From the NCBI RefSeq assembly GCF_030581005.1, contig NZ_JAUQSX010000001.1, positions 744,001 to 808,000 of the forward strand: a DNA stretch of 64,000 nucleotides, read 5' to 3'. The notes under the pieces are model-generated. The model searched no databases. It had not been told where the DNA came from and was given only the letters and a program-made list of their open reading frames with translations. Origin of the DNA: Hymenobacter mellowenesis. Its GTDB lineage: Bacteria; Bacteroidota; Bacteroidia; Cytophagales; Hymenobacteraceae. The translations under genes and the position numbers were made by a program. Below, in pieces: positions 1-64,000 of the stretch (positions are counted from its first letter, which is position 1; the number at the start of each line of letters is the position of its first letter).

Positions 1-2251
1 CCTCGTGACCCTCGACCAGCAGCTTTCGGCCAAGCAGGCCGCTGCCAAAGACGCTCCCGCCACCGCCGCCGCTACCACCGACACCACGGCCACTGCCGCC
101 GCTGCCGGCGACTCGACCTCGCTTGCTGCTCAGCTCGCCAAGAAAAACAAGGCTGGTAAAACCGCCGCTGATTCGGCTTCGGCCAACAAGCCCGGCGTGC
201 TCGCCAAGCTCTTCACCATGCCCGGCCGCCTGGGCGTGAACCTGCGCGACACCTCGGCGATGAACAAAATCCTGCGCTCACCCGAAGCCAAAGCTGTGCT
301 GCCCCCCACCCTGGCTCTGACCTGGCTCAACAAACCCAAAACCATTGAGAAGCAGGAGTACCTGGAGCTGATTCCGGTGCGCAAAACCCGCGACGGCGTG
401 CCCCCCATCAGCGGCGAGCTGGTGAGCGATGCCCGCGCCGACATCGGCCAGGCCGGCCAGCCCGAAGTGCTGATGAACATGACCCCCGCCGGCTCGCGCA
501 AGTGGGCTAAAATGACGGCTGCCAACATCGGCAAGCAGGTGGCCATGGTGCTCGACGACTACGTCATCTCGGCGCCGGTGGTGCAGAACGAAATCACGGG
601 CGGCGGCACCAGCATCACGGGCGACTTCCAGATTGAAGAAACCCAGGATATGGCCAACAGCCTGAAGGCTGGTAAGCTCCCCGCTCCTACCCGCATCGTG
701 GAAGAAGCCGTGGTAGGCCCCTCGCTGGGCCAGGAAGCCATCAACCAGGGCCTGTACTCGTCGCTGGCCGGTGTGGTGATTATCATGCTCTTTATGGCCT
801 TCTACTACGGCCGCGCCGGCATCGTGGCCGACATCGCGCTGCTCTTCAACATCTTCCTGATTCTGGGCGTGCTCGCCCAGTTCGGCACGGCCCTCACGCT
901 GCCCGGCATCGCCGGTCTGATTCTGGTGATGGGTACTTCGGTGGATGCCAACGTACTGATTTTCGAACGGATTCGGGAAGAGCTGGACCACGGCCTGAGC
1001 CTCCCCGACGCCATCAACAAAGGCTATTCGCGCGCTTTCTCGGCCATTTTCGACTCGAACGTGACCACCATGCTGATTGCCGTGATTCTCGGCTTCTTCG
1101 GCACAGGCCCGGTGCAAAGCTTCGCCGTGACGCTGGGTATTGGCGTGCTCACCTCGTTCCTGTCGGCCGTGTTCGTGTCGCGCCTCATCATCGAATGGAT
1201 GGTGAAGGGCAACGAGAACCACCCGATGACGTTCAGCACCGCCATTTCGCGCAACCTGTTCAAGAACCTGAACTTCGACATCGTGGGCAAGCGCAAGATG
1301 GCCTACACCTTCTCGGCCGTGTTCATCCTCATCGGCTTCGGCCTGATGGCTTACCAGGGCGGCCCGAACCTGGGCGTGGACTTCAAAGGGGGCCGCGCCT
1401 ACGTAGTTGATTTCAACAAGACGATGGTCGCTTCTGACGTGGCCGACAAAATCCGTCCCTCGTTCCAGGACGCCGGCCTCGAAGTGAAGCAGTACGGCTC
1501 GCCCGACCGCCTGCGCATCACCACCGGCTACCTGGCTGAGGACGAGAGCCCCGCCGCCGACGCCAAAGTAGTGGCCGCCCTCAACCAGGGCCTGGCGGCC
1601 TATAGCGCCGACGCGCCGGTTATCAAATCGACCTCGAAAGTGGGTGCCACCATCGCCGACGACATCAAGCGCACCTCGGTGCTGTCGCTGGGCCTCACAT
1701 TGCTGGGCATCTTCGTGTACGTGCTGTTCCGCTTCGAGAAGTGGCAGTACTCGATGGCTGCGGTAGTGGCGCTGTTCCACGATGCCCTGCTCGTGATTGC
1801 GGCTTTCCCCATTGCCCGTCTCTTCGGCCTAAACTACGAGATGGACCAGATTTTCGTGGCTGCGCTGCTCACGGTTATCGGCTTCTCGATGAACGACACG
1901 GTGGTTATCTACGACCGGATTCGCGAGTACCTGCGCGAAAACCCCAAGCTGACCTTCGCCCAAGTGGTGAACCCGGCCTTGAACTCGACCTTCTCGCGCA
2001 CCATGATTACGTTCACCACGGTGTTTCTGGTGGTGTTCGTGATGTACGTGTTCGGTGGCGAAACCCTCCGCTCGTTCTCCTTCGCCATGATTATCGGCGT
2101 GATTTTCGGCACGTACTCGTCGCTGTTCATCGCCACCCCGATTATCCTCGACACCTACGGCAAGAAAGAGGAGCGGGAGCGCAAAGCCGCTGGTGAGGAC
2201 GTAACCGGCCTTCCCGGCGACGCGCCCAAGCTGAGCACGGCCAACGTGTAG
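1..2251 (+). CDS. secDF: Protein translocase SecDF, 3' part (5' end outside window)
   Basis: Fused SecD-SecF subunit of the Sec translocon, an inner-membrane, proton-motive-force-driven pump that helps release exported proteins. The reading frame is open from the window edge, so the N-terminus and most of the first periplasmic domain are missing; the GTG at 5 is not the start. Visible are the end of the P1 domain, the SecD membrane block with the DAN-type motif (GTSVDANVLIFERIREEL) and the SecF block with its counterpart (GFSMNDTVVIYDRIREYL), with a P4-like periplasmic stretch between. About 749 residues remain; fused Bacteroidota SecDF proteins are roughly 1000. The first codons include an Ala/Thr-rich insert, likely a variable loop. 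A strong terminator follows. Confidence 0.95.
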   Translation, partial: LVTLDQQLSAKQAAAKDAPATAAATTDTTATAAAAGDSTSLAAQLAKKNKAGKTAADSASANKPGVLAKLFTMPGRLGVNLRDTSAMNKILRSPEAKAVLPPTLALTWLNKPKTIEKQEYLELIPVRKTRDGVPPISGELVSDARADIGQAGQPEVLMNMTPAGSRKWAKMTAANIGKQVAMVLDDYVISAPVVQNEITGGGTSITGDFQIEETQDMANSLKAGKLPAPTRIVEEAVVGPSLGQEAINQGLYSSLAGVVIIMLFMAFYYGRAGIVADIALLFNIFLILGVLAQFGTALTLPGIAGLILVMGTSVDANVLIFERIREELDHGLSLPDAINKGYSRAFSAIFDSNVTTMLIAVILGFFGTGPVQSFAVTLGIGVLTSFLSAVFVSRLIIEWMVKGNENHPMTFSTAISRNLFKNLNFDIVGKRKMAYTFSAVFILIGFGLMAYQGGPNLGVDFKGGRAYVVDFNKTMVASDVADKIRPSFQDAGLEVKQYGSPDRLRITTGYLAEDESPAADAKVVAALNQGLAAYSADAPVIKSTSKVGATIADDIKRTSVLSLGLTLLGIFVYVLFRFEKWQYSMAAVVALFHDALLVIAAFPIARLFGLNYEMDQIFVAALLTVIGFSMNDTVVIYDRIREYLRENPKLTFAQVVNPALNSTFSRTMITFTTVFLVVFVMYVFGGETLRSFSFAMIIGVIFGTYSSLFIATPIILDTYGKKEERERKAAGEDVTGLPGDAPKLSTANV

Positions 2252-2289
2252 CACCAACTTTAGCAGAAGCGCCAAGCTTCTGCTCCAGC

Positions 2290-2321
2290 AAAAAAGGCCG
2301 CTCAACTGAGCGGCCTTTTTT
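2290..2321 (+). terminator. Rho-independent terminator after secDF
   Basis: GGCCGCTCA and TGAGCGGCC form a stem, flanked by six A and six T. The symmetric A/T tracts could also stop transcription of the convergent gene that ends at 2371. Confidence 0.85.
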
Positions 2322-2370
2322 GTTTGTGAGTAGCCAGGGCATTCGGCGGATGCTACCGATAAGGGCAGGG

Positions 2371-5300
2371 CTAATTGATTTCGACAGTCTTCGTGAGCGT
2401 GGCCCCGCTGCTGGTACGAACCCGCACCAGATAGAGGCCCCGGGCCAGCTGGTTTACGGGCAGCGCAGCCACGGCCGCTTGCCCGGCGGAGCGAAGCGGG
2501 GCGCGGCTCATCACCTGCCCCAGCGTGTTCAGCAGTTCGACGGAGGACGCCACTTGGCCGGGGCCGCCCGAAGCGGCATCAAAGGGCAACGAGATGTTGA
2601 GCACATCGTGCGCGGGATTGGGATAAAGCCCGATGGCGGGGCCGGTAGCCGGGCGGGCGGCGGTGGGCGTGCCTAGGTTGAAGCGCACGGCCAGGCCCGA
2701 AGCCCACGTCGAAGCCATCAGGTCGAGGTCGCCGTCGCCGTCCAGGTCGGCCAGGGCCTGGGGCGAAGGCCAGGTGATGTTGGAACCCAGCAGGAAGTCG
2801 GTGCCGGGGCTGAAGGTGCCGGTGCCGTTGTTGAGCCGCACGGCCATGACGGCGGAATACGAGCCGCCGCCCCCGGCAGCTATCAAATCCAGGTCGCCGT
2901 CGCCGTCCACATCGCCCGCCACGAGGCCGACGAATTGAGGGCTAAGACCGTTATTGACCAGCGAAAACGAGGAGCTGCTGGTGAAAACGCCGCTGCCGTT
3001 GTTGCGCATGATGTTCACCAGCTGAGTGCTGGCCGTGAGCAGGTCCAGGTCGCCGTCGTTGTCAATGTCGGCCATGACCAGCAGGCCGCCCGTGGTGGCT
3101 GGCACGGTGATGGGCGCGCCAAAAGCACCGAAACCGTCGTTAAGGCTCAGCGTGAACAGCGTGCTGTTGCTGAGCATCAGGTCCAGGTCGCCGTCGTTGT
3201 CCACGTCGACCAGGTGCAGCTGCGTGGCGGCAAAGCCCACCACCAGGTTTCTGACAGCGCCGAACGTGCCATTGCCCGCGCCCAACGCTATGCCGACCTG
3301 GTTATAATCGTTGGCGGTGACGGCGTCGGGCAAGCCGTCGCCGTCCACATCGCCCACCACCAGCCACATGGCCGACCGGCCCACCGGCGAGGAGCGCAGG
3401 GCCCCGAACGTGCCGTTGCCGTTGTTGAGCGTCGCGCAAATGGTGCCGGGCTGGCCGGTTGCGCCACCGTAGCCGTTACTCGACACAATGTCGAGGTCGC
3501 CGTCGCCGTCCACATCGGCCACAACCAGGCCGGAGGCCTCGGCCCGACTTGGGAAATAAGTGGGCGTGCGGGCGAACGTGCCGTTGCCGCTGTTCACGCT
3601 CACTCCCCCGGAAGTCACGATATCCAGGTCGCCGTCGTTGTCCACGTCGGCAGGAAATACCTGGGTGCTGTAGTTACTTACCTCGCCCCCGCCGCCAAAC
3701 GTGGCCGTGCCGCCGCCCACGGCGGCTGTGAACTGGTACACCTGCGGCGCGGCCTGAAACGCGGCTCCGCTTTGCACCGCCCGGGTCACACTCACGGCCA
3801 CCCGCTCGCCGGCAAAGAAACGGCTGGCCGGGGCCAGGCTGAGGGTGGCGCCGGCCAGGGTGGCGGCGCCGGCCAGCCGCCCGCGCTGGGCGCCGGTTAC
3901 TTGCAGCGCGTTGCGGGTGGCCGGGGTGTTGCTGGGAGTCTGATTGAACGTCACGGCCACGCGGCTGTTGCGCGGAGCGCTGGGGGCATTGCGGGCCGGG
4001 GCGAGGGCGGTAACCGTCAGCGCGGGGCTGGGCGTGAGGCTGTTCGCATTCAATAGTATTTTGACGCCGAAGCGCCCCAATACCACCAGCAAATCCAAGT
4101 CGCCGTCCCCGTCAGCGTCGGCCACGTCCAGGCCCGAAAGGTCCGTTGCCGGCCCTACTGGCAGGTTGTTGCCCGCAGTAAACGTCCCCAGTCCGTTGTT
4201 GAGATAGAGCCGGATGTTGACCGTGCCGGCCGCGAGAGTGGCCGCCACCATATCGAGGTCGCCGTCGCCCTCCACATCGGCCAGGCTCAGGTAGCTCGGG
4301 CTGCCGCCCATGGGCAGCATCGTGTAAGAACCGAAGCTTCCGGCGCCGTTGTTGAGGCAAACGCTGATGTCGAACCCGAGGTCCGCCGCCAGCACGTCGA
4401 GGTCGCCGTCGTTGTCCACATCGGCCACCAGCACGTCGCGCAGGGTGGTTTGGTTGACGGGCACCGACAACGGAGTGGCGGCAAACGTGCCATCGCCGTT
4501 GTTGAGGCGAATGGCTACGTTGGCGTTGGTGCCTTCGCTCAGCACGTCCAGGTCGCCGTCGTTGTCCATGTCGCCCACGGCCAGCGCGGTGGTCGACCGG
4601 TTATTCGTGTTTATCACGGTGGCCGGCCCGAAACTGCCGCCCGCATTCAGCGCCACGCTGACGGTGCCCACGTTGGCCACCAGGCCGGCGGCGGCCAGGT
4701 CGAGGTCGCCGTCGCCGTCGAGGTCGGCCGCGATAACATGGGCGGCACTGATGGCCACCGTGGTGCTGCCGCTGAACACGCCCTGGCCGTTGTTGAGCCG
4801 CACGCTCACGCTGCCGTTGCAGGCCAGCAGGTCGAGGTCGCCGTCGTTGTCGACATCGGCCAGGCTCAGGGCACCGGTGAAGCCGCCCACGGTGGCCCCG
4901 GCGCCGGCCGAGTAGAGGCCGCTGCCGTTGTTGAGGCGCACATCCACGGTGCCAGGGTTGTAGTCGAAGTTGGCCATCACCAGGTCGAGGTCGCCGTCGC
5001 CGTCCACATCGCCCACCACGTTGCCGGTGTAATTGGTGCCGGAGGGCACCATGCCGCCCGGCCCGAAAGTACCCGTGCCGCCGGTGGCCGCCGCCGTGAA
5101 TTGAAACACTTTGGGATTGCCCAGCGCGATGCCCGCGCTGCTCTGCACCGCCGCGGGAATGGTAACGGACACGGTTTCGCCGGGCTGGAAACTCCGCGCG
5201 GCCTGGAAGGAAAGGGCGTTGCCGCTGGCGGCCGTTGGTCCGCTCAGCCGCCCGCCGTGCAGCGCGCCAAACACGGCCAGCCCTGCCCCGCCCGCGCTCA

Positions 5301-5451
5301 TGGGCTGCGAGAACGTGACGCGCACGGGCGCCGTGGGCGGCGCGGCAGGCGCGTTGCTGCCAGGGCTCAGGGCCGTGACGCTGGGCGCCTGCGCCCAAGC
5401 CGCCGTGGTGAGAAGGAGAAAAGCGGTAGCGGGAAGTAACGAATGTTTCAT
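2371..5451 (-). CDS. Secreted FG-GAP/VCBS-repeat protein with T9SS sorting domain
   Basis: Large secreted protein of about 1026 residues. The ATG at 5451 gives a signal peptide (MKHSLLPATAFLLLTTAAWA, cleaved near AQA); an earlier in-frame start would only add a polar tail. It then has a bacterial Ig-like (SbsA/Big_5-type) domain, a run of FG-GAP/VCBS repeats with DVDGDGDLDL calcium-binding loops, a second Ig-like domain starting ALTVTALAPARNAPSAP, a second run of repeats, and a C-terminal type A T9SS sorting domain (IGLYPNPAHDVLNISL ... TKTVEIN). Such proteins fold as beta-propellers at the cell surface; the ligand is unknown. The calcium loops are coded by near-identical DNA (GTCGCCGTCGCCGTCCA and variants), so unequal recombination and assembly collapse are possible. 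Confidence 0.9.
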   Translation of the reverse strand: MKHSLLPATAFLLLTTAAWAQAPSVTALSPGSNAPAAPPTAPVRVTFSQPMSAGGAGLAVFGALHGGRLSGPTAASGNALSFQAARSFQPGETVSVTIPAAVQSSAGIALGNPKVFQFTAAATGGTGTFGPGGMVPSGTNYTGNVVGDVDGDGDLDLVMANFDYNPGTVDVRLNNGSGLYSAGAGATVGGFTGALSLADVDNDGDLDLLACNGSVSVRLNNGQGVFSGSTTVAISAAHVIAADLDGDGDLDLAAAGLVANVGTVSVALNAGGSFGPATVINTNNRSTTALAVGDMDNDGDLDVLSEGTNANVAIRLNNGDGTFAATPLSVPVNQTTLRDVLVADVDNDGDLDVLAADLGFDISVCLNNGAGSFGSYTMLPMGGSPSYLSLADVEGDGDLDMVAATLAAGTVNIRLYLNNGLGTFTAGNNLPVGPATDLSGLDVADADGDGDLDLLVVLGRFGVKILLNANSLTPSPALTVTALAPARNAPSAPRNSRVAVTFNQTPSNTPATRNALQVTGAQRGRLAGAATLAGATLSLAPASRFFAGERVAVSVTRAVQSGAAFQAAPQVYQFTAAVGGGTATFGGGGEVSNYSTQVFPADVDNDGDLDIVTSGGVSVNSGNGTFARTPTYFPSRAEASGLVVADVDGDGDLDIVSSNGYGGATGQPGTICATLNNGNGTFGALRSSPVGRSAMWLVVGDVDGDGLPDAVTANDYNQVGIALGAGNGTFGAVRNLVVGFAATQLHLVDVDNDGDLDLMLSNSTLFTLSLNDGFGAFGAPITVPATTGGLLVMADIDNDGDLDLLTASTQLVNIMRNNGSGVFTSSSSFSLVNNGLSPQFVGLVAGDVDGDGDLDLIAAGGGGSYSAVMAVRLNNGTGTFSPGTDFLLGSNITWPSPQALADLDGDGDLDLMASTWASGLAVRFNLGTPTAARPATGPAIGLYPNPAHDVLNISLPFDAASGGPGQVASSVELLNTLGQVMSRAPLRSAGQAAVAALPVNQLARGLYLVRVRTSSGATLTKTVEIN

Positions 5452-5635
5452 GGGAAGAAATGCATGGGGGCGAAAGGTAAGGCCCGGAAGCCACTGACTC
5501 ACTTACCTATGCCGCCCGCCACCGCAGTTCCCGCCGGCAGTGGCTTGGTGCCGTTTTGCTTCCATTATTCATAGACAGGCAACCGATTTTGCTTAACTTC
5601 CGAGTGGTCTAGTGAAGCCCTCCCAACTGCTGCGT

Positions 5636-6250
5636 ATGCTGCACCTCTCCTCCTCTTCTTCTGCCCCCCCGACGCTGCCGGAGCTGCTGGCCGCCTGCCA
5701 ACGGCAGGACCGCGTGGCCCAGCGCCGGCTGTACGGGCAGTTCCACGGGTTTGCGATGGGCATTTGCCTGCGCTACGCCCGCGACCGGGACCAAGCCCTG
5801 GAAGCGGCCAACGACGGCTTTCTGAAAGTATTCCGCGACTTGTACCGTTTCGATGCCACCCGCCACCCCGAGGACGTGGCGGGCTCGTTCCGGGGCTGGC
5901 TCAAGCGCATCATGATTCACACGGCCATCGACCACTACCGCGCCAACGAGCGCCACCAGCACCAGCAGGAGCTCGACGACGTGACCCTGAACCAGGCCGA
6001 CCAGGCCGCCACGCCCCTCGACACCCTGAGCTACGACGAGCTGCTGGGCCTGGTGCAGCGCCTGCCGCCGGCCTACCGGGCGGTGTTCAACCTGGCGGTG
6101 ATTGATGGCTTTGGCCACGAGGAAATTGCTGAGCAGCTGCGCATTTCGGTGGGGACTTCCAAGTCCAATCTATTCAAGGCCCGTGCCCATTTACGCGTCA
6201 TGCTGGCCCAAATGACTTCTATTTCAACAGCCCGCTATGTGGTCGGATAA
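5636..6250 (+). CDS. RNA polymerase ECF-type sigma factor
   Basis: Sigma-70 family protein of 204 residues. Region 2 is recognisable (QRRLYGQFHGFAMGICLRYA, then DGFLKVFRDL and FRGWLKRIMIHTAIDHYR) and region 4 carries the helix-turn-helix (LPPAYRAVFNLAVIDGFGHE, then ISVGTSKSNLFKARAHLR). Starts are the ATG at 5636 (used here) or a GTG at 5612; both precede the conserved core. The last 14 bp overlap the start of the next gene (6237), so the two are translationally coupled and the neighbour is the likely regulator. A weak -7-like TAACTTCC lies at 5594-5601. Confidence 0.9.
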   Translation: MLHLSSSSSAPPTLPELLAACQRQDRVAQRRLYGQFHGFAMGICLRYARDRDQALEAANDGFLKVFRDLYRFDATRHPEDVAGSFRGWLKRIMIHTAIDHYRANERHQHQQELDDVTLNQADQAATPLDTLSYDELLGLVQRLPPAYRAVFNLAVIDGFGHEEIAEQLRISVGTSKSNLFKARAHLRVMLAQMTSISTARYVVG

Positions 6251-7814
6251 CGATATTGATAACGCATTCCAACGGCTAAACCCGCCGGAGCCGGAGCCCG
6301 CGCCCTTCCCGCTGGACGCCTGGCTGCGCCTGGAAACCCAATTGGACAAAGAAGAAGTGGCGCGCACTGTGCGCCGCAAGCTGTGGCGCTTTGTCGCGCT
6401 CGAAGTGCTTATTGTGGCCTTTGTGGGTTTAGGTTGGCTGCTTTGGAAGCCCGCTGGCTTGGCCACCGCGCCAGCCACGGCCGCTGCTACAGCCACCGAG
6501 CATTCGGCAACGCCTTCGCCGGCATTTTCGCCCACCGGCTCTACTGTGCGCGCCCACCGGCTGGCTCCGGTTGCTCCAGTTGCAGCCTCGGGAGCTGCGG
6601 CCGTTTCGCCAACTGCAAAAGGCCCGGTAGCGGCTGCGACAGCGGCGGCAGACGAGCCAAAGGCCACGACTTCGACTGAGCTTTCGCCAAAGAGCACGAC
6701 TCCGGCAGTGCGGAATCCGGCGCCGGCAACCCGGGATTTATTGGCCGCAGTGGTTGTTCCAAAGCGCACGCAGCAAAGCCCGCAGCTGGCAGAAAACCGC
6801 CAGCAAGCCCAGCGGCAATTGGCTTTTGCTCCGGCAGCAACGCCCGAACGGCGGGGCCGCTCCAAGCCAGCTGAAGCAAAATTCCCAGCGCGTCTTTCCA
6901 GCGCATCAGCATTTGTCAGCCCCGCTGCCCTGGCTGAGAATAGGCCGCGCAGCCGCAATGCTGCTCCATTTACTCAGCGCAACGATGCTGCTTCACGTTC
7001 TGAAGGCAGCAAGTCCACGCTTGCCATTGGCAATGCGGGCGCGCCGGCCGCCTCCTCTGCGCCGGTAGCAATGACAGCCTCCGACCAGAACCCGGATTCT
7101 TCGCCTGAAACCGATAACGCGCCGTTGGCACCGGTTGCGGTGAACGTACTGCTGGCAGCCACGAATGCGCTGCCGATGCCGCTGGCCCCGGGCGCCGGGG
7201 TGCCGTCGGCGCTGGCGGCACGTCAGCCGCGCTTCTTTGTTGGGTTGGTGGGAGCACCCGACGTGAGCACTGTGCGGTTTGCCAGCGTGGAGCGGCCGCT
7301 CCTGAACCTGGGCCTGACGCTGGAATACCAGCTCACCAACCGCCTGCGCATCAGCACCGGCCTGCTGCGGGCCAACAAAGAATATTACGCCCGGCGCGAA
7401 GACTACGATTGGACCAATTACCCCCGGGCCCAAACCCGCGACATCACCTGGGTGGAAGGCAAATGCACCGTGCTCGACGTGCCGCTGAACCTGCGCTACG
7501 ATGCCTTGGTGCGGAACAACGCCCGCTGGTTTGGCGCGGCGGGCTTGTCGTCCTTCTTCATGCAGCGCGAAAACTACAACTATGAATACCTGGAAGGCGG
7601 CGTTTACAAACCCTGGGACATGCCGGGCTTGGTCAACGCCAACCACCACTTGTTCAGCGTCCTCAATCTGTCGGCCGGCTACGAGCGCAGCCTGGGGCGG
7701 CATTGGCGCCTGCAGGGCGAACCCTACTTCAAGGTTCCACTGGGCGGCGTGGGCGCGGGCAAAGTGAAGCTGACCAGTGCCGGCGTGTTTCTGGGGGTGA
7801 AGTACGGGTTTTAG
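6237..7814 (+). CDS. Membrane-anchored anti-sigma-like protein with C-terminal beta-barrel domain
   Basis: Protein of 525 residues, coupled to the sigma-factor gene by a 14 bp overlap. Residues 1-50 are charged and soluble, residues 51-70 form one hydrophobic helix (FVALEVLIVAFVGLGWLLW), about 72-330 are Ala/Pro/Ser/Thr-rich and probably disordered, and about 330-525 look like an outer-membrane beta-barrel: amphipathic strands such as LGLTLEYQLTNRLRISTGLL and a final phenylalanine (GVFLGVKYGF), the usual C-terminal signal of barrel proteins. The short cytoplasmic N-terminus lies where anti-sigma domains sit, but I see no classical zinc anti-sigma motif. Partner role is inferred from gene order. 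See the finding on a possible envelope-spanning layout. Confidence 0.7.
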   Translation: MWSDNDIDNAFQRLNPPEPEPAPFPLDAWLRLETQLDKEEVARTVRRKLWRFVALEVLIVAFVGLGWLLWKPAGLATAPATAAATATEHSATPSPAFSPTGSTVRAHRLAPVAPVAASGAAAVSPTAKGPVAAATAAADEPKATTSTELSPKSTTPAVRNPAPATRDLLAAVVVPKRTQQSPQLAENRQQAQRQLAFAPAATPERRGRSKPAEAKFPARLSSASAFVSPAALAENRPRSRNAAPFTQRNDAASRSEGSKSTLAIGNAGAPAASSAPVAMTASDQNPDSSPETDNAPLAPVAVNVLLAATNALPMPLAPGAGVPSALAARQPRFFVGLVGAPDVSTVRFASVERPLLNLGLTLEYQLTNRLRISTGLLRANKEYYARREDYDWTNYPRAQTRDITWVEGKCTVLDVPLNLRYDALVRNNARWFGAAGLSSFFMQRENYNYEYLEGGVYKPWDMPGLVNANHHLFSVLNLSAGYERSLGRHWRLQGEPYFKVPLGGVGAGKVKLTSAGVFLGVKYGF

Positions 7815-7893
7815 GCAGGCGCGCAAAGGCCCGCCGCGCGTCGTAGCTTTCCGTTTTCAAGCGCAAGCGGACTTCTCTTTTTCTTTTCTTCTG

Positions 7894-8307
7894 ATGCTGT
7901 TCGGTATGGCCGTCAACTACTCTTTTTCTGCATTGCTGCGGCCCGTGCTGGCGGGCGCCTCGCTCCTCGCGCTCGGCCTGGCGGCCGGTTGCTCCTACTC
8001 GCACGGCGAGCCCGCGCCGGCCTGCGACGTGCCGAGCGAAAACGTGACCTACAGCGCCGTCATCTCGCCCATTTTCGACGCCCACTGCCGCGAATGCCAC
8101 GGCACCACCGTGTACACGACAAAAGGCAGCGGCAATAATTTTGGCGACTACGCCGCCATCAACCGCTACTTCTCGCCCGCCAAAATCATCGGCAGCATCC
8201 GGCACGCTCCCAACGCCATTGCCATGCCGCAGGGCCGCGACATGCTTTCGGAATGCGACATCCAGCGCATCGAGAAATGGATAGCAGCCGGCAAGCCCAA
8301 CAATTAA
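7894..8307 (+). CDS. Lipoprotein c-type cytochrome, single heme
   Basis: Protein of 137 residues with a lipoprotein signal (hydrophobic run ending LGLAAGC) and one CXXCH heme site (CRECHG). The methionine in IAMPQG, about 55 residues later, is a plausible second axial ligand, as in class I cytochromes. ATG codons at 7894 and 7906 are both possible starts. The gene opens an operon with the YceI-like gene (13 bp downstream) and the DUF5777 barrel gene. A likely role is electron transfer at the periplasmic face or in the outer membrane; partners are not known. Confidence 0.85.
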   Translation: MLFGMAVNYSFSALLRPVLAGASLLALGLAAGCSYSHGEPAPACDVPSENVTYSAVISPIFDAHCRECHGTTVYTTKGSGNNFGDYAAINRYFSPAKIIGSIRHAPNAIAMPQGRDMLSECDIQRIEKWIAAGKPNN

Positions 8308-8320
8308 CCTTCTTTCTGCT

Positions 8321-8911
8321 ATGAAACGCCCTTCCTTTTTGCTGCTTGCGCTCTTTTCGCTCTCGGCCCTGAGCCAGTCGCACGCGCAAAGCAGGTTCAT
8401 GACGAAAACGGGGCAGGTATCGTTTTTTTCGGCCAGCCCCATCGAGGACATCGAGGCAAAAAACCAGCAGGTGGCCGCCGTACTCGATTTTGCGGCCGGC
8501 CAGCTGGCTTTTTCGGTGCCCATCAAGGGCTTCGTGTTCAAGCGCACGCTGATGCAGGAACACTTCAACGAGAACTATATGGAGTCGGATAAATTTCCGA
8601 AAGCCACTTTCTCGGGCCGCTTCGTGAGCTTCGACGCGGCCACGCTGGCCACTGCCGGCCCGCACAACGTGCAGGTGGAAGGCGACCTGACCCTGCACGG
8701 CGTGAAGCACCACATTCAGGCGCCCGCCAGCGTGGAATTGAAGGGCGGCCAGTTGCTGGCATTCGCCGTGTTTCCGGTGGCTACGGCCGACTACAACATC
8801 GAGATTCCGCTGCTCGTGCGCAACAACATCGCCAAAATCGTGACCGTGCGCGTGGCTCTCGCCTGCGACGCCGCCCCAGGTGCCGTGGGCGCCGTCACGC
8901 CGGCCCATTAA
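8321..8911 (+). CDS. YceI-family periplasmic lipid-binding-like protein
   Basis: Protein of 196 residues with a signal peptide (MKRPSFLLLALFSLSALSQS, cleaved near AHAQ). The YceI signature is visible: GQVSFFSASPIEDIEA, FSVPIKGFVFKRTLMQEHF, ESDKFPKATFSG and VEGDLTLHGVKHHI. The family is a lipocalin-like beta-barrel that binds polyisoprenoid lipids in characterised members. It is the middle gene of the cytochrome/YceI/DUF5777 operon. Its true ligand cannot be told from sequence. Confidence 0.88.
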   Translation: MKRPSFLLLALFSLSALSQSHAQSRFMTKTGQVSFFSASPIEDIEAKNQQVAAVLDFAAGQLAFSVPIKGFVFKRTLMQEHFNENYMESDKFPKATFSGRFVSFDAATLATAGPHNVQVEGDLTLHGVKHHIQAPASVELKGGQLLAFAVFPVATADYNIEIPLLVRNNIAKIVTVRVALACDAAPGAVGAVTPAH

Positions 8912-8939
8912 CCAAACCTCCCGCCTATTTCCTCTTTTT

Positions 8940-9860
8940 ATGCGCCGTCACTTTTACACTAATTTTTGCTTTGCAGGCCTGCTGCTGGTCGGCCTGCTGG
9001 CACTGACCAGCCCCGCCCGCGCCCAAACCGATTTGCTGCGCGACCTCGAAAAACAAACCACCGATTCGACCAAGCGCGAGCCGGTGGCCGCCACGTTCAA
9101 GGGCACGCACATCATCAATGCCCAGTCCGTCGAAACGCCCGGGCACGGCACGCTGGCCTTCCTCATTCAGCACCGCTTCGGCACGCTCAACAGCGGCGCT
9201 TACGAGTTTTTTGGCCTCGACAATGCCGAACTGCGCCTCAGCTTCGAGTACGGCCTGAGCGACCGGCTGGCCGTGGGCGTGGGCCGCAGCTCGCAGGAGA
9301 AAACCTTCGACGGCTTCCTGAAATACCGCGCCCTGCGCCAAACCAGCGGCGCGCGGCCGGTGCCGGTTTCGGTCACCCTGTTTGCGTCGTCGGCCATCAC
9401 CACGCTCAAATTCAACGAAGTGGCCAATACCTCAGAGCGCAGAGTGGGCTCGCGGCTGGACTATGCTTACCAAGTGCTCATCGCCCGCAAGTTCAACTCC
9501 AACCTGTCGGTGCAGCTCATGCCCACGCTTATCCACCGCAACTACGTGGCGCTGGCCGGCATGCAGAACGATGTGTATTCCATCGGGGCGGGCCTGCGCC
9601 AGAAGCTGACCAAGCGCGTAGCCCTCACCGCCGACTATTTCTATGTATTGCCCGGCTACGTGGCCGATAATTTCCATAACGCCCTCGGCCTGGGCGTCGA
9701 CATCGAAACCGGCGGCCACGTGTTCCAACTCCACGTCACCAACTCCAAGGGCATGACCGAGAAGTTCTTCGTGCCCCAAACCGAAGGCAATTTCTTCAAA
9801 GGCGACATCTATTTCGGCTTCACCGTGGCGCGGAATTTCACTATCAAGTCGCAGTTGTAA
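8940..9860 (+). CDS. DUF5777-type outer-membrane beta-barrel protein
   Basis: Protein of 306 residues from the ATG at 8940, which gives a good signal peptide (hydrophobic core CFAGLLLVGLLAL, cleaved after SPARA). The rest is rich in beta-strands with alternating aromatics; GTLAFLIQHRFGTLNSGAYE and LRLSFEYGLSDRLAVGVGRS are typical of the family. Function is unknown, but such barrels are often encoded beside YceI-like proteins and c-type cytochromes, as here. The frame is open upstream into the YceI gene, but those codons do not look like a signal sequence. Confidence 0.8.
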   Translation: MRRHFYTNFCFAGLLLVGLLALTSPARAQTDLLRDLEKQTTDSTKREPVAATFKGTHIINAQSVETPGHGTLAFLIQHRFGTLNSGAYEFFGLDNAELRLSFEYGLSDRLAVGVGRSSQEKTFDGFLKYRALRQTSGARPVPVSVTLFASSAITTLKFNEVANTSERRVGSRLDYAYQVLIARKFNSNLSVQLMPTLIHRNYVALAGMQNDVYSIGAGLRQKLTKRVALTADYFYVLPGYVADNFHNALGLGVDIETGGHVFQLHVTNSKGMTEKFFVPQTEGNFFKGDIYFGFTVARNFTIKSQL

Positions 9861-9871
9861 GGAGGGCGCCT

Positions 9872-10054
9872 GTCATTGCGAGTTGAGCGTAGCGAAACGC
9901 GGCAATCCGTCCTCTCTGACGCGACCAGCCCTGAGTTGTGATGAGCCCTTTCAAAACACAAAAAGCCCCGGCGCTGCGCAGTGCCGGGGCTTTCTCACAT
10001 TAGAATGTTTGTCGCTGAGAACAGGACGGATTGCTTCGCTCCGCTCGCAATGAC
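9872..10054. repeat. Intergenic inverted repeat, GTCATTGCGAG family
   Basis: Arms at about 9872-9914 and 10021-10054 share GTCATTGCGAG, AGCGAA and GCAATCCGTCCT in inverted order with a few differences. A strong terminator hairpin sits in the loop. The element lies between convergent genes. Confidence 0.8.
9962..9993 (-). terminator. Terminator between DUF5777 gene and nfu gene
   Basis: AAAGCCCCGGC pairs with GCCGGGGCTTT. On the minus strand the stem is followed by TTTTTGTGTTTT, so it mainly serves the nfu gene, and it probably acts in both directions. Confidence 0.85.
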
Positions 10055-10066
10055 CGGCGTTTTTGG

Positions 10067-10666
10067 TTACACCAAAATACCTTCGGCCACGACGCTTTGC
10101 ACCTCGGGCACCATGCGCTTGAGCAGGTTTTCGATGCCCGATTTCAGCGTGACGGTGGCCGAGGGGCAGCCGGAGCACGAGCCCTGCAGGTTCACGGTCA
10201 CGATGCCTTCGTGGTAGCTTTTGAAGGTGATGTTGCCGCCGTCCTGTTCCACGGCGGGGCGCACGTAGTTGTCGAGCAGGTCGATGACTTTCTGGGCAAT
10301 CTGGCCTTCCTGCTGGGTGGGGTCGCCGGCCACGGCGGCCTGGGCAGCTTTCTGCTCAGCGGCGGGGTCGACGGTGAAGATGGGGCCGCCGGCCTCCACG
10401 TAGCCTTTCAGAAACTGGCGCAGCTCGGGAATCAACTGCGTCCAGCCCAGGTCGGGCTGCGTTTTGGTCACGGTCACGAAGTTCTGGGCGATGAACACGC
10501 GGCCCACGTAGTCGAAGTTAAACAGCTCCTGCGCCAGCGGCGAGTTGGCGGCGGCTTCGAGGTTGGGGTAATCCACGCTCACGCCATCAACCAGCAGGTT
10601 GTTGTTGAGCACAAATTTCATGCTCTCCGGGTTGGGAGAAGCTTCGGCATAGATGGAAACAGACAT
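10067..10666 (-). CDS. Nfu/NifU-like iron-sulfur scaffold or carrier protein
   Basis: Protein of 199 residues. The N-terminal half is an Nfu_N domain (YAEASPNPESMKFVLN, then LFNFDYVGRVFIAQNFVTVT). The C-terminal half is a NifU C-terminal domain (IDLLDNYVRPAVEQDGGNI) with the cluster-binding CXXC in GSCSGCPSATVTL. It should carry a 4Fe-4S cluster to target apoproteins. The ATG at 10666 starts the conserved domain; the frame is open upstream but that part has no family features. A TACCTTTG -7 element lies upstream on the minus strand at 10715-10722. Confidence 0.92.
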   Translation of the reverse strand: MSVSIYAEASPNPESMKFVLNNNLLVDGVSVDYPNLEAAANSPLAQELFNFDYVGRVFIAQNFVTVTKTQPDLGWTQLIPELRQFLKGYVEAGGPIFTVDPAAEQKAAQAAVAGDPTQQEGQIAQKVIDLLDNYVRPAVEQDGGNITFKSYHEGIVTVNLQGSCSGCPSATVTLKSGIENLLKRMVPEVQSVVAEGILV

Positions 10667-10714
10667 GGCTGGGGGGCTTAAAATCAAGGGGGAAGCTTGA
10701 CGCGTTTGCAGCGG

Positions 10715-10722
10715 CAAAGGTA
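10715..10722 (-). promoter_or_regulatory. -7 promoter element of nfu
   Basis: On the minus strand this reads TACCTTTG, matching the Bacteroidota TAnnTTTG consensus, about 49 bp before the ATG at 10666. No clear -33 TTTG at normal spacing. Confidence 0.6.
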
Positions 10723-10907
10723 CAACCGCGTCGGGGCATCGGAGGTTGCAAATGTAGCTACATTGATTGCCCCGGCCCAGAAAAATACGCGCTGGCACGG
10801 ATGGCGCGCCGGCCCACCCCGGCCCTACCTTGCCGGCGGGCCGAACCGCCGCATCGAAACCGCTGGCTCGGGCCGATAACACGACTTTCTCCCTACTACT
10901 AAGCAGC

Positions 10908-13178
10908 ATGAAATACTTGGCGCCCGCGCTACTAATCGGTTTGGCGCTGCTGAATCCGGCCGAGAGCCGGGGCCAGCAGCTGCCGCCTGATTTGCTCATG
11001 GATGAGACGTTTCAGCAGGCCCGCCACTACTGGGTGGGCCGCATCCCCAACCTGGTGGGGGAGATAACCGCGACTGGCTATTCCTTCCAATCCCTCGGCA
11101 CTACTTTCAGCAACATTCCCATTGAGCCCTACGGACCGGCCCTGAACCAGCAGCAGGACTTTGTGATAGAGGGTGAGTTGCGCGGCCAGGGAAGTTTTGG
11201 CGTGTATTGGGGTGGGCAGCGCGTGGGCACGGCCGAGCAACTCACTACCACGCAGTTGAACCTCGCGCTGGCGGCTCCTACCGCGACGGTATTTCGCTTG
11301 CAAGCCGGCGCCTGGACCATGCTGGCCACCATGCCCCTCCCCACTGCCGTAGCCCCAGCCGATTGGCACACCATCCGCATTGCCCGCGCGGGAGCCGAGG
11401 TAACGTATTGGGTAGATGGCCACCAAGTGCTGCGGCAGCCCTGGCCCAACCCGCCCGGCCCGGACTTCGGCCTGACGGTGGAATCCGGGGGCGCCGTGAC
11501 CCTGCGCCGCCTGCGCCTCTGGCACCACCACCCCATTCGGCTGGCCCCGGGCCTGCCCGCTACTCTGAAGCGCGAACGCCTGGAGGCCCCCAGCCTGAAC
11601 ACGGAGCGCTATGAAGTGACTCCGCTGGTTTCGGCCGACGGGCGGTTCCTGTATTTCTCGCGGGTGATGGGCAATTACAACGCCCTCGACGATGCCATAG
11701 CCTTCAACTCCGACGTCTACGTGGCCGAACGCAACTCCGATGGCAGCTGGGGACACGTACAGGCGCTGGGGCCACCCATCAATACAGCCGCTTCGGACTA
11801 CCCCCAGCACGTGTCGCCCGATGGCCAAACGCTGCTCATCAACAACCGCTACGGACCGGACGGCAATCTGCTGGGCCCGGGCTTGTCGCGCACCCGCCAC
11901 CTCCCCGATGGTACCTGGACCGTCCCCGAGGCCCTGCCCGAAGGCACCGGCTACCGGCCGGACTTTGCGCGGCGCAACTCGACGTATTGCCTCGATGCCA
12001 GCGGCACCATCCTGCTACGCTCGGCGTCTCTCACCACGGCACTCGGCAACACCGACCTTTACCTCTGCCGGCGTCAGCCGGACGGTTCCTGGTCGGCCCC
12101 GGCCCTGCTGCCTGCCCCCATCAATACGCCCGCCCGAGAGGTATCCCCTTTTCTGGCTCCCGATGGCAAAACCCTCTATTTCGCCTCGGATGGCCACCCC
12201 GGCTACGGAGGGCTCGACATTTTTATGAGCACCCGCCTCGATGATACCTGGACCCGGTGGAGCGAGCCGCTGAACCTGGGACCAAGCATCAACACGCCGC
12301 TGGGCGACAGCTATTATTCCACCTCCGCCGCCGGCGACGTGGCCTATTTGGTGAGCGATACCGGACCGGGGCACCTGGGCGATATCTTTCGGGTGGTGCT
12401 GCCAGCGGCGCTCAAGCCGGCCCCCGCCGTGCTGGTGCGCGGCCGGGTGCTCGACGCCCGCACGGGCCAAGCCATTACCACGGCCGAGGTGCGCTACGAG
12501 CAGCTGCCCACCGGCACCGAGGCCGGCGTGGTGCTGCCCGCCGTGGCCGGCTCGTTCGAAGCCACCCTGCCGGCCGGGCAGCAGTACGGCCTGCGCGCCA
12601 CGGCCCCCGGCTACCTGTCGGTGAATGAAAGCCTGAACCTGACTACGGCCACGAAATACGGCCAGGTAACCCAGGACCTGTACCTCATGCCCCTGACGGC
12701 GCCCACCGAAGCACTGGCCGCCAAAGCGACGGCCCTGCAAGTTGCCCGCCCCGCCGCTGCCGCCGTGCCCCGGCAGTTGAGTGGTGTGGCCGTGGCGCCG
12801 CCCGTGGCCATCGCGGCCGCAGCCGAAGAACACATTGCCCTGAACAACCTGTTTTTCGTGCGCGGCAAGGCCGAATTGCTGCCAGCTTCCTTCCCCGAGC
12901 TCAACCGCCTGGCCCAGACGCTGACCGAGCACCCGGGCCTGGAAATCCGCCTCGACGGCCATACCGACAACACCGGCGACGCCAAGGACCCCAAGCCCAA
13001 CCAGGTGCTCAGCGAGCAGCGCACCCAGGCGGTGAAGGCCTATCTAGTGCGGCAAAAAATTGCGCCCGCTCGCCTCAGCACCCGGGGCTACGGGGGCTCG
13101 CGGCCCGTGGCGGCCAACGACACTGAGGCCAACAAAGCCCGCAATCGCCGCGTCGAATTTGTGATTGTGAAGCGTTAA
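10908..13178 (+). CDS. OmpA-family protein with PD40 propeller-like region
   Basis: Protein of 756 residues. The ATG at 10908 gives a signal peptide ([20 protein letters not shown]). An N-terminal region resembling a laminin/LamG-like domain (about 25-210) is followed by WD40-like PD40 motifs ([43 protein letters not shown]), a carboxypeptidase-regulatory-like beta-sandwich ([19 protein letters not shown]), and a C-terminal OmpA peptidoglycan-binding domain ([14 protein letters not shown] ... [15 protein letters not shown]). Such proteins tether the outer membrane or surface complexes to peptidoglycan, and similar ones (PorE-like) belong to type IX secretion, which is possible but unproven here. 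Its stop codon overlaps that of convergent aroC in a shared TTAA (13175-13178). Confidence 0.85.
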
Positions 13179-14254
13179 AGCCGGTTGGAGCGGGCCCGCA
13201 GCAGCAAATCGGCCAGCACCAGCTGCGTCATGGCTTCTACGATGGGCACGGCGCGGGGCAGCACGCAGGCATCGTGGCGGCCGCGGCCCACCAGCGTCAC
13301 GGCCTCGCCCTGGTCGTTGATGGTTTGCTGGGGCTGGAGCAGCGTAGCCACTGGCTTGAAGGCGACGCGGAAATAAATGTCCTGGCCGTTGCTGATGCCG
13401 CCCTGGCTGCCGCCGCTGTGGTTGGTGCGGGTGCGCACGGCGCCGGTTTCGTCGGTGTAAAATTCGTCGTTGTGCACCGAGCCGGGCAGCTTCGTGCCTT
13501 CAAACCCGGAGCCGAATTCAAACCCTTTCACCGCATTGATGCTGAGCAAGGCGTGTCCCAGCACGGCCGGCAGCTTGTCGAACACGGGCTCGCCCAGCCC
13601 GGCGGGCACATGGCGCGCTACGCCCGTAATCACGCCGCCCACCGTATCGCGCGCCGCCTGGGCCGCCCGGATGCGGGCCTCCATCAGCGCGGCCGTTTCG
13701 GGGTGCGGGCAGCGCACGGGGTTGCTGTCGATGAGGCTTAAGTCCAGCTCCTGATACTCCAGAGGCACTTCTACCTCACCCACGGCCGACACGTAGGCGG
13801 CAATTTCGACCCCGAAATGCGCCAGCAGCTGCATGGCCACGGCGCCGGCCGCCACGCGGGCAGCCGTTTCGCGGGCCGAGCTGCGGCCGCCGCCGCGGTA
13901 GTCGCGCCGGCCGTATTTCACGTCGTAGGTGTAGTCGGCGTGGCTGGCGCGGTAGGCGTGGGCAATGTGCGAGTAGTCGTCGGAGCGCTGGTCAGCGTTC
14001 GGGATGAACAGGCTGATGGGCGTGCCGGTGGTAAAGCCCTCAAACAGGCCCGACTGAATCTGGACGGTATCAGCCTCCTTGCGCGGCGTGGTGAGGTCAG
14101 ACTGGCCGGGTCGGCGCCGGTCCAGCGCCGCCTGAATCTGCGCGGCCTCCACGGCCACACCGGCCGGGCAGCCGTCGATAGTCACGCCGATGCCCGCCCC
14201 GTGCGACTCGCCAAAGGTGGTGATGCGAAAGAGGGAGCCGAAGGTGTTGGACAT
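13175..14254 (-). CDS. aroC: Chorismate synthase
   Basis: Last enzyme of the shikimate pathway: converts 5-enolpyruvylshikimate-3-phosphate to chorismate with reduced FMN, in the cytoplasm. The 359-residue length is normal. Family signatures are clear: [20 protein letters not shown] at the N-terminus, [37 protein letters not shown], and later [20 protein letters not shown]. The ATG at 14254 begins the conserved sequence directly. The 3' end shares a TTAA stop overlap with the convergent OmpA gene. Confidence 0.97.
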
Positions 14255-14274
14255 AGTTTTAATGATTAAAAAAG

Positions 14275-14389
14275 AACGTCATGCAGAGCGTAGCGAAGCA
14301 TCTTGCCCGCCACAATAATTATTATCGTTCGCGTCACAGAATTAATTGCTGCCACTGGCGAGATGCTTCGCTACGCTCTGCATGACGTT
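14275..14389. repeat. Intergenic inverted repeat, CATGCAGAGCG family
   Basis: Perfect 29 bp arms at 14275-14303 and 14361-14389 (core GTCATGCAGAGCG ... GAAGCATCT) with an AT-rich 57 bp loop. It lies between batD and aroC, both on the minus strand. Confidence 0.95.
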
Positions 14390-14415
14390 TTTTCTCCCCA
14401 GCACTGGCCCCAAAA

Positions 14416-15936
14416 CTACGCCCGCTGCCCCGCCCGCCACCAGCCGAAGGCCGCCACCCCGGCCAGCCCGATGAGCAGCCAGTCGGCGTAGCGGCGCACG
14501 TCGCGGTACACGTCCATCGACTGCAGGGTGTCGTCGGCACTGGCCAGCGCGGGGCCGTAGAAGGGGTCGTCCTCGGGCCTGGGCAAGGGGGCGGGGGCCG
14601 CCACCACGCCGCGCACATCGGGGCGCACTTCGGGCCGGAGCGTGTCGTAGCGCGCCTTAGTTGGGTTGAAAACCACCAGGCTGATGAGGCTGTCGAGCGG
14701 CAGCACGCCCGGGCGGCGCGCCACCAGCCGGTAGCGAAACATTTTGCGCCCGCCGCCCGGCACGGGTTCTTCTTTCACCTCGGAGCCAAACACTTCCAGC
14801 CCCGGGCGGGTGGGCCACGCGGGTGCCAGCACGGCCGCCAGGTTGCCGCGGCCCTCTACCCCGAATGAGTAAGTGAACGACTCGCCCACCCGAAATTGGG
14901 TGCGGCTGATGGCCTCCCGCACCTCAAACGAACCCACTGCCACCGCGCCCTGTCGAGCCGCCTGCGGCAAGGCCCGCACCTGCACCGCCACGCCCGGCGC
15001 GTAGTAGGTTTTGTAACCCGCCAGGCGGTTGTCCTGGCCCGGCTCGGGCTTTTTCAGCACTTTGAATTTCACCATCGTCAGGGCCAGGGGCGGGAAGCGC
15101 AGAGGCTGGGCCGTGAGCGGATAATAAATATTTTCGGCCAGCCGGAAGCGCAGGTATTTCTGGCCCAGGTGGCGCACGGTATCGGGCGTAACGCTGGCTT
15201 CTGGGCCGGGCTCCTGCCATGCCGTAGGCTGGTGCAGCTCGTGCAGCAGCGGCGGCAGCTGGTCGTTGAAATCGTGAAAGGCCAGCAGGGCCTGGTCTTC
15301 GGGCTTGAGGTAGAAATACAGGCCCACGCGCACGCCTTCGCCCACAAACACGCGCGGCTGCTCGGCCACCACCGCCAGAAAGGCGTGGTCGGGCACGTCC
15401 TGGTAGAGCACGGCCTTGGGCTTGCCAAACATCTTGTCGAGGTCGGCCACGGCTTGCAGGGGCGCGGTGGGGTTGGCCGGCTTGGTGAGGGTGCCGGGGT
15501 TGGGCACCGGGGCCGGGCCCACGTGCACGGTGTTGCCGCCGCCGCGCAGCACCACTCCGTTCACCGTGATTTGGAAGGGTTTGATGACGACATCGCCTTC
15601 GCCGTAGGGCACGTAGCGCTGCGTGATGGTCACATCCACGAAGCGCCGGCCCTGCACCGTGCGCGTGGTATTGGTGCGGGTTTTGCCGGTTTTTTTGAAG
15701 CCTTCCAGCTCGGGGAATTCGGAATATTTTTCCAGGGTGCCGCCTCGCAGCCGGAACGCCAGCGTGAAAACGCCCGTGACGGGCAGCGCAGCCGGGCCCG
15801 GAACCAGGGCCACGTCGGCCGGCGCGGTGCTGGCGGGCTTGGACGGGCTAGTGGCGGGGGCAGCGGGCTGCGCGGCGGCCGCTGCCGCCCCCACCAGCCA
15901 CCAGAGCCACAGCATTTGCCTAAAAAGTATTCGCAT
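14416..15936 (-). CDS. batD: BatD-like oxygen-tolerance family membrane protein
   Basis: Protein of 506 residues with an N-terminal signal (MRILFRQMLWLWWLVGAAAA), a large periplasmic beta-sandwich region and a C-terminal membrane helix (DWLLIGLAGVAAFGWW) with a short basic tail. BatD features include QRYVPYGEGDVVIKPFQITV, FVGEGVRVGLYFYLK and the second repeat VREAISRTQFRVGESFTYSF. In other Bacteroidota batD usually sits with moxR and batA/B/C; here it is alone, and the only moxR in view is near 52 kb. Role in the Bat pathway is poorly defined. An Ala/Pro-rich linker follows the signal. A TACTTTTA -7-like box lies on the minus strand at 15960-15967. Confidence 0.8.
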   Translation of the reverse strand: MRILFRQMLWLWWLVGAAAAAAQPAAPATSPSKPASTAPADVALVPGPAALPVTGVFTLAFRLRGGTLEKYSEFPELEGFKKTGKTRTNTTRTVQGRRFVDVTITQRYVPYGEGDVVIKPFQITVNGVVLRGGGNTVHVGPAPVPNPGTLTKPANPTAPLQAVADLDKMFGKPKAVLYQDVPDHAFLAVVAEQPRVFVGEGVRVGLYFYLKPEDQALLAFHDFNDQLPPLLHELHQPTAWQEPGPEASVTPDTVRHLGQKYLRFRLAENIYYPLTAQPLRFPPLALTMVKFKVLKKPEPGQDNRLAGYKTYYAPGVAVQVRALPQAARQGAVAVGSFEVREAISRTQFRVGESFTYSFGVEGRGNLAAVLAPAWPTRPGLEVFGSEVKEEPVPGGGRKMFRYRLVARRPGVLPLDSLISLVVFNPTKARYDTLRPEVRPDVRGVVAAPAPLPRPEDDPFYGPALASADDTLQSMDVYRDVRRYADWLLIGLAGVAAFGWWRAGQRA

Positions 15937-16211
15937 AGTTGCCGGCGCTTTAGCAGACCTTAAAAGTAGCCCTCAGCAACGGAATCCCCACTTTTTAGCA
16001 ATGCTGTCAATCCTGATATAATCAACTTTTACAGCATTCGCAACACAAAATTTGGGTTTTATGAATCCTTCATACTCCCTGTTGCCGTATCTGCCCACAC
16101 AACACCTCAACAATGCTGGCTTAATTCTCCAAAAAATGGCTCTTCGGCGCCGTGCGGATTCTTATTGCCTTTTCCCACCAAATCGTTTTTTTCACCTAAC
16201 CTATTTTCACC
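15937..16211. other. Divergent intergenic region, batD / ferritin-like array
   Basis: Gap of 275 bp between divergent genes and AT-richer than its surroundings. Apart from the minus-strand TACTTTTA box near 15960 I see no hairpin, repeat or RNA gene. It should hold the promoter of the ferritin-like array, which I could not place. Confidence 0.5.
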
Positions 16212-16985
16212 ATGTCCGACAATCTCCAGCCCCGTGGCTCCGACGATGCTTCGTTCGCCCAGCCGCTGTACACGCCCATTAAGCGTCGCTCCTTCTTCAT
16301 GTATGCCGGCGCCACGGCAGGTGCTACGGCCCTGGTGATGGCCGGCTGCTCGAAAGACAACGACCCTGTTACTTCTGATAACCTCATCAATGTGGGCTCG
16401 GGTGATACCGGCGTGCTGAACTACGCCTATGCGCTGGAGCAACTCGAAGCCGGTTTCTACACCCGCCTGCGCACCGGCACCTACTACACCGGCCTGGGCT
16501 CTGCCAGCGCCGAGAAGCAGATTCTGGACGACCTCTACTACCACGAAGTTATTCACCGCGAATTCTTCAAGGCGGCCATCACGAGCGGCCGCATCAGCGA
16601 CAGCCTGACGCCGGACTTCTCCAAAATTGACTTCAACAGCCGCACCAGCGTGCTGGGCACTGCCATGGCGTTCGAAGACCTCGGCGTAGCGGCTTACAAC
16701 GGCGCGGGCCAGTACATCAGCTCGCCGCTGTACCTCACGCTGGCCGGCAAAATCGTATCGGTGGAAGCACGCCACGCCGCCATCATCCGCGACTTGGTGA
16801 TGGAAGGCTCGTTCGTAGGCAACGACGTCGTGACCATCAGCAGCGCCAACAACAGCGCCAGCGCCGGCGGGGCCGGTTCCAGCGGCTCCAGCCAGGAGCG
16901 CTCGAAGACGCCGTCCGAAGTAGTGGCCGTGGCCAACACTTTCCTGGCCGAAGGCTCCAAGCTCAACGTTTCGGGCCTGAAATAA
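16212..16985 (+). CDS. Ferritin-like protein, pair 1 member A (Tat/lipoprotein signal)
   Basis: Protein of 257 residues of the ferritin-like superfamily (PF13668-type). The N-terminus has a twin-arginine motif (IKRRSFF, R25-R26), a hydrophobic run and a lipobox with C46 (LVMAGC). The four-helix bundle keeps a full set of candidate di-metal ligands: E76/E79 in ALEQLEAGFY, E112 and H115 in HEVIHREF, E155 in AFEDLGVAAY, and E185 and H188 in VEARHA. It is followed 35 bp later by member B. Iron or manganese binding and a desiccation or oxidative-stress role are inferred from relatives; the substrate is unknown. Confidence 0.85.
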   Translation: MSDNLQPRGSDDASFAQPLYTPIKRRSFFMYAGATAGATALVMAGCSKDNDPVTSDNLINVGSGDTGVLNYAYALEQLEAGFYTRLRTGTYYTGLGSASAEKQILDDLYYHEVIHREFFKAAITSGRISDSLTPDFSKIDFNSRTSVLGTAMAFEDLGVAAYNGAGQYISSPLYLTLAGKIVSVEARHAAIIRDLVMEGSFVGNDVVTISSANNSASAGGAGSSGSSQERSKTPSEVVAVANTFLAEGSKLNVSGLK

Positions 16986-17020
16986 TATCCCTTTCTCTTC
17001 AACTCTGAATTCTCTTCGCC

Positions 17021-17995
17021 ATGAATTTTTTCCAAATCATCTCGGAAATCGAGAAAGTGGACCCGGAAGTGTACGACCGCCTCGACTCGCGTCGCAGCAT
17101 TTTCAAGCACATGACCGGTCTCGGCCAGAAGCTCACGGCGGCTGCCGTGCCGCTGGCGCTGGGTGCCATTTTCAATAAAGCGTATGCCCAGACGCCAGTG
17201 GGCGCTACGGTGAACGATGTGCTCAACTTCGCTCTGAGCCTGGAGTACCTGGAATCGTATTTCTACAACGCCGGCCAGGCTTCTACTACCTTGCAGAGTG
17301 GCCTCAGCGCGACCAATAAGGCGGCGCTGGAACTCATCAGAATCGATGAGGCCAACCACGTAACCTTCCTGCGCGGGGTGCTGGGCACGGCGGCTATTGC
17401 GGCCCCCACCACTGCTACGTTCGACTTCACCGGCGGCAAGGGTTCCGCTGGCGGCCCATTTGCCGACGTATTCACCAACCCGGCCACCTACCTCGCTGTG
17501 GCCCAGTCGCTGGAAGATACCGGCGTGCGTGCCTACAAAGGCGGCGCAGCGCTGTTGATGAGCAACAAAACTGTGCTCACGGCGGCCCTCAACATTCACT
17601 CGGTGGAAGCCCGCCACGCTTCTCGTCTGCGCGCCATGCGCCGCGCCGGCCCCAACAATAATGCTGCCTCGCAAGGCGTGCCGGTGGCACCTTACAACGC
17701 TGCCCCCAAAAGCTGGATTTCCGGTACCGACAACGGTGGTGCTTCGCCTACCCAGACGGCTCCTATCTACGGCGCGGGCAACAACACCAACGCCCCTACG
17801 AACGTGACGTTTGATGCCGAAAGCAACACCACCCAAGGCGGTACGAACCTGACTGGTTTGCCCAACACCACCGGCCTGTCGGCGGCCGCCTTCGCTGTGG
17901 CTATCACGGAGGCTTTTGATGAGGCCCTCGACGTGACGACGGTAAAAACCATCGCCCGCACCTTTGTAGTGAACGGCAGCACCTTCCTGGCGTAG
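17021..17995 (+). CDS. Ferritin-like protein, pair 1 member B (Tat signal)
   Basis: Protein of 324 residues beginning MNFFQII, a start shared with the paralogue at 18964. The signal lies unusually deep: SRRSIFK near residues 23-29 looks like a Tat motif, then LTAAAVPLALGAIF and a cleavage site after KAYA. Di-metal ligands are complete: E75/E78 (LEYLESYFY), E110 and H113 (DEANH), E165 (LEDTGVRAY), E196 and H199 (VEARHA). A Gly/Asn/Thr-rich C-terminal segment (about 205-290) is longer than in the other members. Probably co-transcribed with member A, ending at the terminator near 18030. Confidence 0.85.
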   Translation: MNFFQIISEIEKVDPEVYDRLDSRRSIFKHMTGLGQKLTAAAVPLALGAIFNKAYAQTPVGATVNDVLNFALSLEYLESYFYNAGQASTTLQSGLSATNKAALELIRIDEANHVTFLRGVLGTAAIAAPTTATFDFTGGKGSAGGPFADVFTNPATYLAVAQSLEDTGVRAYKGGAALLMSNKTVLTAALNIHSVEARHASRLRAMRRAGPNNNAASQGVPVAPYNAAPKSWISGTDNGGASPTQTAPIYGAGNNTNAPTNVTFDAESNTTQGGTNLTGLPNTTGLSAAAFAVAITEAFDEALDVTTVKTIARTFVVNGSTFLA

Positions 17996-18026
17996 CCTTT
18001 CGGCTCTGCCACGTAATTTGCCAATG

Positions 18027-18059
18027 AAAAGGGCTGACCTGCGGGTCGGCCCTTTTTTT
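18027..18059 (+). terminator. Terminator after ferritin pair 1
   Basis: GGGCTGACC and GGTCGGCCC form a stem with a TGCG-type loop (one G-T pair), followed by seven T. Confidence 0.9.
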
Positions 18060-18238
18060 GTGCCCGCCAGGCAGCCAGCGCGGCGCCTGTTGGGTAGCTG
18101 TTGCGGTCCCGACGAGCGACTTCCGTTGCCGGGCCGTTACTTTTACTTGTTCAACCGTACAACCTCCGGGCCTTGCGTGGGCTCTTGCTTGTTGTAGCAA
18201 GGCTTGGGCGGGTGCCCAGCCTCATATTTTGTTTTTTC

Positions 18239-18931
18239 ATGTCTGATACTCTTCAGCCGCTGCACACGCCCATCAAGCGGCGCTCGTTTTTCCAATATGC
18301 CGGCGCCACGGCGGGAGCTACGGCCCTCGCGCTGGCCGGCTGCTCCAAAGACAGCGACCCGGCGGCCATTGTCCCGGTCAGCAGCATTAGCCTTGGCACC
18401 GGCGATGTGGGCATGCTCAACTACGCGTATGCGCTGGAGCAGCTCGAAGCCGCCTTTTATGCGCAGGTGGTGAAAACGCCGGCCGCCGATTTTCTGTCCG
18501 GCGAGCTGGCCTACTTCACCCAGATTGCCACCCACGAAGCCATTCACCGCGACTTTCTGAAAACCGCCATTTCCGGCGCGGGCGGCTCGCTGCTGCCCAC
18601 GCTCACACCCATTTTTACCAGCATCAACTTCAGCAGCCGGGCCAGTGTGCTGAACGCCGCCAAAACGTTTGAAGACCTGGGCGTGGCCGCCTACAACGGC
18701 GCGGGCGTGCTGCTGAAATCGCAGACCTACCTCACTATTGCCGGCCAGATTGTGTCGGTGGAGGCCCGCCACGCCGCCCTCATCCGCGACCTGCTGTCAC
18801 CGGGCTCATTTGCCGACGACAACCAGGTGGACGCCACCGGCCTCGACAAGCAGATGACACCCACCGACGTCATCGCCGCCGCCCAGCCCTTCATCACCGA
18901 GAAGCTGGACGCCAGCAGCGTGGGCAAGTAG
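18239..18931 (+). CDS. Ferritin-like protein, pair 2 member A (Tat/lipoprotein signal)
   Basis: Protein of 230 residues and the closest paralogue of the gene at 16212 (both start MSD.LQP and share TPIKRRSFF.YAGATAGATAL). The ATG at 18239 is chosen because it matches that paralogue; upstream in-frame codons are intergenic. Lipobox cysteine is C35 (ALAGC). Metal ligands are complete: E67/E70, E100 and H103 (HEAIHRDF), E145, E175 and H178. It lies 32 bp before member B. A TACTTTTA box at 18138-18145 may be its promoter. Confidence 0.85.
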   Translation: MSDTLQPLHTPIKRRSFFQYAGATAGATALALAGCSKDSDPAAIVPVSSISLGTGDVGMLNYAYALEQLEAAFYAQVVKTPAADFLSGELAYFTQIATHEAIHRDFLKTAISGAGGSLLPTLTPIFTSINFSSRASVLNAAKTFEDLGVAAYNGAGVLLKSQTYLTIAGQIVSVEARHAALIRDLLSPGSFADDNQVDATGLDKQMTPTDVIAAAQPFITEKLDASSVGK

Positions 18932-18963
18932 CCCGTTTTCCTCCCTTCGTCATTCTTCGCATC

Positions 18964-19848
18964 ATGAATTTTTTTCAGATTATTGACCAGCTGGCGGCCG
19001 TAGACCCCGACGTGCTGGACCGTTTCGATTCGCGGCGCGCGGTGTTCAGCTCACTGGGCTCGGTGGCCAAACGCTCGGCGCTGGCCGCTACGCCGCTGTT
19101 TCTGGGCGCGCTGTTTCAGAAAGCCTACGCCGGCACCACCTCCACGCCCGTGGATGTGCTGAACTACGCCCTGACCCTGGAGCTGCTCGAAGCCGACTTC
19201 TACCGGCTGTTTCTGGCCGCCGGCACCCTGCCCAATGCCACGGCCACGGCCGCCATCACCCAAATCAAAAAGCACGAAGACGCTCATGTGGCCCTGCTCA
19301 CGCGCACCATTCAGGCGGCGGGCGGCACGCCCGTCACGGGCACAGCCACCACGGGCATTCGCTTCAAGCCGTCGGCCTTTCCGAGCACCTACGCCGGGCA
19401 ACTGCGCGTAGCCCAGCTGCTGGAAGACACCGGCGTGCGGGCCTACAAGGGCCGCGCGGCCGAGCTCGTGGGCACCACCTTGCTCACCACGGCACTCCAG
19501 ATTCACTCCGTAGAAGCCCGCCACGCGGCGCACATTCGCCTCATGCGCGGCCAGCTGCCCTGGGTGAACAGTGCCGACGACCTGGCCACGGACCCGACCT
19601 ATACCAGCGGCGTGACCGGGACCACCAGCACGCAGGTAACCACCGCCGGGGGCGCGTTTGGCATTCCGGCCTATAGCACTGCCAGCCCTGCCGAATCCAG
19701 CACCGTGATAGGCACCGTGCCGCTCACTACGGGCATTACCACGGCTCCGGCCGTTTATAGCGCAGCCGATGCGGCAGCGGCTTTCGACCAGGTACTGCAA
19801 CCCGCCGAGGTGGTGGACGCTTCGCGGGCGGGCGGCTTGTTGGCATAA
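18964..19848 (+). CDS. Ferritin-like protein, pair 2 member B (Tat signal)
   Basis: Protein of 294 residues, paralogue of the gene at 17021 (MNFFQII start, VDPDVLDRFDSRRAVF, then a hydrophobic run to the KAYAG cleavage region). Metal ligands are complete: E73/E76 (LELLEADFY), E105 and H108 (HEDAH), E154 (LEDTGVRAYKG), E184 and H187 (VEARHA). The C-terminal third is Thr/Ala/Ser-rich. A weak hairpin follows at about 19891-19920. Confidence 0.85.
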   Translation: MNFFQIIDQLAAVDPDVLDRFDSRRAVFSSLGSVAKRSALAATPLFLGALFQKAYAGTTSTPVDVLNYALTLELLEADFYRLFLAAGTLPNATATAAITQIKKHEDAHVALLTRTIQAAGGTPVTGTATTGIRFKPSAFPSTYAGQLRVAQLLEDTGVRAYKGRAAELVGTTLLTTALQIHSVEARHAAHIRLMRGQLPWVNSADDLATDPTYTSGVTGTTSTQVTTAGGAFGIPAYSTASPAESSTVIGTVPLTTGITTAPAVYSAADAAAAFDQVLQPAEVVDASRAGGLLA

Positions 19849-19890
19849 ACCAGCTAACAGGACACTTTTTCGGCCCAATTCAGCTTATGG

Positions 19891-19920
19891 AGCCGGTTCT
19901 GCTTGCGCGGGGCCGGCTTT
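19891..19920 (+). terminator. Possible terminator after ferritin pair 2
   Basis: AGCCGG and CCGGCT can pair around a 16-base loop, followed by TTTGTTG. Weaker than the other terminators here. Confidence 0.4.
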
Positions 19921-19931
19921 GTTGTGGGGGC

Positions 19932-19965
19932 TTTGCAACCATTGGACGGGCAGGGAGTACCTTTG
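19932..19965 (+). promoter_or_regulatory. Promoter of ferritin pair 3
   Basis: TTTG at 19932-19935 and TACCTTTG at 19958-19965, 22 bp apart, fit the Bacteroidota -33/-7 pattern. The ATG of the next gene is 55 bp downstream, so pair 3 can be transcribed on its own. Confidence 0.65.
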
Positions 19966-20019
19966 TAATGGCTGGGGCCCGGCTTATCGGGTTGGCGGGC
20001 TGGCTTGAATATTTTACGA

Positions 20020-20775
20020 ATGTCTGACCACTCTCATTTGCCCGCCTGGCGGGAGCAGTCGCTGGGGCGACGCTTGTTTTTGCAGGTTTCGGCCGCATCG
20101 GCGGCTTCGGCTGCCCTAGTGGTAGCGGGCTGCGACACCTCCTCCACCCCCACGCCGACCGTCGACACCAACCAGATTTTGCTGCCCCAGGGCAACCAGG
20201 GCATGCTGTACTACGCGTACCTGCTGTCGCTGGCCAAATCCACCACCTATCAGAAGGTGGTCGACTCGCCTCCCGGTGACCTGCCGGCCGCCGAACGGGC
20301 CATTTTTGCCGATATGCGCGACCACGAAGTGGTGCACCGCGAAACGCTGAAATATCTCATTGACCCCACCCGCGCCAAGGCCCTTTTCCCTTCGGATTTT
20401 GCCTTCATCCTCACGCGGTTCACGCTCACGTCGCGGGCCGGGGTGCTGGCGGCCGCCCTGCAGCTTGAAGACTTGGCGGCGGCGGCCTATCCGGTGATTG
20501 TGCCGTTCTTCACCACCTCAAACAGCTACGCCCGCACGCTGCTGCTCAAGATGTCGACGGTGCAGGCCCGGCACGCGGCTACCGTTCGCGATTTACTCAC
20601 GCCCGGCTCGTTTGCCGACAGCACGGTGGTGAACAGCACCGGTCAGCTCATCACCAAAACGCCTACCGAGGTGCTCGCAGCGCTGGCTCCGTTCCTGGCG
20701 CCGTACGTGCTGTCCATCACCTGCCCCGACACCAACCCCAGCACCGACCCGGGCTTGTGCACCGCCAACGGCTAA
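20020..20775 (+). CDS. Divergent ferritin-like protein, pair 3 member A, with ligand losses
   Basis: Protein of 251 residues with a Tat-like GRRLF signal and lipobox cysteine C38 (VVAGC). It aligns with the other A members over their whole length, but helix 1 reads AYLLSLAKSTTY in place of AYALEQLEAGFY, so both acidic residues are gone (S70, K73), and helix 4 reads VQARHA, with glutamine (Q182) in place of glutamate. E103 and H106 (HEVVHR), E150 and H185 remain. Normal di-metal binding therefore seems unlikely. The C-terminus ends in a Cys-containing tail (SITCPDTNPSTDPGLCTANG). A TTG at 20005 is in frame, but it lies upstream of the family-like MSD start. Confidence 0.8.
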   Translation: MSDHSHLPAWREQSLGRRLFLQVSAASAASAALVVAGCDTSSTPTPTVDTNQILLPQGNQGMLYYAYLLSLAKSTTYQKVVDSPPGDLPAAERAIFADMRDHEVVHRETLKYLIDPTRAKALFPSDFAFILTRFTLTSRAGVLAAALQLEDLAAAAYPVIVPFFTTSNSYARTLLLKMSTVQARHAATVRDLLTPGSFADSTVVNSTGQLITKTPTEVLAALAPFLAPYVLSITCPDTNPSTDPGLCTANG

Positions 20776-20824
20776 TTGCCGCGGCCTTACCCGTTATTTC
20801 TACAGCCGCCCCGCCGGTTTTCGC

Positions 20825-21679
20825 ATGAAGCTGATATCCTTGCTTGACCATTTGGCCGCCACGCCGGCCTCTACTTCGGCCGCGCCGCGCCGTGCCGTGC
20901 TGGCGCAGCTGGGCCGGGCTGCCGCTGCCGCGCTGCCGCTCGCACTAAGCGCCCTGCCGGCCACCGCCGCCACCCAGGACTCGACCCAGGACGCCGTGCT
21001 GCAACTCCTGCAGCTCGAGCGCCTGCAAGCCGCCCTCTACACCCAGGCCCTGGCCGCCACCGGCCTGATTCCGGCCGCCCAAACCGCCGATTTCCAGCGC
21101 CTGCTGGCTCACCAAACCCAGCACATCACGTTCCTGACGCAGACTTTGCAGGGCGCGGGCAGCGTGGTGCCGGCCACGCCCACTTTCGACTTCAGCGGCC
21201 GGCGCAACGTGACGGCCAACCCGGAGCTTTTCCCGGCCGTTTTCACCAACTACGACAATTTTCTGGCCCTGGCGCAGCAGATTGAGGACTTTGGCGTCCG
21301 GCTCTATAAAAACCACGTCTTCAACGTCCTCTCCGATTACCGCCTGAACGGGGCCGTGCTGCGCATGCAAAGCGTGGAAGCCCAGCACTCGGCCCACGTG
21401 CGCGGGCTGCGCCGCAGCCGCGGCGCCACGGTGAGCAACTGGCCCAGCGAAAAAGACACGGCCATTGCGCGGCCCGCCGCGGCCCAGGCCCTCACCACGG
21501 CCGCCACCGGCGGCGAGGCCAACGTGGCCCAACCCGTATCGACCACTGCTACCTTGCCTACGGCCAGCATCTTCCTGGTGCGCGACAATACGGCCATTCA
21601 GGACCCGGCTTTGGCTGAGGCTTTTGATGAGCCCATCACCAGCGCGGTGGCTCAGGCAGCACTCAATTTATTCTTCTAA
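20825..21679 (+). CDS. Divergent ferritin-like protein, pair 3 member B, with ligand changes
   Basis: Protein of 284 residues, in the same order as the B members at 17021 and 18964, 49 bp after member A. The N-terminus (APRRAVLAQLGRAAAAALPLALSALPATA) is a weaker Tat-like signal. Candidate ligands compared with the paralogues: E65 kept, the second helix-1 glutamate replaced by Q68, helix 2 HQTQH with Q97 in place of glutamate (H100 kept), E154 kept (IEDFGVRLYKN), E185 and H188 kept (VEAQHS). At least two acidic positions are thus amidated. A terminator follows at 21721. Confidence 0.8.
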   Translation: MKLISLLDHLAATPASTSAAPRRAVLAQLGRAAAAALPLALSALPATAATQDSTQDAVLQLLQLERLQAALYTQALAATGLIPAAQTADFQRLLAHQTQHITFLTQTLQGAGSVVPATPTFDFSGRRNVTANPELFPAVFTNYDNFLALAQQIEDFGVRLYKNHVFNVLSDYRLNGAVLRMQSVEAQHSAHVRGLRRSRGATVSNWPSEKDTAIARPAAAQALTTAATGGEANVAQPVSTTATLPTASIFLVRDNTAIQDPALAEAFDEPITSAVAQAALNLFF

Positions 21680-21720
21680 ACAAGGTCATATAGGAGAATA
21701 CAAAATTTTGGCATTCCCCC

Positions 21721-21750
21721 CGAAAAGAGCGGCCCTGGCCGCTCTTTTCG
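21721..21750 (+). terminator. Terminator after ferritin array
   Basis: CGAAAAGAGCGGCC and GGCCGCTCTTTTCG form a near-perfect stem with a two-base loop. Confidence 0.85.
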
Positions 21751-21791
21751 CGTATTAAGCCTCCTGCCAAAGCCTAGAACCATTCTGCTGA

Positions 21792-21823
21792 TTGCGTTCG
21801 GCTTCCCATATATTGTACCTTTC
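21792..21823 (+). promoter_or_regulatory. Candidate promoter of small gene at 21905
   Basis: TTG at 21792-21794 and TACCTTTC at 21816-21823 are 21 bp apart, close to the -33/-7 consensus, 81 bp before the ATG. Confidence 0.5.
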
Positions 21824-21904
21824 CTATCATCAAGGCGGGCAAGCTTGTTCTTATCGCGAGTTCGCTGTTTCCACCCATTTTTCACTGCCCTTGTACTCCA
21901 CCCG

Positions 21905-22120
21905 ATGCTAGAATATGTGAAAATTATTCTGACAAAAGTCAGCTTCAACAAAGCGCTGTTCGAGAAAGAACTGCGCAAAGCTCTTAACATGGTGCTCCCG
22001 GCCGAGTTGGCGGATTTCCGCAGCTGGTGCTACCAGCAGTTTTCCCGGGTATACCGGCACGTGCTGAAGCGTGTGTTCGGCCGTTTCCGGGATGATTTTC
22101 CCGTGGCCGGCGTCGGCTAG
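21905..22120 (+). CDS. Small conserved-looking hypothetical protein
   Basis: 71 residues starting [20 protein letters not shown], basic and helical, with one Trp-Cys (RSWCYQQF) and a basic tail ([11 protein letters not shown]). It resembles a small cytoplasmic protein I associate with Hymenobacter genomes, but I know no function. The ATG at 21905 follows the promoter-like site at 21792-21823; an in-frame upstream extension lacks support. The stop codon overlaps that of convergent queG in a CTAG (22117-22120). Confidence 0.65.
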
Positions 22121-23076
22121 TCGTTGGCGGGTGGCAGGGCCTCCTGGCCTTCCGTCACAAACCGGATGTTGCGTTTCAGCCCTTCGTAGCCCGTGCGCTT
22201 CACGGCCGACTGCCGGAACAGCTCCGTAAATAATTCGTGGGTGATTTCGCGCCAGTCGCCAGGCGTCAGGTCTTTGAGGCCAGGCGCGGGGTTGAACTGC
22301 GGCTCATTGTGCGGCTTAGAGAAGCGGTTCCAAGGGCATACGTCCTGGCAGATGTCGCACCCAAATACCCAGTTGCCGAACTGCCCGGCCACTTCGGTCG
22401 GAATCTGGTCCTTGAGCTCAATGGTGAAGTAGCTGATGCACTTGCTGCCGTCCACCACGTAGGGCTCGGTGATGGCTTGGGTGGGGCAGGCATCCACGCA
22501 CTTGGTGCAGGTGCCGCAGTAGTCTCGGATGGGACCGTCGGCGGGCAGTTCCACGTCCACAATCAGCTCGGCGATGAAGTAGAAAGAGCCCGTGCCCGGC
22601 GTTATCAGATTGGAATTTTTACCCACCCAGCCGAGGCCCGATTTCTTCGCCCAGGCCTTGTCCAGCACCGGTGCGGAGTCCACAAAACAACGCCCGCCTA
22701 TGGCACCAATTTCGGCTTCCATGTCGGCCAGCAGCGTTTTCAGCTTGTCTTTGATGACGAAGTGGTAGTCGCGACCGTAAGCGTATTTACTGATTTTGAG
22801 GGTGTCGTCGGGCTGCTGGGTTTCGGGCGCGGGGTAGTAGTTGAGCAGCAGCGAAATCACCGATTTAGCGCCGTCCACCAGCAGACGCGGGTCGAGGCGC
22901 TTGTCAAAGTGGTTTTCCATGTAGCCCATCTTGCCGTTCATGCGGCGCGTGAGCCAGGTTTCGAGGCGCGGAGCTTCTTCTTCCAAGAATTCAGCCTTTG
23001 AAATGCCGCAGGCCATGAAGCCCAGCTCCGCCGCACGGCGCTTGATAAAGGGAGCCCACTGTGAGGGAGGAAGCAT
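22117..23076 (-). CDS. queG: Epoxyqueuosine reductase QueG
   Basis: Cytoplasmic cobalamin and 4Fe-4S enzyme that reduces epoxyqueuosine to queuosine in the tRNA wobble base. Length from the ATG at 23076 is 319 residues; upstream in-frame codons are discarded because they run through the intergenic hairpins. Two ferredoxin-type cysteine sets are present ([16 protein letters not shown] and [14 protein letters not shown]), with the family motifs [15 protein letters not shown] and [19 protein letters not shown]. No other queuosine genes are in the window. Confidence 0.95.
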
Positions 23077-23113
23077 GGGCAATAAAGCGAAACTGAGCTG
23101 CAAAGAAACAGGA

Positions 23114-23220
23114 AACGCGCCGCTGGGGGCGGCGCGTTCCGTGGTGTAGCGTGGACTCTGCGAGTCCGCGCAGGTGTAGCATCGTGTGAACAAAGCGAGG
23201 ACTCGCAGAGTCCACGCTAC
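23114..23220. repeat. Two intergenic hairpins between ruvB and queG
   Basis: A GC-rich stem (AACGCGCCGC with GGCGGCGCGTT, 23114-23138) is followed by an inverted repeat with perfect 22 bp arms, 23146-23167 and 23199-23220 (core GTGGACTCTGCGAGTCC). The right arm ends one base before the ruvB stop codon. Confidence 0.9.
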
Positions 23221-23221
23221 A

Positions 23222-24277
23222 TTACGACGTTATTTCGTCGAACAAACTCACGCCGTTGTTACCACGCAAGTGGTTCGGCAGCAGGCGACCCAGGTGCTGG
23301 TACGCGGCCTCGGTGGCCTCGCGGCCGCGCGAGGTGCGCTTGATGTAGCCTTCTTGAATCAGGAAAGGCTCGTACACTTCCTCGATGGTTTCGCCCTCCT
23401 CGCCGCAAGCCGTGGCGATGGTGCTGATACCCACCGGGCCGCCCTTGAACTTGTCGATGATGGTGGTCAGAATGCGCTTATCCATGTCGTCGAGGCCGCG
23501 GGCGTCCACGTCCAAGGCATTCAAAGCAAACTGCGCGATATCGACCGTGATGGTGCCGTCGCCTTTAATTTGAGCGAAGTCGCGGGTGCGGCGCAGCAGG
23601 TTGTTGGCAATACGAGGCGTACCGCGCGAGCGGCGGGCAATTTCAAAAGCCGCATCCTCATGGATGGGCGTGCCCAAAATTTCAGCCGAGCGCTGCACGA
23701 TGGTGGTCAGCAGCTTGGAATCATAATACTCCAAACGAGCCGAGATGCCGAAGCGGGCCCGCAGCGGCGCCGTGAGCATGCCCGAGCGCGTGGTAGCGCC
23801 CACGAGGGTGAAGGGCGAAAGCGAAATCTGCACCGAGCGGGCGTTGGGGCCCGAATCGAGCATGATGTCGATGCGGTAGTCCTCCATCGCCGAGTACAGG
23901 TACTCTTCCACCACGGGGTTGAGGCGGTGGATTTCATCGATGAACAGCACGTCGTGCGGCTCTAGGTTGGTGAGCAGGCCAGCCAGGTCGGAGGGCTTAT
24001 CCAGCACCGGGCCGCTGGTCATCTTGATGCCCGAGCCCAACTCGTTGGCGATGATGTGCGAGAGGGTGGTTTTGCCCAGGCCGGGAGGGCCGTGCAGCAG
24101 CACGTGGTCGAGGGCGTCGCCGCGCTGCTTGGCGGCGGCCACGAACACTTTCAGGTTTTCCAGAATCTTGTCCTGGCCCGTGAAATCGTCGAAACTGAGC
24201 GGGCGGAGGGCTTTGTCGATGTCCTTGTCGGTGGCATCGAATCCGTCGGTTCCGCCGGTGAGATAGGCTTCGCGCAT
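23222..24277 (-). CDS. ruvB: Holliday junction branch-migration helicase RuvB
   Basis: Hexameric AAA+ motor of the RuvABC complex. 351 residues, normal length. Walker A is [11 protein letters not shown], Walker B is [10 protein letters not shown], sensor 1 lies in [10 protein letters not shown], and arginine-finger and winged-helix regions follow ([18 protein letters not shown], then [19 protein letters not shown]). The ATG at 24277 gives the usual short N-terminus before [14 protein letters not shown]. ruvA and ruvC are not in the window. Confidence 0.97.
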
Positions 24278-24370
24278 AATGATATTGCTAAAATGATTGG
24301 TCGGCGCTTGCTAAGCGTATGAGTAACTAAGTTACGAGCAAAAAAGCTCCACGACATTAGAATTATCTGG

Positions 24371-24453
24371 GACGTCATGCAGAGCGGAGCGAAGCATCTC
24401 GCATGCTTCAACTAATTAGCGACTACGGGCAAGATGCTCCGCTCTGCATGACG
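24371..24453. repeat. Intergenic inverted repeat, CATGCAGAGCG family (imperfect)
   Basis: Left arm 24371-24399 and right arm 24432-24453 share ACGTCATGCAGAGCGGAGC and CATCT; the right arm lacks five bases present in the left. It sits between ruvB and the HIRAN gene. Confidence 0.9.
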
Positions 24454-24478
24454 TTCTTTTTCCCCTTTTTCTCCGCGC

Positions 24479-24826
24479 CTACTCGTGCAGCAGCACTTCA
24501 ATGTCGAGATGCAGCCAGTCGGTTTCCCAGGATTTGTGGTTGAGGCGGGCCGAGAGGTGCTTGCCGGCGTCGAGCAGCCGGGCCACGGTTTCGTTGCGGC
24601 CCTCGGGCAGGTAGCCAAGCCACACGTTGGCAGGGTCGGTGGCGGGGGCGGTGTGCACCTGCACGGCCCAGTCGTCGTAGTGGTTATCAGCTTCGCGGCT
24701 CAGGTGCAGGGCCTGGCCCACCGTGAGCTTGGGCTCGTACTTCTCCAGGTTGGGGCGGTGCGAGGTGCCGGCCACGAGGCATTCGAGCAGCACGAGGGGT
24801 TCGGACGCAGGGACGATTTTCATCAT
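24479..24826 (-). CDS. Stand-alone HIRAN-domain protein
   Basis: 115 residues that are almost entirely one HIRAN domain: LECLVAGTSHRPNLEKYEPK, LTVGQALHLSREADNHYDDW AVQV and VWLGYLPEGRNETVARLLDAG. HIRAN domains bind DNA 3' ends in helicase fusions such as HLTF; stand-alone bacterial copies occur but are not well characterised. The start is ATG 24826 or the adjacent ATG 24823. A TAATTTGG sequence 7-14 bp upstream could be a -7 element, which would give a nearly leaderless mRNA. Confidence 0.8.
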   Translation of the reverse strand: MMKIVPASEPLVLLECLVAGTSHRPNLEKYEPKLTVGQALHLSREADNHYDDWAVQVHTAPATDPANVWLGYLPEGRNETVARLLDAGKHLSARLNHKSWETDWLHLDIEVLLHE

Positions 24827-24946
24827 GGGGCCAAATTACGGCACAGAGGACGGGTTTTGATAGCGGCCAGTGCTGGTACGGCCAGCTTCTTGCCCACAGC
24901 TTAAGTATGTTGCGCCCACATTCCACATTTCATTCCGGCAAACTGT

Positions 24947-25315
24947 ATGAAAAAAGTAGCTCTCTCCGTCGCGATAGCGCTGGCCGTGGCCGGCTCCTGG
25001 GCCTTTTACCCCAACACGGCCCCCGTGCCCACGGGCTACCTGATGGTGGTGGGCAGCGGCCGCCCCGGCAATGAGTCGTACGTGCCCGAAATCGTTACCA
25101 TTCAGCCCGACGGCAAGCAACAAGTGCAGCGCCTCACCAACGTCAAAGCCAGCTCCGACCGTAGCACCACCGACGTAGCCGTGGCCCTGCACCACGCCGA
25201 GCTGCTGCAAGTAAATAAGCTAGCTACCCAGGGCTGGCGGCTGGTGAGCGTGGCCCAGAGCACCGTGGGCGTGGGTGCCACCACCGAAACGGTGTACATG
25301 ATGGAGCGGCGCTAA
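24947..25315 (+). CDS. Small exported protein, DUF4177-like C-terminus
   Basis: 122 residues. Signal-like N-terminus (MKKVALSVAIALAVAGSWAF). The C-terminal part has the pattern of DUF4177-type proteins: LLQVNKLATQGWRLVSVAQS followed by TVYMMERR. The family has no established function. It stands alone between two minus-strand genes, so it must have its own promoter, which I could not place. Confidence 0.65.
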   Translation: MKKVALSVAIALAVAGSWAFYPNTAPVPTGYLMVVGSGRPGNESYVPEIVTIQPDGKQQVQRLTNVKASSDRSTTDVAVALHHAELLQVNKLATQGWRLVSVAQSTVGVGATTETVYMMERR

Positions 25316-25348
25316 AGCTTTTTGTTTGGCCCGGAAACGGTCGCCTTG

Positions 25349-25993
25349 TCAATACTCAACCATAATCAAGGTGGCCTCCCTCCGCCAGCCTGTTCCCACT
25401 TTGGTGTAGACGCAGGCTTCCCACCCTTCGCCGCCCACGTTTACCAAGGCCCGTTGGTGGTTCTTCGAAAATAAAATTCCGCCGATGGCGAAAGTCCGGT
25501 CGCTGCCGAACCGCTGGAACAGGGAATCGCGGGCCAGAATACGGGCTCGCCAGCCCAGCCTTTTGTTCATGGCCATTAAGGTATCAAGCGAAATGACCCG
25601 GACGCCGGGCTCACGGATTCTGGCTTGCTCGAATTTAAAACGCTTGCTGGCAGGCAGCTGCTGACGCATATAGGCGATATCGGCTGTGGAAAAATACTTC
25701 CGGGCCTGGGCCTGCGCCGGGGTTCCCTCGCCGGCCAGCACGATTTCGTAGTCGGCATCGGTGGAATACGGACGGTCCAGCAACAGGAGCCGCACGGTGG
25801 GGGTATCGGTGGCCATCGGGGGCTGCCGGTGGTACTTGCCGTCGGAAGTTCGCTTCGCATAGGCAAATGGGGCCGGAAACTCCTTGAGGATGGACTCGGC
25901 CAGCTGGTACCTCAGCTTCTCGGCGGCCGACTGGGCACGGCTAGGAATTGCCTGTGGCAAAAGCCACACTAGAAACCAGATAACCTTTTTCAT
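25349..25993 (-). CDS. Exported hypothetical protein
   Basis: 214 residues with a signal peptide (MKKVIWFLVWLLPQAIPSRA, cleaved near AQS). The mature part has no motif I recognise. Its second half (FAIGGILFSKNHQRALVNVG, then EACVYTKVGTGWRREATLIM) resembles small proteins seen in Bacteroidota and could be a beta-rich periplasmic domain. The base composition is slightly less GC-rich than in its neighbours. The terminator of the acyl-CoA dehydrogenase gene lies just upstream, so it is not in that operon. Confidence 0.6.
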   Translation of the reverse strand: MKKVIWFLVWLLPQAIPSRAQSAAEKLRYQLAESILKEFPAPFAYAKRTSDGKYHRQPPMATDTPTVRLLLLDRPYSTDADYEIVLAGEGTPAQAQARKYFSTADIAYMRQQLPASKRFKFEQARIREPGVRVISLDTLMAMNKRLGWRARILARDSLFQRFGSDRTFAIGGILFSKNHQRALVNVGGEGWEACVYTKVGTGWRREATLIMVEY

Positions 25994-26006
25994 CGGCAGG
26001 TCTAAC

Positions 26007-26041
26007 GCAAAAAGGCCGCTCTATGTATAGAACGGCCCTTC
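26007..26041 (-). terminator. Terminator of acyl-CoA dehydrogenase gene
   Basis: On the minus strand GGGCCGTTCTATACATAGAG is followed by CGGCCTTTTTGC; the stem is slightly imperfect and ends in a T run. Confidence 0.75.
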
Positions 26042-26061
26042 TGTAGCTAGATAAATGGCTT

Positions 26062-27297
26062 TTATTTAAACGCCTGAATACCCGTGATATCTGCGCCCGT
26101 GATGAGCAGGTGAATGTCGTGCGTGCCCTCGTAGGTAATCACCGACTCCAAGTTCATCATGTGGCGCATGATGGGGTACTCGCCGGTGATGCCCATGCCG
26201 CCGTGAATCTGGCGCGCCTCGCGGGCCACGTGCAGGGCCATGTCCACGGAGTTGCGCTTGGCCATCGAAATCTGGGCGCTGGTGGCTTTACCTTCGTTTT
26301 TGAGCACGCCCAGGCGCCAGGCCATGAGCTGGGCTTTGGTGATTTCGGTAATCATCTCGGCCAGCTTCTTCTGCTGGAGCTGGAAGCTGGCGATGGGCTT
26401 GCCGAACTGTTCGCGCTGCAGGGAGTATTTCAGGGCCGACTCGTAGCAGTCGATGGCCGCGCCGATGGCGCCCCAGGCGATGCCGAAGCGGGCCGAATCG
26501 AGGCAGGAAAGCGGACCTTTGAGGCCGTCAACGTTGGGCAGGATGTTCTCTTTGGGGATTTTCACGTCCTCAAACACCAGTTCGCCGGTGCAGGAGGCGC
26601 GCAGGCTCCACTTGTTGTGAATTTCGGGGGTGCTGAAGCCTTCCATGCCGCGCTCCACGATGACGCCTTTGATGCGGCCCTGCTCGTTTTTGGCCCATAC
26701 CACGGCCACCTGGCATTCGGGCGAGTTCGAAATCCAGAGCTTGGCGCCGTTCAGCAGGTAATGGTCGCCCATGTCCTTGAGGTTGGTGGTCATACCACCG
26801 GGGTTCGAGCCGTGGTCGGGCTCCGTCAGGCCGAAGCAGCCCAGCCACTCGCCGGAGGCCAGCTTGGGCAGGTACTTCTTGCGCTGCTCTTCGGAACCGT
26901 ACTGGTAGATGGGGAACATCACCAGCGAGCCCTGCACCGAGGCCGTGGAGCGCATGCCGGAGTCGCCGCGCTCAATTTCCTGCATAATCAGGCCGTAGCT
27001 GATGTAGTCGAGGCCGCCGCCGCCGTACTCGGCCGGAATGGTGGGGCCGAAGGCGCCTACGTCGCCAAACTTGCGCACGATTTCCGAAGGAAAGTGCGCG
27101 TCCTGGGCCCACTTTTCGATGTTGGGGTTGATTTCCTTCTTAACGAAGTCGCGGATGGACTGGCGGATGAGCAGGTGCTCCTCGGTCAGCAGGCCGTCGA
27201 GGTCGAAATAATCGGTGAAGCCGTTGGCGTTGGTGCTGCCTTTCTGGGCGGTGTGGGCTTTCGACTGGGGGGAGAGAACGTCGGCTTCGGAAGACAT
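26062..27297 (-). CDS. Acyl-CoA dehydrogenase, glutaryl-CoA dehydrogenase-like
   Basis: FAD flavoenzyme of 411 residues. Family features: FGLTEPDHGSNPGGMTTNL, WISNSPECQVAVVWAK, SLRASCTGELVFEDVKIP, and the C-terminal RQIHGGMGITGEYPIMRHMM with the catalytic glutamate in VITYEGTHDIHLLI. The YEGTHDIH segment and the SLRAS region are closest to glutaryl-CoA dehydrogenases of the lysine/tryptophan degradation route; a general medium/short-chain activity is also possible. A TACCTTTG -7 box is on the minus strand at 27341-27348. Confidence 0.9.
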   Translation of the reverse strand: MSSEADVLSPQSKAHTAQKGSTNANGFTDYFDLDGLLTEEHLLIRQSIRDFVKKEINPNIEKWAQDAHFPSEIVRKFGDVGAFGPTIPAEYGGGGLDYISYGLIMQEIERGDSGMRSTASVQGSLVMFPIYQYGSEEQRKKYLPKLASGEWLGCFGLTEPDHGSNPGGMTTNLKDMGDHYLLNGAKLWISNSPECQVAVVWAKNEQGRIKGVIVERGMEGFSTPEIHNKWSLRASCTGELVFEDVKIPKENILPNVDGLKGPLSCLDSARFGIAWGAIGAAIDCYESALKYSLQREQFGKPIASFQLQQKKLAEMITEITKAQLMAWRLGVLKNEGKATSAQISMAKRNSVDMALHVAREARQIHGGMGITGEYPIMRHMMNLESVITYEGTHDIHLLITGADITGIQAFK

Positions 27298-27340
27298 GGG
27301 GCGGGCGTTTAAGGGGAATGATTGGGTGGGAGTGTGGGCG

Positions 27341-27348
27341 CAAAGGTA
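27341..27348 (-). promoter_or_regulatory. -7 element of acyl-CoA dehydrogenase gene
   Basis: Minus-strand TACCTTTG, 43 bp before the ATG at 27297; no clear -33 partner. Confidence 0.55.
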
Positions 27349-27486
27349 ACAGCCGGGGCGCAGGCGTGGTTGCAGCCGCGGCCCAACAATCAGCCGCTTG
27401 CCTGCTCAATTTCAATAGTCTGGCGGGGGCGGCCTCTCCATTTGGCGCATAAAGCCGTATGCTTGCCAAAAATTCATCTTACCCTC

Positions 27487-29250
27487 ATGTCCACCCCCGC
27501 CGGGCCTCCCACCCACCACGCCCCCAAGCTCAACGAGCTGGAAGCCACCGCCATTTGCGGAAACGACATTTCCTCGTCGTGCCTCTACGTGTCGGCGCTG
27601 GCTATTTCCTACGCCGGGCAATATGCCTGGCTGGCCCTGCTGGTGGTGGGCGCGGTGCTGTTTCTGTTCCGCAAAATCTACGGCGAAGTGGTGGGCGCCC
27701 TGCCCCTGAATGGCGGCGCCTACAACGTGCTGCTGAACACCACCAGCAAGCGCAACGCCGCGCTGGCGGCCTGCCTCACCATCCTGTCGTACATGGCCAC
27801 GGCGGTGCTTTCGGCCAACGAGGCCATGCATTATTTGCACACGCTGTGGCACGGGCTGCCCATCATCGGGGCCACCATGGGGCTGTTGGCGCTGTTTCTG
27901 GCGCTCACCATTTTGGGCATGTCGGAGTCGGCCATCGTGGCGGTGGTTATTTTCATCGTCCACTTGGCTTCGCTCACGCTGCTGGTGGGCGTGGCGGGCT
28001 GGTACCTGGCTACCCACGGCCTGCACAACCTCTCGCTCAACTTTGCGCTGCCCGTGAAGGGCGGCAGCATCCTGAACGCGCTGTTTTTCGGGTTCAGCGC
28101 GGCCATGCTGGGCATTTCGGGGTTTGAAAGCTCGGCCAACTTCGTGGAGGAGCAGGCCCGGGGCGTGTTCCAGAAAACGCTGCGCAACATGTGGGTGGTG
28201 GTCACGGTGTTTAATCCGCTCATTGCGTTTCTGGCCGTGGCCGTGCTGCCGCTGGTGGAAGTGGGCCAGCACACCGAAACGCTGCTCTCGCACCTGGGCA
28301 CGGTCACGGGCGGGCCGTGGCTGGGCACCGTTATTTCCATCAACGCGGTGGCCGTGCTCAGCGGGGCTGTGCTCACCTCCTTCGTGGGCGTGAGCGGGCT
28401 GATGAAGCGCATGACGCTGGACCGCATTCTGCCGCAGTTTTTCCTGCGTGAGAATAAGCGGGGCAGCAACTACTTCATTCTCACTACCTTTTTTGGTCTG
28501 TGCGTGTCGGTACTGCTTATCACCAACGGGCAACTGGGGCCGCTGGCGGGCGTCTATACCATCTCGTTTTTGTCGGTAATGGCCTTTTTTGCCCTCGGCA
28601 ATTTCCTGCTCAAAGGCAAGCGGCCCAACTTGCCGCGCCCAGTGTACGCGGGCGTGCTCACGGTGACGCTGGCCATGCTGGGCGTGCTGATAGCCCTGTT
28701 TGGCAACGTGCAGATTCACCCCGAATACCTGATTGTGTTCCTCGAATATTTCCTGCCGGCCATGGCCATCGTGAGCATTATGCTCAACCGGACGGCCATT
28801 CTGAACCTAGCCTTGTCGGCCGTCGATTCGCTGGCGCGGCACCTGCCGCGGGTGTCGCGGCTGGCGCGCCTCAAGGTGCGGCGGCAACTGCGGGAGCTGG
28901 CCCAGCAAGAGTTCGTGTTTTTCACGAAGGGCGACAACGTGGCCAACCTCAATAAGGTGATGACCTACGTGGTGGAAAACGAGTTCACCAACCGCCTGAA
29001 AATCGTCACTTTACTCAAAGACGGCGAGAAATACCCCGAGGAGCTGCTCAACGATATTCGGGTGCTGGACCGGGCTTACGAGCAGATTGAGGTGGAGCTG
29101 GTGACGATGGAAGGCCACTTCGGCCCGGACCTGATTGAGGAGCTGTCGGCGAAGTGGAACATCCCCAAAAACTTCATGTTCATCGGCTCGCCCGGCGACC
29201 GGTTTCCCTACCAGGTGTCGGAGCTGGGCGGCGTGCGGCTGATTATCTGA
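27487..29250 (+). CDS. APC-family permease with cytoplasmic C-terminal domain
   Basis: Inner-membrane transporter of 587 residues. It begins with the APC-type N-terminus (LNELEATAICGNDISSSCLY) and has about 12 hydrophobic segments, including GGAYNVLLNTTSKRNAALAA and FFGFSAAMLGISGFESSANF. After the last membrane helix near residue 435, about 150 soluble residues follow (REL AQQEFVFFTKGDNVANLN onward) with an alternating strand-helix pattern as in universal-stress-like domains. An amino acid or related solute is the likely substrate; it cannot be narrowed. The ATG at 27487 is chosen because the upstream frame is polar and non-conserved. Confidence 0.85.
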   Translation: MSTPAGPPTHHAPKLNELEATAICGNDISSSCLYVSALAISYAGQYAWLALLVVGAVLFLFRKIYGEVVGALPLNGGAYNVLLNTTSKRNAALAACLTILSYMATAVLSANEAMHYLHTLWHGLPIIGATMGLLALFLALTILGMSESAIVAVVIFIVHLASLTLLVGVAGWYLATHGLHNLSLNFALPVKGGSILNALFFGFSAAMLGISGFESSANFVEEQARGVFQKTLRNMWVVVTVFNPLIAFLAVAVLPLVEVGQHTETLLSHLGTVTGGPWLGTVISINAVAVLSGAVLTSFVGVSGLMKRMTLDRILPQFFLRENKRGSNYFILTTFFGLCVSVLLITNGQLGPLAGVYTISFLSVMAFFALGNFLLKGKRPNLPRPVYAGVLTVTLAMLGVLIALFGNVQIHPEYLIVFLEYFLPAMAIVSIMLNRTAILNLALSAVDSLARHLPRVSRLARLKVRRQLRELAQQEFVFFTKGDNVANLNKVMTYVVENEFTNRLKIVTLLKDGEKYPEELLNDIRVLDRAYEQIEVELVTMEGHFGPDLIEELSAKWNIPKNFMFIGSPGDRFPYQVSELGGVRLII

Positions 29251-29429
29251 CCACGGATTCGCTCGGATTTTTCGGATTGCACGGATTTTATGGACGGCGC
29301 TGCAATTCGATAATCATTTAGTAAATCAAACAAAAAAGGCCATCCGTGGGGATGGCCTTTTTTGCTGTTGTTTTAAAGTTAATCATCCACAAAATCCGTG
29401 CAATCCGAAAAATTCGAGCGAATCCGTGG
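29251..29429. repeat. Inverted repeat filling the permease / TonB-receptor gap
   Basis: Arms 29251-29289 and 29391-29429 (39 bp, one mismatch; core ATCCGTGCAATCCG). They start immediately after the permease stop codon and end immediately before the receptor stop codon, with a terminator hairpin in the loop. Confidence 0.95.
29332..29363. terminator. Bidirectional terminator inside the inverted repeat
   Basis: AAAAAAGGCCATCC pairs with GGATGGCCTTTTTT around a four-base loop; symmetric A/T tracts suit both convergent genes. Confidence 0.9.
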
Positions 29430-31913
29430 TCAGAATTTCAGCCCCACCGAGGCCAGATAATTGCGCGTGGCCTGCGGGAAAAACCAGTTGAAGGTTTCCT
29501 GGCTGCCGCTGGCGCCCACGTAGCTGTAGGTGTAGCCGTTGGCCACGTACTCGCGGTTGAGCACGTTGTTCACGAGCAGGCCCAGCTCGATTTCCTTCAT
29601 GAAAGACGGGTGCAGGGCGTAGCGCAGGCGGAAATCCAGGGTTTCGTAGGGCCGGATGCTGCGGGCTTCGTTCTGGGAGTTGTCGAGGTACTGGCGGCTC
29701 ACGGTTTTGAGCAGTAGCGCCAGGCGCAGGCCTTTCAGCGGCTGGCCTTCCAGCGTGTGCGCCGACACCACGGCGGGCGAGTAGGAAATGGTGGACGTGC
29801 GCGGGGCCGCCACCACGGGCGCGTAGTTGGCATCATACACCACGTCCTGGTAATCCCGGATGCGGTTCTGGCTCAGCGTGAGCGTGCTGCTGAGGCTGAT
29901 TTTGTCGTTGGCCGACGCGAAGGCCGTCAGCTCCGCGCCGCGCCGGTAGCTGCGGGCCACGTTGGTGCGCAGGGCCGCGCCCACGTCGTTGAGCTGGCCG
30001 GTGGCCACCAGCTGGTTGTGGTAGTTCATGTAGAAGCCGTTGGCCTCCAGGCGCAGCGCGGTGATGGGGCCCAGGCTGGTCAGGCCCGTTCGGCTGAAGC
30101 GGTAGCCGCCTTCCCAGTCCTCCAGCCGCTCGGCTTTGGCGGTCTGGTCGCCGGCGGGCCGGTCGGTGAAGTCGGCGCGCACGGGCTCGCGCTGGCCCAC
30201 CGCGAAGCTGGCGTAGAGCTGCTGGCCGGGGCTCAGCTCCAACGTGGCTCCGGCCTTGGGGTTGAAGAAGGTGTAGCTGGCGCGGGTGGTCACGTCGTTC
30301 TGGTCGTCCTCCAGGCCATCGATGCGGTAGTTGATGTGGCGCACCTGCACGTCGGCGTACACGCCCAGCTTGTCCAGCACCTGCCAGGTGGCGCGGGCGT
30401 AGGCGTTGTAGTCCGTCTTGGTGGCGTTGTTGAAGTAGTAGCGCTGGCGCGGCTGGAGGTTGGCCGCGTACTGCGCCCAGATAATTTCGCCGTAGTGGTC
30501 GTTGTCGAACTGGTTCCAGGCGCCGCCCAGCGTGGCTTGCAGCTTGCCGGCGCGCGGCTGGTAGTTGAGGGCAAAGGTGCCGCCGTAGAAGTAGTTATCG
30601 AGCCATTTCTGGTCGATGAGGTTGGTGCGGGTAATGGTCTGGTTGCCAATCATCACGTTGGCCAGGCCGTAGTCCACAAACTTGCGGCGCGTGCGGTAGC
30701 TCTCGTAGTAGCCGAAGCCGCGGGTGAGGTGCAGCGCCGCGCCTAGATTCCAGTTCGGGCCCAGGCCCTGCGAGAGGTGCAGCTGGTAGTGGTTCTGCTG
30801 GTAGTTGTCGGTCTGGTTGTCGTAGGTGTAATAGCTGTAGCGGCGGCCTTCCGTCAGCACGCGGGCCGCGTCGGCGGCGCTCAGCTCGCCGTTGTCGATG
30901 AAGGTCTGGAGCCGGGCGCGGTCGCCGGTGAGGGCCGGCTCGGGCACGCCGTTCCAGGCCTGGTAGGTTTTTTCGCGGCCCGAGAAGGTGATGAATTTCA
31001 GCAGCGTGTTCTTGACTTGGTAGCCGGCGGCGAAATAGTATGACTTCAAATCCGACGCTGCCCGGTTCATGTAGCCATCGGTGCGGATGCGCGAGAGGCG
31101 GCCGTCCACCGTGAAATGGCCGTTGATAAGCCCCGTGCCGAACGACACGTTGTTTTTCCAGGTCCGGAAGGAGCCGTAGGTGTTCTGGGTTTCGGCGTAG
31201 GCCTCGCGGCGGTTATCGAGCGTACTGATGTTGATGCTGGCCCCGAAGGCCGCGCCGCCGTTCTGGCTGGTGCCCACGCCGCGCTGCACCTGCAGGCTGT
31301 TGATGGACGACGCCAAATCCGGCAAATTCACCAGAAACGAGCCGCGCGATTCTGGGTCGTTCAGCGGCACTCCGTTGATGGTCATGTTGATGCCCGTGTT
31401 GCTCGTGCCCCGAATCCGGATATCGGTGTAGCCCACGCCCGCCCCGGCATCGGAATTCACCACCACCGAAGGCGTCTGGTCGAGCAGATAAGGCAGGTCC
31501 TGGCCGAAGTTGCGCTTGGCCAAATCCTCCTTGCCGAGGTTGGTGTAGGCCATGGCCGTGCGGTCGTTGGCGCGGCTGGCCGTCACGAGAGCCTCGCCGG
31601 TGAACAAGGTGGCGGGCGTAAGCTTCGCGCTCAGCCGTTGCTCGGCTGCCTGCCCCTGCAGCGGGCGCACCAGCGCGTCATAACCCAAAAACGTGATGCG
31701 GATTTCGTGCGCGCCGGCCGGCACGGTCGAAATATTGAAGGTGCCGGTGGCATCGGTGGTGCCGCTGGCGGCGCCGTCGAGCAAAATGGTGGCGCCGGGC
31801 AGCGCCTCCCCCGTGCGGGCATCGGTGATGGTGCCGGACACGGGGCCTTGCGCCCATGCCGGCGCGGCGGCCAGCCCAAAGAAGGCGGCTACCGCGAGAA
31901 GTACAGTTTTCAA
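29430..31913 (-). CDS. TonB-dependent receptor under TPP riboswitch control (thiamine-type uptake)
   Basis: Outer-membrane receptor. From the TTG at 31913 the protein is 827 residues: signal peptide (KTVLLAVAAFFGLAAAPAWA), a CarboxypepD_reg-like domain (ISGTITDARTGEALPGATIL-like, about 25-100), a plug domain (DLPYLLDQTPSVVVN, DIRIRGTSNTGINMTINGVP), and a 22-strand-type barrel ending in LASVGLKF with the expected final phenylalanine. No ATG lies between the riboswitch and the signal peptide; the only in-frame ATG upstream (32009) is inside the riboswitch, so TTG is the best start. The upstream TPP element points to thiamine or a precursor as the ligand. Confidence 0.9.
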   Translation of the reverse strand: MKTVLLAVAAFFGLAAAPAWAQGPVSGTITDARTGEALPGATILLDGAASGTTDATGTFNISTVPAGAHEIRITFLGYDALVRPLQGQAAEQRLSAKLTPATLFTGEALVTASRANDRTAMAYTNLGKEDLAKRNFGQDLPYLLDQTPSVVVNSDAGAGVGYTDIRIRGTSNTGINMTINGVPLNDPESRGSFLVNLPDLASSINSLQVQRGVGTSQNGGAAFGASINISTLDNRREAYAETQNTYGSFRTWKNNVSFGTGLINGHFTVDGRLSRIRTDGYMNRAASDLKSYYFAAGYQVKNTLLKFITFSGREKTYQAWNGVPEPALTGDRARLQTFIDNGELSAADAARVLTEGRRYSYYTYDNQTDNYQQNHYQLHLSQGLGPNWNLGAALHLTRGFGYYESYRTRRKFVDYGLANVMIGNQTITRTNLIDQKWLDNYFYGGTFALNYQPRAGKLQATLGGAWNQFDNDHYGEIIWAQYAANLQPRQRYYFNNATKTDYNAYARATWQVLDKLGVYADVQVRHINYRIDGLEDDQNDVTTRASYTFFNPKAGATLELSPGQQLYASFAVGQREPVRADFTDRPAGDQTAKAERLEDWEGGYRFSRTGLTSLGPITALRLEANGFYMNYHNQLVATGQLNDVGAALRTNVARSYRRGAELTAFASANDKISLSSTLTLSQNRIRDYQDVVYDANYAPVVAAPRTSTISYSPAVVSAHTLEGQPLKGLRLALLLKTVSRQYLDNSQNEARSIRPYETLDFRLRYALHPSFMKEIELGLLVNNVLNREYVANGYTYSYVGASGSQETFNWFFPQATRNYLASVGLKF

Positions 31914-31989
31914 AAAGATTTTGGCGTAAAAAAATGGAACGCGCCGTCGCCCCAGGGGTCGGAGCGGCAGCGGAAACGTCCGCGGATTG

Positions 31990-32075
31990 TTTGTTCCCTG
32001 CGCCGGCATTACCCGGTTCAGGTTCGATGGGTATCATCTCAGCCAATGTCGCACACGACACCAGCACCCCTAAAC
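31990..32075 (-). ncRNA. TPP riboswitch (THI element)
   Basis: On the minus strand the conserved blocks read AGGGGTGCT, CTGAGATGATACCC, GAACCTGAACCGGGTAATGC and CGCAGGGAAC in the standard order and spacing. It lies in the 5' leader of the TonB-dependent receptor, with about 75 bases between its 3' end and the TTG start. TPP binding would be expected to lower receptor expression. I did not fold the expression platform. Confidence 0.96.
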
Positions 32076-32081
32076 ATGCCG

Positions 32082-32089
32082 CAAAGGTA
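32082..32089 (-). promoter_or_regulatory. -7 element of the riboswitch-receptor transcript
   Basis: Minus-strand TACCTTTG just upstream of the TPP element, so transcription would begin at about 32075. No convincing -33 box. Confidence 0.65.
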
Positions 32090-32242
32090 GCACCCTGGGC
32101 GCCGGGCATCATTTTTTTATTATTCCCGGGCCCGAAGCGTACACGTTTGCTGACCGTCAGTTAATTTAGGGACGTCGGGCGGCGCAACGCCGCGCCCGGA
32201 ACCTGCGTTTCAGGTTTCCGCACCGTTTTAGCTGCCTTCGCC

Positions 32243-32467
32243 ATGTTCAGCCTCGTCTACGCCGTTGCTTTCTGCGCCTTCTTCCTGTTTGTGCTGGCCA
32301 TGCCGGGCCGTCGGCGCGTGCTGCCCCCGCCCCCGCCCTCCGATGGCGACGACGACGGCGGCGAACCCCACGACCCCGGCCTGCCCGACCTGGACCTGCC
32401 GCCCGGCATTTCGCGCCCCATCAACGACTGGGAACCCGAATACAACCGCCGCCGCATCGGCGTCTGA
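32243..32467 (+). CDS. Small single-pass membrane protein
   Basis: 74 residues: one membrane helix (FSLVYAVAFCAFFLFVLAMP), then basic residues, a Pro run and an acidic DDDGGEPHDPG segment, ending EPEYNRRRIGV. The helix with a basic stretch after it suggests a cytoplasmic tail. No known family. It stands alone on the plus strand between two minus-strand genes. Confidence 0.6.
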   Translation: MFSLVYAVAFCAFFLFVLAMPGRRRVLPPPPPSDGDDDGGEPHDPGLPDLDLPPGISRPINDWEPEYNRRRIGV

Positions 32468-32489
32468 GGCTTCATTTTAGTTAATTTCG

Positions 32490-32543
32490 AAGGGCCCGTG
32501 GTCTACAGCGCGCACGCCATGCGCACGTAGGCCACGGGCCCTT
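32490..32543 (-). terminator. Long stem around the stop codon of the GNAT gene
   Basis: AAGGGCCCGTGG (32490-32501) and CCACGGGCCCTT (32532-32543) are perfect 12 bp inverted repeats with a 30-base loop. The upstream arm is inside the GNAT coding sequence and its TAG stop lies in the loop. It could terminate either strand. Confidence 0.5.
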
Positions 32544-32919
32544 TGTAGAATATTTCACCCTCGGGCTGCATCCCAAACCGGGCATAGAAAGCCGCGCTGT
32601 CCTGCCGCGCGTCGCACCAGATGCGGGTGGCACCCAGCCGCTGGGCTTCTTCAAAAACGTGGCGCAGCAACTGGCTGCCAATGCCCTGCCGCTGGCAGTC
32701 GGGCCGGGCGGCAATCTTGCGGAACCGGGCTTCCGCGCCCGTCACAAACAGGGAGATGACGGCCACAAGCTCGCCGTTCTGGAAAGCGCCGAAATGGTGG
32801 CCGGCCGCGTCTTCGGCAATCATTACGTAGGCCAGCGGCTTGTCGGGCCACAGCACCTTGTGGCGCAGGGCGTAGGTAGCCTCGGGCGCGATGGGCTGGA
32901 TAGTCAACGGGTCGGACAT
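32503..32919 (-). CDS. GNAT-family N-acetyltransferase
   Basis: 138 residues, one GNAT domain. The acetyl-CoA binding motif is RPDCQRQGIGSQLLRHVFEE, preceded by the beta-strand ELVAVISLFVTGA, with C-terminal RIWCDARQDSAAFYARFGM. Substrate unknown. The start codon is directly next to the repeat at 32920, so the promoter is either inside that repeat or further up in the pnuC/kinase direction. Confidence 0.88.
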   Translation of the reverse strand: MSDPLTIQPIAPEATYALRHKVLWPDKPLAYVMIAEDAAGHHFGAFQNGELVAVISLFVTGAEARFRKIAARPDCQRQGIGSQLLRHVFEEAQRLGATRIWCDARQDSAAFYARFGMQPEGEIFYKGPVAYVRMACAL

Positions 32920-33010
32920 TGGTTCGTTGTTAGTTGTTAGTTGTCAGTTGTTAGTTTTTTGACTACCCTGCTAAACATCTGACAACTGACAACAAGCAAC
33001 TGACAACCAA
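32920..33010. repeat. Inverted repeat of TTAGTTGTCAG / CTGACAACTGACAAC type
   Basis: Left arm 32920-32954 and right arm 32979-33010 are inverted copies of a simple TGACAAC-based unit. The element fills the whole gap between the GNAT start and the end of the kinase-epimerase gene. A related stretch lies inside hrpB at 39381-39418. Confidence 0.85.
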
Positions 33011-33011
33011 T

Positions 33012-34448
33012 CTATCCCACCTCAATGCTGAAGGCGGCCGAGAACACCTCGCCCGGCTCCAGCGTCAGGATGCCTTCTTTGTCGCGCAGCTCGCCGGGCT
33101 CGCCGGTGGGGCTGGCGATGCCGTGCCAGGGCTCAACGCACACGAAGCCGGCGCCGGGGCCTTTGGTCCAGAGGCCGAGATAGGGAAAGCCATCGAAGCG
33201 GAAGCGCGCGAAATGCGCCGACTTGCGCGAGCGCAGTGTGAGGCTGGTGAAATCATAGTGCTTGAACACCAGTGCGTCATCGGCAAACAACTCGTAGCTC
33301 AGCGGCAGCTCCCGCGCGTCGCTGAGCACGGGGGCGGTGGCGCCGGTGAGCAGGCCGCCCTGCAGCAGATGGCGCTCCAGCGTGACGGGGTGGTCGAACT
33401 CGAAATAGTAGTCCTCGAATTTTTCATCCGGCAGCAGGGGGCAGCGCACGGCCGGATGTCCGCCAATGCTGAAGAGCAGCGGCTGGTCAGCGGCGGGGTT
33501 GCGCACGTCCCAGCGCACGGTGAGCTGCGTGCCGCGCAGGGTGTAGGTAATGGTCAGCTCGAAGGCGAAGGGGAAAATGGTTTGGGTCGTTTCATCGTGT
33601 TGCAGGCGGAACGCCAGCTCCGTGGCATCGTGGCGCAGCACGGCAAACTCCTGGTCGCGGGCGAAGCCGTGCTGTGGCAGCTTGTAGTCGCGGCCCTCGT
33701 AGTGGTACACGTCATTGGGCAGGCGGCCCACCAGCGGGAAGAGCACCGGCGCGTGCCGGGCCCACACCGCCGGGTCGCCGGGCCACACGTATTCGAGGTT
33801 GTCGGCAAGCGTGACGAGGCTGGTGAGCTCGGCGCCGTGTGCCGCGAAGGTGGCCCGGCAGGTCGGGTTTTGCAGGGTGTAGGGGGTGGAGGTGTTGGGC
33901 ATGGTGGGTTCTTCCAAAAGGGCGGCCGGCCTGGCGCTTTGCAACAGCTCATCGACCAGAAAACAGGCCTGGGCAAAGCGGCGGTCGGCATCGCCGGAAA
34001 TTTCGGCAAAGTTGGACATCCGTTCCCGCAATTCGCGCAGGTAGAGGTCGTAGAACTGCTGGCGCAGGTGCGGGTGCTCGCGCAGCGGGTCGGGCTGCCA
34101 GGGCAGGTCCACGCCCATGAGCAGCACCAGGTCGTATTGCTGCTGGTCGATGCGGTGCAGTATCCACTCCGGGCAGATGCCGAAGGAGTGCTCGGCCCAG
34201 ATTTTAATCACCAGCAAGTCGGTGTCGCTGAACACGATGTCGCGCGCGCTGGCTTCGGCCGTGGCCTCGGCCTGCAGCTGGCCGCGGGCAATTTCTTCGA
34301 GGTCTTCGAGCGTGTAGCGCGGGCCGGATTCGGCCAGGTATTCGCGGGCGTACTCGGGGGCGAAGGACGTGCCGTAGTGCGTCGCCAGCTGGGCAGCCAA
34401 CGTCGTTTTGCCCGTAGATTCGGGGCCGGTCAGGGAAATGCGTAGCAA
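33012..34448 (-). CDS. Fused NadR-like P-loop kinase and aldose 1-epimerase
   Basis: 478 residues in one open frame. Residues 1-170 are an AAA_28/NadR-like nucleoside kinase domain with P-loop GPESTGKTTL at residue 8, a later FSDTDLLVIKIWAEHSFG and the lid-like LLMGVDLPWQPDPLREHP. After a 12-residue linker, residues 183-478 are an aldose 1-epimerase/LacX-like domain (CRATFAAHGAELTSLV, ARHAPVLFPLVGRLPND, FSIGGHPAVRCPL, FVCVEPWHGIASP). The start is TTG 34448, directly before the P-loop. An ATG at 33902 could start the epimerase alone. Kinase placement beside PnuC fits salvage phosphorylation of an imported nucleoside-like compound; the epimerase role is unclear. Confidence 0.85.
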   Translation of the reverse strand: MLRISLTGPESTGKTTLAAQLATHYGTSFAPEYAREYLAESGPRYTLEDLEEIARGQLQAEATAEASARDIVFSDTDLLVIKIWAEHSFGICPEWILHRIDQQQYDLVLLMGVDLPWQPDPLREHPHLRQQFYDLYLRELRERMSNFAEISGDADRRFAQACFLVDELLQSARPAALLEEPTMPNTSTPYTLQNPTCRATFAAHGAELTSLVTLADNLEYVWPGDPAVWARHAPVLFPLVGRLPNDVYHYEGRDYKLPQHGFARDQEFAVLRHDATELAFRLQHDETTQTIFPFAFELTITYTLRGTQLTVRWDVRNPAADQPLLFSIGGHPAVRCPLLPDEKFEDYYFEFDHPVTLERHLLQGGLLTGATAPVLSDARELPLSYELFADDALVFKHYDFTSLTLRSRKSAHFARFRFDGFPYLGLWTKGPGAGFVCVEPWHGIASPTGEPGELRDKEGILTLEPGEVFSAAFSIEVG

Positions 34449-34606
34449 AGGAGGGGTGGCAGAAAACGGGGGTGGAAAGGGGCTAGGGCAGCCGCGCAGA
34501 GACGTTAGGGGGTGGACTAACGGGGGTGCCTCCGGGCTACACAGTCAGCCAAAGATTGCACATCGCCATGACTTTATAGGCATGTACCGCCTTAATCGCC
34601 TAAATA

Positions 34607-35248
34607 TTAGTGCGTGACCGCCTGGGCCGGCGCGGCCAGCTCGCGCCGCCATTGCCAGTAGCCGTAAGCTGCCAGCCCCAGAAACACGGCATAAAGGCCG
34701 CTGGTGAGATAGAGGTGGCGGTGCCAATACATGCCCACGTAGGCCACATCGACGCCAATCCAAAGCAGCCAGTTTTCGATATGGCGGCGCGAAAGGAGCA
34801 GCTGCGCCGCCAAGCTGATGGCCGTGGTTGTGCTGTCCCAATACGGCAGCGCGGCAGTGGGCCGGGTTGAAAGAAAATAGCCCATGCCCAGCGCGTACAG
34901 CAGGCCTGCCCCTATGAGCCAGGCCGCCACCCGCCGGGGCGTGTGCGTGATGGGCAGCGGAGCGGCGTCGGCAGCGGCGGTGCCGCGCAGCCATTTCACC
35001 CAGCCGTATACCAGTAAGGCGATGAAAGCCAGCTGCAAACCCGTATCGGAATAGAGGTTGCTCCGCCAAAACACAACGGTATAGAGCGCGCCGTTGAGAA
35101 TGCCGACGGGAAAATTCCAGATGGAATTGCGAGCCGCCAGCCACACGCAGGCCGCGCCGGTGAGCACGCCGGCCACTTCCAGCGGGCTGGACGATTTGAT
35201 GGCAGCCGCGACGGCGGTCAGGAAGTCGAAGAGGTACAAGGCAGCCAC
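34607..35248 (-). CDS. pnuC: PnuC-family vitamin-precursor transporter
   Basis: 213 residues, about 7 membrane helices. PnuC features: ACVWLAARNSIWNFPVGILN, LQLAFIALLVYGWVKWLRG and WLLWIGVDVAYVGMYWHRHL. PnuC proteins move nicotinamide riboside by facilitated diffusion coupled to intracellular phosphorylation; the PnuT branch moves thiamine. Position upstream of a NadR-like kinase and near a TPP-controlled receptor leaves both open, though PnuT is attractive. Start is GTG 35248. It diverges from the rhodanese gene. Confidence 0.88.
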   Translation of the reverse strand: MAALYLFDFLTAVAAAIKSSSPLEVAGVLTGAACVWLAARNSIWNFPVGILNGALYTVVFWRSNLYSDTGLQLAFIALLVYGWVKWLRGTAAADAAPLPITHTPRRVAAWLIGAGLLYALGMGYFLSTRPTAALPYWDSTTTAISLAAQLLLSRRHIENWLLWIGVDVAYVGMYWHRHLYLTSGLYAVFLGLAAYGYWQWRRELAAPAQAVTH

Positions 35249-35287
35249 GGCAACAGGAAAAGCGGAGCCGCAAGGTAGCCCCGCCCC

Positions 35288-35295
35288 TACTTTTG
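35288..35295 (+). promoter_or_regulatory. -7 element of rhodanese gene
   Basis: TACTTTTG matches TAnnTTTG and lies 22 bp before the ATG at 35317, giving a short leader. Confidence 0.55.
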
Positions 35296-35316
35296 CGCCT
35301 TCAAGACACTCTACTA

Positions 35317-35649
35317 ATGGAAAGCGCCTCCCTCGAAATCAGCCCCGCAGAACTGCACCGCCGCCTGCAAGCCGGCCACGACCTGCAGCTCATTGACGTG
35401 CGCGAACCCGAAGAATTTGACTACTGCCACCTGCCCGGCAGCCAGCTATTGCCGCTAGGCGAGCTGACGCGCCGCACCGACGAAATCCGCACGGAAGGCC
35501 CCGTGGTAGTTATTTGCCACCACGGCGTGCGTTCCGGCCAGGCGGCCGGCTACCTGCGCCACCGCCTGGGCCGCACCAACGTGCTGAACCTGCGCGGCGG
35601 AGTGGCCGCCTGGGCCGAGCAGGTGGATGCGGCTTTTCCAACGTACTGA
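35317..35649 (+). CDS. Single-domain rhodanese-like protein
   Basis: 110 residues, one rhodanese domain: LQLIDVREPEEFDYCHLPGS and the active-site loop VVICHHGVRSGQAA with C67 as the candidate persulfide cysteine, then LRGGVAAWAEQVD. Cytoplasmic; probable sulfur transferase of the GlpE/PspE kind. The ATG at 35317 is used; an in-frame TTG-type start upstream lies in the promoter. Confidence 0.9.
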   Translation: MESASLEISPAELHRRLQAGHDLQLIDVREPEEFDYCHLPGSQLLPLGELTRRTDEIRTEGPVVVICHHGVRSGQAAGYLRHRLGRTNVLNLRGGVAAWAEQVDAAFPTY

Positions 35650-35669
35650 GTTTGTTAAAGCTGTGTTTT

Positions 35670-35710
35670 AAAAGTCGTCATGTCGAGCTTGCCGAGACAT
35701 GACGACTTTT
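35670..35710. repeat. Short hairpin of the CATGTCGAGC family after rhodanese gene
   Basis: AAAAGTCGTCATGTCGAGC and its inverse meet around a short loop and end in a T run (GACGACTTTTT). It looks like a terminator made from the repeat family seen in full form at 39960. Confidence 0.8.
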
Positions 35711-35806
35711 TCAGCAGTTCTACTACAGCACAGCATTCAATCAACTTCCGTTTTCCCAATCGTTTGGGGCCAAAATCCGTTGTAGGGGCACACCTTGCTT
35801 CTACCC

Positions 35807-36595
35807 ATGCCTGATTTCGCATTTGCCCCGCCCGCGCCAGCCGACCCCAACGCCCCCACGCTGGCCGACCGGCTGGCTCTGCGCGAGCGGCCGATGGGCA
35901 CGCCCCTGCTCCGGCAGGAGTGGCGCGACCTGCTGTTTATGCACTGGCCGGTGCCGGCTGAGCTGCTACAGCCCCACCTGCCGCCGCGCCTGCGCATCGA
36001 CACGCACGACGGCATGGCCTGGCTGGCCGTGGTGCCGTTTCAGATGGCCAAGGTGCGGACGCGGGTGAGCCCGCCGGTGCGCGGCACCGATGAGTTTCTG
36101 GAACTGAATGTACGCACCTACGTGCACCTCGACGGCGTGCCCGGCGTATGGTTTTTCTCGCTCGATGCCACCAGTCCGCTGGCGGTGTGGGTGGCGCGCA
36201 CCTTTTTCCACTTGCCCTACCTGCGGGCCACTATGCACATGGAAAGCCCGGGCGCGCAGCTGCGGCAGTTCACAGCCCGGCGCACGCACGGCGGGGCGCC
36301 GGCCGCGCAGTTCCGCGCCACCTGGAAAATCGGCGCGCCCCTGCCGCCCGCCGAGCCCGGCTCGCTGGCGTTTTTTCTCACCGAGCGCTACGCCCTCTAT
36401 GCCAGCAACAAGGCTCAAACCAAGCTCTACCGGGGCCGGGTGGCCCACCAGCCCTGGCCGCTGAGTTCGGCGCAGGTGCTGCACTACGAATCAACCCTAA
36501 TAGAAAGCCACGGCCTGCCCACGCCGGCCGGCGCGCCGCTGCTGCACGCGGGCGGCCCGGTGAGCGTGGAGCTGTGGCCCATGCAGCGGGTATAG
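35807..36595 (+). CDS. DUF2071 (YqjF-like) family protein
   Basis: 262 residues. The pattern WRDLLFMHWPVPAELLQPHL, then LAVVPFQMAKVRTRVSPPV, ELNVRTYVHLDGVPGVWFFS and LDATSPLAVWVARTFFHLPY is that of DUF2071/YqjF proteins, whose biochemical function is unknown (an acetoacetate-decarboxylase-like fold is suggested). Start ATG 35807 rather than the in-frame TTG at 35795. It ends 7 bp from the convergent gene at 36603. Confidence 0.85.
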   Translation: MPDFAFAPPAPADPNAPTLADRLALRERPMGTPLLRQEWRDLLFMHWPVPAELLQPHLPPRLRIDTHDGMAWLAVVPFQMAKVRTRVSPPVRGTDEFLELNVRTYVHLDGVPGVWFFSLDATSPLAVWVARTFFHLPYLRATMHMESPGAQLRQFTARRTHGGAPAAQFRATWKIGAPLPPAEPGSLAFFLTERYALYASNKAQTKLYRGRVAHQPWPLSSAQVLHYESTLIESHGLPTPAGAPLLHAGGPVSVELWPMQRV

Positions 36596-36602
36596 CCAGG
36601 GT

Positions 36603-37112
36603 TTATTCGCGCAGCCAGCGCGTCATGCGAGGAAATTCTTCGTTGGTGGTCAGGCCCATCCAGACCAGCAGGGGCAGGCCGGAGTAGATGCCATGGCGGA
36701 AGTTATCTAGAATCCACTGGCTGCTGCCGCGGTAGCCAGCGGGGTGAAACACGATTTCGGGCGGCACTCCAATGGCCTGTGCGGCCGCGTACGACCACAG
36801 CATGGCCACAATTTCGTCGCCATCGGTGCCGTGCTGCTCGGGCTTGCCGGCCATCACGTTGCCTGCCAGCTGGGCGCGCTCGGCGGTGGGCGTCACGGCC
36901 AGGTGGCCGGCCTCGTGCAGGATGTCGCCGGGATAGAGCAGCTTGGCGGGGTCAATCAGCAGGCCGCCCCCTTCGATGAGAATGCCCGGCAGGAAGGTGT
37001 CGGCAGTCAACTCCGTTTCTTGGGTTGGGATGCCGATTTCGGCCAGGAAATGCCGCATGGCGGGCAGGTAGGCCAAGGCGTCAGCGGTGGCAGGCAGTGA
37101 TGTGGTGGACAT
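36603..37112 (-). CDS. Hypothetical protein with HEAGH zinc-like motif
   Basis: 169 residues from the ATG at 37112. The only motif is PGDILHEAGHLAV (residues 61-73), an HEXXH zinc-protease-like site; a third ligand is not obvious, though WSYAAAQAIG and FHPAGYRG follow. The C-terminus (YSGLPLLVWMGLTTNEEFPR) is moderately hydrophobic. No signal peptide, so it is probably cytoplasmic. Activity as a peptidase is not shown. It diverges from hrpB; a TAAGTTTG -7 box on the minus strand at 37151-37158 fits. Confidence 0.65.
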   Translation of the reverse strand: MSTTSLPATADALAYLPAMRHFLAEIGIPTQETELTADTFLPGILIEGGGLLIDPAKLLYPGDILHEAGHLAVTPTAERAQLAGNVMAGKPEQHGTDGDEIVAMLWSYAAAQAIGVPPEIVFHPAGYRGSSQWILDNFRHGIYSGLPLLVWMGLTTNEEFPRMTRWLRE

Positions 37113-37199
37113 AAAGAGCGTGACGAACTGAAAATCATACGGTGACACGCCAAACTTAGCGCCGTTTTGCCGAATGCCTGGCCGCCCCGCATCAGGCCG

Positions 37200-37207
37200 T
37201 AATTTTG
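37200..37207 (+). promoter_or_regulatory. -7 element of hrpB
   Basis: TAATTTTG ends 5 bp before the ATG at 37213; with the usual spacing the transcript would begin at or beside the start codon. Confidence 0.55.
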
Positions 37208-37212
37208 GCCCG

Positions 37213-39921
37213 ATGCCCAACGCCTTCACCCTACCGCCGCTTCCCGACCTGCCCATCATCGCGGCGCTGCCCGAGCTGCGGGCCGCCCTGGCCGCCCACG
37301 CCCGCGTAGTGCTAGAAGCGCCGCCCGGCGCCGGCAAAACTACCGTGGTGCCGCTGGAGCTCTTGGCCGCCGATTGGCGCGCGCCCGAGGATAAAATTTT
37401 GGTATTGGAGCCACGCCAGCTGGCTGTGCGCGGAGCCGCCGCCCGCCTGGCCCAACTGCTGGGCGAGCCCGTAGGCCGCACCATCGGTTACCGCGTGCGG
37501 CTCGACAGCAAGGTGAGCAAGGAAACCCGCGTGGAAGTCATCACCGAGGGCATTCTCACGCGCATGATTCAGGACGACCCAGCGCTAGAAGGCGTGGCGG
37601 CGCTTGTGTTTGACGAATTCCACGAGCGGAGTCTGAACGCGGATTTGGGCCTGGCCCTAGCGCTAGATGCGCAGGCGGTGCTGCGGCCCGAGCTGCGCAT
37701 TCTCATAATGAGCGCCACGCTGGAAGCCCAGCGTCTGGGGCAATGGCTGCCGGCGCCGGTGGTATCGTCGGCAGGTTTTTTGTTTCCGATTGACACGCAT
37801 TACCTCGACCCGCGCCGCGCGTCGAGCCTGCCCAGCAAGCCCAATGAGCGGCTAGCCGAGCTGGTGCCAGCCCAGGTGCGCGCTGCGCTAAACACGCATG
37901 CTGAGGGCGATATCCTGGTTTTTCTGCCCGGCGTGGGCGATTTGCAGCGCAGCGCCCGCAAGCTCGAATCATTGCCAGATAACATCGACCTGCACCTGCT
38001 GCACGGCGAGCTGCCGCTCGAAACCCAAGACGCCGCGTTGCGCCCCTCGAAGGCGGGCCGCCGCAAGGTCATTCTGGCCACCAGCATTGCCGAAACCAGC
38101 CTCACCATTGAGGGCGTGCGGGTGGTGATTGACGGCGGCTTTGCGCGGGTGCCGCGCTTCGTGCCGCGCACCGGCTTCACCACCCTCGAAACCGTGCCCG
38201 TGGCCCGCGCCGCCGCCGACCAGCGCCGGGGCCGCGCCGGCCGCCTCGCGCCCGGCACCTGCTACCGCCTCTGGACCGAAGCCGAGCACCACAACCTGCC
38301 CGCCCACCGCCCCCCCGAAATCCAAACCGCCGACCTCAGCAGCCTGGCCTTGGAGCTGGCCCTCTGGGGTGCCGCCGAGCCCACCAGCCTGCGCTGGCTG
38401 GATGTGCCGCCCGCCGCTGCTTATGGGCAGGCGCGGGAATTATTGATTCGATTGGGCGCGGTGGTAGGGCATGAGGGTAAGGGGGTAAGAGGGCAAGGGT
38501 TGATACCATCTGATTCTCCCATCGCAACTCCTGCCCTCCTACCCCCATACCCTCCTGCCCTAAAACCTACGCCCCACGGCCGTCAGCTGGCGGCGCTGGG
38601 TTTGCCGCCGCGCCTGGGGCACCTAGTGGTGCGCGGGCAGGAGCTCGGCCACAGTGCGGCGGCGGCTTCGTTGGCGGCACTGCTGGCCGAGCGGGACTTA
38701 CTGCGCTGGGCTGCCCCCACCGACACCCGCCCCGCTCCGCCCGACCTGCGCTTGCGCCTCGAAGCGCTGGCCAGCGGCCGGCCGCCGCTGCCGGGCCTGG
38801 CCCTGCACCACGCCACCTTGCAGCGCGTGCGCGACGTGGCCCGCAACCTCACCGGCCGCCTGGGCAAATCCGCCAACCCACCAACCCACCAAGCCGCTCA
38901 ACCACCCGTGGGCCTGCTCACCGCCTTGGCCTATCCCGACCGGCTGGCCCAACGCGAAACCCACGACCGCCTGCGCCTCGTGACGGGCCAGCGCGTAGGT
39001 TTGAACACGACCGATGTAGACCCGCAAGCCACTTTTTTCGCCGTGGCGCACTTGGCGGGCACGGCCTCGGCGCCGCGCGCCACGCTGGCCGCGCCGCTGG
39101 GGCAGGATGAGCTGGAGCTGGCCTTCGCCGACCAGATTACGACCACCGATGAAGTGCGCTACGACGCCGCCACCCAGCGCGTGACCGGCCGCCGCGTGCG
39201 CCGCCTGGGGGCGTTGCTGCTCGATGAAAAAGTCATCGGCCAGCCCGATGCGGCGCTAGTGGCGCGGGCCCTGCTCAATTATTTGCAGGAAGCCGGCGTG
39301 AGCAAGCTGAACTGGACGCCCGCCGCCCGCCAGCTGCAGCAGCGGCTGGAGTTTCTGCGGCAGCACTTCCCGGCTCTTGGAACCAACCTAACAACTGACA
39401 ACGAACAACTGACAACTACAACGTGGCCGGCTTTTGACGATGCCACGCTGACGCAGGAACTGGCCGACTGGCTGGGCCCACACCTCACCGGCCTCAAAAC
39501 CCTCGACCAAGTGCAGCGCCTCGACCTCTACGAGCTGCTGCTGGCCCGCCTGCCCGGCGGCTGGGCCCAGCGCCAGGAGCTCGACCGCCTCGCCCCTGCC
39601 GCGCTCGAAGTGCCCAGCGGCTCGCACATCACCCTCGATTATAGCGACCCCGCCGCGCCAGTACTGGCCGTGAAGCTCCAGGAGCTATTTGGCCTGACCG
39701 AAACGCCTACCGTGGCCGCCGGCAGGGTGCCGCTGCTGCTGCATCTGCTGTCACCCGGCGGGCGGCCAGCGCAAGTGACGCGCGACCTGCGGAGCTTTTG
39801 GGAGAAAGGCTATTTTGAGGTGCGCAAGGATTTGAAAGGGCGCTACCCCCGCCATCCTTGGCCGGATAAGCCGATGGAACACATTCCGACCAAGCTCACC
39901 AAGAGGCGACTGGGGCAGTAA
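37213..39921 (+). CDS. hrpB: ATP-dependent RNA helicase HrpB with repeat-derived insertions
   Basis: DEAH-type helicase of 902 residues; HrpB proteins are usually nearer 820-850. Motifs: APPGAGKTT (Walker A), EPRQLAVRGAAARLA, LVFDEFHERSLNADLGLALA, MSATLEA, LATSIAETSLTIEGVRVVID and the QRRGRAGR motif VI. The C-terminal HrpB domain is present to PWPDKPMEHIPTKLTKRRLG. Between LIRLGAV and PTPHGRQLAALGL about 40 residues replace the few normally found; they are coded by a palindromic DNA insert (38466-38561). A second unusual stretch (GTNLTTDNEQLTTTTW) is coded by a TGACAAC-type repeat (39381-39418). Start ATG 37213. Confidence 0.93.
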   Translation: MPNAFTLPPLPDLPIIAALPELRAALAAHARVVLEAPPGAGKTTVVPLELLAADWRAPEDKILVLEPRQLAVRGAAARLAQLLGEPVGRTIGYRVRLDSKVSKETRVEVITEGILTRMIQDDPALEGVAALVFDEFHERSLNADLGLALALDAQAVLRPELRILIMSATLEAQRLGQWLPAPVVSSAGFLFPIDTHYLDPRRASSLPSKPNERLAELVPAQVRAALNTHAEGDILVFLPGVGDLQRSARKLESLPDNIDLHLLHGELPLETQDAALRPSKAGRRKVILATSIAETSLTIEGVRVVIDGGFARVPRFVPRTGFTTLETVPVARAAADQRRGRAGRLAPGTCYRLWTEAEHHNLPAHRPPEIQTADLSSLALELALWGAAEPTSLRWLDVPPAAAYGQARELLIRLGAVVGHEGKGVRGQGLIPSDSPIATPALLPPYPPALKPTPHGRQLAALGLPPRLGHLVVRGQELGHSAAAASLAALLAERDLLRWAAPTDTRPAPPDLRLRLEALASGRPPLPGLALHHATLQRVRDVARNLTGRLGKSANPPTHQAAQPPVGLLTALAYPDRLAQRETHDRLRLVTGQRVGLNTTDVDPQATFFAVAHLAGTASAPRATLAAPLGQDELELAFADQITTTDEVRYDAATQRVTGRRVRRLGALLLDEKVIGQPDAALVARALLNYLQEAGVSKLNWTPAARQLQQRLEFLRQHFPALGTNLTTDNEQLTTTTWPAFDDATLTQELADWLGPHLTGLKTLDQVQRLDLYELLLARLPGGWAQRQELDRLAPAALEVPSGSHITLDYSDPAAPVLAVKLQELFGLTETPTVAAGRVPLLLHLLSPGGRPAQVTRDLRSFWEKGYFEVRKDLKGRYPRHPWPDKPMEHIPTKLTKRRLGQ
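38466..38561. repeat. Palindromic repeat inserted in frame within hrpB
   Basis: Left arm 38466-38498 (AGGGCATGAGGGTAAGGGGG onward) and right arm 38530-38561 are inverted copies with about four differences. Its 96 bp length is a multiple of three, so the frame is kept. Confidence 0.85.
39381..39418. repeat. TGACAAC-type repeat within hrpB
   Basis: The block ACAACTGACAACGAACAACT (39390 region) followed by GACAAC closely matches the right arm of the intergenic repeat at 32979-33010. It is read in frame as GTNLTTDNEQLTTT. Confidence 0.8.
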
Positions 39922-39959
39922 ATGGTGGGGTTGTGGAGCGGTGGAATGGTGAAAAACAG

Positions 39960-40072
39960 AACGTCATGTCGAGCGCAGCCGAGACATCTCGCGTGTGGTA
40001 GTAACTCAATCGTTGAATCGGTTTTGATTACTTCGGCACGCGAGATGTCTCGGCTGCGCTCGACATGACGTT
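39960..40072. repeat. Intergenic inverted repeat, CATGTCGAGC family
   Basis: Perfect 36 bp arms, 39960-39995 and 40037-40072 (core GTCATGTCGAGCGCAGCCGA), with a 41 bp AT-rich loop, between convergent hrpB and the FRG gene. Confidence 0.95.
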
Positions 40073-40099
40073 CTATATTGCTTCAACCAATCCATCCAA

Positions 40100-40939
40100 T
40101 CACCGCATCTCGTTCTCATCCAAGAAGCTACGGCCATCCGTCCGGGGCGAGTAGTGGCGATGCAGCCAGCGGCTGAGGCCGCCGAGGCCCGGCAGCAACA
40201 CCCGCTCGGTGATATTGGCCTGGTCGAGCTTATCGCGCACTTCCCACTTCAGCTCGGCGGGGATGATGATGCGGAAATACAGCTCGGGGCGAGCGGCCAG
40301 CCAATCGTGAAGCACGCTTTCGGCCGTGTTCATCAGCGAAAAAAGCGCGTACTGGTGCACGATGCGCGCGTCGAGGCTGGGCGGTTCCAGAAACAGCACG
40401 TAGGGCTCAGCCTGCAGCTCTTCGAGTTCATCGAGGCTGCTGCTTTCGGGTTGGAGCAGCTCGGAGGTGAAAACGTTGGAGCCTTCGTGGCGCAGGGCCT
40501 GGCGGAGGCGTTCGGGCAGGTGCTCGGCGGCTTTCACGTAGTTCAGGGCCCACACAATGCCGTCTTCGTGGTAGGCGTCGAGGTCGTCGGTGGCGAAGTG
40601 CAGGGCCACGTAGGGCGAGTACGTCCAGTCGAGCAGGCGCGTGGGCAGGCCGTGGTGCTGAGCCAGGGCCAGCCAGTCCCAGGTGCTGGCGCCCACCACG
40701 GGCATGGGCGTGTCGCGGGCGTATTTGCGGAAGTTGCGCAGCAGGTGGTGCTCCAGGTTCTGGTATTCGCCGCCGAGGCGCTGCAGGCTGGTATTGAGCA
40801 AATAATGCCGCGAGCGGCTGCCCCGGTACACAAACGGCGACCGAAACCGCCCGATGCGCCCGTCCCAAGTATCCTGAAACAGCAGCCGCTGCAAGTCTTC
40901 CCAGGAAGCGGCGCGGTGGTCGTTGGTGGAATGCGGCAT
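40100..40939 (-). CDS. FRG-domain protein
   Basis: 279 residues with the FRG domain: SPFVYRGSRSRHYLLNTSL (residues 35-53), LALAQHHGLPTRLLDWTYSP and YVALHFATDDLDAY. The FRG fold is related to ADP-ribosyltransferase-like structures, and such proteins are found near toxins and defence genes, but its activity is not established and no defence genes are near it here. Start ATG 40939. A minus-strand TATCTTCG at 40944-40951 could be a -7 box, giving a nearly leaderless transcript. Confidence 0.85.
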   Translation of the reverse strand: MPHSTNDHRAASWEDLQRLLFQDTWDGRIGRFRSPFVYRGSRSRHYLLNTSLQRLGGEYQNLEHHLLRNFRKYARDTPMPVVGASTWDWLALAQHHGLPTRLLDWTYSPYVALHFATDDLDAYHEDGIVWALNYVKAAEHLPERLRQALRHEGSNVFTSELLQPESSSLDELEELQAEPYVLFLEPPSLDARIVHQYALFSLMNTAESVLHDWLAARPELYFRIIIPAELKWEVRDKLDQANITERVLLPGLGGLSRWLHRHYSPRTDGRSFLDENEMR

Positions 40940-40997
40940 GGGGCGAAGATACGCCGGGCGATAAGCAGAGTGGTGTTAAAAAATGGTTATACAGAGC

Positions 40998-41085
40998 GTA
41001 GGGGCGGGGCTTGCCCCCGCCCGGTCGTCTGCACCGCCTCAACGATTCCGTTCAACGACCGGGCGGGGGCAAGCCCCGCCCCTAC
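40998..41085. repeat. Intergenic inverted repeat, GGGGCGGGGCTTGCCCC family
   Basis: Perfect 30 bp arms, 40998-41027 and 41056-41085, with a 28 bp loop, between the FRG gene and the SDR gene. Confidence 0.95.
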
Positions 41086-41097
41086 CTCATGCGTCAC

Positions 41098-41949
41098 CTA
41101 CTCCCCGGCCGGAAAATCGGCCGCGTCGCCTACTTCGGCATACTGCTCCAGCTCCTTCGCGATACCGGCGAACTTCTCCCGCGCGCCCTTCACGGCCGCT
41201 TTGCCCAGCGGCAGGTGCAACGGCGGGTTCTCCAGCTGCACCACGTCGTACATGGCTTTGGCGGCGCGTACGGGGTCGCCGGGCTGGCGGCCGCTGTAGC
41301 CCTGGATGCCGCGCAGGTTTTCGCCCACCGTGGCTTCGTAATCGGCAATCTTGGTGTTGGCAATAGTGGCCGACTCGCCCGCCCACTTCGTGCGGAAGCC
41401 GCTGGGCTCGATATTAGTCACTTTGATGCCGAGCGGGCCCACCTGCTGGCTCAGGCTCTCGCCAATGGCCTCCAAGGCAAATTTTGAAGCGTTGTAGATG
41501 CCCACGCCGGGAAAGGTTTTCAGTCCGCCGATGCTGGTAATGTTGAGCACGTGGCCGCTCCGCTGCTTGCGCAGCTGCGGCAGCACGGCCCGCAGCACGT
41601 GCAGCGCGCCGAACACGTTCACATCGAACTGGCGCTGCACCTCCTCGGCCGGCACTTCCTCGATGCTGCCCATGGAGCCGTATCCGGCGTTGTTCACGAT
41701 GACGTCGAGCTGGCTGAACTTGGCAATGGCGTCGGCAATGGCGGTTTTGACGGTGGCTTCGTCGGTCACGTCGCAGACCAGGCCGAGGGTGCGGCCGTCG
41801 GCTTTTTTGGTGAACTCGTCGGCTTGCTCGGGCTTGCGGAAGGTGGCGGCCACCCGGTCGCCTTTTTCGAGCACGTAGTCGGCCAGGGCTTCGCCAAAGC
41901 CGGACGAGGCGCCGGTAATGAACCAGGTTTTGGCAGTTGAATCAGACAT
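41098..41949 (-). CDS. Short-chain dehydrogenase/reductase (SDR)
   Basis: 283 residues, classical SDR. Cofactor motif TGASSGFG, NNAGYGSMGSIE, catalytic ITSIGG... YNASK (S and YXXXK) and the tail with PLGIKVTNIEPSGFRTKWAG. The basic residue in FRKPEQADE after the second strand suggests NADP preference. The length and layout match the common oxidoreductase group with unknown substrate. Start ATG 41949. Confidence 0.92.
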   Translation of the reverse strand: MSDSTAKTWFITGASSGFGEALADYVLEKGDRVAATFRKPEQADEFTKKADGRTLGLVCDVTDEATVKTAIADAIAKFSQLDVIVNNAGYGSMGSIEEVPAEEVQRQFDVNVFGALHVLRAVLPQLRKQRSGHVLNITSIGGLKTFPGVGIYNASKFALEAIGESLSQQVGPLGIKVTNIEPSGFRTKWAGESATIANTKIADYEATVGENLRGIQGYSGRQPGDPVRAAKAMYDVVQLENPPLHLPLGKAAVKGAREKFAGIAKELEQYAEVGDAADFPAGE

Positions 41950-42020
41950 AGAAAGTCGGTTATTAAAATGGTAGGTGCTAAGACGGGTTGGGACTGTGAA
42001 TTGTTTGTGAACCGCAGAAT

Positions 42021-42112
42021 CGTCTGTCACCCTGAGCCCAGCGAAGGACCTTATCACGCCTGAACTGTGCGGCCGTGAGAAGGTCCTTCGCTGCGCTCAG
42101 GATGACAGACGG
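42021..42112. repeat. Intergenic inverted repeat, CCTGAGCGCAGCGAAGGACC family
   Basis: Arms 42021-42057 and 42074-42112, with a few mismatches and a 16 bp loop, between divergent genes. In one frame its right arm reads SFAALRMT and could be mistaken for the N-terminus of the esterase gene. Confidence 0.9.
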
Positions 42113-42206
42113 CACCCCACCACACAGACGACACACCACCACCAAAACGCCCACCGTACCTTCGCCGCCCCAATCCGCTCATCCTTCCCACTCCCACCCA
42201 CTTCCC

Positions 42207-43619
42207 ATGAGAAAGCTTTTCTCGCTGCTATTGGCGCTCCTCGGCTTCGCTGCCCAAGCCCAGGTCACCTTCCGAATCACGGCCGTGCCGGCCAACACGC
42301 CGGCCAACGCCACCCTCTACATCGCGGGCACTTTCAATAGCTGGAACCCTGGCAGCGCCGCCCATGCCCTCACCCGCAACCCCGACGGCAGCTACCAGAT
42401 TACGCTGCCCGCCGCCACTGGTACCATGGAATACAAGTTTACGCGCGGCTCCTGGGCCGCCGTCGAAACCAACGCCTCCAACGGCTCCGTGCCCAACCGC
42501 ACCTATACCTTCGGCAGCAGCGCGGCCACCGTGCTGGCCACGGTGCTGAACTGGGAAGACCTGGCCGGCGGCTCGCCCGGCACGGGCACCTCCACGGCCG
42601 CGGCCAACGTGAGCGTGATTTCGACCACGTTTGCCATGCCGCAGCTGGGCCGCACCCGGCGCGTGTGGCTGTATTTGCCGCCCGGCTACGCCAGCAGCGG
42701 CCGCCGCTACCCGGTGCTCTACTTGCAGGATGGCCAGAACGTGTTCGATGCCGCCACTGCTTTTGCCGGCGAGTGGGGCGTGGACGAGGCCCTGAACCAA
42801 CTGGCGGCCAGCGGTCAAGACCCCACCGGCTGCATCGTGGTGGCCGTCGACAACGGCCCCAACCGCCTCGACGAATACTCGCCCTGGAACAACCCGGCCT
42901 ACGGCGGCGGCCAAGGCGACTTGTACCTCGATTTTCTGGTGCAAACCCTCAAGCCCTACATCGACACCAATTACCGCACCCTGCCGGGCCGCGAGAACAC
43001 CGGCATCGGCGGCTCCAGTATGGGCGGGCTCATTTCCACCTACGCGGCTTTGCGCCACCCATCGGTGTTTAGCAAAGTGGCGTCCTTTTCGCCCGCTTAC
43101 TGGTTTGCGTATCAGCAGCTGGCCACTTACGCCCACCAGCACCCGGCCAACCCCAACACCCGCTTTTACTTCGTGAGCGGCACCACCGAAAGCACCACCA
43201 TGGTGCCCCAGATGCAGGCCCTGCGCGACTCGCTGCAGCGCGGCGGTGTGCCCACCGCCAACCTCAACTTCAATACCCGCGCCGACGGCCAGCACGCCGA
43301 ATGGTTCTGGCGGCGCGAGTTCCCGGCCGCCTACTCCTGGCTCTACGCGCCCACCACGACCACCGCGGCGCGCCCGGTCCAGACGCTGAGCGTCAACCTC
43401 TATCCCAACCCGACGGCCCGCGAGTTGCGCGTGTCGCTACCCACTAATCTCATCGAGGAAGCCCAGCTCGAAATAACCGATGCGCGGGGCCGGGCCGTGT
43501 TGCGCACCCGCGTGCGCAACGGCCAGCACGTGGACGTGAGTCGGCTGGCGGCGGGCCTGTACCTCTCGCGCCTCACGGCCGGCGGCGCGGTGGGCACCGG
43601 CAAATTCACCAAAGAATAA
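42207..43619 (+). CDS. T9SS-exported esterase with N-terminal starch-binding-like domain
   Basis: 470 residues. Signal peptide (MRKLFSLLLALLGFAAQA), a CBM20-like domain (TLYIAGTFNSWNPGSAAHAL, about 20-130), a putative alpha/beta-hydrolase esterase domain of the Fes/EstD type (YLPPGYASSGRRYPVLYLQD, GQNVFDAATAFAGEWGVDEA, nucleophile GIGGSSMGGLIS), and a C-terminal T9SS type A sorting domain (VNLYPNPTARELRVSLP). It probably acts at the surface on glycan or ester-linked polymer. Start ATG 42207; the upstream frame runs through the repeat. A TACCTTCG box at 42157-42164 may be the promoter. Confidence 0.88.
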   Translation: MRKLFSLLLALLGFAAQAQVTFRITAVPANTPANATLYIAGTFNSWNPGSAAHALTRNPDGSYQITLPAATGTMEYKFTRGSWAAVETNASNGSVPNRTYTFGSSAATVLATVLNWEDLAGGSPGTGTSTAAANVSVISTTFAMPQLGRTRRVWLYLPPGYASSGRRYPVLYLQDGQNVFDAATAFAGEWGVDEALNQLAASGQDPTGCIVVAVDNGPNRLDEYSPWNNPAYGGGQGDLYLDFLVQTLKPYIDTNYRTLPGRENTGIGGSSMGGLISTYAALRHPSVFSKVASFSPAYWFAYQQLATYAHQHPANPNTRFYFVSGTTESTTMVPQMQALRDSLQRGGVPTANLNFNTRADGQHAEWFWRREFPAAYSWLYAPTTTTAARPVQTLSVNLYPNPTARELRVSLPTNLIEEAQLEITDARGRAVLRTRVRNGQHVDVSRLAAGLYLSRLTAGGAVGTGKFTKE

Positions 43620-43626
43620 CGACTAA

Positions 43627-45186
<1,560 letters not shown>

Positions 45187-45364
45187 CTTTCGGCGGGCTG
45201 CGTAGTTTGCCGCGGGCAGCGCTGGGCGAGAGCCGGCGCTGCCCGCTTTTTTACGTACTCGCCGCGTGAGTCCTTTTCGGGCCGCTACTTGTATCTTGCA
45301 CGCCGGTTGAGCGCCCGGCCAGGACGCGGCGGGCTGGTATAATTTCTATTCCTACGTTCTGTCT

Positions 45365-46843
45365 GTGCGTCATCCGCTACTATACCTTGGTTTTCTGCTG
45401 GTTCTGCTGAGTGGCGCACTGGCCATCGGCGGCCTGGTGTCGGCGCCCGGCACGGACACGCCGTGGGCCAGCTGGCTGCTGCTGCTGGCCGATGTGGGGA
45501 CCCTGGTGGTATTGGTTCGCCTCTATTTTCGTCGTGTCGAGCCCGCTTCCGCGCCCCGGCACGACGAAATCCAAAGCCTGCAGCGCCTCGCGCAGCTGGT
45601 GCAGCGCGGCCATACGTCGGCCGAAGTGTACCGCATTTTGCTGGAAGCCGCTGTGCAAACCGTGCACGCCGATGCCGCCTGGCTCGACCTCGACCCCACC
45701 CACCCGGGCTTTGAAGGGGCCGGCACCAGCCAGTACCACGGCATCACCGCAGCCCAGGCCGAGGCGTTGCGGACCGGTCTGCAGGCCCACCCCGCCCCTG
45801 AAGGCGACTACCTGACCAACGACCTGCACCTGCGCCCGGGCTTTGCCAAGGCGCTGCCCGCGTTTCGCTCGCTTATTGAGTTGCCGTTGCGAGGCCTGCA
45901 CTTCAGCTACGGCACCCTTTACTTGCTGAAGGTGAAACCCCACACCTTCGACCGCGCCGACCTGAGCATCCTGCAAACCTTCACCAGCCAGGCCGTGCTC
46001 AGCATCGAAAACCTGGAGCTGGTGCAAACCTCGCTGGCCAACCAGCGCACCCAGGAAGAGCTGAAAATTGCCTCCCAGGTGCAGGACAGCCTCATTCCCA
46101 AAAACCTGCCGACGGACAACTGGTTCGACATCAGCTCGCACTCGCTGGCGGCCAAGGAAGTGGGCGGCGATTTCTACGATTTCCTGCACCTGCCGGGCCG
46201 GCGGCTGGCCGTCATCATTGGCGACGTGAGCGGCAAAGGCGTCACGGCTGCCTTCCACATGGCCCAGATGAAAGGCATCTTTCATTCGCTGATGCAGGAA
46301 AACCCGCTGGCGAAGAATGAGCGCGACAAATTCCCGGTGCCCAGCCGCTTTATGGCCCAGGCCAACATGGCCCTCACCCACTGCCTGGAGAAGTCATCGT
46401 TCATCACCTCCTCGCTTTACATCATTGATTATGAGCAGGGTGGATTTGTGTTTGCCCGCGCTGGCCACTGCCACACGCTCTACTACCACGCCATGCGCGA
46501 GGAGGTGTTCTACTTCGAGTCGCAGGGGCTCGGGCTGGGCATCATCCGCAACGAGAGCTACGAGAAGCACATCAAAAACCAGTTTTACGATTACAGCCCC
46601 GGCGACGTGATGGTGATTTATACCGACGGCATCGTAGAAGCGCGCGGCGGCGACGGCACCGAGGAATACGGCGAGGACCGGCTGAAGCTGCGCCTCGAAG
46701 AAAGTTATTTCCAGGAAGCCGAGGACATCAAAAGCTTCATCCTCGACGACCTTAACAGCTTCACGCACGGGCATCCGATTCACGATGACCAGACCCTGCT
46801 GGTCATTAAATTCAAGTCGGCCCAACCCCTGCCGTTGGCCTGA
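45365..46843 (+). CDS. RsbU/SpoIIE-like phosphatase with GAF domain and membrane anchor
   Basis: 492 residues. Two N-terminal membrane helices (YLGFLLVLLSGALAIGGLV and ASWLLLLADVGTLVVLVRLY), a GAF-like sensory domain (about 70-220) and a C-terminal PP2C-type SpoIIE phosphatase domain (about 255-485: IASQVQDSLIPKNLP, KEVGGDFYDFLHLPG, VIIGDVSGKGVTAAFHMAQM, VIYTDGIVEARGGDG). The metal-ligand aspartates in GGDFYD, GDVSGKG and TDGIVE are present. Start is GTG 45365. With the next two genes it forms an apparent partner-switching cassette. Confidence 0.9.
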   Translation: MRHPLLYLGFLLVLLSGALAIGGLVSAPGTDTPWASWLLLLADVGTLVVLVRLYFRRVEPASAPRHDEIQSLQRLAQLVQRGHTSAEVYRILLEAAVQTVHADAAWLDLDPTHPGFEGAGTSQYHGITAAQAEALRTGLQAHPAPEGDYLTNDLHLRPGFAKALPAFRSLIELPLRGLHFSYGTLYLLKVKPHTFDRADLSILQTFTSQAVLSIENLELVQTSLANQRTQEELKIASQVQDSLIPKNLPTDNWFDISSHSLAAKEVGGDFYDFLHLPGRRLAVIIGDVSGKGVTAAFHMAQMKGIFHSLMQENPLAKNERDKFPVPSRFMAQANMALTHCLEKSSFITSSLYIIDYEQGGFVFARAGHCHTLYYHAMREEVFYFESQGLGLGIIRNESYEKHIKNQFYDYSPGDVMVIYTDGIVEARGGDGTEEYGEDRLKLRLEESYFQEAEDIKSFILDDLNSFTHGHPIHDDQTLLVIKFKSAQPLPLA

Positions 46844-46858
46844 CGTATCGACCTCATT

Positions 46859-47188
46859 ATGAAAGTAACTGCCCAACCCTCCGCTGATACGCTTACCCTC
46901 CTGCTCGACGGCGAGCTCGACGCCAGCTCCGCCATTGTCCTCGACACCGAGCTGGCCAAACCCGACATTCTCAACTACCGCAAGGTACTGATTGACTGTG
47001 CCAAGCTGAGCTACATCTCCTCGGCGGGTCTGGGCGTATTTATTTCGCATCTGCAGCGTTTTCAGGATGCCAACGTGAAGCTGGTGTTCTTCAACATGCA
47101 GGAAAAAGTGTTCAACGTGTTCGAAATCCTGGGCCTGGATGCGCTGATGACCATCGTGCCCAGCGCCACCGAAGCCGAAGCAGCCTAA
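46859..47188 (+). CDS. STAS-domain anti-anti-sigma-like protein (RsbV/SpoIIAA type)
   Basis: 109 residues, one STAS domain (TLTLLLDGELDASSA, VLIDCAKLSYISSAGLGVFI). S55 in YISSAGLG lines up with the phosphorylated serine of SpoIIAA, and the preceding acidic residue is replaced by serine. It lies 15 bp after the phosphatase and 110 bp before the kinase, so it is a plausible phosphoprotein substrate for both. Confidence 0.88.
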   Translation: MKVTAQPSADTLTLLLDGELDASSAIVLDTELAKPDILNYRKVLIDCAKLSYISSAGLGVFISHLQRFQDANVKLVFFNMQEKVFNVFEILGLDALMTIVPSATEAEAA

Positions 47189-47198
47189 ATTTAAGTTT

Positions 47199-47294
47199 TG
47201 AGTGTTGAGAGTTGAATGGTGAGTTGATAGGGGCTTTGGCTCGTGTTTTACGCAACTATTCATTCAACATTCGACCCTCAACATTCAACACTCC
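47199..47294. repeat. Inverted repeat, GTTGAGAGTTGAATGG type, upstream of RsbW-like gene
   Basis: Left 47199-47226 and right 47253-47294 are inverted variants of a GTTGAATG-like unit. If the upstream frame were used, the repeat would wrongly be read as the N-terminus of the next protein. Confidence 0.7.
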
Positions 47295-47298
47295 CAAC

Positions 47299-47712
47299 GT
47301 GAAGTCTTCCCTCCGCATTGCCTGCTCCCGCAGCCACCTTCAAGAGGTGCGGGACTTTGTGCGGAACTACCTCACCGGCCTCAGTCTGCCCGAAATCACG
47401 ATTAATCAGGTAGTGCTGGCCATTGACGAGGTAGTGGCTAATTTCATCATCCATGCCAACGGGGAGGATGAAACCCAGTTTCTGGACCTGGAGCTGGCCT
47501 TTGAGAAGCAGGAGTTGAATGTAGAAATTGCCGACCACGGCGATACCATTTACCTGCCCGGCGAGCACCAGTCGCCCGATTTGCGGGCATACATCAAAGA
47601 AGGCCGCAAGGGCGGCATGGGCATGGCCCTGGTGAACCGGCTCATGGACAGGGTGGAATTTTTCACCCGCGGCAACCATACGGTGTGCCACCTGAGCAAG
47701 CATCTGGCTTAG
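47299..47712 (+). CDS. RsbW-like serine kinase / anti-sigma ATPase
   Basis: 137 residues, GHKL/HATPase_c_2 fold. Start GTG 47299 is chosen because earlier codons lie in the repeat. N-box: AIDEVVANFIIHANGEDETQ; the G1/G2 region is YIKEGRKGGMGMALVNRLM. In Bacillus such kinases bind sigma B and phosphorylate RsbV; Bacteroidota have no SigB homologue that I know of, so the target here is unknown. It follows the phosphatase and STAS genes. Confidence 0.88.
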   Translation: MKSSLRIACSRSHLQEVRDFVRNYLTGLSLPEITINQVVLAIDEVVANFIIHANGEDETQFLDLELAFEKQELNVEIADHGDTIYLPGEHQSPDLRAYIKEGRKGGMGMALVNRLMDRVEFFTRGNHTVCHLSKHLA

Positions 47713-47729
47713 TAAGGCGGTAATTAAAG

Positions 47730-47825
47730 AACGGTCAGGCTGAGCGCAGCCGAATCATCTCTACCGCGCCAGTAATCAATTACTGGCGCGGTAGAGATGA
47801 TTCGGCTGCGCTCAGCCTGACCGTT
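47730..47825. repeat. Near-perfect palindrome, GTCAGGCTGAGCGCAGCCGA family
   Basis: Perfect 47 bp arms (47730-47776 and 47779-47825) with a two-base loop, downstream of the RsbW-like gene. As RNA it would form one long hairpin. Confidence 0.97.
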
Positions 47826-47959
47826 TTGCTTTTCACTGTCCCCTCACCAACGGTCGCCTTTCTTTCCGTCCGGAAATTAGTTAATTTCGCACCGGTAATT
47901 TTATGCCCGCGCGGCTGACTTCTTTCCCGCCGACGTTTTTGTTTTCTCCTACTTTATAT

Positions 47960-50281
47960 ATGCACAAACGCATTCTGTACGCCGGCGCGGCCGTCGTCAC
48001 GCTGCTGGCTGGCTGCCAGACCTCCAAACCGGCCGCTACGGCCGCTGTGGCTTCTACTGCCACCGGGCCCGTGGTCGAGACGCTGGGCACCTACCCGGTA
48101 CCGGCCAACGAGTTTGCCTACGTGTACCGCAAAAACAACAGCTCGGCGCCCGACTACGGCACCCGCCAGAGCGTCAACGACTACCTCGACCTCTACACCA
48201 ACTTCCGGCTGAAGGTACTGGAAGCCGAGCAGCGCGGCCTCGATACCACCCAGGCCTTCAAGCGCGAGCTCGACGGCTACCGCCAGCAACTGGCCCAGCC
48301 CTACCTCACCGAGAAGAGTGTGACCGACCAGTTGGTGCGCGAGGCCTACGACCGCATGAGCCAGGAGGTGAACGCCTCGCACATCCTCATCCGGGTGGCC
48401 CCCGATGCTACCCCGCAGGACACCCTGACGGCTTATCAGAAAGTTGTCAAGCTGCGCCAGCAGGCGCTGGCGGGCGAAGACTTCGGCCAGCTGGCCCGCG
48501 CCAACAGCGAAGACCCTTCGGCCAAGGAGAACGGCGGCAAGCTGGGCTACTTCACGGCCATGCAAATGGTTTACCCGTTTGAGTCGGCGGCCTACAAAAC
48601 GCCCGTGGGGCAGATTTCGCAGCCCATTCGCACGCGTTTCGGCTACCACCTCATCAAGGTGAACGACAAGCGCGCCGCGCAGGGCGAAATCAAGGTGGCC
48701 CACCTCATGATTCGGATGAACGCCAACGCTCCGAAACCTGACTCCATCACCGCCAAGAAGAAAATTGACGAGCTGTACAGCCGCCTGAAAAAGGGTGAAA
48801 ACTGGGACAAACTCGTGGCCCAGTTCTCGGAAGACGCCGGCTCGGCCGCCAACGGCGGCGAGCTGCCGCCCTTCGGCACTGGCCGCATGATTCCTTCGTT
48901 CGAGGAAGTGGCCTTCAAGCTGCAAAAGCCTGGCGACATCTCGGCGCCCGTGCAAACGCCCTACGGCTGGCACGTCATCAAGCTGATTGAGAAGCAGCCG
49001 CTGGCCAAGTTTGCCGACTTGGAGCCCGGCCTGAAAAGCAAAGTGGCCAAAGACTCGCGCTCGGAGCTGAACAAAGCCGCTTTTCTGAAGCGCATACGCC
49101 AGGAAGACCAGTTTGCGGAAGTGCCCGCCGCGAAAACCTACGCCTTCAGCAAAGCTGATACGGCCCTGGTAGCCGGCCGCTACAAGTACGTGGCCCCGAC
49201 CGCCGCTACCGGCAAGCCCACCAAAAACGCCGTGACCGACAATTCGGCCCTATTCACCATCAAGGGCAAGCCCTACACGGTGAAGGATTTCCTGACCTTC
49301 GCGCAGCAAAACCAGCGGCCCCGCATCGGCGCGCAGCCCAGCTTCGCCATGCAGCAGCTCTACGACCAGTATGTGGAGCAAAGCCTGACCGACTTCGAGA
49401 AAAACAGCCTCGACACCAAGTACGAGGACTACCGCATGCTGGTGAAGGAGTACCGCGACGGCATCTTGCTCTTCCAACTGATGGACGAAAAGGTGTGGAG
49501 CAAGGCCATTGAGGACACCGTGGGCCTGAAAAAGTACTTCGCCGCCAACCAGGCCAAGTACCAGTGGGACCAGCGCGTGCAAGGCACCGTGGTGAGCGCC
49601 GCTACGCCCGCCCTGCTCACCCGCGTGCAGAAAGAGCTGAAAGCCGGCCGTTTCCCTGTGACGAAGAACGTGCCCAAAGCCATTGCTATTCGTCCGGGTT
49701 CGGCCGTGCCCAGCAAAATTGGGGGCATTGCTTTGCAAGACTTGATTAAGACGATGTTGCAGGATACGCTCTCGCGCGTGACCCTGACCGGCCGCGTGAA
49801 AAAGGACGAAAAGGCCAGCCTGGCTAGCGCCCGCGCCGATTCAGTGGCCAGCTACCTGCGTCGGCGGGGTACTATCTCGGCCCGCCGCATCAGCAAAACC
49901 GTGGCCAAAGCCCCGGGCACGGAATCGGTGCAAGTGGCCTTGGTAAGCGCCAACCCGGCGGCCATCGAGAGCGAGCTGAATGAGCAGAACCCGCTGTCGG
50001 TGCAAATCAGCCAGCGTATTTTCCAGAAGGGCGATAACAAGGTGATGGACGAGCTGCTGAGCAAGGGCCCCGGCACCTATAATGTGCAGAAAGACGGCCG
50101 CTACTACGCCGTTACCATCGACAAAACGCTGCCCGCCGGTCCCAAAACACTGGCCGAAGCCCGTGGCCAAGCCACCAGCGACTACCAGACCTACCTGGAA
50201 AAAGAGTGGATTGCGCAGATGCGCGCCGCTCGCCCCGTGAAGGTGAACGAGGCCGAGGTGAGCAAACTCATCACGAAGTAA
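47960..50281 (+). CDS. Lipoprotein peptidyl-prolyl isomerase, tandem PpiC domains
   Basis: 773 residues from the ATG at 47960 (earlier codons are non-conserved). Lipoprotein signal (RILYAGAAVVTLLAGC). Two parvulin-type rotamase domains follow: NASHILIRVAPDA ... YFTAMQMVYPFESAAYKTPV ... FGYHLIKVND, and KVAHLMIRMNANAPKPDSIT ... GTGRMIPSFEEVAF ... YGWHVIKLIE. The C-terminal half has coiled or helical binding segments (QNQRPRIGAQPSFAMQQLYD). It is likely an outer-membrane or periplasmic foldase for surface proteins; it precedes a SurA-like protein and MoxR, an order I associate with other Bacteroidota. Confidence 0.9.
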   Translation: MHKRILYAGAAVVTLLAGCQTSKPAATAAVASTATGPVVETLGTYPVPANEFAYVYRKNNSSAPDYGTRQSVNDYLDLYTNFRLKVLEAEQRGLDTTQAFKRELDGYRQQLAQPYLTEKSVTDQLVREAYDRMSQEVNASHILIRVAPDATPQDTLTAYQKVVKLRQQALAGEDFGQLARANSEDPSAKENGGKLGYFTAMQMVYPFESAAYKTPVGQISQPIRTRFGYHLIKVNDKRAAQGEIKVAHLMIRMNANAPKPDSITAKKKIDELYSRLKKGENWDKLVAQFSEDAGSAANGGELPPFGTGRMIPSFEEVAFKLQKPGDISAPVQTPYGWHVIKLIEKQPLAKFADLEPGLKSKVAKDSRSELNKAAFLKRIRQEDQFAEVPAAKTYAFSKADTALVAGRYKYVAPTAATGKPTKNAVTDNSALFTIKGKPYTVKDFLTFAQQNQRPRIGAQPSFAMQQLYDQYVEQSLTDFEKNSLDTKYEDYRMLVKEYRDGILLFQLMDEKVWSKAIEDTVGLKKYFAANQAKYQWDQRVQGTVVSAATPALLTRVQKELKAGRFPVTKNVPKAIAIRPGSAVPSKIGGIALQDLIKTMLQDTLSRVTLTGRVKKDEKASLASARADSVASYLRRRGTISARRISKTVAKAPGTESVQVALVSANPAAIESELNEQNPLSVQISQRIFQKGDNKVMDELLSKGPGTYNVQKDGRYYAVTIDKTLPAGPKTLAEARGQATSDYQTYLEKEWIAQMRAARPVKVNEAEVSKLITK

Positions 50282-50286
50282 ACGCT

Positions 50287-50365
50287 CGTCATGCCGAGCG
50301 CAGCGAAGCATCTTTACCGCGGCAGTAAACAGCGGTAAAGATGCTTTGCTGCGCTCGGCATGACG
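50287..50365. repeat. Intergenic inverted repeat, CATGCCGAGCGCAGCGAAGC family
   Basis: 34 bp arms, 50287-50320 and 50332-50365, with one mismatch and an 11 bp loop, 5 bp after the stop codon of the PpiC lipoprotein. Confidence 0.95.
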
Positions 50366-50522
50366 TTCTATTTGTGCCTCTGCAACCCTCAGAGCCCGCC
50401 GCGGCTCCTTGTTTTTGTCCGCCCGCGGATTTATCGTGAAATTTGTGCGCCCGTTTGCGTGTTAGGCGTGGGTGTGGCTCAGGCCCCGGCAAACTGGCCG
50501 TTGGGCTTTACTTATTTGATTT

Positions 50523-51917
50523 ATGCTTGTTAAAGTGAATCGCGCCGCGGCGTCGGCCCTGCTTACGTTGTTGCTGATAATGGGCTTGGCGCCCGCCTCC
50601 AAAGCCCAGTTGGGCATCACCCGGCCTAAAGGGCAGGAGCTGCTCGACGGCATTGTGGTGAAGGTGGACAACCAGATTGTGCTGCGTTCCGACGTAGAGC
50701 TCATCTACGCCCAGGAGGTGGCCCGCGCGGCCGGCAAACCCCTGCCGCCCGATTTGAAGTGCAAAATCCTGCAAAGCCTCGTGCTGAACAAGTTGATGCT
50801 GGCCAAGGCCGAAACTGACTCGGTGGTGGTAGAAGACAAGACGGTGAACAACGAAGTAGACCGCCGCATGGCCTATTTCGTGCAGCAAATCGGCTCGGAA
50901 AAACGCTTGGAGGAGCAGTACAACAAGCCCATCAAGGCGCTGAAGGACGACCTGCGGCCCCAGATTAAAGACCAGCTCACCCAGCAGAAAATGCAGGAAA
51001 CCATCACCGGCAAGGTGGCGGTGACGCCTCGCGAAGTGGCCCAGTACTTCAGCCGCGTGCCTAAAGACAGCCTGCCCTACTTCAGCACCGAGGTGGAAGT
51101 GGGCCAGATTGTGATTCCGGCGCAGGTGAATGACAAGGCCAAGCAGGCCGCTATGGCCAAGCTAAACGACATTCGGGCGCAGGTGCTGGCTGGGGCCGAC
51201 TTTGCCACGCTGGCCAAGCAGTATTCCGAAGACCCGGGCTCGGCAAAGGAAGGCGGCTATCTGGGCTTCTTCAAGCGCGGCGAGTTGGTGCCGGAATACG
51301 AAGCAGCTTCGATGAAATTGGAGCCGGGGCAGCTGTCGCCGGTGGTGCAGTCGCAGTTCGGCTTCCACCTCATTCAGTTCATTGAGCGCAAGGGCAACAC
51401 GTATTCGACGCGCCACATCCTGCTCAAGCCCGAAACCGGCGCGGCCGATGCCAGCGCCTCGGCCAAGCAGCTGGTTCGGCTGCGCCGCCAGATTTTGACT
51501 GACAGCATCAGCTTTGCTAAAGCGGCCAAGGATAATTCCTCCGACAAGCAGAGTAGCACCAACGGCGGCCTGCTGGCCAACCGCCAGGACGGTGGCTCGC
51601 GCCTGCCCCTCGACAAGCTCGACCCGGCCATCTTCTTCGTTATCGACACCATGAAGGTGGGCCACATCACCCCGCCGATGCCCTACCGCACCGACGACGG
51701 CAAGGACGCCATGCGCATCCTGTACCTGAAATCGAACACGCCGCCCCATCAGGCCAACCTGGAGCAGGACTACCAGAAAATTGCCGCCGCCGCCCTCAAC
51801 GAGAAGCGCAACAAAGCGCTGGATGAGTGGTTTGCCAAGAACCGCGGCAGTGTGTACCTGGAAGTGGCGCCGGAATACGCCCAGTGCAAGGTGCTGGAAT
51901 CGACGGACAACCGGTAG
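50523..51917 (+). CDS. SurA-like periplasmic peptidyl-prolyl isomerase
   Basis: 464 residues with a signal peptide (LLTLLLIMGLAPASKAQ), an N-terminal SurA_N-like helical region (ELLDGIVVKVDNQIVLRSDV), and two parvulin domains: VEVGQIVIPAQ ... SEDPGSAKEGGYLGFFKRGE ... FGFHLIQFIERKG, then TRHILLKPETG ... NGGLLANRQDGG. It likely escorts outer-membrane proteins to the BAM machinery. Start ATG 50523. Confidence 0.92.
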   Translation: MLVKVNRAAASALLTLLLIMGLAPASKAQLGITRPKGQELLDGIVVKVDNQIVLRSDVELIYAQEVARAAGKPLPPDLKCKILQSLVLNKLMLAKAETDSVVVEDKTVNNEVDRRMAYFVQQIGSEKRLEEQYNKPIKALKDDLRPQIKDQLTQQKMQETITGKVAVTPREVAQYFSRVPKDSLPYFSTEVEVGQIVIPAQVNDKAKQAAMAKLNDIRAQVLAGADFATLAKQYSEDPGSAKEGGYLGFFKRGELVPEYEAASMKLEPGQLSPVVQSQFGFHLIQFIERKGNTYSTRHILLKPETGAADASASAKQLVRLRRQILTDSISFAKAAKDNSSDKQSSTNGGLLANRQDGGSRLPLDKLDPAIFFVIDTMKVGHITPPMPYRTDDGKDAMRILYLKSNTPPHQANLEQDYQKIAAAALNEKRNKALDEWFAKNRGSVYLEVAPEYAQCKVLESTDNR

Positions 51918-51928
51918 CAACCTTTCTT

Positions 51929-52017
51929 TGTCATCCTGAGCGTAGCGAAGGACCTTATCACCATTGAACGAAAACCGTTCTCGCTTGATAAGGTCCTTCG
52001 CTACGCTCAGGATGACA
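51929..52017. repeat. Intergenic inverted repeat, CCTGAGCGTAGCGAAGGACC family
   Basis: Perfect 32 bp arms, 51929-51960 and 51986-52017, 11 bp after the SurA-like stop codon. Confidence 0.95.
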
Positions 52018-52045
52018 GTTTTTTTAGCTTAGCTCATTTCTATCA

Positions 52046-53011
52046 ATGGCTCAATTCCAAAACGACAAAGAAGCCGCCGACGCCCTGGCAACCTCCTTCC
52101 AGAAGCTGCGCCAGGAAATCGGCAAAGTCATTGTGGGGCAGGACGAGGTGGTGCGGCTGGTACTCACGGCCGTGTTTTCGCAGGGCCACAGCCTGCTGGT
52201 GGGCGTGCCCGGCCTGGCCAAAACCCTGCTGATTCAGACCATAGCCGACTCGCTGGATTTGTCGTTCAACCGCATCCAGTTCACGCCGGACCTGATGCCC
52301 AGCGACATCGTGGGCTCCGAGACGATGAACCAGCAGCGGGATTTTCACTTCGTGAAAGGCCCCATTTTCGCCAATATCATCTTGGCCGACGAAATCAACC
52401 GGACGCCGCCCAAAACCCAGGCCGCCCTGCTCGAAAGCATGCAGGAATACGCCGTGACGGTGGCCGGGCAGCGCTACCCGCTCAGCCGCCCCTTCTTCGT
52501 GCTGGCCACCCAGAATCCCATTGAGCAGGAAGGCACCTACCCCTTGCCCGAGGCGCAGCTCGACCGGTTCATGTTCAACATCGAACTGGGCTACCCTACC
52601 TATGCCGAGGAGCTGAACATCGTGAAGCAAACGACTTCGAATATCAAAAACACGGTAAACAAGGTGCTACACGCCGCCGATATTCAAGCCTTCCAGGAGC
52701 TGGTGCGCCGCGTGCCGGTGGCCGACAACGTGGTGGAATACGCGGTGGGCCTCGTGCACAAAACCCGCCCCAACTCCGAACGCGCCCACGCCCGCACCAA
52801 CCAGCTGCTGGAGTGGGGCGCCGGGCCGCGCGCCTCGCAGCATCTCATTGTGGGCGCCAAATGCAACGCCCTGCTCAACGGCAAGTATTCGCCCGACATT
52901 GAGGACGTGCGCGCCGTGGCCGTGCCGATATTGCGCCACCGCCTCGTGCGCAATTTCAAGGCCGAAGCCGAAGGCATCGGCGTGGAGCAGATTGTGAAAG
53001 AGTTGTTGTAG
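52046..53011 (+). CDS. MoxR-family AAA+ ATPase
   Basis: 321 residues. MoxR signature: VLTAVFSQGHSLLVGVPGLA then KTLLIQTIADSLDLSFNRIQ (Walker A as GVPGLAKT), IILADEINRTPPKTQAALLE (Walker B), and LATQNPIEQEGTYPLPEAQL. MoxR ATPases act as chaperones for metal or protein complex assembly. In many Bacteroidota they precede DUF58 and Bat genes; here the gene is followed by a hypothetical protein and the batD homologue is 36 kb away. Confidence 0.93.
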   Translation: MAQFQNDKEAADALATSFQKLRQEIGKVIVGQDEVVRLVLTAVFSQGHSLLVGVPGLAKTLLIQTIADSLDLSFNRIQFTPDLMPSDIVGSETMNQQRDFHFVKGPIFANIILADEINRTPPKTQAALLESMQEYAVTVAGQRYPLSRPFFVLATQNPIEQEGTYPLPEAQLDRFMFNIELGYPTYAEELNIVKQTTSNIKNTVNKVLHAADIQAFQELVRRVPVADNVVEYAVGLVHKTRPNSERAHARTNQLLEWGAGPRASQHLIVGAKCNALLNGKYSPDIEDVRAVAVPILRHRLVRNFKAEAEGIGVEQIVKELL

Positions 53012-53017
53012 AAATAA

Positions 53018-53119
53018 AAAGAACGTCATGCTGAGCGAAGCCGAAGCATCTCTACCGCGCAAGTATTCATTTACTATAGCGGTAGAGATGCTTCGGCTTC
53101 GCTCAGCATGACGTTCTTT
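53018..53119. repeat. Intergenic inverted repeat, CATGCTGAGCGAAGCCGAAG family
   Basis: Perfect 41 bp arms, 53018-53058 and 53079-53119, after moxR and before the gene at 53153. Confidence 0.95.
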
Positions 53120-53152
53120 GTATCCTAATCGACTGCCTGCCCCAATACCAAC

Positions 53153-53578
53153 ATGGAAGCCCAAGCCTACTATCAGCAATTTGAGCGCAACGTGCGCATT
53201 ATCCTCGACGCCCTGGCCGCCGGCCTCGACCTGCGCACCACGGCCCTCGAAACCAGCCTGCCCATTGAGGTTTACGTCCTTTGCGAAGTGCTGAACCAGG
53301 CCGCCGGCGAGAACTTTACCCTCACCGCCAGCGGTGTGGCCCGCTTGGCCGAGTTTCAGCAGCAGTTCATGAAGCACGAGGGCCAGACGCTGGCTGCCAT
53401 GCAGCACGTGCTGGCCGACAAGCGCGCTACCATGCGCACGCCCGAAGGCCGGGTGCTGGCCAAGGAAATGCTCATTCGCCGCCTCGAATTCTTCAACGAA
53501 GCCGCCCGGCAGGTGAACGTGATGCGCACCCAGCAGTCGCTGGGCAGCCCGAGCCAATACGTGGGCGAGAACAAATAG
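53153..53578 (+). CDS. Hypothetical helical protein
   Basis: 141 residues, predicted helical throughout (YYQQFERNVRIILDALAAGL, LAEFQQQFMKHEGQTLAAM, LRRLEFFNEAARQ-like), no signal peptide, no family I recognise. It follows moxR after a repeat and ends just before a terminator, so it may be a single-gene unit or the last gene of the moxR transcript. Confidence 0.6.
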   Translation: MEAQAYYQQFERNVRIILDALAAGLDLRTTALETSLPIEVYVLCEVLNQAAGENFTLTASGVARLAEFQQQFMKHEGQTLAAMQHVLADKRATMRTPEGRVLAKEMLIRRLEFFNEAARQVNVMRTQQSLGSPSQYVGENK

Positions 53579-53596
53579 CCGCTTGAGTTTTTTTTT

Positions 53597-53633
53597 AAAA
53601 AGGCCGCTTCTGGGTTCAGTAGCGGCCTTTTTA
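53597..53633 (+). terminator. Terminator after gene at 53153
   Basis: AAAAAGGCCGCT pairs with AGCGGCCTTTTT around a short loop, followed by a further T-rich tail. Confidence 0.9.
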
Positions 53634-53683
53634 TTTTTCAGACCGTACATCCCCTGGCGGTGCTTTTGCCGTATTTCGACGCC

Positions 53684-54229
53684 ATGCTGCCCCGCGCCCC
53701 GCTCTACACTGAACGCCTGTGCCTGCGCCCCTACGAGCCAGCCGACGCCGCGGCTTTTTTCGAACTGCTGCACGCCGACCGACCGCGCTTCCAGCCGTCC
53801 TTTCCCGACCGCCTGCAGGCCGTGCGCTGCCTGGCCGATGCCGACGCGGCCCTGAGCGCATTTGCCGACGACTGGCGCACGGGACGCTTCTACGTGTTCG
53901 GCATCTGGCATCGCGCGGCGGGCGAATACATTGGCGACATCTGCCTCATGCCCCAGCAGAAAGGCCAGGCTGAAATTGGCTACTACCTGGCAGCTGCCGC
54001 CGAGGGCCAGGGCTACGCCCGCGAGGCCCTGACGGCCGTGACCGAATTTGGCTTTGGACCCGTGGGCAGCCAGCGCCTGCTGGTGCGCTGCTTCCTGAGC
54101 AACGAACGGGGCCAGGCCGTGGCCCGCGCCATTGGCTTCCAGCCCGAGCCACCGCCCAAGCGCCCGGTCTGGTTCCGCAACTCCGACGCCATGAGTCAAA
54201 TCCGCCGTTTCTGGCTGGTGCGGATGTAG
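53684..54229 (+). CDS. RimJ/RimL-type GNAT acetyltransferase
   Basis: 181 residues. RimJ/L pattern: TERLCLRPYEPADAAAFFEL, YIGDICLMPQQKGQAEIGYY, the acetyl-CoA site AAAAEGQGYAREALTAVTEF and RLLVRCFLSNERGQAVARAI. Start is ATG 53684; a GTG at 53660 is in frame but lies before the conserved start. Substrate is unknown; ribosomal protein N-terminal or unrelated amines are possible. It runs convergent to the OMP gene at 54299. Confidence 0.88.
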   Translation: MLPRAPLYTERLCLRPYEPADAAAFFELLHADRPRFQPSFPDRLQAVRCLADADAALSAFADDWRTGRFYVFGIWHRAAGEYIGDICLMPQQKGQAEIGYYLAAAAEGQGYAREALTAVTEFGFGPVGSQRLLVRCFLSNERGQAVARAIGFQPEPPPKRPVWFRNSDAMSQIRRFWLVRM

Positions 54230-54298
54230 CGTAGGCTTTCGCTTGTGCTTGCCGGTGTGCCGTTCAACGATGTTCAAACCAAAGCTAATGCTACCAGC

Positions 54299-55561
54299 CT
54301 ACTGCCCTACCCGCGCGCGCTTGCCGATATTGCCCAGCAACCATTCCTGCCGGAAGTTGAAGTACAGGGCCAGCGAATAATCCAGGGCTTTGCTGTTGAG
54401 GTCGTACACCGGCTCAACCCGCGCCGTGATGGCGGCCGCGTCAGCAATGCGGACGTCGCGCATCAGGCGCACCATGATAATCTTGCGCTTGGGGTCCAGA
54501 AACCCGGGGTCCGAGACGGTGCGCGAGGCGCTCTGGTAGAAGTCGCCCCCGAGCGGCGAGAGGAAGCGCTGGCCCTGCCAGTAGCTCACCATCACGTCCA
54601 GAAAGCGGGTTTCGACGGTGCCGTTCAGGTACAGCCCCCAGCCGTTGCGGAAGGGAAATTGGCCACGGGTGAAGGAATAGTCCTGGTAGCCCAGCACGTA
54701 ACCCTGGAAGCGCACGGCGCGCACGGTGGGGCTTTGCAGCTGGTAGCGCGTTTCGAGGCCCAAAGCACCGTTGAACACCGTTTGCAAGGGTTTGTCAAGC
54801 GTGTCAATCTGGCCGCCGTGGTGGATGGCCGTGAACTGAAACGGCACGGTGGTGGTCCAGCGGCTGCCGTCGCGGCTGGTGCGGTAGCTGGTGCTCAGGC
54901 CGCCAGCTACTTCCTCCTGGTAGTTGCTGTAGCGGTATTGCTGGCGCTGCCAGTCCACCCACTGGTCCAGAAAAAAGCGCTTGCCGCGGTAGATGGTCTG
55001 AATGCCTTCTTCCAGCGGGTTTAGCATCACCCGCTCGAAATTGAACATCGGCTCGATGTAGTTGTGGTGCAGGTTCGCCCGGATGTTGCCGAATACCATC
55101 TGTTGCTTGCCGTGCGTCCAGGTGGCCCGGAAAGTGGGCCGCACCGCCTTCAGCACCGGGTTGCCGAAGTCTTTCCACAGAAACACGCCACCTTCGAGCC
55201 GCAGGTTTTTGCTGGGGTAGTACACCAGCTGTGGGTTCAGTTGCGTGCCGTAGAGCGTGTAGCCGTCGATAATCTTGTTGAAGTATTCGTTGTCTTTGAA
55301 GAAAACGAAGGCATTGAGCGAAAGGCGCAGGTCGCCCGCTTCGTAGACTTCTTCAGACTTCCGCTTCTGCCAAAGCCTGTTGACAGAATCCAATCTTTGG
55401 ATTCCCTGCTGGCTTGGGTTATCCACTTCCACCCCAAAAACAAGTGGTGTAATACCTGGATATGGATGAATAAATGCCTTGTTGTCGAGTTGTGCCCGCG
55501 CTTCTCCCACTCTAATTAGCAGAGCCACAAGGCCAACTAATATTTTTAGATAAATCCGCAT
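54299..55561 (-). CDS. Predicted outer-membrane beta-barrel protein
   Basis: 420 residues. N-terminal signal (MRIYLKILVGLVALLIRVGE, cleaved near ARAQL). The rest is made of beta-strands with regular aromatic residues (YPSKNLRLEGGVFLWKDFGN, WGLYLNGTVETRFLDVMVSY, ALDYSLALYFNFRQEWLLGN), so it is probably a porin-like barrel of unknown role. It ends GNIGKRARVGQ, without the C-terminal aromatic expected for BAM, so the true end or class is uncertain. Divergent from recA. Confidence 0.7.
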   Translation of the reverse strand: MRIYLKILVGLVALLIRVGEARAQLDNKAFIHPYPGITPLVFGVEVDNPSQQGIQRLDSVNRLWQKRKSEEVYEAGDLRLSLNAFVFFKDNEYFNKIIDGYTLYGTQLNPQLVYYPSKNLRLEGGVFLWKDFGNPVLKAVRPTFRATWTHGKQQMVFGNIRANLHHNYIEPMFNFERVMLNPLEEGIQTIYRGKRFFLDQWVDWQRQQYRYSNYQEEVAGGLSTSYRTSRDGSRWTTTVPFQFTAIHHGGQIDTLDKPLQTVFNGALGLETRYQLQSPTVRAVRFQGYVLGYQDYSFTRGQFPFRNGWGLYLNGTVETRFLDVMVSYWQGQRFLSPLGGDFYQSASRTVSDPGFLDPKRKIIMVRLMRDVRIADAAAITARVEPVYDLNSKALDYSLALYFNFRQEWLLGNIGKRARVGQ

Positions 55562-55664
55562 ATATTTCGCCTTTCAACGGCACCAAACCACTGGTCTTTC
55601 TGTTAGAAAAAGCCGCCGCAAAACAGCCCATTCGGGGCTTTTGCTAAAGAATAGATTTATTCGA

Positions 55665-55693
55665 TTGCGACCCGGCCAAAACCGTTAACTTTA
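55665..55693 (+). promoter_or_regulatory. Candidate promoter of recA
   Basis: TTG at 55665-55667 and TAACTTTA at 55686-55693, 18 bp apart; the last base differs from the TAnnTTTG consensus. I saw no LexA-like box. Confidence 0.5.
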
Positions 55694-55727
55694 CCAAACC
55701 TAACCCGTTTTTCTTAAACACCCCCAC

Positions 55728-56834
55728 ATGGCACTAGCTACCAAAGCGGCCCCGAAAGCCGAAAAAGCAGAGAAGGGCGAAGTGAACACCGCCGCCGAAA
55801 AGATGAAAGCCCTCCAGCTCACGCTGGACAAGCTGGACAAAGCCTACGGCAAAGGCACCGTGATGAAGCTCTCCGACAACAAGGTGGGCGACATTCCGAG
55901 CATCAGCACGGGTTCGCTTTCGCTGGATATTGCCCTCGGCATTGGCGGTGTGCCCCGCGGCCGCGTGATTGAAATCTACGGCCCGGAATCGTCGGGTAAG
56001 ACGACGCTGACGATGCACATGATTGCCGAAGCGCAGAAGAAAGGTGGCATGGCCGCGTTCATCGACGCCGAGCACGCCTTCGACAAGTCGTACGCCGAGA
56101 AGTTGGGCATCGACACCAGCAACCTGCTCATTGCCCAGCCCGATAACGGCGAACAAGCCCTCGAAATCGCCGACCAGCTGATTTCGTCGGGTGCCATCGA
56201 CATCATCGTGATTGACTCCGTGGCCGCCCTCGTGCCGAAAGGTGAACTCGAAGGCGACATGGGCGACTCGAAAGTGGGCCTGCACGCCCGCCTCATGAGC
56301 CAGGCCCTGCGCAAGCTCACCGGCACCATCAACAAGACGGGCTGCTGCTGCGTGTTCATCAACCAGCTGCGCGAAAAAATCGGCGTGATGTTCGGCTCGC
56401 CCGAAACCACTACCGGTGGTAACGCCCTGAAATTCTACGCTTCCGTACGCCTCGACATCCGTCGTATCGGCCAAATCAAGGAAGACAAGGACAACGTGAC
56501 CGGCAACCGCACCAAGGTGAAGGTGGTGAAGAACAAAGTAGCGCCGCCTTTCAAAGTGGTGGAGTTCGACATCATCTACGGCCAGGGCATTTCGAAAGTC
56601 GGCGAGATTGTGGACCTTGGCGTCGACATGGGCATCATCGGCAAGTCGGGCTCGTGGTTCAACTACGGCGACACCAAAATCGGCCAGGGCCGCGAAGCCG
56701 TGAAGACGCTGCTGCTCGACAACCCCGAGCTGGCCGCCGAAATTGAGGACAAAATCCGCACCATGGCCAAGGGCGACGAAGACGTCATCCCCGTGGACAT
56801 GAGCATCGCCGACGACGGCGAAGACACGCTGTAG
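55728..56834 (+). CDS. recA: RecA recombinase
   Basis: 368 residues. RecA features: [20 protein letters not shown], Walker [50 protein letters not shown] and the loop 1/2 region [20 protein letters not shown]. It binds ssDNA, drives strand exchange and triggers SOS where present. The lysine-rich N-terminal tail ([18 protein letters not shown]) is longer than in many homologues. ATG 55728. A terminator follows at 56859. Confidence 0.98.
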
Positions 56835-56858
56835 TCGCGGCGAAACCCGTAAAACTGA

Positions 56859-56890
56859 AAGCCCGTTGCAATCCGCAGCGGGCTTTTTTA
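56859..56890 (+). terminator. Terminator after recA
   Basis: AAAGCCCG pairs with CGGGCTTT around a 13-base loop, with a T run after it. Confidence 0.88.
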
Positions 56891-56897
56891 CGTCCGT

Positions 56898-56905
56898 ATA
56901 TTTGA
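56898..56905 (+). promoter_or_regulatory. -7 element of DUF3108 gene
   Basis: TATATTTG matches TAnnTTTG, 63 bp before the ATG at 56968, just past the recA terminator. Confidence 0.5.
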
Positions 56906-56967
56906 TATTGCTACGGGCTGGCATTGCGTTTGTCTAAAGCTGGTTCGCTTCTATTTATTACTCCTTT

Positions 56968-57783
56968 ATGAACCGCCGCTGGCTTTTTCTTACCCCCGCT
57001 ATCTTGTTAGTATTAGCCGCTGCGCAGTTGCCCCTGGGCCCCGGCGATGCCGTGCGCAGCATTCCGCAGTCCAGCTTCGGGCGCGGCGAGGTCATCAAAT
57101 ACACGGTGCATTACGGCCTCATCAACGGCGGCGAGGCCACTGTGGAAACCTCCGGCAGCTTAGAGCGCTTCAATGGCCGCCCCTGCTACAAGGCCTCGGT
57201 GAGCGGCAAAACCACCGGCTCATTCGATTACTTCCTGCGCATCCGCGACCAATGGCGCGCGCTCATCGACACCACCAGCATTCTGCCCCTGCGGGCCCAG
57301 CGCGAGATTGCCGAGAAGAACTACCGCAAGCGCGAAACCGTGGACTTCGACCACCTCCACGACATGGCCGAGGTGACCGACCACACCCACGAAAACGCCC
57401 GCACCACCGTGAAGGTGGCCAACAATACCCTGGAGCTGGTGAGCGGCTTCTACTACCTGCGCACCCTGAATTTCGACCGCATGAAGGTGGGCGACGTGGT
57501 GCGCGTGCCGGGCTACTTCGACGGCGACAATTTTATGCTGGAAGTAGTGTTTAAGGGCCGCGAAGTGGTGGAAACCAAAGCCGGCGACGTGCGCGCCTTC
57601 AAGCTGGTGCCCAAAATGCCCAACAACAAGCTGTTTCGGGGCGAAAACGCCATTTCGGTGTATTTCTCCGACGACCGCAACAAGATTCCGGTGCTGTTTC
57701 AGGCCGAGATGTTTGTGGGCACCGTGAAGGTGGACATGGTGCGCTATCAGGGCCTGAAATCGCGGCTTAATTTGGTGAATTAG
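56968..57783 (+). CDS. DUF3108 family exported protein
   Basis: 271 residues with an N-terminal signal anchor or signal peptide (WLFLTPAILLVLAAAQLPLG). DUF3108 pattern: GEVIKYTVHYGLINGGEATV, YKASVSGKTTGSFDYFLRIR, ELVSGFYYLRTLNFDRMKVG, VFKGREVVETKAGDVRAFKL and YFSDDRNKIPVLFQAEMFVG. The family is beta-rich and periplasmic, with no clear function. Start ATG 56968. Confidence 0.9.
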   Translation: MNRRWLFLTPAILLVLAAAQLPLGPGDAVRSIPQSSFGRGEVIKYTVHYGLINGGEATVETSGSLERFNGRPCYKASVSGKTTGSFDYFLRIRDQWRALIDTTSILPLRAQREIAEKNYRKRETVDFDHLHDMAEVTDHTHENARTTVKVANNTLELVSGFYYLRTLNFDRMKVGDVVRVPGYFDGDNFMLEVVFKGREVVETKAGDVRAFKLVPKMPNNKLFRGENAISVYFSDDRNKIPVLFQAEMFVGTVKVDMVRYQGLKSRLNLVN

Positions 57784-57874
57784 CTATTGGGAAGAACGTA
57801 TTATCGGCAATGAGGCCGAAGAGGTGCCGTATTTCGGCGCGAATTATCGGGCTGGGCAACTAATATTTGTGGAT

Positions 57875-58546
57875 ATGTGGCTGGCCGTTGAAAAATTTAT
57901 TATCGATTTCTCGGCGGTTCCTTTGGCTGTTGCCGGGCTTATTGGGGTAGTTCGGTACCGCCGGCTCGACCGCGCCATGCGCTACCTGGTGGTGCTCACG
58001 CTGCTGGCGCTGGTAATGACGGCCGTGGCCATGACGCTGCAACGGCAGCACCGGCCCAACCTGTTTCTGTTTCCCATCGACACGGCCATCGAATTCACCC
58101 TGCTGGCGCTCATGTACCGCCACAGCTTGCGCGAGCTGGCCATCAGCCGCTTTATTCCGGCCATGGTGGCGGTGTTTCTGTTAGGCACGGCCCTCACCTA
58201 CCGCCCGCGGCTCGACACCGCGGAGTTCAGCCCGATGCAGCATTTCATCGAAGGCGTGGCGGTGCTGACGTTTGTATTCTACTATTTCCGCCGCGAAATC
58301 ACCCGCCAGGTCGTGACGCGACACCTGGAGCGCGACCCCATGTTCTGGGCTTCGACCGGCCTGCTGTTGTACTTCTCGGGCAATCTGCTGATTTTCCTGA
58401 CCAGCAACCTGGTGCTGAAATATTCGCCCGCCATCAGCCGGCACGTGTGGGCCATTCACGCCATGCTCTACGCATTTCTGAACGTGTTCTACAGCATTGC
58501 CCTCAGCCTGAAGCCGCAGGCCCCGGATGACAGCGCGGCATCGTAG
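57875..58546 (+). CDS. Seven-helix membrane protein, unknown
   Basis: 223 residues from the ATG at 57875 (a GTG at 57824 would add 17 non-hydrophobic residues). About seven hydrophobic segments, including FSAVPLAVAGLIGVV, YLVVLTLLALVMTAVAMTL, FWASTGLLLYFSGNLLIFLT and HVWAIHAMLYAFLNVFYSI. The loops carry paired arginines (RRLDRAMR, RREITRQVVTRHLERD), probably cytoplasmic. No recognised family. It ends 132 bp before the response regulator gene; proteins of this type are often near sensor kinases, but a link is not shown here. Confidence 0.65.
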   Translation: MWLAVEKFIIDFSAVPLAVAGLIGVVRYRRLDRAMRYLVVLTLLALVMTAVAMTLQRQHRPNLFLFPIDTAIEFTLLALMYRHSLRELAISRFIPAMVAVFLLGTALTYRPRLDTAEFSPMQHFIEGVAVLTFVFYYFRREITRQVVTRHLERDPMFWASTGLLLYFSGNLLIFLTSNLVLKYSPAISRHVWAIHAMLYAFLNVFYSIALSLKPQAPDDSAAS

Positions 58547-58633
58547 CAGCTTGGGGACTGGAAGTCAGCGCGTTTTGGGTGCAGGCGGGCCTTCGTCACA
58601 TAATCGTAACATGGGGCACGCCGCGGCGGGCGG

Positions 58634-58641
58634 TACTTTTG
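58634..58641 (+). promoter_or_regulatory. -7 element of response regulator gene
   Basis: TACTTTTG, 37 bp before the GTG at 58679; no -33 box at normal spacing. Confidence 0.55.
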
Positions 58642-58678
58642 TAGCCGCAACCATTGCTTCACTTAAGCCCGTTACGCC

Positions 58679-59374
<696 letters not shown>

Positions 59375-59393
59375 TTGGGGATAAGGTGCTGCC

Positions 59394-59496
59394 AAAAGCA
59401 CGTCATGCAGAGCGCAGCGAAGCATCTTGCCCGCCACCGGTAATTATTTACTATTGCACGCAAGATGCTTCGCTGCGCTCTGCATGACGTGCTTTT
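59394..59496. repeat. Intergenic inverted repeat between response regulator and kinase
   Basis: Perfect 37 bp arms, 59394-59430 and 59460-59496 (core GTCATGCAGAGCGCAGCGAA), starting about 20 bp after the response regulator stop and ending about 20 bp before the kinase start. Confidence 0.97.
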
Positions 59497-59515
59497 TTAA
59501 TTACTTACCGTTGTT

Positions 59516-60583
59516 ATGAACCTCTCCTCTCGCACCATTGCCATTCTCATTGCGCTGCTGGTGGCGGGCGTGCTCACTACGTATGCTCGCATCGGCCCCA
59601 CGCTGCCGTTCCGGGAGGCGTTTCTGGCGGCAGGCGTCACGGTGGCGGCGTGCTTTTTGCTGATATACTTATCGTTTGAAGCGCTGATTTTCAAGGAAAT
59701 CAACGGCATCTACGCGGGTTTGGAGCACATCAAACGCAAGGAGTTCAAGAAGCTCAGCAGCAAGTTCCTGTTCCGGCCCGAGCCCGTGAAGCGCGTGCGC
59801 GACGAAATCCTGCTCATGGCCGAGCGCCGCCAGCAGGAACTCGATGAGTTGGTGCGCCTGCAGGCCTTGCGCCGCGAGTTTCTGGCCGACGTCTCGCACG
59901 AATTAAAGACACCGCTTTTCGCCGCCCAGGGTTTTGTGCACACCATTCTCGACGACGAGGACGACGACATCGACCTGGCCACCCGCCGCAAGTTCCTGCG
60001 CAAAGCCGCCGCCAGCCTCGATACCCTCGACGCCCTCGTGCAGGACCTGGTCACCATCGCGCAGCTCGAAAAAGGCGTGGTCCGCATGCGCCGCCAGCGC
60101 TTCGATTTGGTGGCCCTAGTGCTCGACATTTTCGAGCTGTTGGAGCAGCAGGCCGCCCGGCGCGGCACCACCGTCGAGCTATTCCCGCCCACCCTGCCCG
60201 AAACCGGCCTGCTGGTGGTGGCCGACCGCAACCGCATCCGCCAAGTACTGGTCAATCTGATTGACAACGCCATCAAGTATGGCCGCGACAATGGCCGCGT
60301 GGTGGTGTCGCTGGTCGAGGGCAAAACCTCCGTTCGCATTGCCGTGCGCGACGACGGCAGCGGCATCGCACCCGAGCACCAGAACCGCATTTTTGAGCGC
60401 TTTTACCGCATCGACAAGAGCCGTTCGCGTGAGTCGGGCGGCTCGGGGCTGGGCTTAGCCATCAGCAAGCACATCGTGGAGGCGCACAAGTCCACCATCA
60501 AAGTCAAAAGCACCGTGGGCGAGGGCACTACACTGGAATTCAAGCTGAGCAAGCCAAAAGGCGGGAGCCCGGTGAGCAACTAG
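59516..60583 (+). CDS. PhoR-like sensor histidine kinase
   Basis: 355 residues. Two N-terminal membrane helices (IAILIALLVAGVLTTYARI and EAFLAAGVTVAACFLLIYLS) with a tiny periplasmic loop, then HisKA with the phospho-histidine in LADVSHELKTPLFAAQGFVH, and HATPase_c with N-box VNLIDNAIKYGRDNGR, G1 VRDDGSGIAPEHQNR and G2 SGGSGLGLAISKHIVEAHK. No HAMP, PAS or large sensor domain is evident, so sensing is probably membrane- or partner-linked. Start ATG 59516. Confidence 0.93.
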   Translation: MNLSSRTIAILIALLVAGVLTTYARIGPTLPFREAFLAAGVTVAACFLLIYLSFEALIFKEINGIYAGLEHIKRKEFKKLSSKFLFRPEPVKRVRDEILLMAERRQQELDELVRLQALRREFLADVSHELKTPLFAAQGFVHTILDDEDDDIDLATRRKFLRKAAASLDTLDALVQDLVTIAQLEKGVVRMRRQRFDLVALVLDIFELLEQQAARRGTTVELFPPTLPETGLLVVADRNRIRQVLVNLIDNAIKYGRDNGRVVVSLVEGKTSVRIAVRDDGSGIAPEHQNRIFERFYRIDKSRSRESGGSGLGLAISKHIVEAHKSTIKVKSTVGEGTTLEFKLSKPKGGSPVSN

Positions 60584-60635
60584 AAGCTCCAGAATAAAGA
60601 GGTTGTATTTTACTGGCGCTGAAAATTAATAGCAC

Positions 60636-61031
60636 ATGATTAAGCACTTAGCAGAGAATGCTGATTACAAGGTTTATTCTTTACACGAAAGCGTTTATCT
60701 GAAGTCCAAGGCCACTTGCCGAACCCTCAGTGACTTTGAGGAATCAGATTTATCCGTTGCGTGGCACTACGGCGACCCTGCTTCTGCCATCATTCTGGGT
60801 TCAAATAACTACATCATTGTAGCTGGATGCGGCATTACGGTTTACGATATCGACCAGCATTTTGAAGTGACCTTGCTCAATGCACCCGATAATATTTGGT
60901 GGACGGACGGGCTGCATCAGGGCTTTGAGGATGACTGGATGGAATGCCGCTTTGTGAGCTTTTTTGACGACAACAAGCTGCGTGTTTTCAAAATAAATGC
61001 GGTAACCAAGGAAATTACGATGCTTCCCTAA
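60636..61031 (+). CDS. Low-GC orphan hypothetical protein
   Basis: 131 residues beginning MIKHLAENADYKVYSLHESV, acidic, no signal peptide, with SUKH/immunity-like style (DDWMECRFVSFFDDNKLRVF, VTLLNAPDNIWWTDGLHQG) but no motif that secures a family. Its DNA is clearly poorer in GC than all neighbours, which suggests recent acquisition. It lies between the kinase and the pseudouridine synthase, in the same direction, without a visible partner toxin. Confidence 0.6.
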   Translation: MIKHLAENADYKVYSLHESVYLKSKATCRTLSDFEESDLSVAWHYGDPASAIILGSNNYIIVAGCGITVYDIDQHFEVTLLNAPDNIWWTDGLHQGFEDDWMECRFVSFFDDNKLRVFKINAVTKEITMLP

Positions 61032-61046
61032 AGCCCAGAACGAAAA

Positions 61047-61075
61047 TTGATAGCGCACCCGGGGCCGTACCTTTG
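61047..61075 (+). promoter_or_regulatory. Promoter of RluA-type gene, near-leaderless
   Basis: TTG at 61047-61049 and TACCTTTG at 61068-61075 (18 bp spacing). The ATG is only 10 bp after the -7 box, so the mRNA would begin at or next to the start codon. Confidence 0.65.
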
Positions 61076-61084
61076 CCGCTTCCT

Positions 61085-61798
61085 ATGAAGCTTCCGAATT
61101 TCTCCGACCTCGTTATTTTCGAAAACGACGACTACCTCGTTGTCAACAAGCCGCCGTTTCTGGCCACGCTCGACGAGCGGGTGGGCGGCGCGCCCAACAT
61201 GCTACGCCTGGCCCGCCAGCACCACGACGACATCCAAGCCGCCCACCGCCTCGACCGCGAAACCAGCGGCGCGCTGGCCTTCGCCAAAAACCCGGCCGCC
61301 TACCGCCACCTCGCCATGCAGTTCGAAAACCGCGAGGTGAAAAAGCAGTACCACGCCGTGGTGTGGGGAACCCCGCAGCTACAGGACGAAGTGGTGGAGC
61401 GCAACATCGAAACCACCAGCCGCGGCAAAGCCCGCCTCGCCTACAAAGGCAAGCCGGCCGAAACGCACTTCACCACCCTCGAAACCTTCAAGCGCCACGC
61501 CCTCATGCTGTGCGAGCCCGTGACAGGCCGCATGCACCAGATTCGCCTGCACCTCATGTACCTGCAGGCCCCCATCGTGGGCGACAAGGACTACGGCGGG
61601 GAGGACTTCTACCTGTCTTCGCTGAAGAAGAAGTTCAACATGAAGGAAGGCGAGGAAGAGCAGCCGTTCATCAAGCGCTTCGCCCTGCACGCCCTCAAGC
61701 TGCAGTTCACGGGCCTGAACGGTGAAGAAATTTCCGTCGAAGCGCCTTATCCAAAGGATTTCCGGGTTTTGGTGGAAGCCCTGCGGCAGAACCTGTAA
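61085..61798 (+). CDS. RluA-family RNA pseudouridine synthase
   Basis: 237 residues. Catalytic motif AAHRLDRETSGALAFAK with D57, then KQYHAVVWG, GRMHQIRLHLMYLQAPIVGD and KDYGGEDFYLSSLKKKF. No S4 domain precedes it. RluA-type enzymes isomerise uridines in rRNA or tRNA; which one cannot be told. ATG 61085 is used since the in-frame TTG at 61073 overlaps the -7 box. It ends 8 bp from a convergent gene. Confidence 0.93.
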   Translation: MKLPNFSDLVIFENDDYLVVNKPPFLATLDERVGGAPNMLRLARQHHDDIQAAHRLDRETSGALAFAKNPAAYRHLAMQFENREVKKQYHAVVWGTPQLQDEVVERNIETTSRGKARLAYKGKPAETHFTTLETFKRHALMLCEPVTGRMHQIRLHLMYLQAPIVGDKDYGGEDFYLSSLKKKFNMKEGEEEQPFIKRFALHALKLQFTGLNGEEISVEAPYPKDFRVLVEALRQNL

Positions 61799-61806
61799 GC
61801 TGAACG

Positions 61807-63270
61807 CTACCGCACCCGCTCGAAGATGACGATGCGCGTGGTGTCGCGTTCGGGGTGCTCGGGGTGGCGGGGCATCGCCGTTTGCCACAGTTCGCGGAAG
61901 TGGGCATCGGCGCGCATGGTGGCCAATTGCACGCGGCCTTCGGTGCGGGCAAACCAGTCGTCCCATATCAGCAGCGTGCCTACGGGTAGCGACTCGACTT
62001 GGCTGTTGTTATTTAGCGTAATGCCGGGGTGAGTGCGGGCAGTAAAAGGGTCGTTGCCCGTGGCGACAGACACGTAGGGAAACTCGTATGCCATGGGCCG
62101 GGCGGCCAGGTCGCCGGTCTGGCGCAGCCAGGCAGCCGCCTGGTCCACCACCAACTGGTCGGGGGGCACGGTGAAGTCGCGCTTCCAGCGGAAAGCATTG
62201 CGCGCGCCGGTAAAGAGGAAAAGCACCACCGCCACCGCAAAGCCGATTTGAATGCGCCGCCGGGCCAGCGGGCTGCGCCCAAGCAGGGCCAGATTGGTCA
62301 GCCCCCGAAGCGCCACCAGGGCAAATAGCGGTGTCGTCACGTCTAGCACGCGGGTCAGGCCGAAGGAATTGAACAAGCCTTTCGCCCAGAAAATGGTGTG
62401 CGCGGCAATAAATACGGTGGCGCTGCCGTACACCAGCAGCAGTTCGGCAACGAATAAAGGCTCCCGGCGCCGCGCCGGCCGCAGGCAGTCGCGCAGCATG
62501 CACACCCCGCCCACCGCCACCAGCACCGACAGCACCCAGCCCAGCAAGCCCGGCAGACTGGCCACAAAATGCGGCCAGTCGCCGTGCCCATACACCGAAA
62601 CGGTGGCGTACGGGTTGTGGCCAAATACCCAACCAAGTTCACCCAATACAATGGCGCCGGCCGCGCTGAACAGCACGTAGCCCAGCACCACCAGCGGCAA
62701 ATAGCGCCACTGCCGCTCCCAGGCTAAGTACACCACCCAGATGCCAATCAGGATAAAGCCCTCGGAGCGCACGAAGGGCAGAAACGAAATCAGCGCCGCC
62801 GACCAGCCTGGCCGGCCCGTCATGGCCAGCGCCACGGAGGCCACGAGTATCAGCCCGAACAGCGGCTCGGTGAGGCCGGAGAATTGGATGAGGAAATAAT
62901 CGGGCGCGGCGTAGCAGAACAGCACCGCCAGCTCCGGCGCCGGCAGCCGCAACGCCCGCGCAATCACGTAGGCGCACCAGGCCGAAACGGCCACCACCAT
63001 GCATTGGAACAGCTTCATGCCGATGAACCCCGCCTGCGCCGGCCCTGACGAGAGCAGCGTAAACAGCGGCTTGGCCCACGAATCGAAATAGTTGAGCGGG
63101 TACTGAAACGCGTAGTGTGCAAACAGGTAGTGCTTCACGCTGTCGCCCGAGTCGTAAGTGCCTTTGGTGATGAAGGCCATGACTACCGAAATCAGGAACA
63201 ATACCGCTAAGAGCAGCCGCGCACGGCGGTCGGAAGCAGTTGTATCGGGAAAAGCAGCCGAAGGATTCAT
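61807..63270 (-). CDS. Polytopic glycosyltransferase-like membrane protein (GT39/GT83-type)
   Basis: 487 residues with about 10-12 membrane helices. The first extracytoplasmic loop holds GTYDSGDSVKHYLFAHYAFQ, an acidic motif in the position typical of GT-C lipid-linked sugar transferases, followed by FDSWAKPLFTLLSS. The C-terminal periplasmic part (RTEGRVQLATMRADAHFREL) may bind acceptor. Substrates are unknown. Start ATG 63270; the TTG at 63279 is also in frame. Confidence 0.75.
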   Translation of the reverse strand: MNPSAAFPDTTASDRRARLLLAVLFLISVVMAFITKGTYDSGDSVKHYLFAHYAFQYPLNYFDSWAKPLFTLLSSGPAQAGFIGMKLFQCMVVAVSAWCAYVIARALRLPAPELAVLFCYAAPDYFLIQFSGLTEPLFGLILVASVALAMTGRPGWSAALISFLPFVRSEGFILIGIWVVYLAWERQWRYLPLVVLGYVLFSAAGAIVLGELGWVFGHNPYATVSVYGHGDWPHFVASLPGLLGWVLSVLVAVGGVCMLRDCLRPARRREPLFVAELLLVYGSATVFIAAHTIFWAKGLFNSFGLTRVLDVTTPLFALVALRGLTNLALLGRSPLARRRIQIGFAVAVVLFLFTGARNAFRWKRDFTVPPDQLVVDQAAAWLRQTGDLAARPMAYEFPYVSVATGNDPFTARTHPGITLNNNSQVESLPVGTLLIWDDWFARTEGRVQLATMRADAHFRELWQTAMPRHPEHPERDTTRIVIFERVR

Positions 63271-63378
63271 AAGCGACAATAAGCTTCAAAAGTACGCCCT
63301 CAAGCCAAGCATTGCCATTTATCGGTATTCATGATTGGACCGGAGGAAAGCGAATCCAAGAAAAACTACTCAACTACG

Positions 63379-63410
63379 TTTGCCTATTTCGCGACAAATC
63401 AGTACCTTTG
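63379..63410 (+). promoter_or_regulatory. Promoter of rplM
   Basis: TTTG at 63379-63382 and TACCTTTG at 63403-63410, 20 bp apart: an exact fit to the Bacteroidota -33/-7 consensus. It gives a leader of about 65 bases. Confidence 0.8.
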
Positions 63411-63425
63411 TGTCCGTTTTTCCCG

Positions 63426-63442
63426 GAGCCCTAGCGGCTCCG
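63426..63442 (+). promoter_or_regulatory. Leader hairpin before rplM
   Basis: GGAGCC and GGCTCC form a 6 bp stem with a five-base loop in the 5' leader. It could be an autoregulatory ribosomal-protein leader; I infer this from position only. Confidence 0.45.
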
Positions 63443-63482
63443 CTCTCTTATTCAATAGTTTAGCATACCTTTTTTTCGACTC

Positions 63483-63935
63483 ATGGACCACCTGAGCTTC
63501 AAGACGACCCACGTCAATAAGGCCAACGCCCAGAAGAGCTGGGTTATCGTAGACGCCAGCGTGGCCCCGCTGGGCCGCGTTGCCAGCCAAATTGCCAACA
63601 TCCTGCGTGGCAAGCACAAGCCTTCGTTCACCCCCAACGCGGATTGCGGCGACAACGTCATCGTTATCAACGCTGACAACCTGCGCGTGACGGGCAAAAA
63701 AATGACCGAGAAGGTCTACATCACCCACTCGGGCTATCCCGGCGGCCAGAAGCGTCGCACCGTGCGCGAGCAAATGGAGCGCGACTCGCGCCGCGTGATT
63801 GAGCACGCCGTGAAAGGCATGCTGCAAGGCAACCGCCTCGGCGCCGCTCAGTACCGCAACCTGTACGTGTACGCCGGCGACCAGCACCCCCACGAGGCCC
63901 AGCAGCCCGTGGCCATCGAACTGAAAAACCTGTAA
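63483..63935 (+). CDS. rplM: 50S ribosomal protein L13
   Basis: 150 residues, normal length. Family features: WVIVDASVAPLGRVASQIAN, LRGKHKPSFTPNADCGDNVI, VINADNLRVTGKKMTEKVY and AVKGMLQGNRLGAAQYRNLY. It binds 23S rRNA early in 50S assembly. rpsI usually follows in the same operon and would lie past the window end. ATG 63483. Confidence 0.98.
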   Translation: MDHLSFKTTHVNKANAQKSWVIVDASVAPLGRVASQIANILRGKHKPSFTPNADCGDNVIVINADNLRVTGKKMTEKVYITHSGYPGGQKRRTVREQMERDSRRVIEHAVKGMLQGNRLGAAQYRNLYVYAGDQHPHEAQQPVAIELKNL

Positions 63936-63942
63936 TTCTTTT

Positions 63943-63977
63943 GAATGTGAAAAATGTGGTTTGATGTGAAAATGTGG
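63943..63977. repeat. Direct repeats after rplM, possible half of an inverted element
   Basis: AATGTGAAAAATGTGG and GATGTGAAAATGTGG follow each other. It resembles the simple-unit arms of other repeats here (such as the TGACAAC type). Its inverse, if any, is outside the window. Confidence 0.4.
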
Positions 63978-64000
63978 AGATTTTCTCTACCTCTTCATTT

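Follow-up and report, generated by a model that had tools for sequence, protein, structure and literature searches.

Before 2024 no molecular function was known for the Ferritin_2 family (PF13668), whose plant, tardigrade, fungal and Deinococcus members are associated with tolerance of stress, according to PMC11616004. The same source describes phosphatase activity in RvFeMP-1, RvFeMP-2 and DRB0118, at one to two orders of magnitude under the activities of known phosphatases and with a native metal that it treats as unsettled. RvFeMP-1 of Ramazzottius varieornatus (PDB 8kce, 8w9k, 8wai, 8x1k) dimerises through helix 4, and both it and DRB0118 of Deinococcus radiodurans, the latter placed in clade 2 of the FeMP family, are described there as homodimers. 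PCC13-62 from Craterostigma plantagineum and the fungal Rds1 belong to the same Pfam family and share the association with stress, but differ in the residues of metal site 2 (PMC11616004).

A three-fold array of such genes is found in Hymenobacter mellowenesis, within a 64,000-nucleotide stretch of DNA referred to here as the window. Six plus-strand genes alternate in a single direction over 16212..21679 as three A-B pairs, in agreement with the first-pass annotation, which had reported forms of 230-257 and 284-324 residues. The A genes encode apparent Tat-type lipoproteins with a Ferritin_2 domain and the B genes Ferritin_2 proteins with predicted Tat-type export. Pair 1 is of subtype II (A1, 16212..16985, 257 aa; B1, 17021..17995, 324 aa), pair 2 of subtype I (A2, 18239..18931, 230 aa; B2, 18964..19848, 294 aa) and pair 3, in which both proteins are divergent, of subtype III (A3, 20020..20775, 251 aa; B3, 20825..21679, 284 aa). 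The A genes start with ATG at 16212, 18239 and 20020; the ORF finder opens A2 (18101) and A3 (20005) upstream of these, at TTG. Two further A-B pairs lie on other contigs of the genome, which holds 10 matches in total. All six proteins of the array match the Pfam model, whose curated cut-off is 24.7 bits, with scores of 56.6 to 130.7 bits and E values from 4e-15 down to 5e-38, so that their family assignment is well beyond chance. In NCBIfam, A2 matches a Tat-signal model, and the single match of B3 is at chance level and far under its cut-off. The sequence motifs that had been described as common to the array hold for pairs 1 and 2 and not for the divergent pair 3: TPIKRRSFF, GATAGATAL and VEARHA occur within the array only in A1 and A2, and DSRRxxF and LEDTGVRAYKG only in B1 and B2. 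The counterparts in A3 are GRRLFLQ and VQARHA, while B3 begins with MKLISLL and contains IEDFGVRLYKN and VEAQHS.

Pairing and in-place expansion

Among the relatives fetched, each of the 190 full-length B genes (73 in one set and 117 in a second, overlapping set) lies directly 3' of an A gene on the same strand; since the pairs had been built as A-then-B, this order was verified independently for every classified ORF. The 80 loci examined were the best 80 by similarity to A, and therefore do not sample the phylum evenly, as does a set of 198 evenly drawn genomes that includes that of H. mellowenesis. In this phylum sample every strong match (56/56, in 19 genomes) has a neighbour within 1000 nt; 7 of the 26 matching genomes carry one weak, unpaired match. 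Another survey found a neighbour within 1300 nt for 128 of 150 matches, and odd numbers of matches occurred in 3 of 56 matching genomes, both counts being among the matches listed. No natural A-B fusion was found: among the matches listed in that survey and those of the 198-genome sample, no open frame exceeds 431 residues.

With true partners matched, the A and B trees agree at r 0.87, a value that falls to 0.14 on shuffling, and A-B pairs carried on Rhizobiales plasmids nest together inside Bacteroidota clades. Comparisons drew on a set of 171 pairs, 5 of them from the H. mellowenesis genome. Omitted from it were 19 duplicates and also 23 ORFs that were short or had no partner, most of these 23, judging by position, being cut by the end of a locus. 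The sole exception to A-B pairing is in Hymenobacter sp. H14-R3 (loci L058 and L077, one strain), with an A gene in last place that lacks its B, along with a 111-residue B piece. At L034 the B gene is split into two ORFs, and at L075 fragments occupy third place in the array. Apart from the H14-R3 locus, pairs in related genomes are adjacent and co-duplicated, and the pair is the duplicating unit, as the first-pass annotation had proposed and as tree agreement and the in-place expansion of whole pairs both indicate.

The array has a fixed address, aroC-batD-[AB]n-queG-ruvB, with all flanking genes on the minus strand in the window: aroC (chorismate synthase, 13175..14254) and the adjoining BatD-domain gene (14416..15936) on one side, queG (epoxyqueuosine reductase, 22117..23193) and the outer marker ruvB (23222..24277) on the other. 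At this address Adhaeribacter, Rufibacter and Sabulibacter have one pair and Hymenobacter one to five, and the array grew in place. The three pairs represent three subtypes, each common to other Hymenobacter species, and so the tandem duplication suggested earlier stands as a whole-pair, in-place process that is older than the sampled Hymenobacter species and not as a recent event. That a single pair was triplicated locally and recently in this strain, as the tandem layout and the motifs common to pairs 1 and 2 might imply, is extremely improbable: the subtypes recur one by one in other Hymenobacter, A1 and A2 are only 54% identical when A2 and its H. properus counterpart share 79%, and the tree likewise led to rejection of this explanation. 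Subtype III is a union of three distance clusters grouped by hand, and in a tree built without the ligand columns its 30 rows fall together against 5 outgroup rows.

Each pair most likely forms one transcription unit encoding two exported Ferritin_2 proteins. A plus-strand stretch that folds as a hairpin follows each pair: one with a T-run and terminator-like after pair 1 (18020..18062; -25.5 kcal/mol, z -5.79), one with a weak T-run after pair 2 (19886..19925; -24.6 kcal/mol, z -4.95) and one with its T-run inside the stem after pair 3 (21716..21760; -22.7 kcal/mol, z -5.47). The terminator scan returned 12 sites against 7.6 expected and listed none of these three hairpins, and the promoter scan, with 3 sites against 1.3 expected, was uninformative.

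Likeness to the FeMP proteins and predicted chemistry

The best solved-structure match by sequence, for the A and B profiles alike, is RvY_06210, which is RvFeMP-1 (E 4.9e-4 for A, 4.8e-6 for B). The AlphaFold2 models of A1 and B1 are ferritin-like four-helix bundles for which RvFeMP-1 is again the top entry (A1, Z 20.8 over 166 residues at 2.4 A; B1, Z 18.6 over 163 residues at 2.0 A), followed by a mini-bacterioferritin (Z 14.3 and 13.6, respectively). Foldseek on B1 was weak, its best match (E 6.7e-3) being RvFeMP-1 once more. As in RvFeMP-1, the bundle carries a helix-1 Glu, a helix-2 ExxH, a helix-3 Glu and an acidic ligand on helix 4, and the alignment extends to the C-terminal helix. 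RvFeMP-1 differs in its Ig-like domain, secretory signal and homodimeric state (PMC11616004), whereas A and B have Tat-like signals, are encoded as a gene pair and show no Ig-like domain by Pfam. The essential helix-3 Asp135 of RvFeMP-1 is replaced by Gly in A and B and also in DRB0118; as DRB0118 is active with Gly there (PMC11616004), Asp135 marks RvFeMP-1 and not the DRB0118 clade.

DRB0118 resembles A and B in its E / ExxH / E..G / ExxH pattern with a second helix-1 Glu, and has a lipobox-like N-terminus and no Ig-like domain. Unlike A and B, it is encoded by a solo gene, which has a sodium:proton antiporter gene on one side and an insertion sequence on the other, and it belongs to a separate clade with members from Thermus, Sphingomonas and Acidobacteria (99/97). 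The link to desiccation made in the first-pass annotation is borne out in print for this homologue, whose loss lowers desiccation survival (PMC11616004). Reading ‘ferritin-like’ as iron storage is unwarranted, given that the closest characterised relatives are metabolite phosphatases, and an iron-storage ferritin cage is not favoured because RvFeMP-1 clearly outranks the bacterioferritins in fold.

As the closest characterised proteins are RvFeMP-1 and DRB0118, metal-dependent phosphate hydrolysis is the leading candidate function, and by analogy pairs 1 and 2 most likely hydrolyse phosphate esters in a metal-dependent manner. Substrates may include sugar phosphates, nucleotides and damaged nucleotides, as for these homologues, and the activity could serve desiccation tolerance or phosphate salvage. 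The E/ExxH/E/ExxH set of six residues is the classic ferritin-like di-metal set, complete in A in 157 and in B in 142 of the 171 pairs, and it would also suit oxidases or peroxidases with a di-iron or di-manganese centre, of ferroxidase, manganese-catalase-like or rubrerythrin-like type, exported to clear the cell surface of Fe(II) and H2O2. Bacterioferritins and Dps proteins come after RvFeMP-1 by fold, A2 has a sub-threshold Rubrerythrin match, and Tat export fits a preloaded metal. Such redox chemistry is nevertheless considered unlikely, with RvFeMP-1 first by both fold and sequence and with the PF13668 members assayed in PMC11616004 hydrolysing phosphate esters.

Export signals and a putative A-B complex

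The Tat motifs and lipobox proposed earlier are present, with Tat-like motifs in both proteins and the lipobox in A. By eye, A1, A2 and A3 show an RR-type motif and then a lipobox Cys; a strict pattern of RR and lipobox is found in 155 of the 171 A proteins, and a wider one, accepting near forms of RR with a Cys 12-40 residues on, in 168. The remaining three comprise two with RR and Cys by eye and one with a long upstream ORF. The B proteins bear a Tat-like motif and are probably cleaved at a signal site; B1 has a long conserved n-region (MNFFQII...DSRRSIF) and, by eye, a cleavage-like AYA-Q site. No lipobox was seen by eye in the A proteins of Mesorhizobium and Methylobacterium, and thus the lipid anchor is not universal.

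Surface lipoproteins of Bacteroidota carry an export signal that is either C-x-K-[DE]2 or a run of polar and acidic residues following the Cys (PMC5080379). The strict signal is present in a minority of A proteins (22/168), and positions +2 to +7 include at least two acidic residues in 136/168, compared with 1/9 control ORFs, a small control whose one positive may itself be an A protein. A1 (CSKDND) and A2 (CSKDSD) are near matches to the surface signal and A3 (CDTSST) is no match. A would be exported folded via Tat, lipidated and most likely anchored in the outer membrane, possibly facing outward, and B would likewise leave via Tat, undergo cleavage and be retained at the membrane by A.

A and B likely form a complex, in which they would work as a heterodimer. 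They might instead form a homodimer each, with only operon and compartment in common, a somewhat doubtful arrangement for which RvFeMP-1 and DRB0118 (PMC11616004) are the precedent. Solo family members exist, and the solo DRB0118 gene means that the family does not require a partner; one A, as noted above, stands without a B. Covariation between A and B was unconvincing and did not point to helix 4: helix 4-helix 4 contacts made up 3 of the top 40 couplings (1.3 expected) and helix 2-helix 1 contacts 6 (1.2 expected), at a Meff of 92. The outward residues of helix 4 are near invariant, but conservation on the outward side of helix 1 (in A) and of helix 3 (in B) is on average at least as high. 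Standing against separate homodimers are the unbroken run of B genes behind an A, the co-duplication of pairs, the joint nesting of the Rhizobiales-plasmid pairs and the recurrence elsewhere of a lipobox member beside a cleaved-looking one. Two adjacent PF13668-like genes occur likewise in Thermus thermophilus, Granulicella, Sphingomonas, Acidisarcina and Miltoncostaea, and in all of these except Acidisarcina a lipobox-bearing member stands beside one that, by eye, looks cleaved. These pairs fall outside the A and B clades, and since the partners in Sphingomonas are mutual sisters, as are those in Granulicella, those pairs arose separately. By eye, the lipobox and cleaved-looking arrangement is absent from the pairs of Mesorhizobium and Methylobacterium.

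A large part of the phylum uses PF13668 as a two-gene unit, with one member predicted to be anchored and the other soluble, making partner dependence directly testable in the laboratory.

Metal ligands and the fate of pair 3

All six ligand residues are present in A1, B1, A2 and B2, including metal site 1 (the helix-1 Glu with the helix-2 Glu and His). A3 has lost two of the six, by replacement of the helix-1 Glu with Ser and the helix-4 Glu with Gln, and B3 one, by replacement of the helix-2 Glu with Gln, such that metal site 1 is incomplete in both. The di-metal site implied by the first-pass annotation accordingly has its full ligand set in pairs 1 and 2 and is incomplete in both members of pair 3. 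Site losses in A number 14 among the 171 pairs, all in subtype III, and 18 of the 30 subtype III B proteins have the helix-2 Glu to Gln change. On the tree these amount to 7 varied changes at the A site and 3 at helix 2 of B, the latter to Gln in 18/18 cases.

Pair 3 has lost metal ligands and yet looks maintained. Across subtype III comparisons dN/dS is 0.15-0.47, below 1 throughout; against H. properus it is 0.29 for A3 and 0.23 for B3, slightly above the compared type I pairs (A 0.21, B 0.15). That slight excess, the number and variety of A-site losses and the broken or missing members at L075 and L058/L077 would be expected if pair 3 were merely decaying and heading for loss. This is judged improbable in view of the low ratios themselves, the intact frames with RR and lipobox retained in the array copy, the uniformity of the change in B and the persistence of subtype III at array ends in two genera.

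The preferred model, in which the exported A-B heterodimer would act as a metal-dependent hydrolase in pairs 1 and 2 of an old in-place array and pair 3 would be non-canonical, is given about an even chance of being right as a whole. Whole pairs would have duplicated in place before the sampled Hymenobacter species diverged; subtype III would then have lost ligands, often in B first through Glu to Gln, and most likely have been retained as a non-canonical or non-catalytic pair. Bolder, and distinctly less probable, is the proposal of an outer-membrane, lipid-anchored and obligate A-B phosphatase of Bacteroidota from an otherwise homodimeric family, which Hymenobacter would have expanded at a single site into an array whose last pair is a built-in pseudo-enzyme. 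That pair would have changed the B helix-2 Glu to Gln repeatedly and convergently before losing the A site, and, no longer a hydrolase, might have turned to regulation, to a scaffold role or to binding damaged nucleotides. The metal sites along a single array range from intact through half-changed to lost, a ready-made natural series for probing the purpose of the metal site.

From the neighbourhoods of the pairs 140 proteins were extracted, and among the 100 scanned for families no dominant family names a pathway. Sigma and anti-sigma families, at only 4-5 per 100, were counted against the preferred model, and the most frequent families per 100 were Radical_SAM (6), CofH_C (5), Sigma70 regions (5), RskA_C (4) and DUF6600 (4).

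The A-B pair as the unit of the array

The array is composed of six plus-strand genes (16212 to 21679) in the order A-B-A-B-A-B, in which A looks like a Tat-type lipoprotein and B like a Tat-type protein that is cleaved. All six products match PF13668 (Ferritin_2) above cut-off, which bears out the six consecutive genes of two alternating forms described in the first-pass annotation. The host genome (6.4 Mb, 26 contigs), whose nearest named relatives among the loci retrieved belong to Hymenobacter, holds ten such matches: six in the three window pairs and four in two further pairs, one on contig 3 and the other on contig 20. Close to the contig 3 pair (L009 11271-14000) lies the gene for a large DUF4394 protein that carries a secretion-system C-terminal sorting domain, and a ferritin-like match in Haladaptatus carries a DUF4394 annotation. 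Nothing on Hymenobacter and ferritin-like proteins was found in the open-access literature, and no description of the A-B pair was evident among the open-access papers listed for PF13668, PCC13-62 and DRB0118, or for Bacteroidetes ferritin-like proteins and Ferritin_2 with desiccation.

The A-B pair is the unit. The best 80 loci by similarity to A, from Hymenobacter, Adhaeribacter, Rufibacter, Pedobacter, Mucilaginibacter, Chitinophaga, Runella, Dyadobacter and others, contain 131 A and 120 B reading frames, fragments counted, and 119 adjacent A-B pairs. Adjacency in related genomes had been set beforehand as the refuting test of the pair, and the pairs adjoin: every full-length B lies directly after an A on the same strand, both in these loci (117/117) and in a second, overlapping set (73/73). 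A full-length A is followed by B in 118 of 128 and 74 of 75 cases, respectively, and the A genes without a following B all lie, by position, near a locus end, except in Hymenobacter sp. H14-R3 (L058, L077). In that strain (L058 3280-6768), a 111-residue B piece lies upstream of a full pair, which is followed by a lone A immediately before queG. In another relative (G003; L034 472-1322), one pair has a B gene that consists of two separate reading frames.

A family survey returned PF13668 matches in 56 of 60 genomes, even in number in 53 of the 56. In a sample of 198 genomes drawn evenly from the phylum, which takes in the window's own genome, PF13668 is matched in 26; 19 of these contain 56 strong matches between them, each with a neighbour within 1000 nt, and the remaining seven have a single weak match (E 5e-10 to 1e-4). 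In these seven (G065, G070, G075, G147, G195, G237, G248), from other Bacteroidota families, the match is of a short, unpaired PF13668 type at one copy per genome.

The A and B of a pair lie a median 26 nt apart (n=171), and successive pairs a median 164 nt apart (n=53). A hairpin after each window pair is more stable than any of 200 shuffled versions (z -4.95 to -5.79), with a clear T-run after the stem at the first pair only. The A and B trees agree over 171 distinct pairs (r 0.83), and for the 97 pairs in 44 multi-pair loci, r is 0.87 with true partners compared to 0.14 (sd 0.07) with partners shuffled inside each locus, where none of 1000 shuffles reached 0.87. Duplication of each pair as a unit is thus upheld.

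Age, address and spread of the expansion

The array is flanked by aroC-batD on one side and queG-ruvB on the other. The same genes surround a single pair in Adhaeribacter (two loci), Rufibacter (four) and Sabulibacter (one), while Hymenobacter carries from one (L072) to five pairs (L041) at this address. Distance clustering places window pair 1 in subtype II (cluster 1), pair 2 in subtype I (cluster 2) and pair 3 in subtype III, which comprises clusters 6-8. All 30 subtype III pairs end their array in the loci as retrieved. A 71-row tree unites the subtype III members sampled in a single clade for A (100/100) and likewise for B (100/99), and a locus from g5, a genus of the same family, holds all three subtypes between batD and queG (L060). 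Each subtype thus originated as a pair, ahead of the divergence of the species and also of the split from g5. The proposed tandem duplication by pairs therefore stands, as an ancient expansion at one fixed address.

Plasmid pairs of Mesorhizobium and Methylobacterium radiotolerans (L141, L142) nest within both the Bacteroidota A clade and the B clade of the same tree, a placement that points to Rhizobiales having acquired the pair as a whole; their A proteins appear by eye to be without a lipobox. One Mesorhizobium strain has similar genes on three plasmids. Other neighbourhoods include a Methylobacterium plasmid with tatA, tatB and tatC close to a solo Ferritin_2-like gene (L150 1-4262), a Hymenobacter plasmid where an A-B pair adjoins umuD and a Y-family polymerase gene (L145 2983-6671), and a Sphingomonas locus with a Ferritin_2-like pair immediately after the ergothioneine genes egtB and egtD (L152 431-4909).

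Metal site and fate of the third pair

The ligand set comprises a helix-1 Glu, a helix-2 ExxH, a helix-3 Glu and a helix-4 ExxH. It is complete in A of 157 and in B of 142 of the 171 pairs. The exported di-metal complex proposed in the first-pass annotation agrees with window pairs 1 and 2, which retain all six ligands, and does not extend to the third pair, where A3 has Ser for the helix-1 Glu and Gln for the helix-4 Glu, and B3 has Gln for the helix-2 Glu. All 14 A-site losses fall within the 30 subtype III pairs (0/141 elsewhere), as do 19 B-site losses, compared to 10 among the 141 other pairs. Those ten comprise a helix-2 His to Gln change and, in subtype II, replacement of the helix-3 Glu by Val (six) or Ser (three) (L054, L059, L060, L064, L074, L120; L041, L048, L050), each with the site of the partner A intact. 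In B, Gln is the only residue that replaces the helix-2 Glu in any of the pairs, and the 18 cases all belong to subtype III; parsimony, in which gains and reversals are indistinguishable, gives three changes, at least two of them forced by well-supported branches. The A-site losses require seven changes. Only B is changed in seven subtype III pairs and only A in two, so B often changed first; both are changed in 12 and neither in nine. A test of independence has too few contrasts to add to this.

Estimated by simple counting, at dS values reaching 1.3, dN/dS against H. properus is 0.29 for A3 and 0.23 for B3 (0.21 and 0.15 for the type I pair), and ranges over 0.15-0.47 in subtype III comparisons and 0.09-0.34 in others. 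Given these low ratios despite the ligand losses, the third pair looks maintained, under somewhat weaker constraint.

Export signals and proposed working

The N-termini of A1 and A2 bear KRRSFF, a hydrophobic stretch and (M/L)AGC, and that of A3 reads GRRLFL ... VAGC. Beyond the Tat motif and lipobox already attributed to A, the B form also looks like a Tat substrate: B1 and B2 have an n-region of unusual length (MNFFQII...DP.V.DR), followed by DSRR(S/A)(I/V)F and a hydrophobic stretch that runs to AYA before Q or G. Among the distinct pairs, RR precedes the domain in 171/171 B proteins and a pattern search found a lipobox in 0/171, while A signals match a strict pattern in 155/171 and a wider one, including near forms of RR, in 168/171. 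An acidic run follows the Cys in 136 of 168 A proteins compared to 1 of 9 in a small control that may itself include an A protein. This run resembles the signal for surface export in Bacteroidota (PMC5080379), the strict form of which matches only 22 A proteins, and thus a surface location of A is a guess.

The tardigrade protein RvFeMP-1 (RvY_06210) is the best and only clear solved-structure match for both profiles and ranks first by fold for predicted A1 and B1 (mean pLDDT 78.5 and 78.1; 81-98 by ten-residue block in the four-helix domain), the Foldseek match of B1 taken alone being weak (E 6.7e-3). According to PMC11616004, RvFeMP-1, RvFeMP-2 and DRB0118 of Deinococcus radiodurans have phosphatase activity on sugar phosphates and on normal and damaged nucleotides, a DRB0118 mutant is desiccation-sensitive (also a table entry in PMC1978522), and RvFeMP-1 dimerizes via helix 4. 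Like DRB0118, A and B carry a helix-3 Glu-x-x-Gly and two helix-1 Glu residues (45-row alignments). With profile and fold match, published activity and residue pattern taken together, phosphate ester hydrolysis is placed first among candidate functions, with roughly even prospects of being correct; redox chemistry by the pairs, placed second, is an unlikely though serious alternative.

In the proposed working, A and B would acquire both fold and metal in the cytoplasm and cross by Tat already folded, after which A would be lipidated and B cleaved. Substrate hydrolysis would fall to pairs 1 and 2, and pair 3 would bind without standard di-metal chemistry or else use a different metal set. By analogy with the homodimeric relatives, A and B may be joined via helix 4, where outward residues are near-invariant (Gly179, Ser183, Ala186 and Arg187 in A; Leu190, Ser194, Ala197 and Arg198 in B). 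The outward faces of A helix 1 and B helix 3 show average conservation at least equal to that of helix 4, and A-B covariation favours a helix 2-helix 1 contact over helix 4-helix 4.
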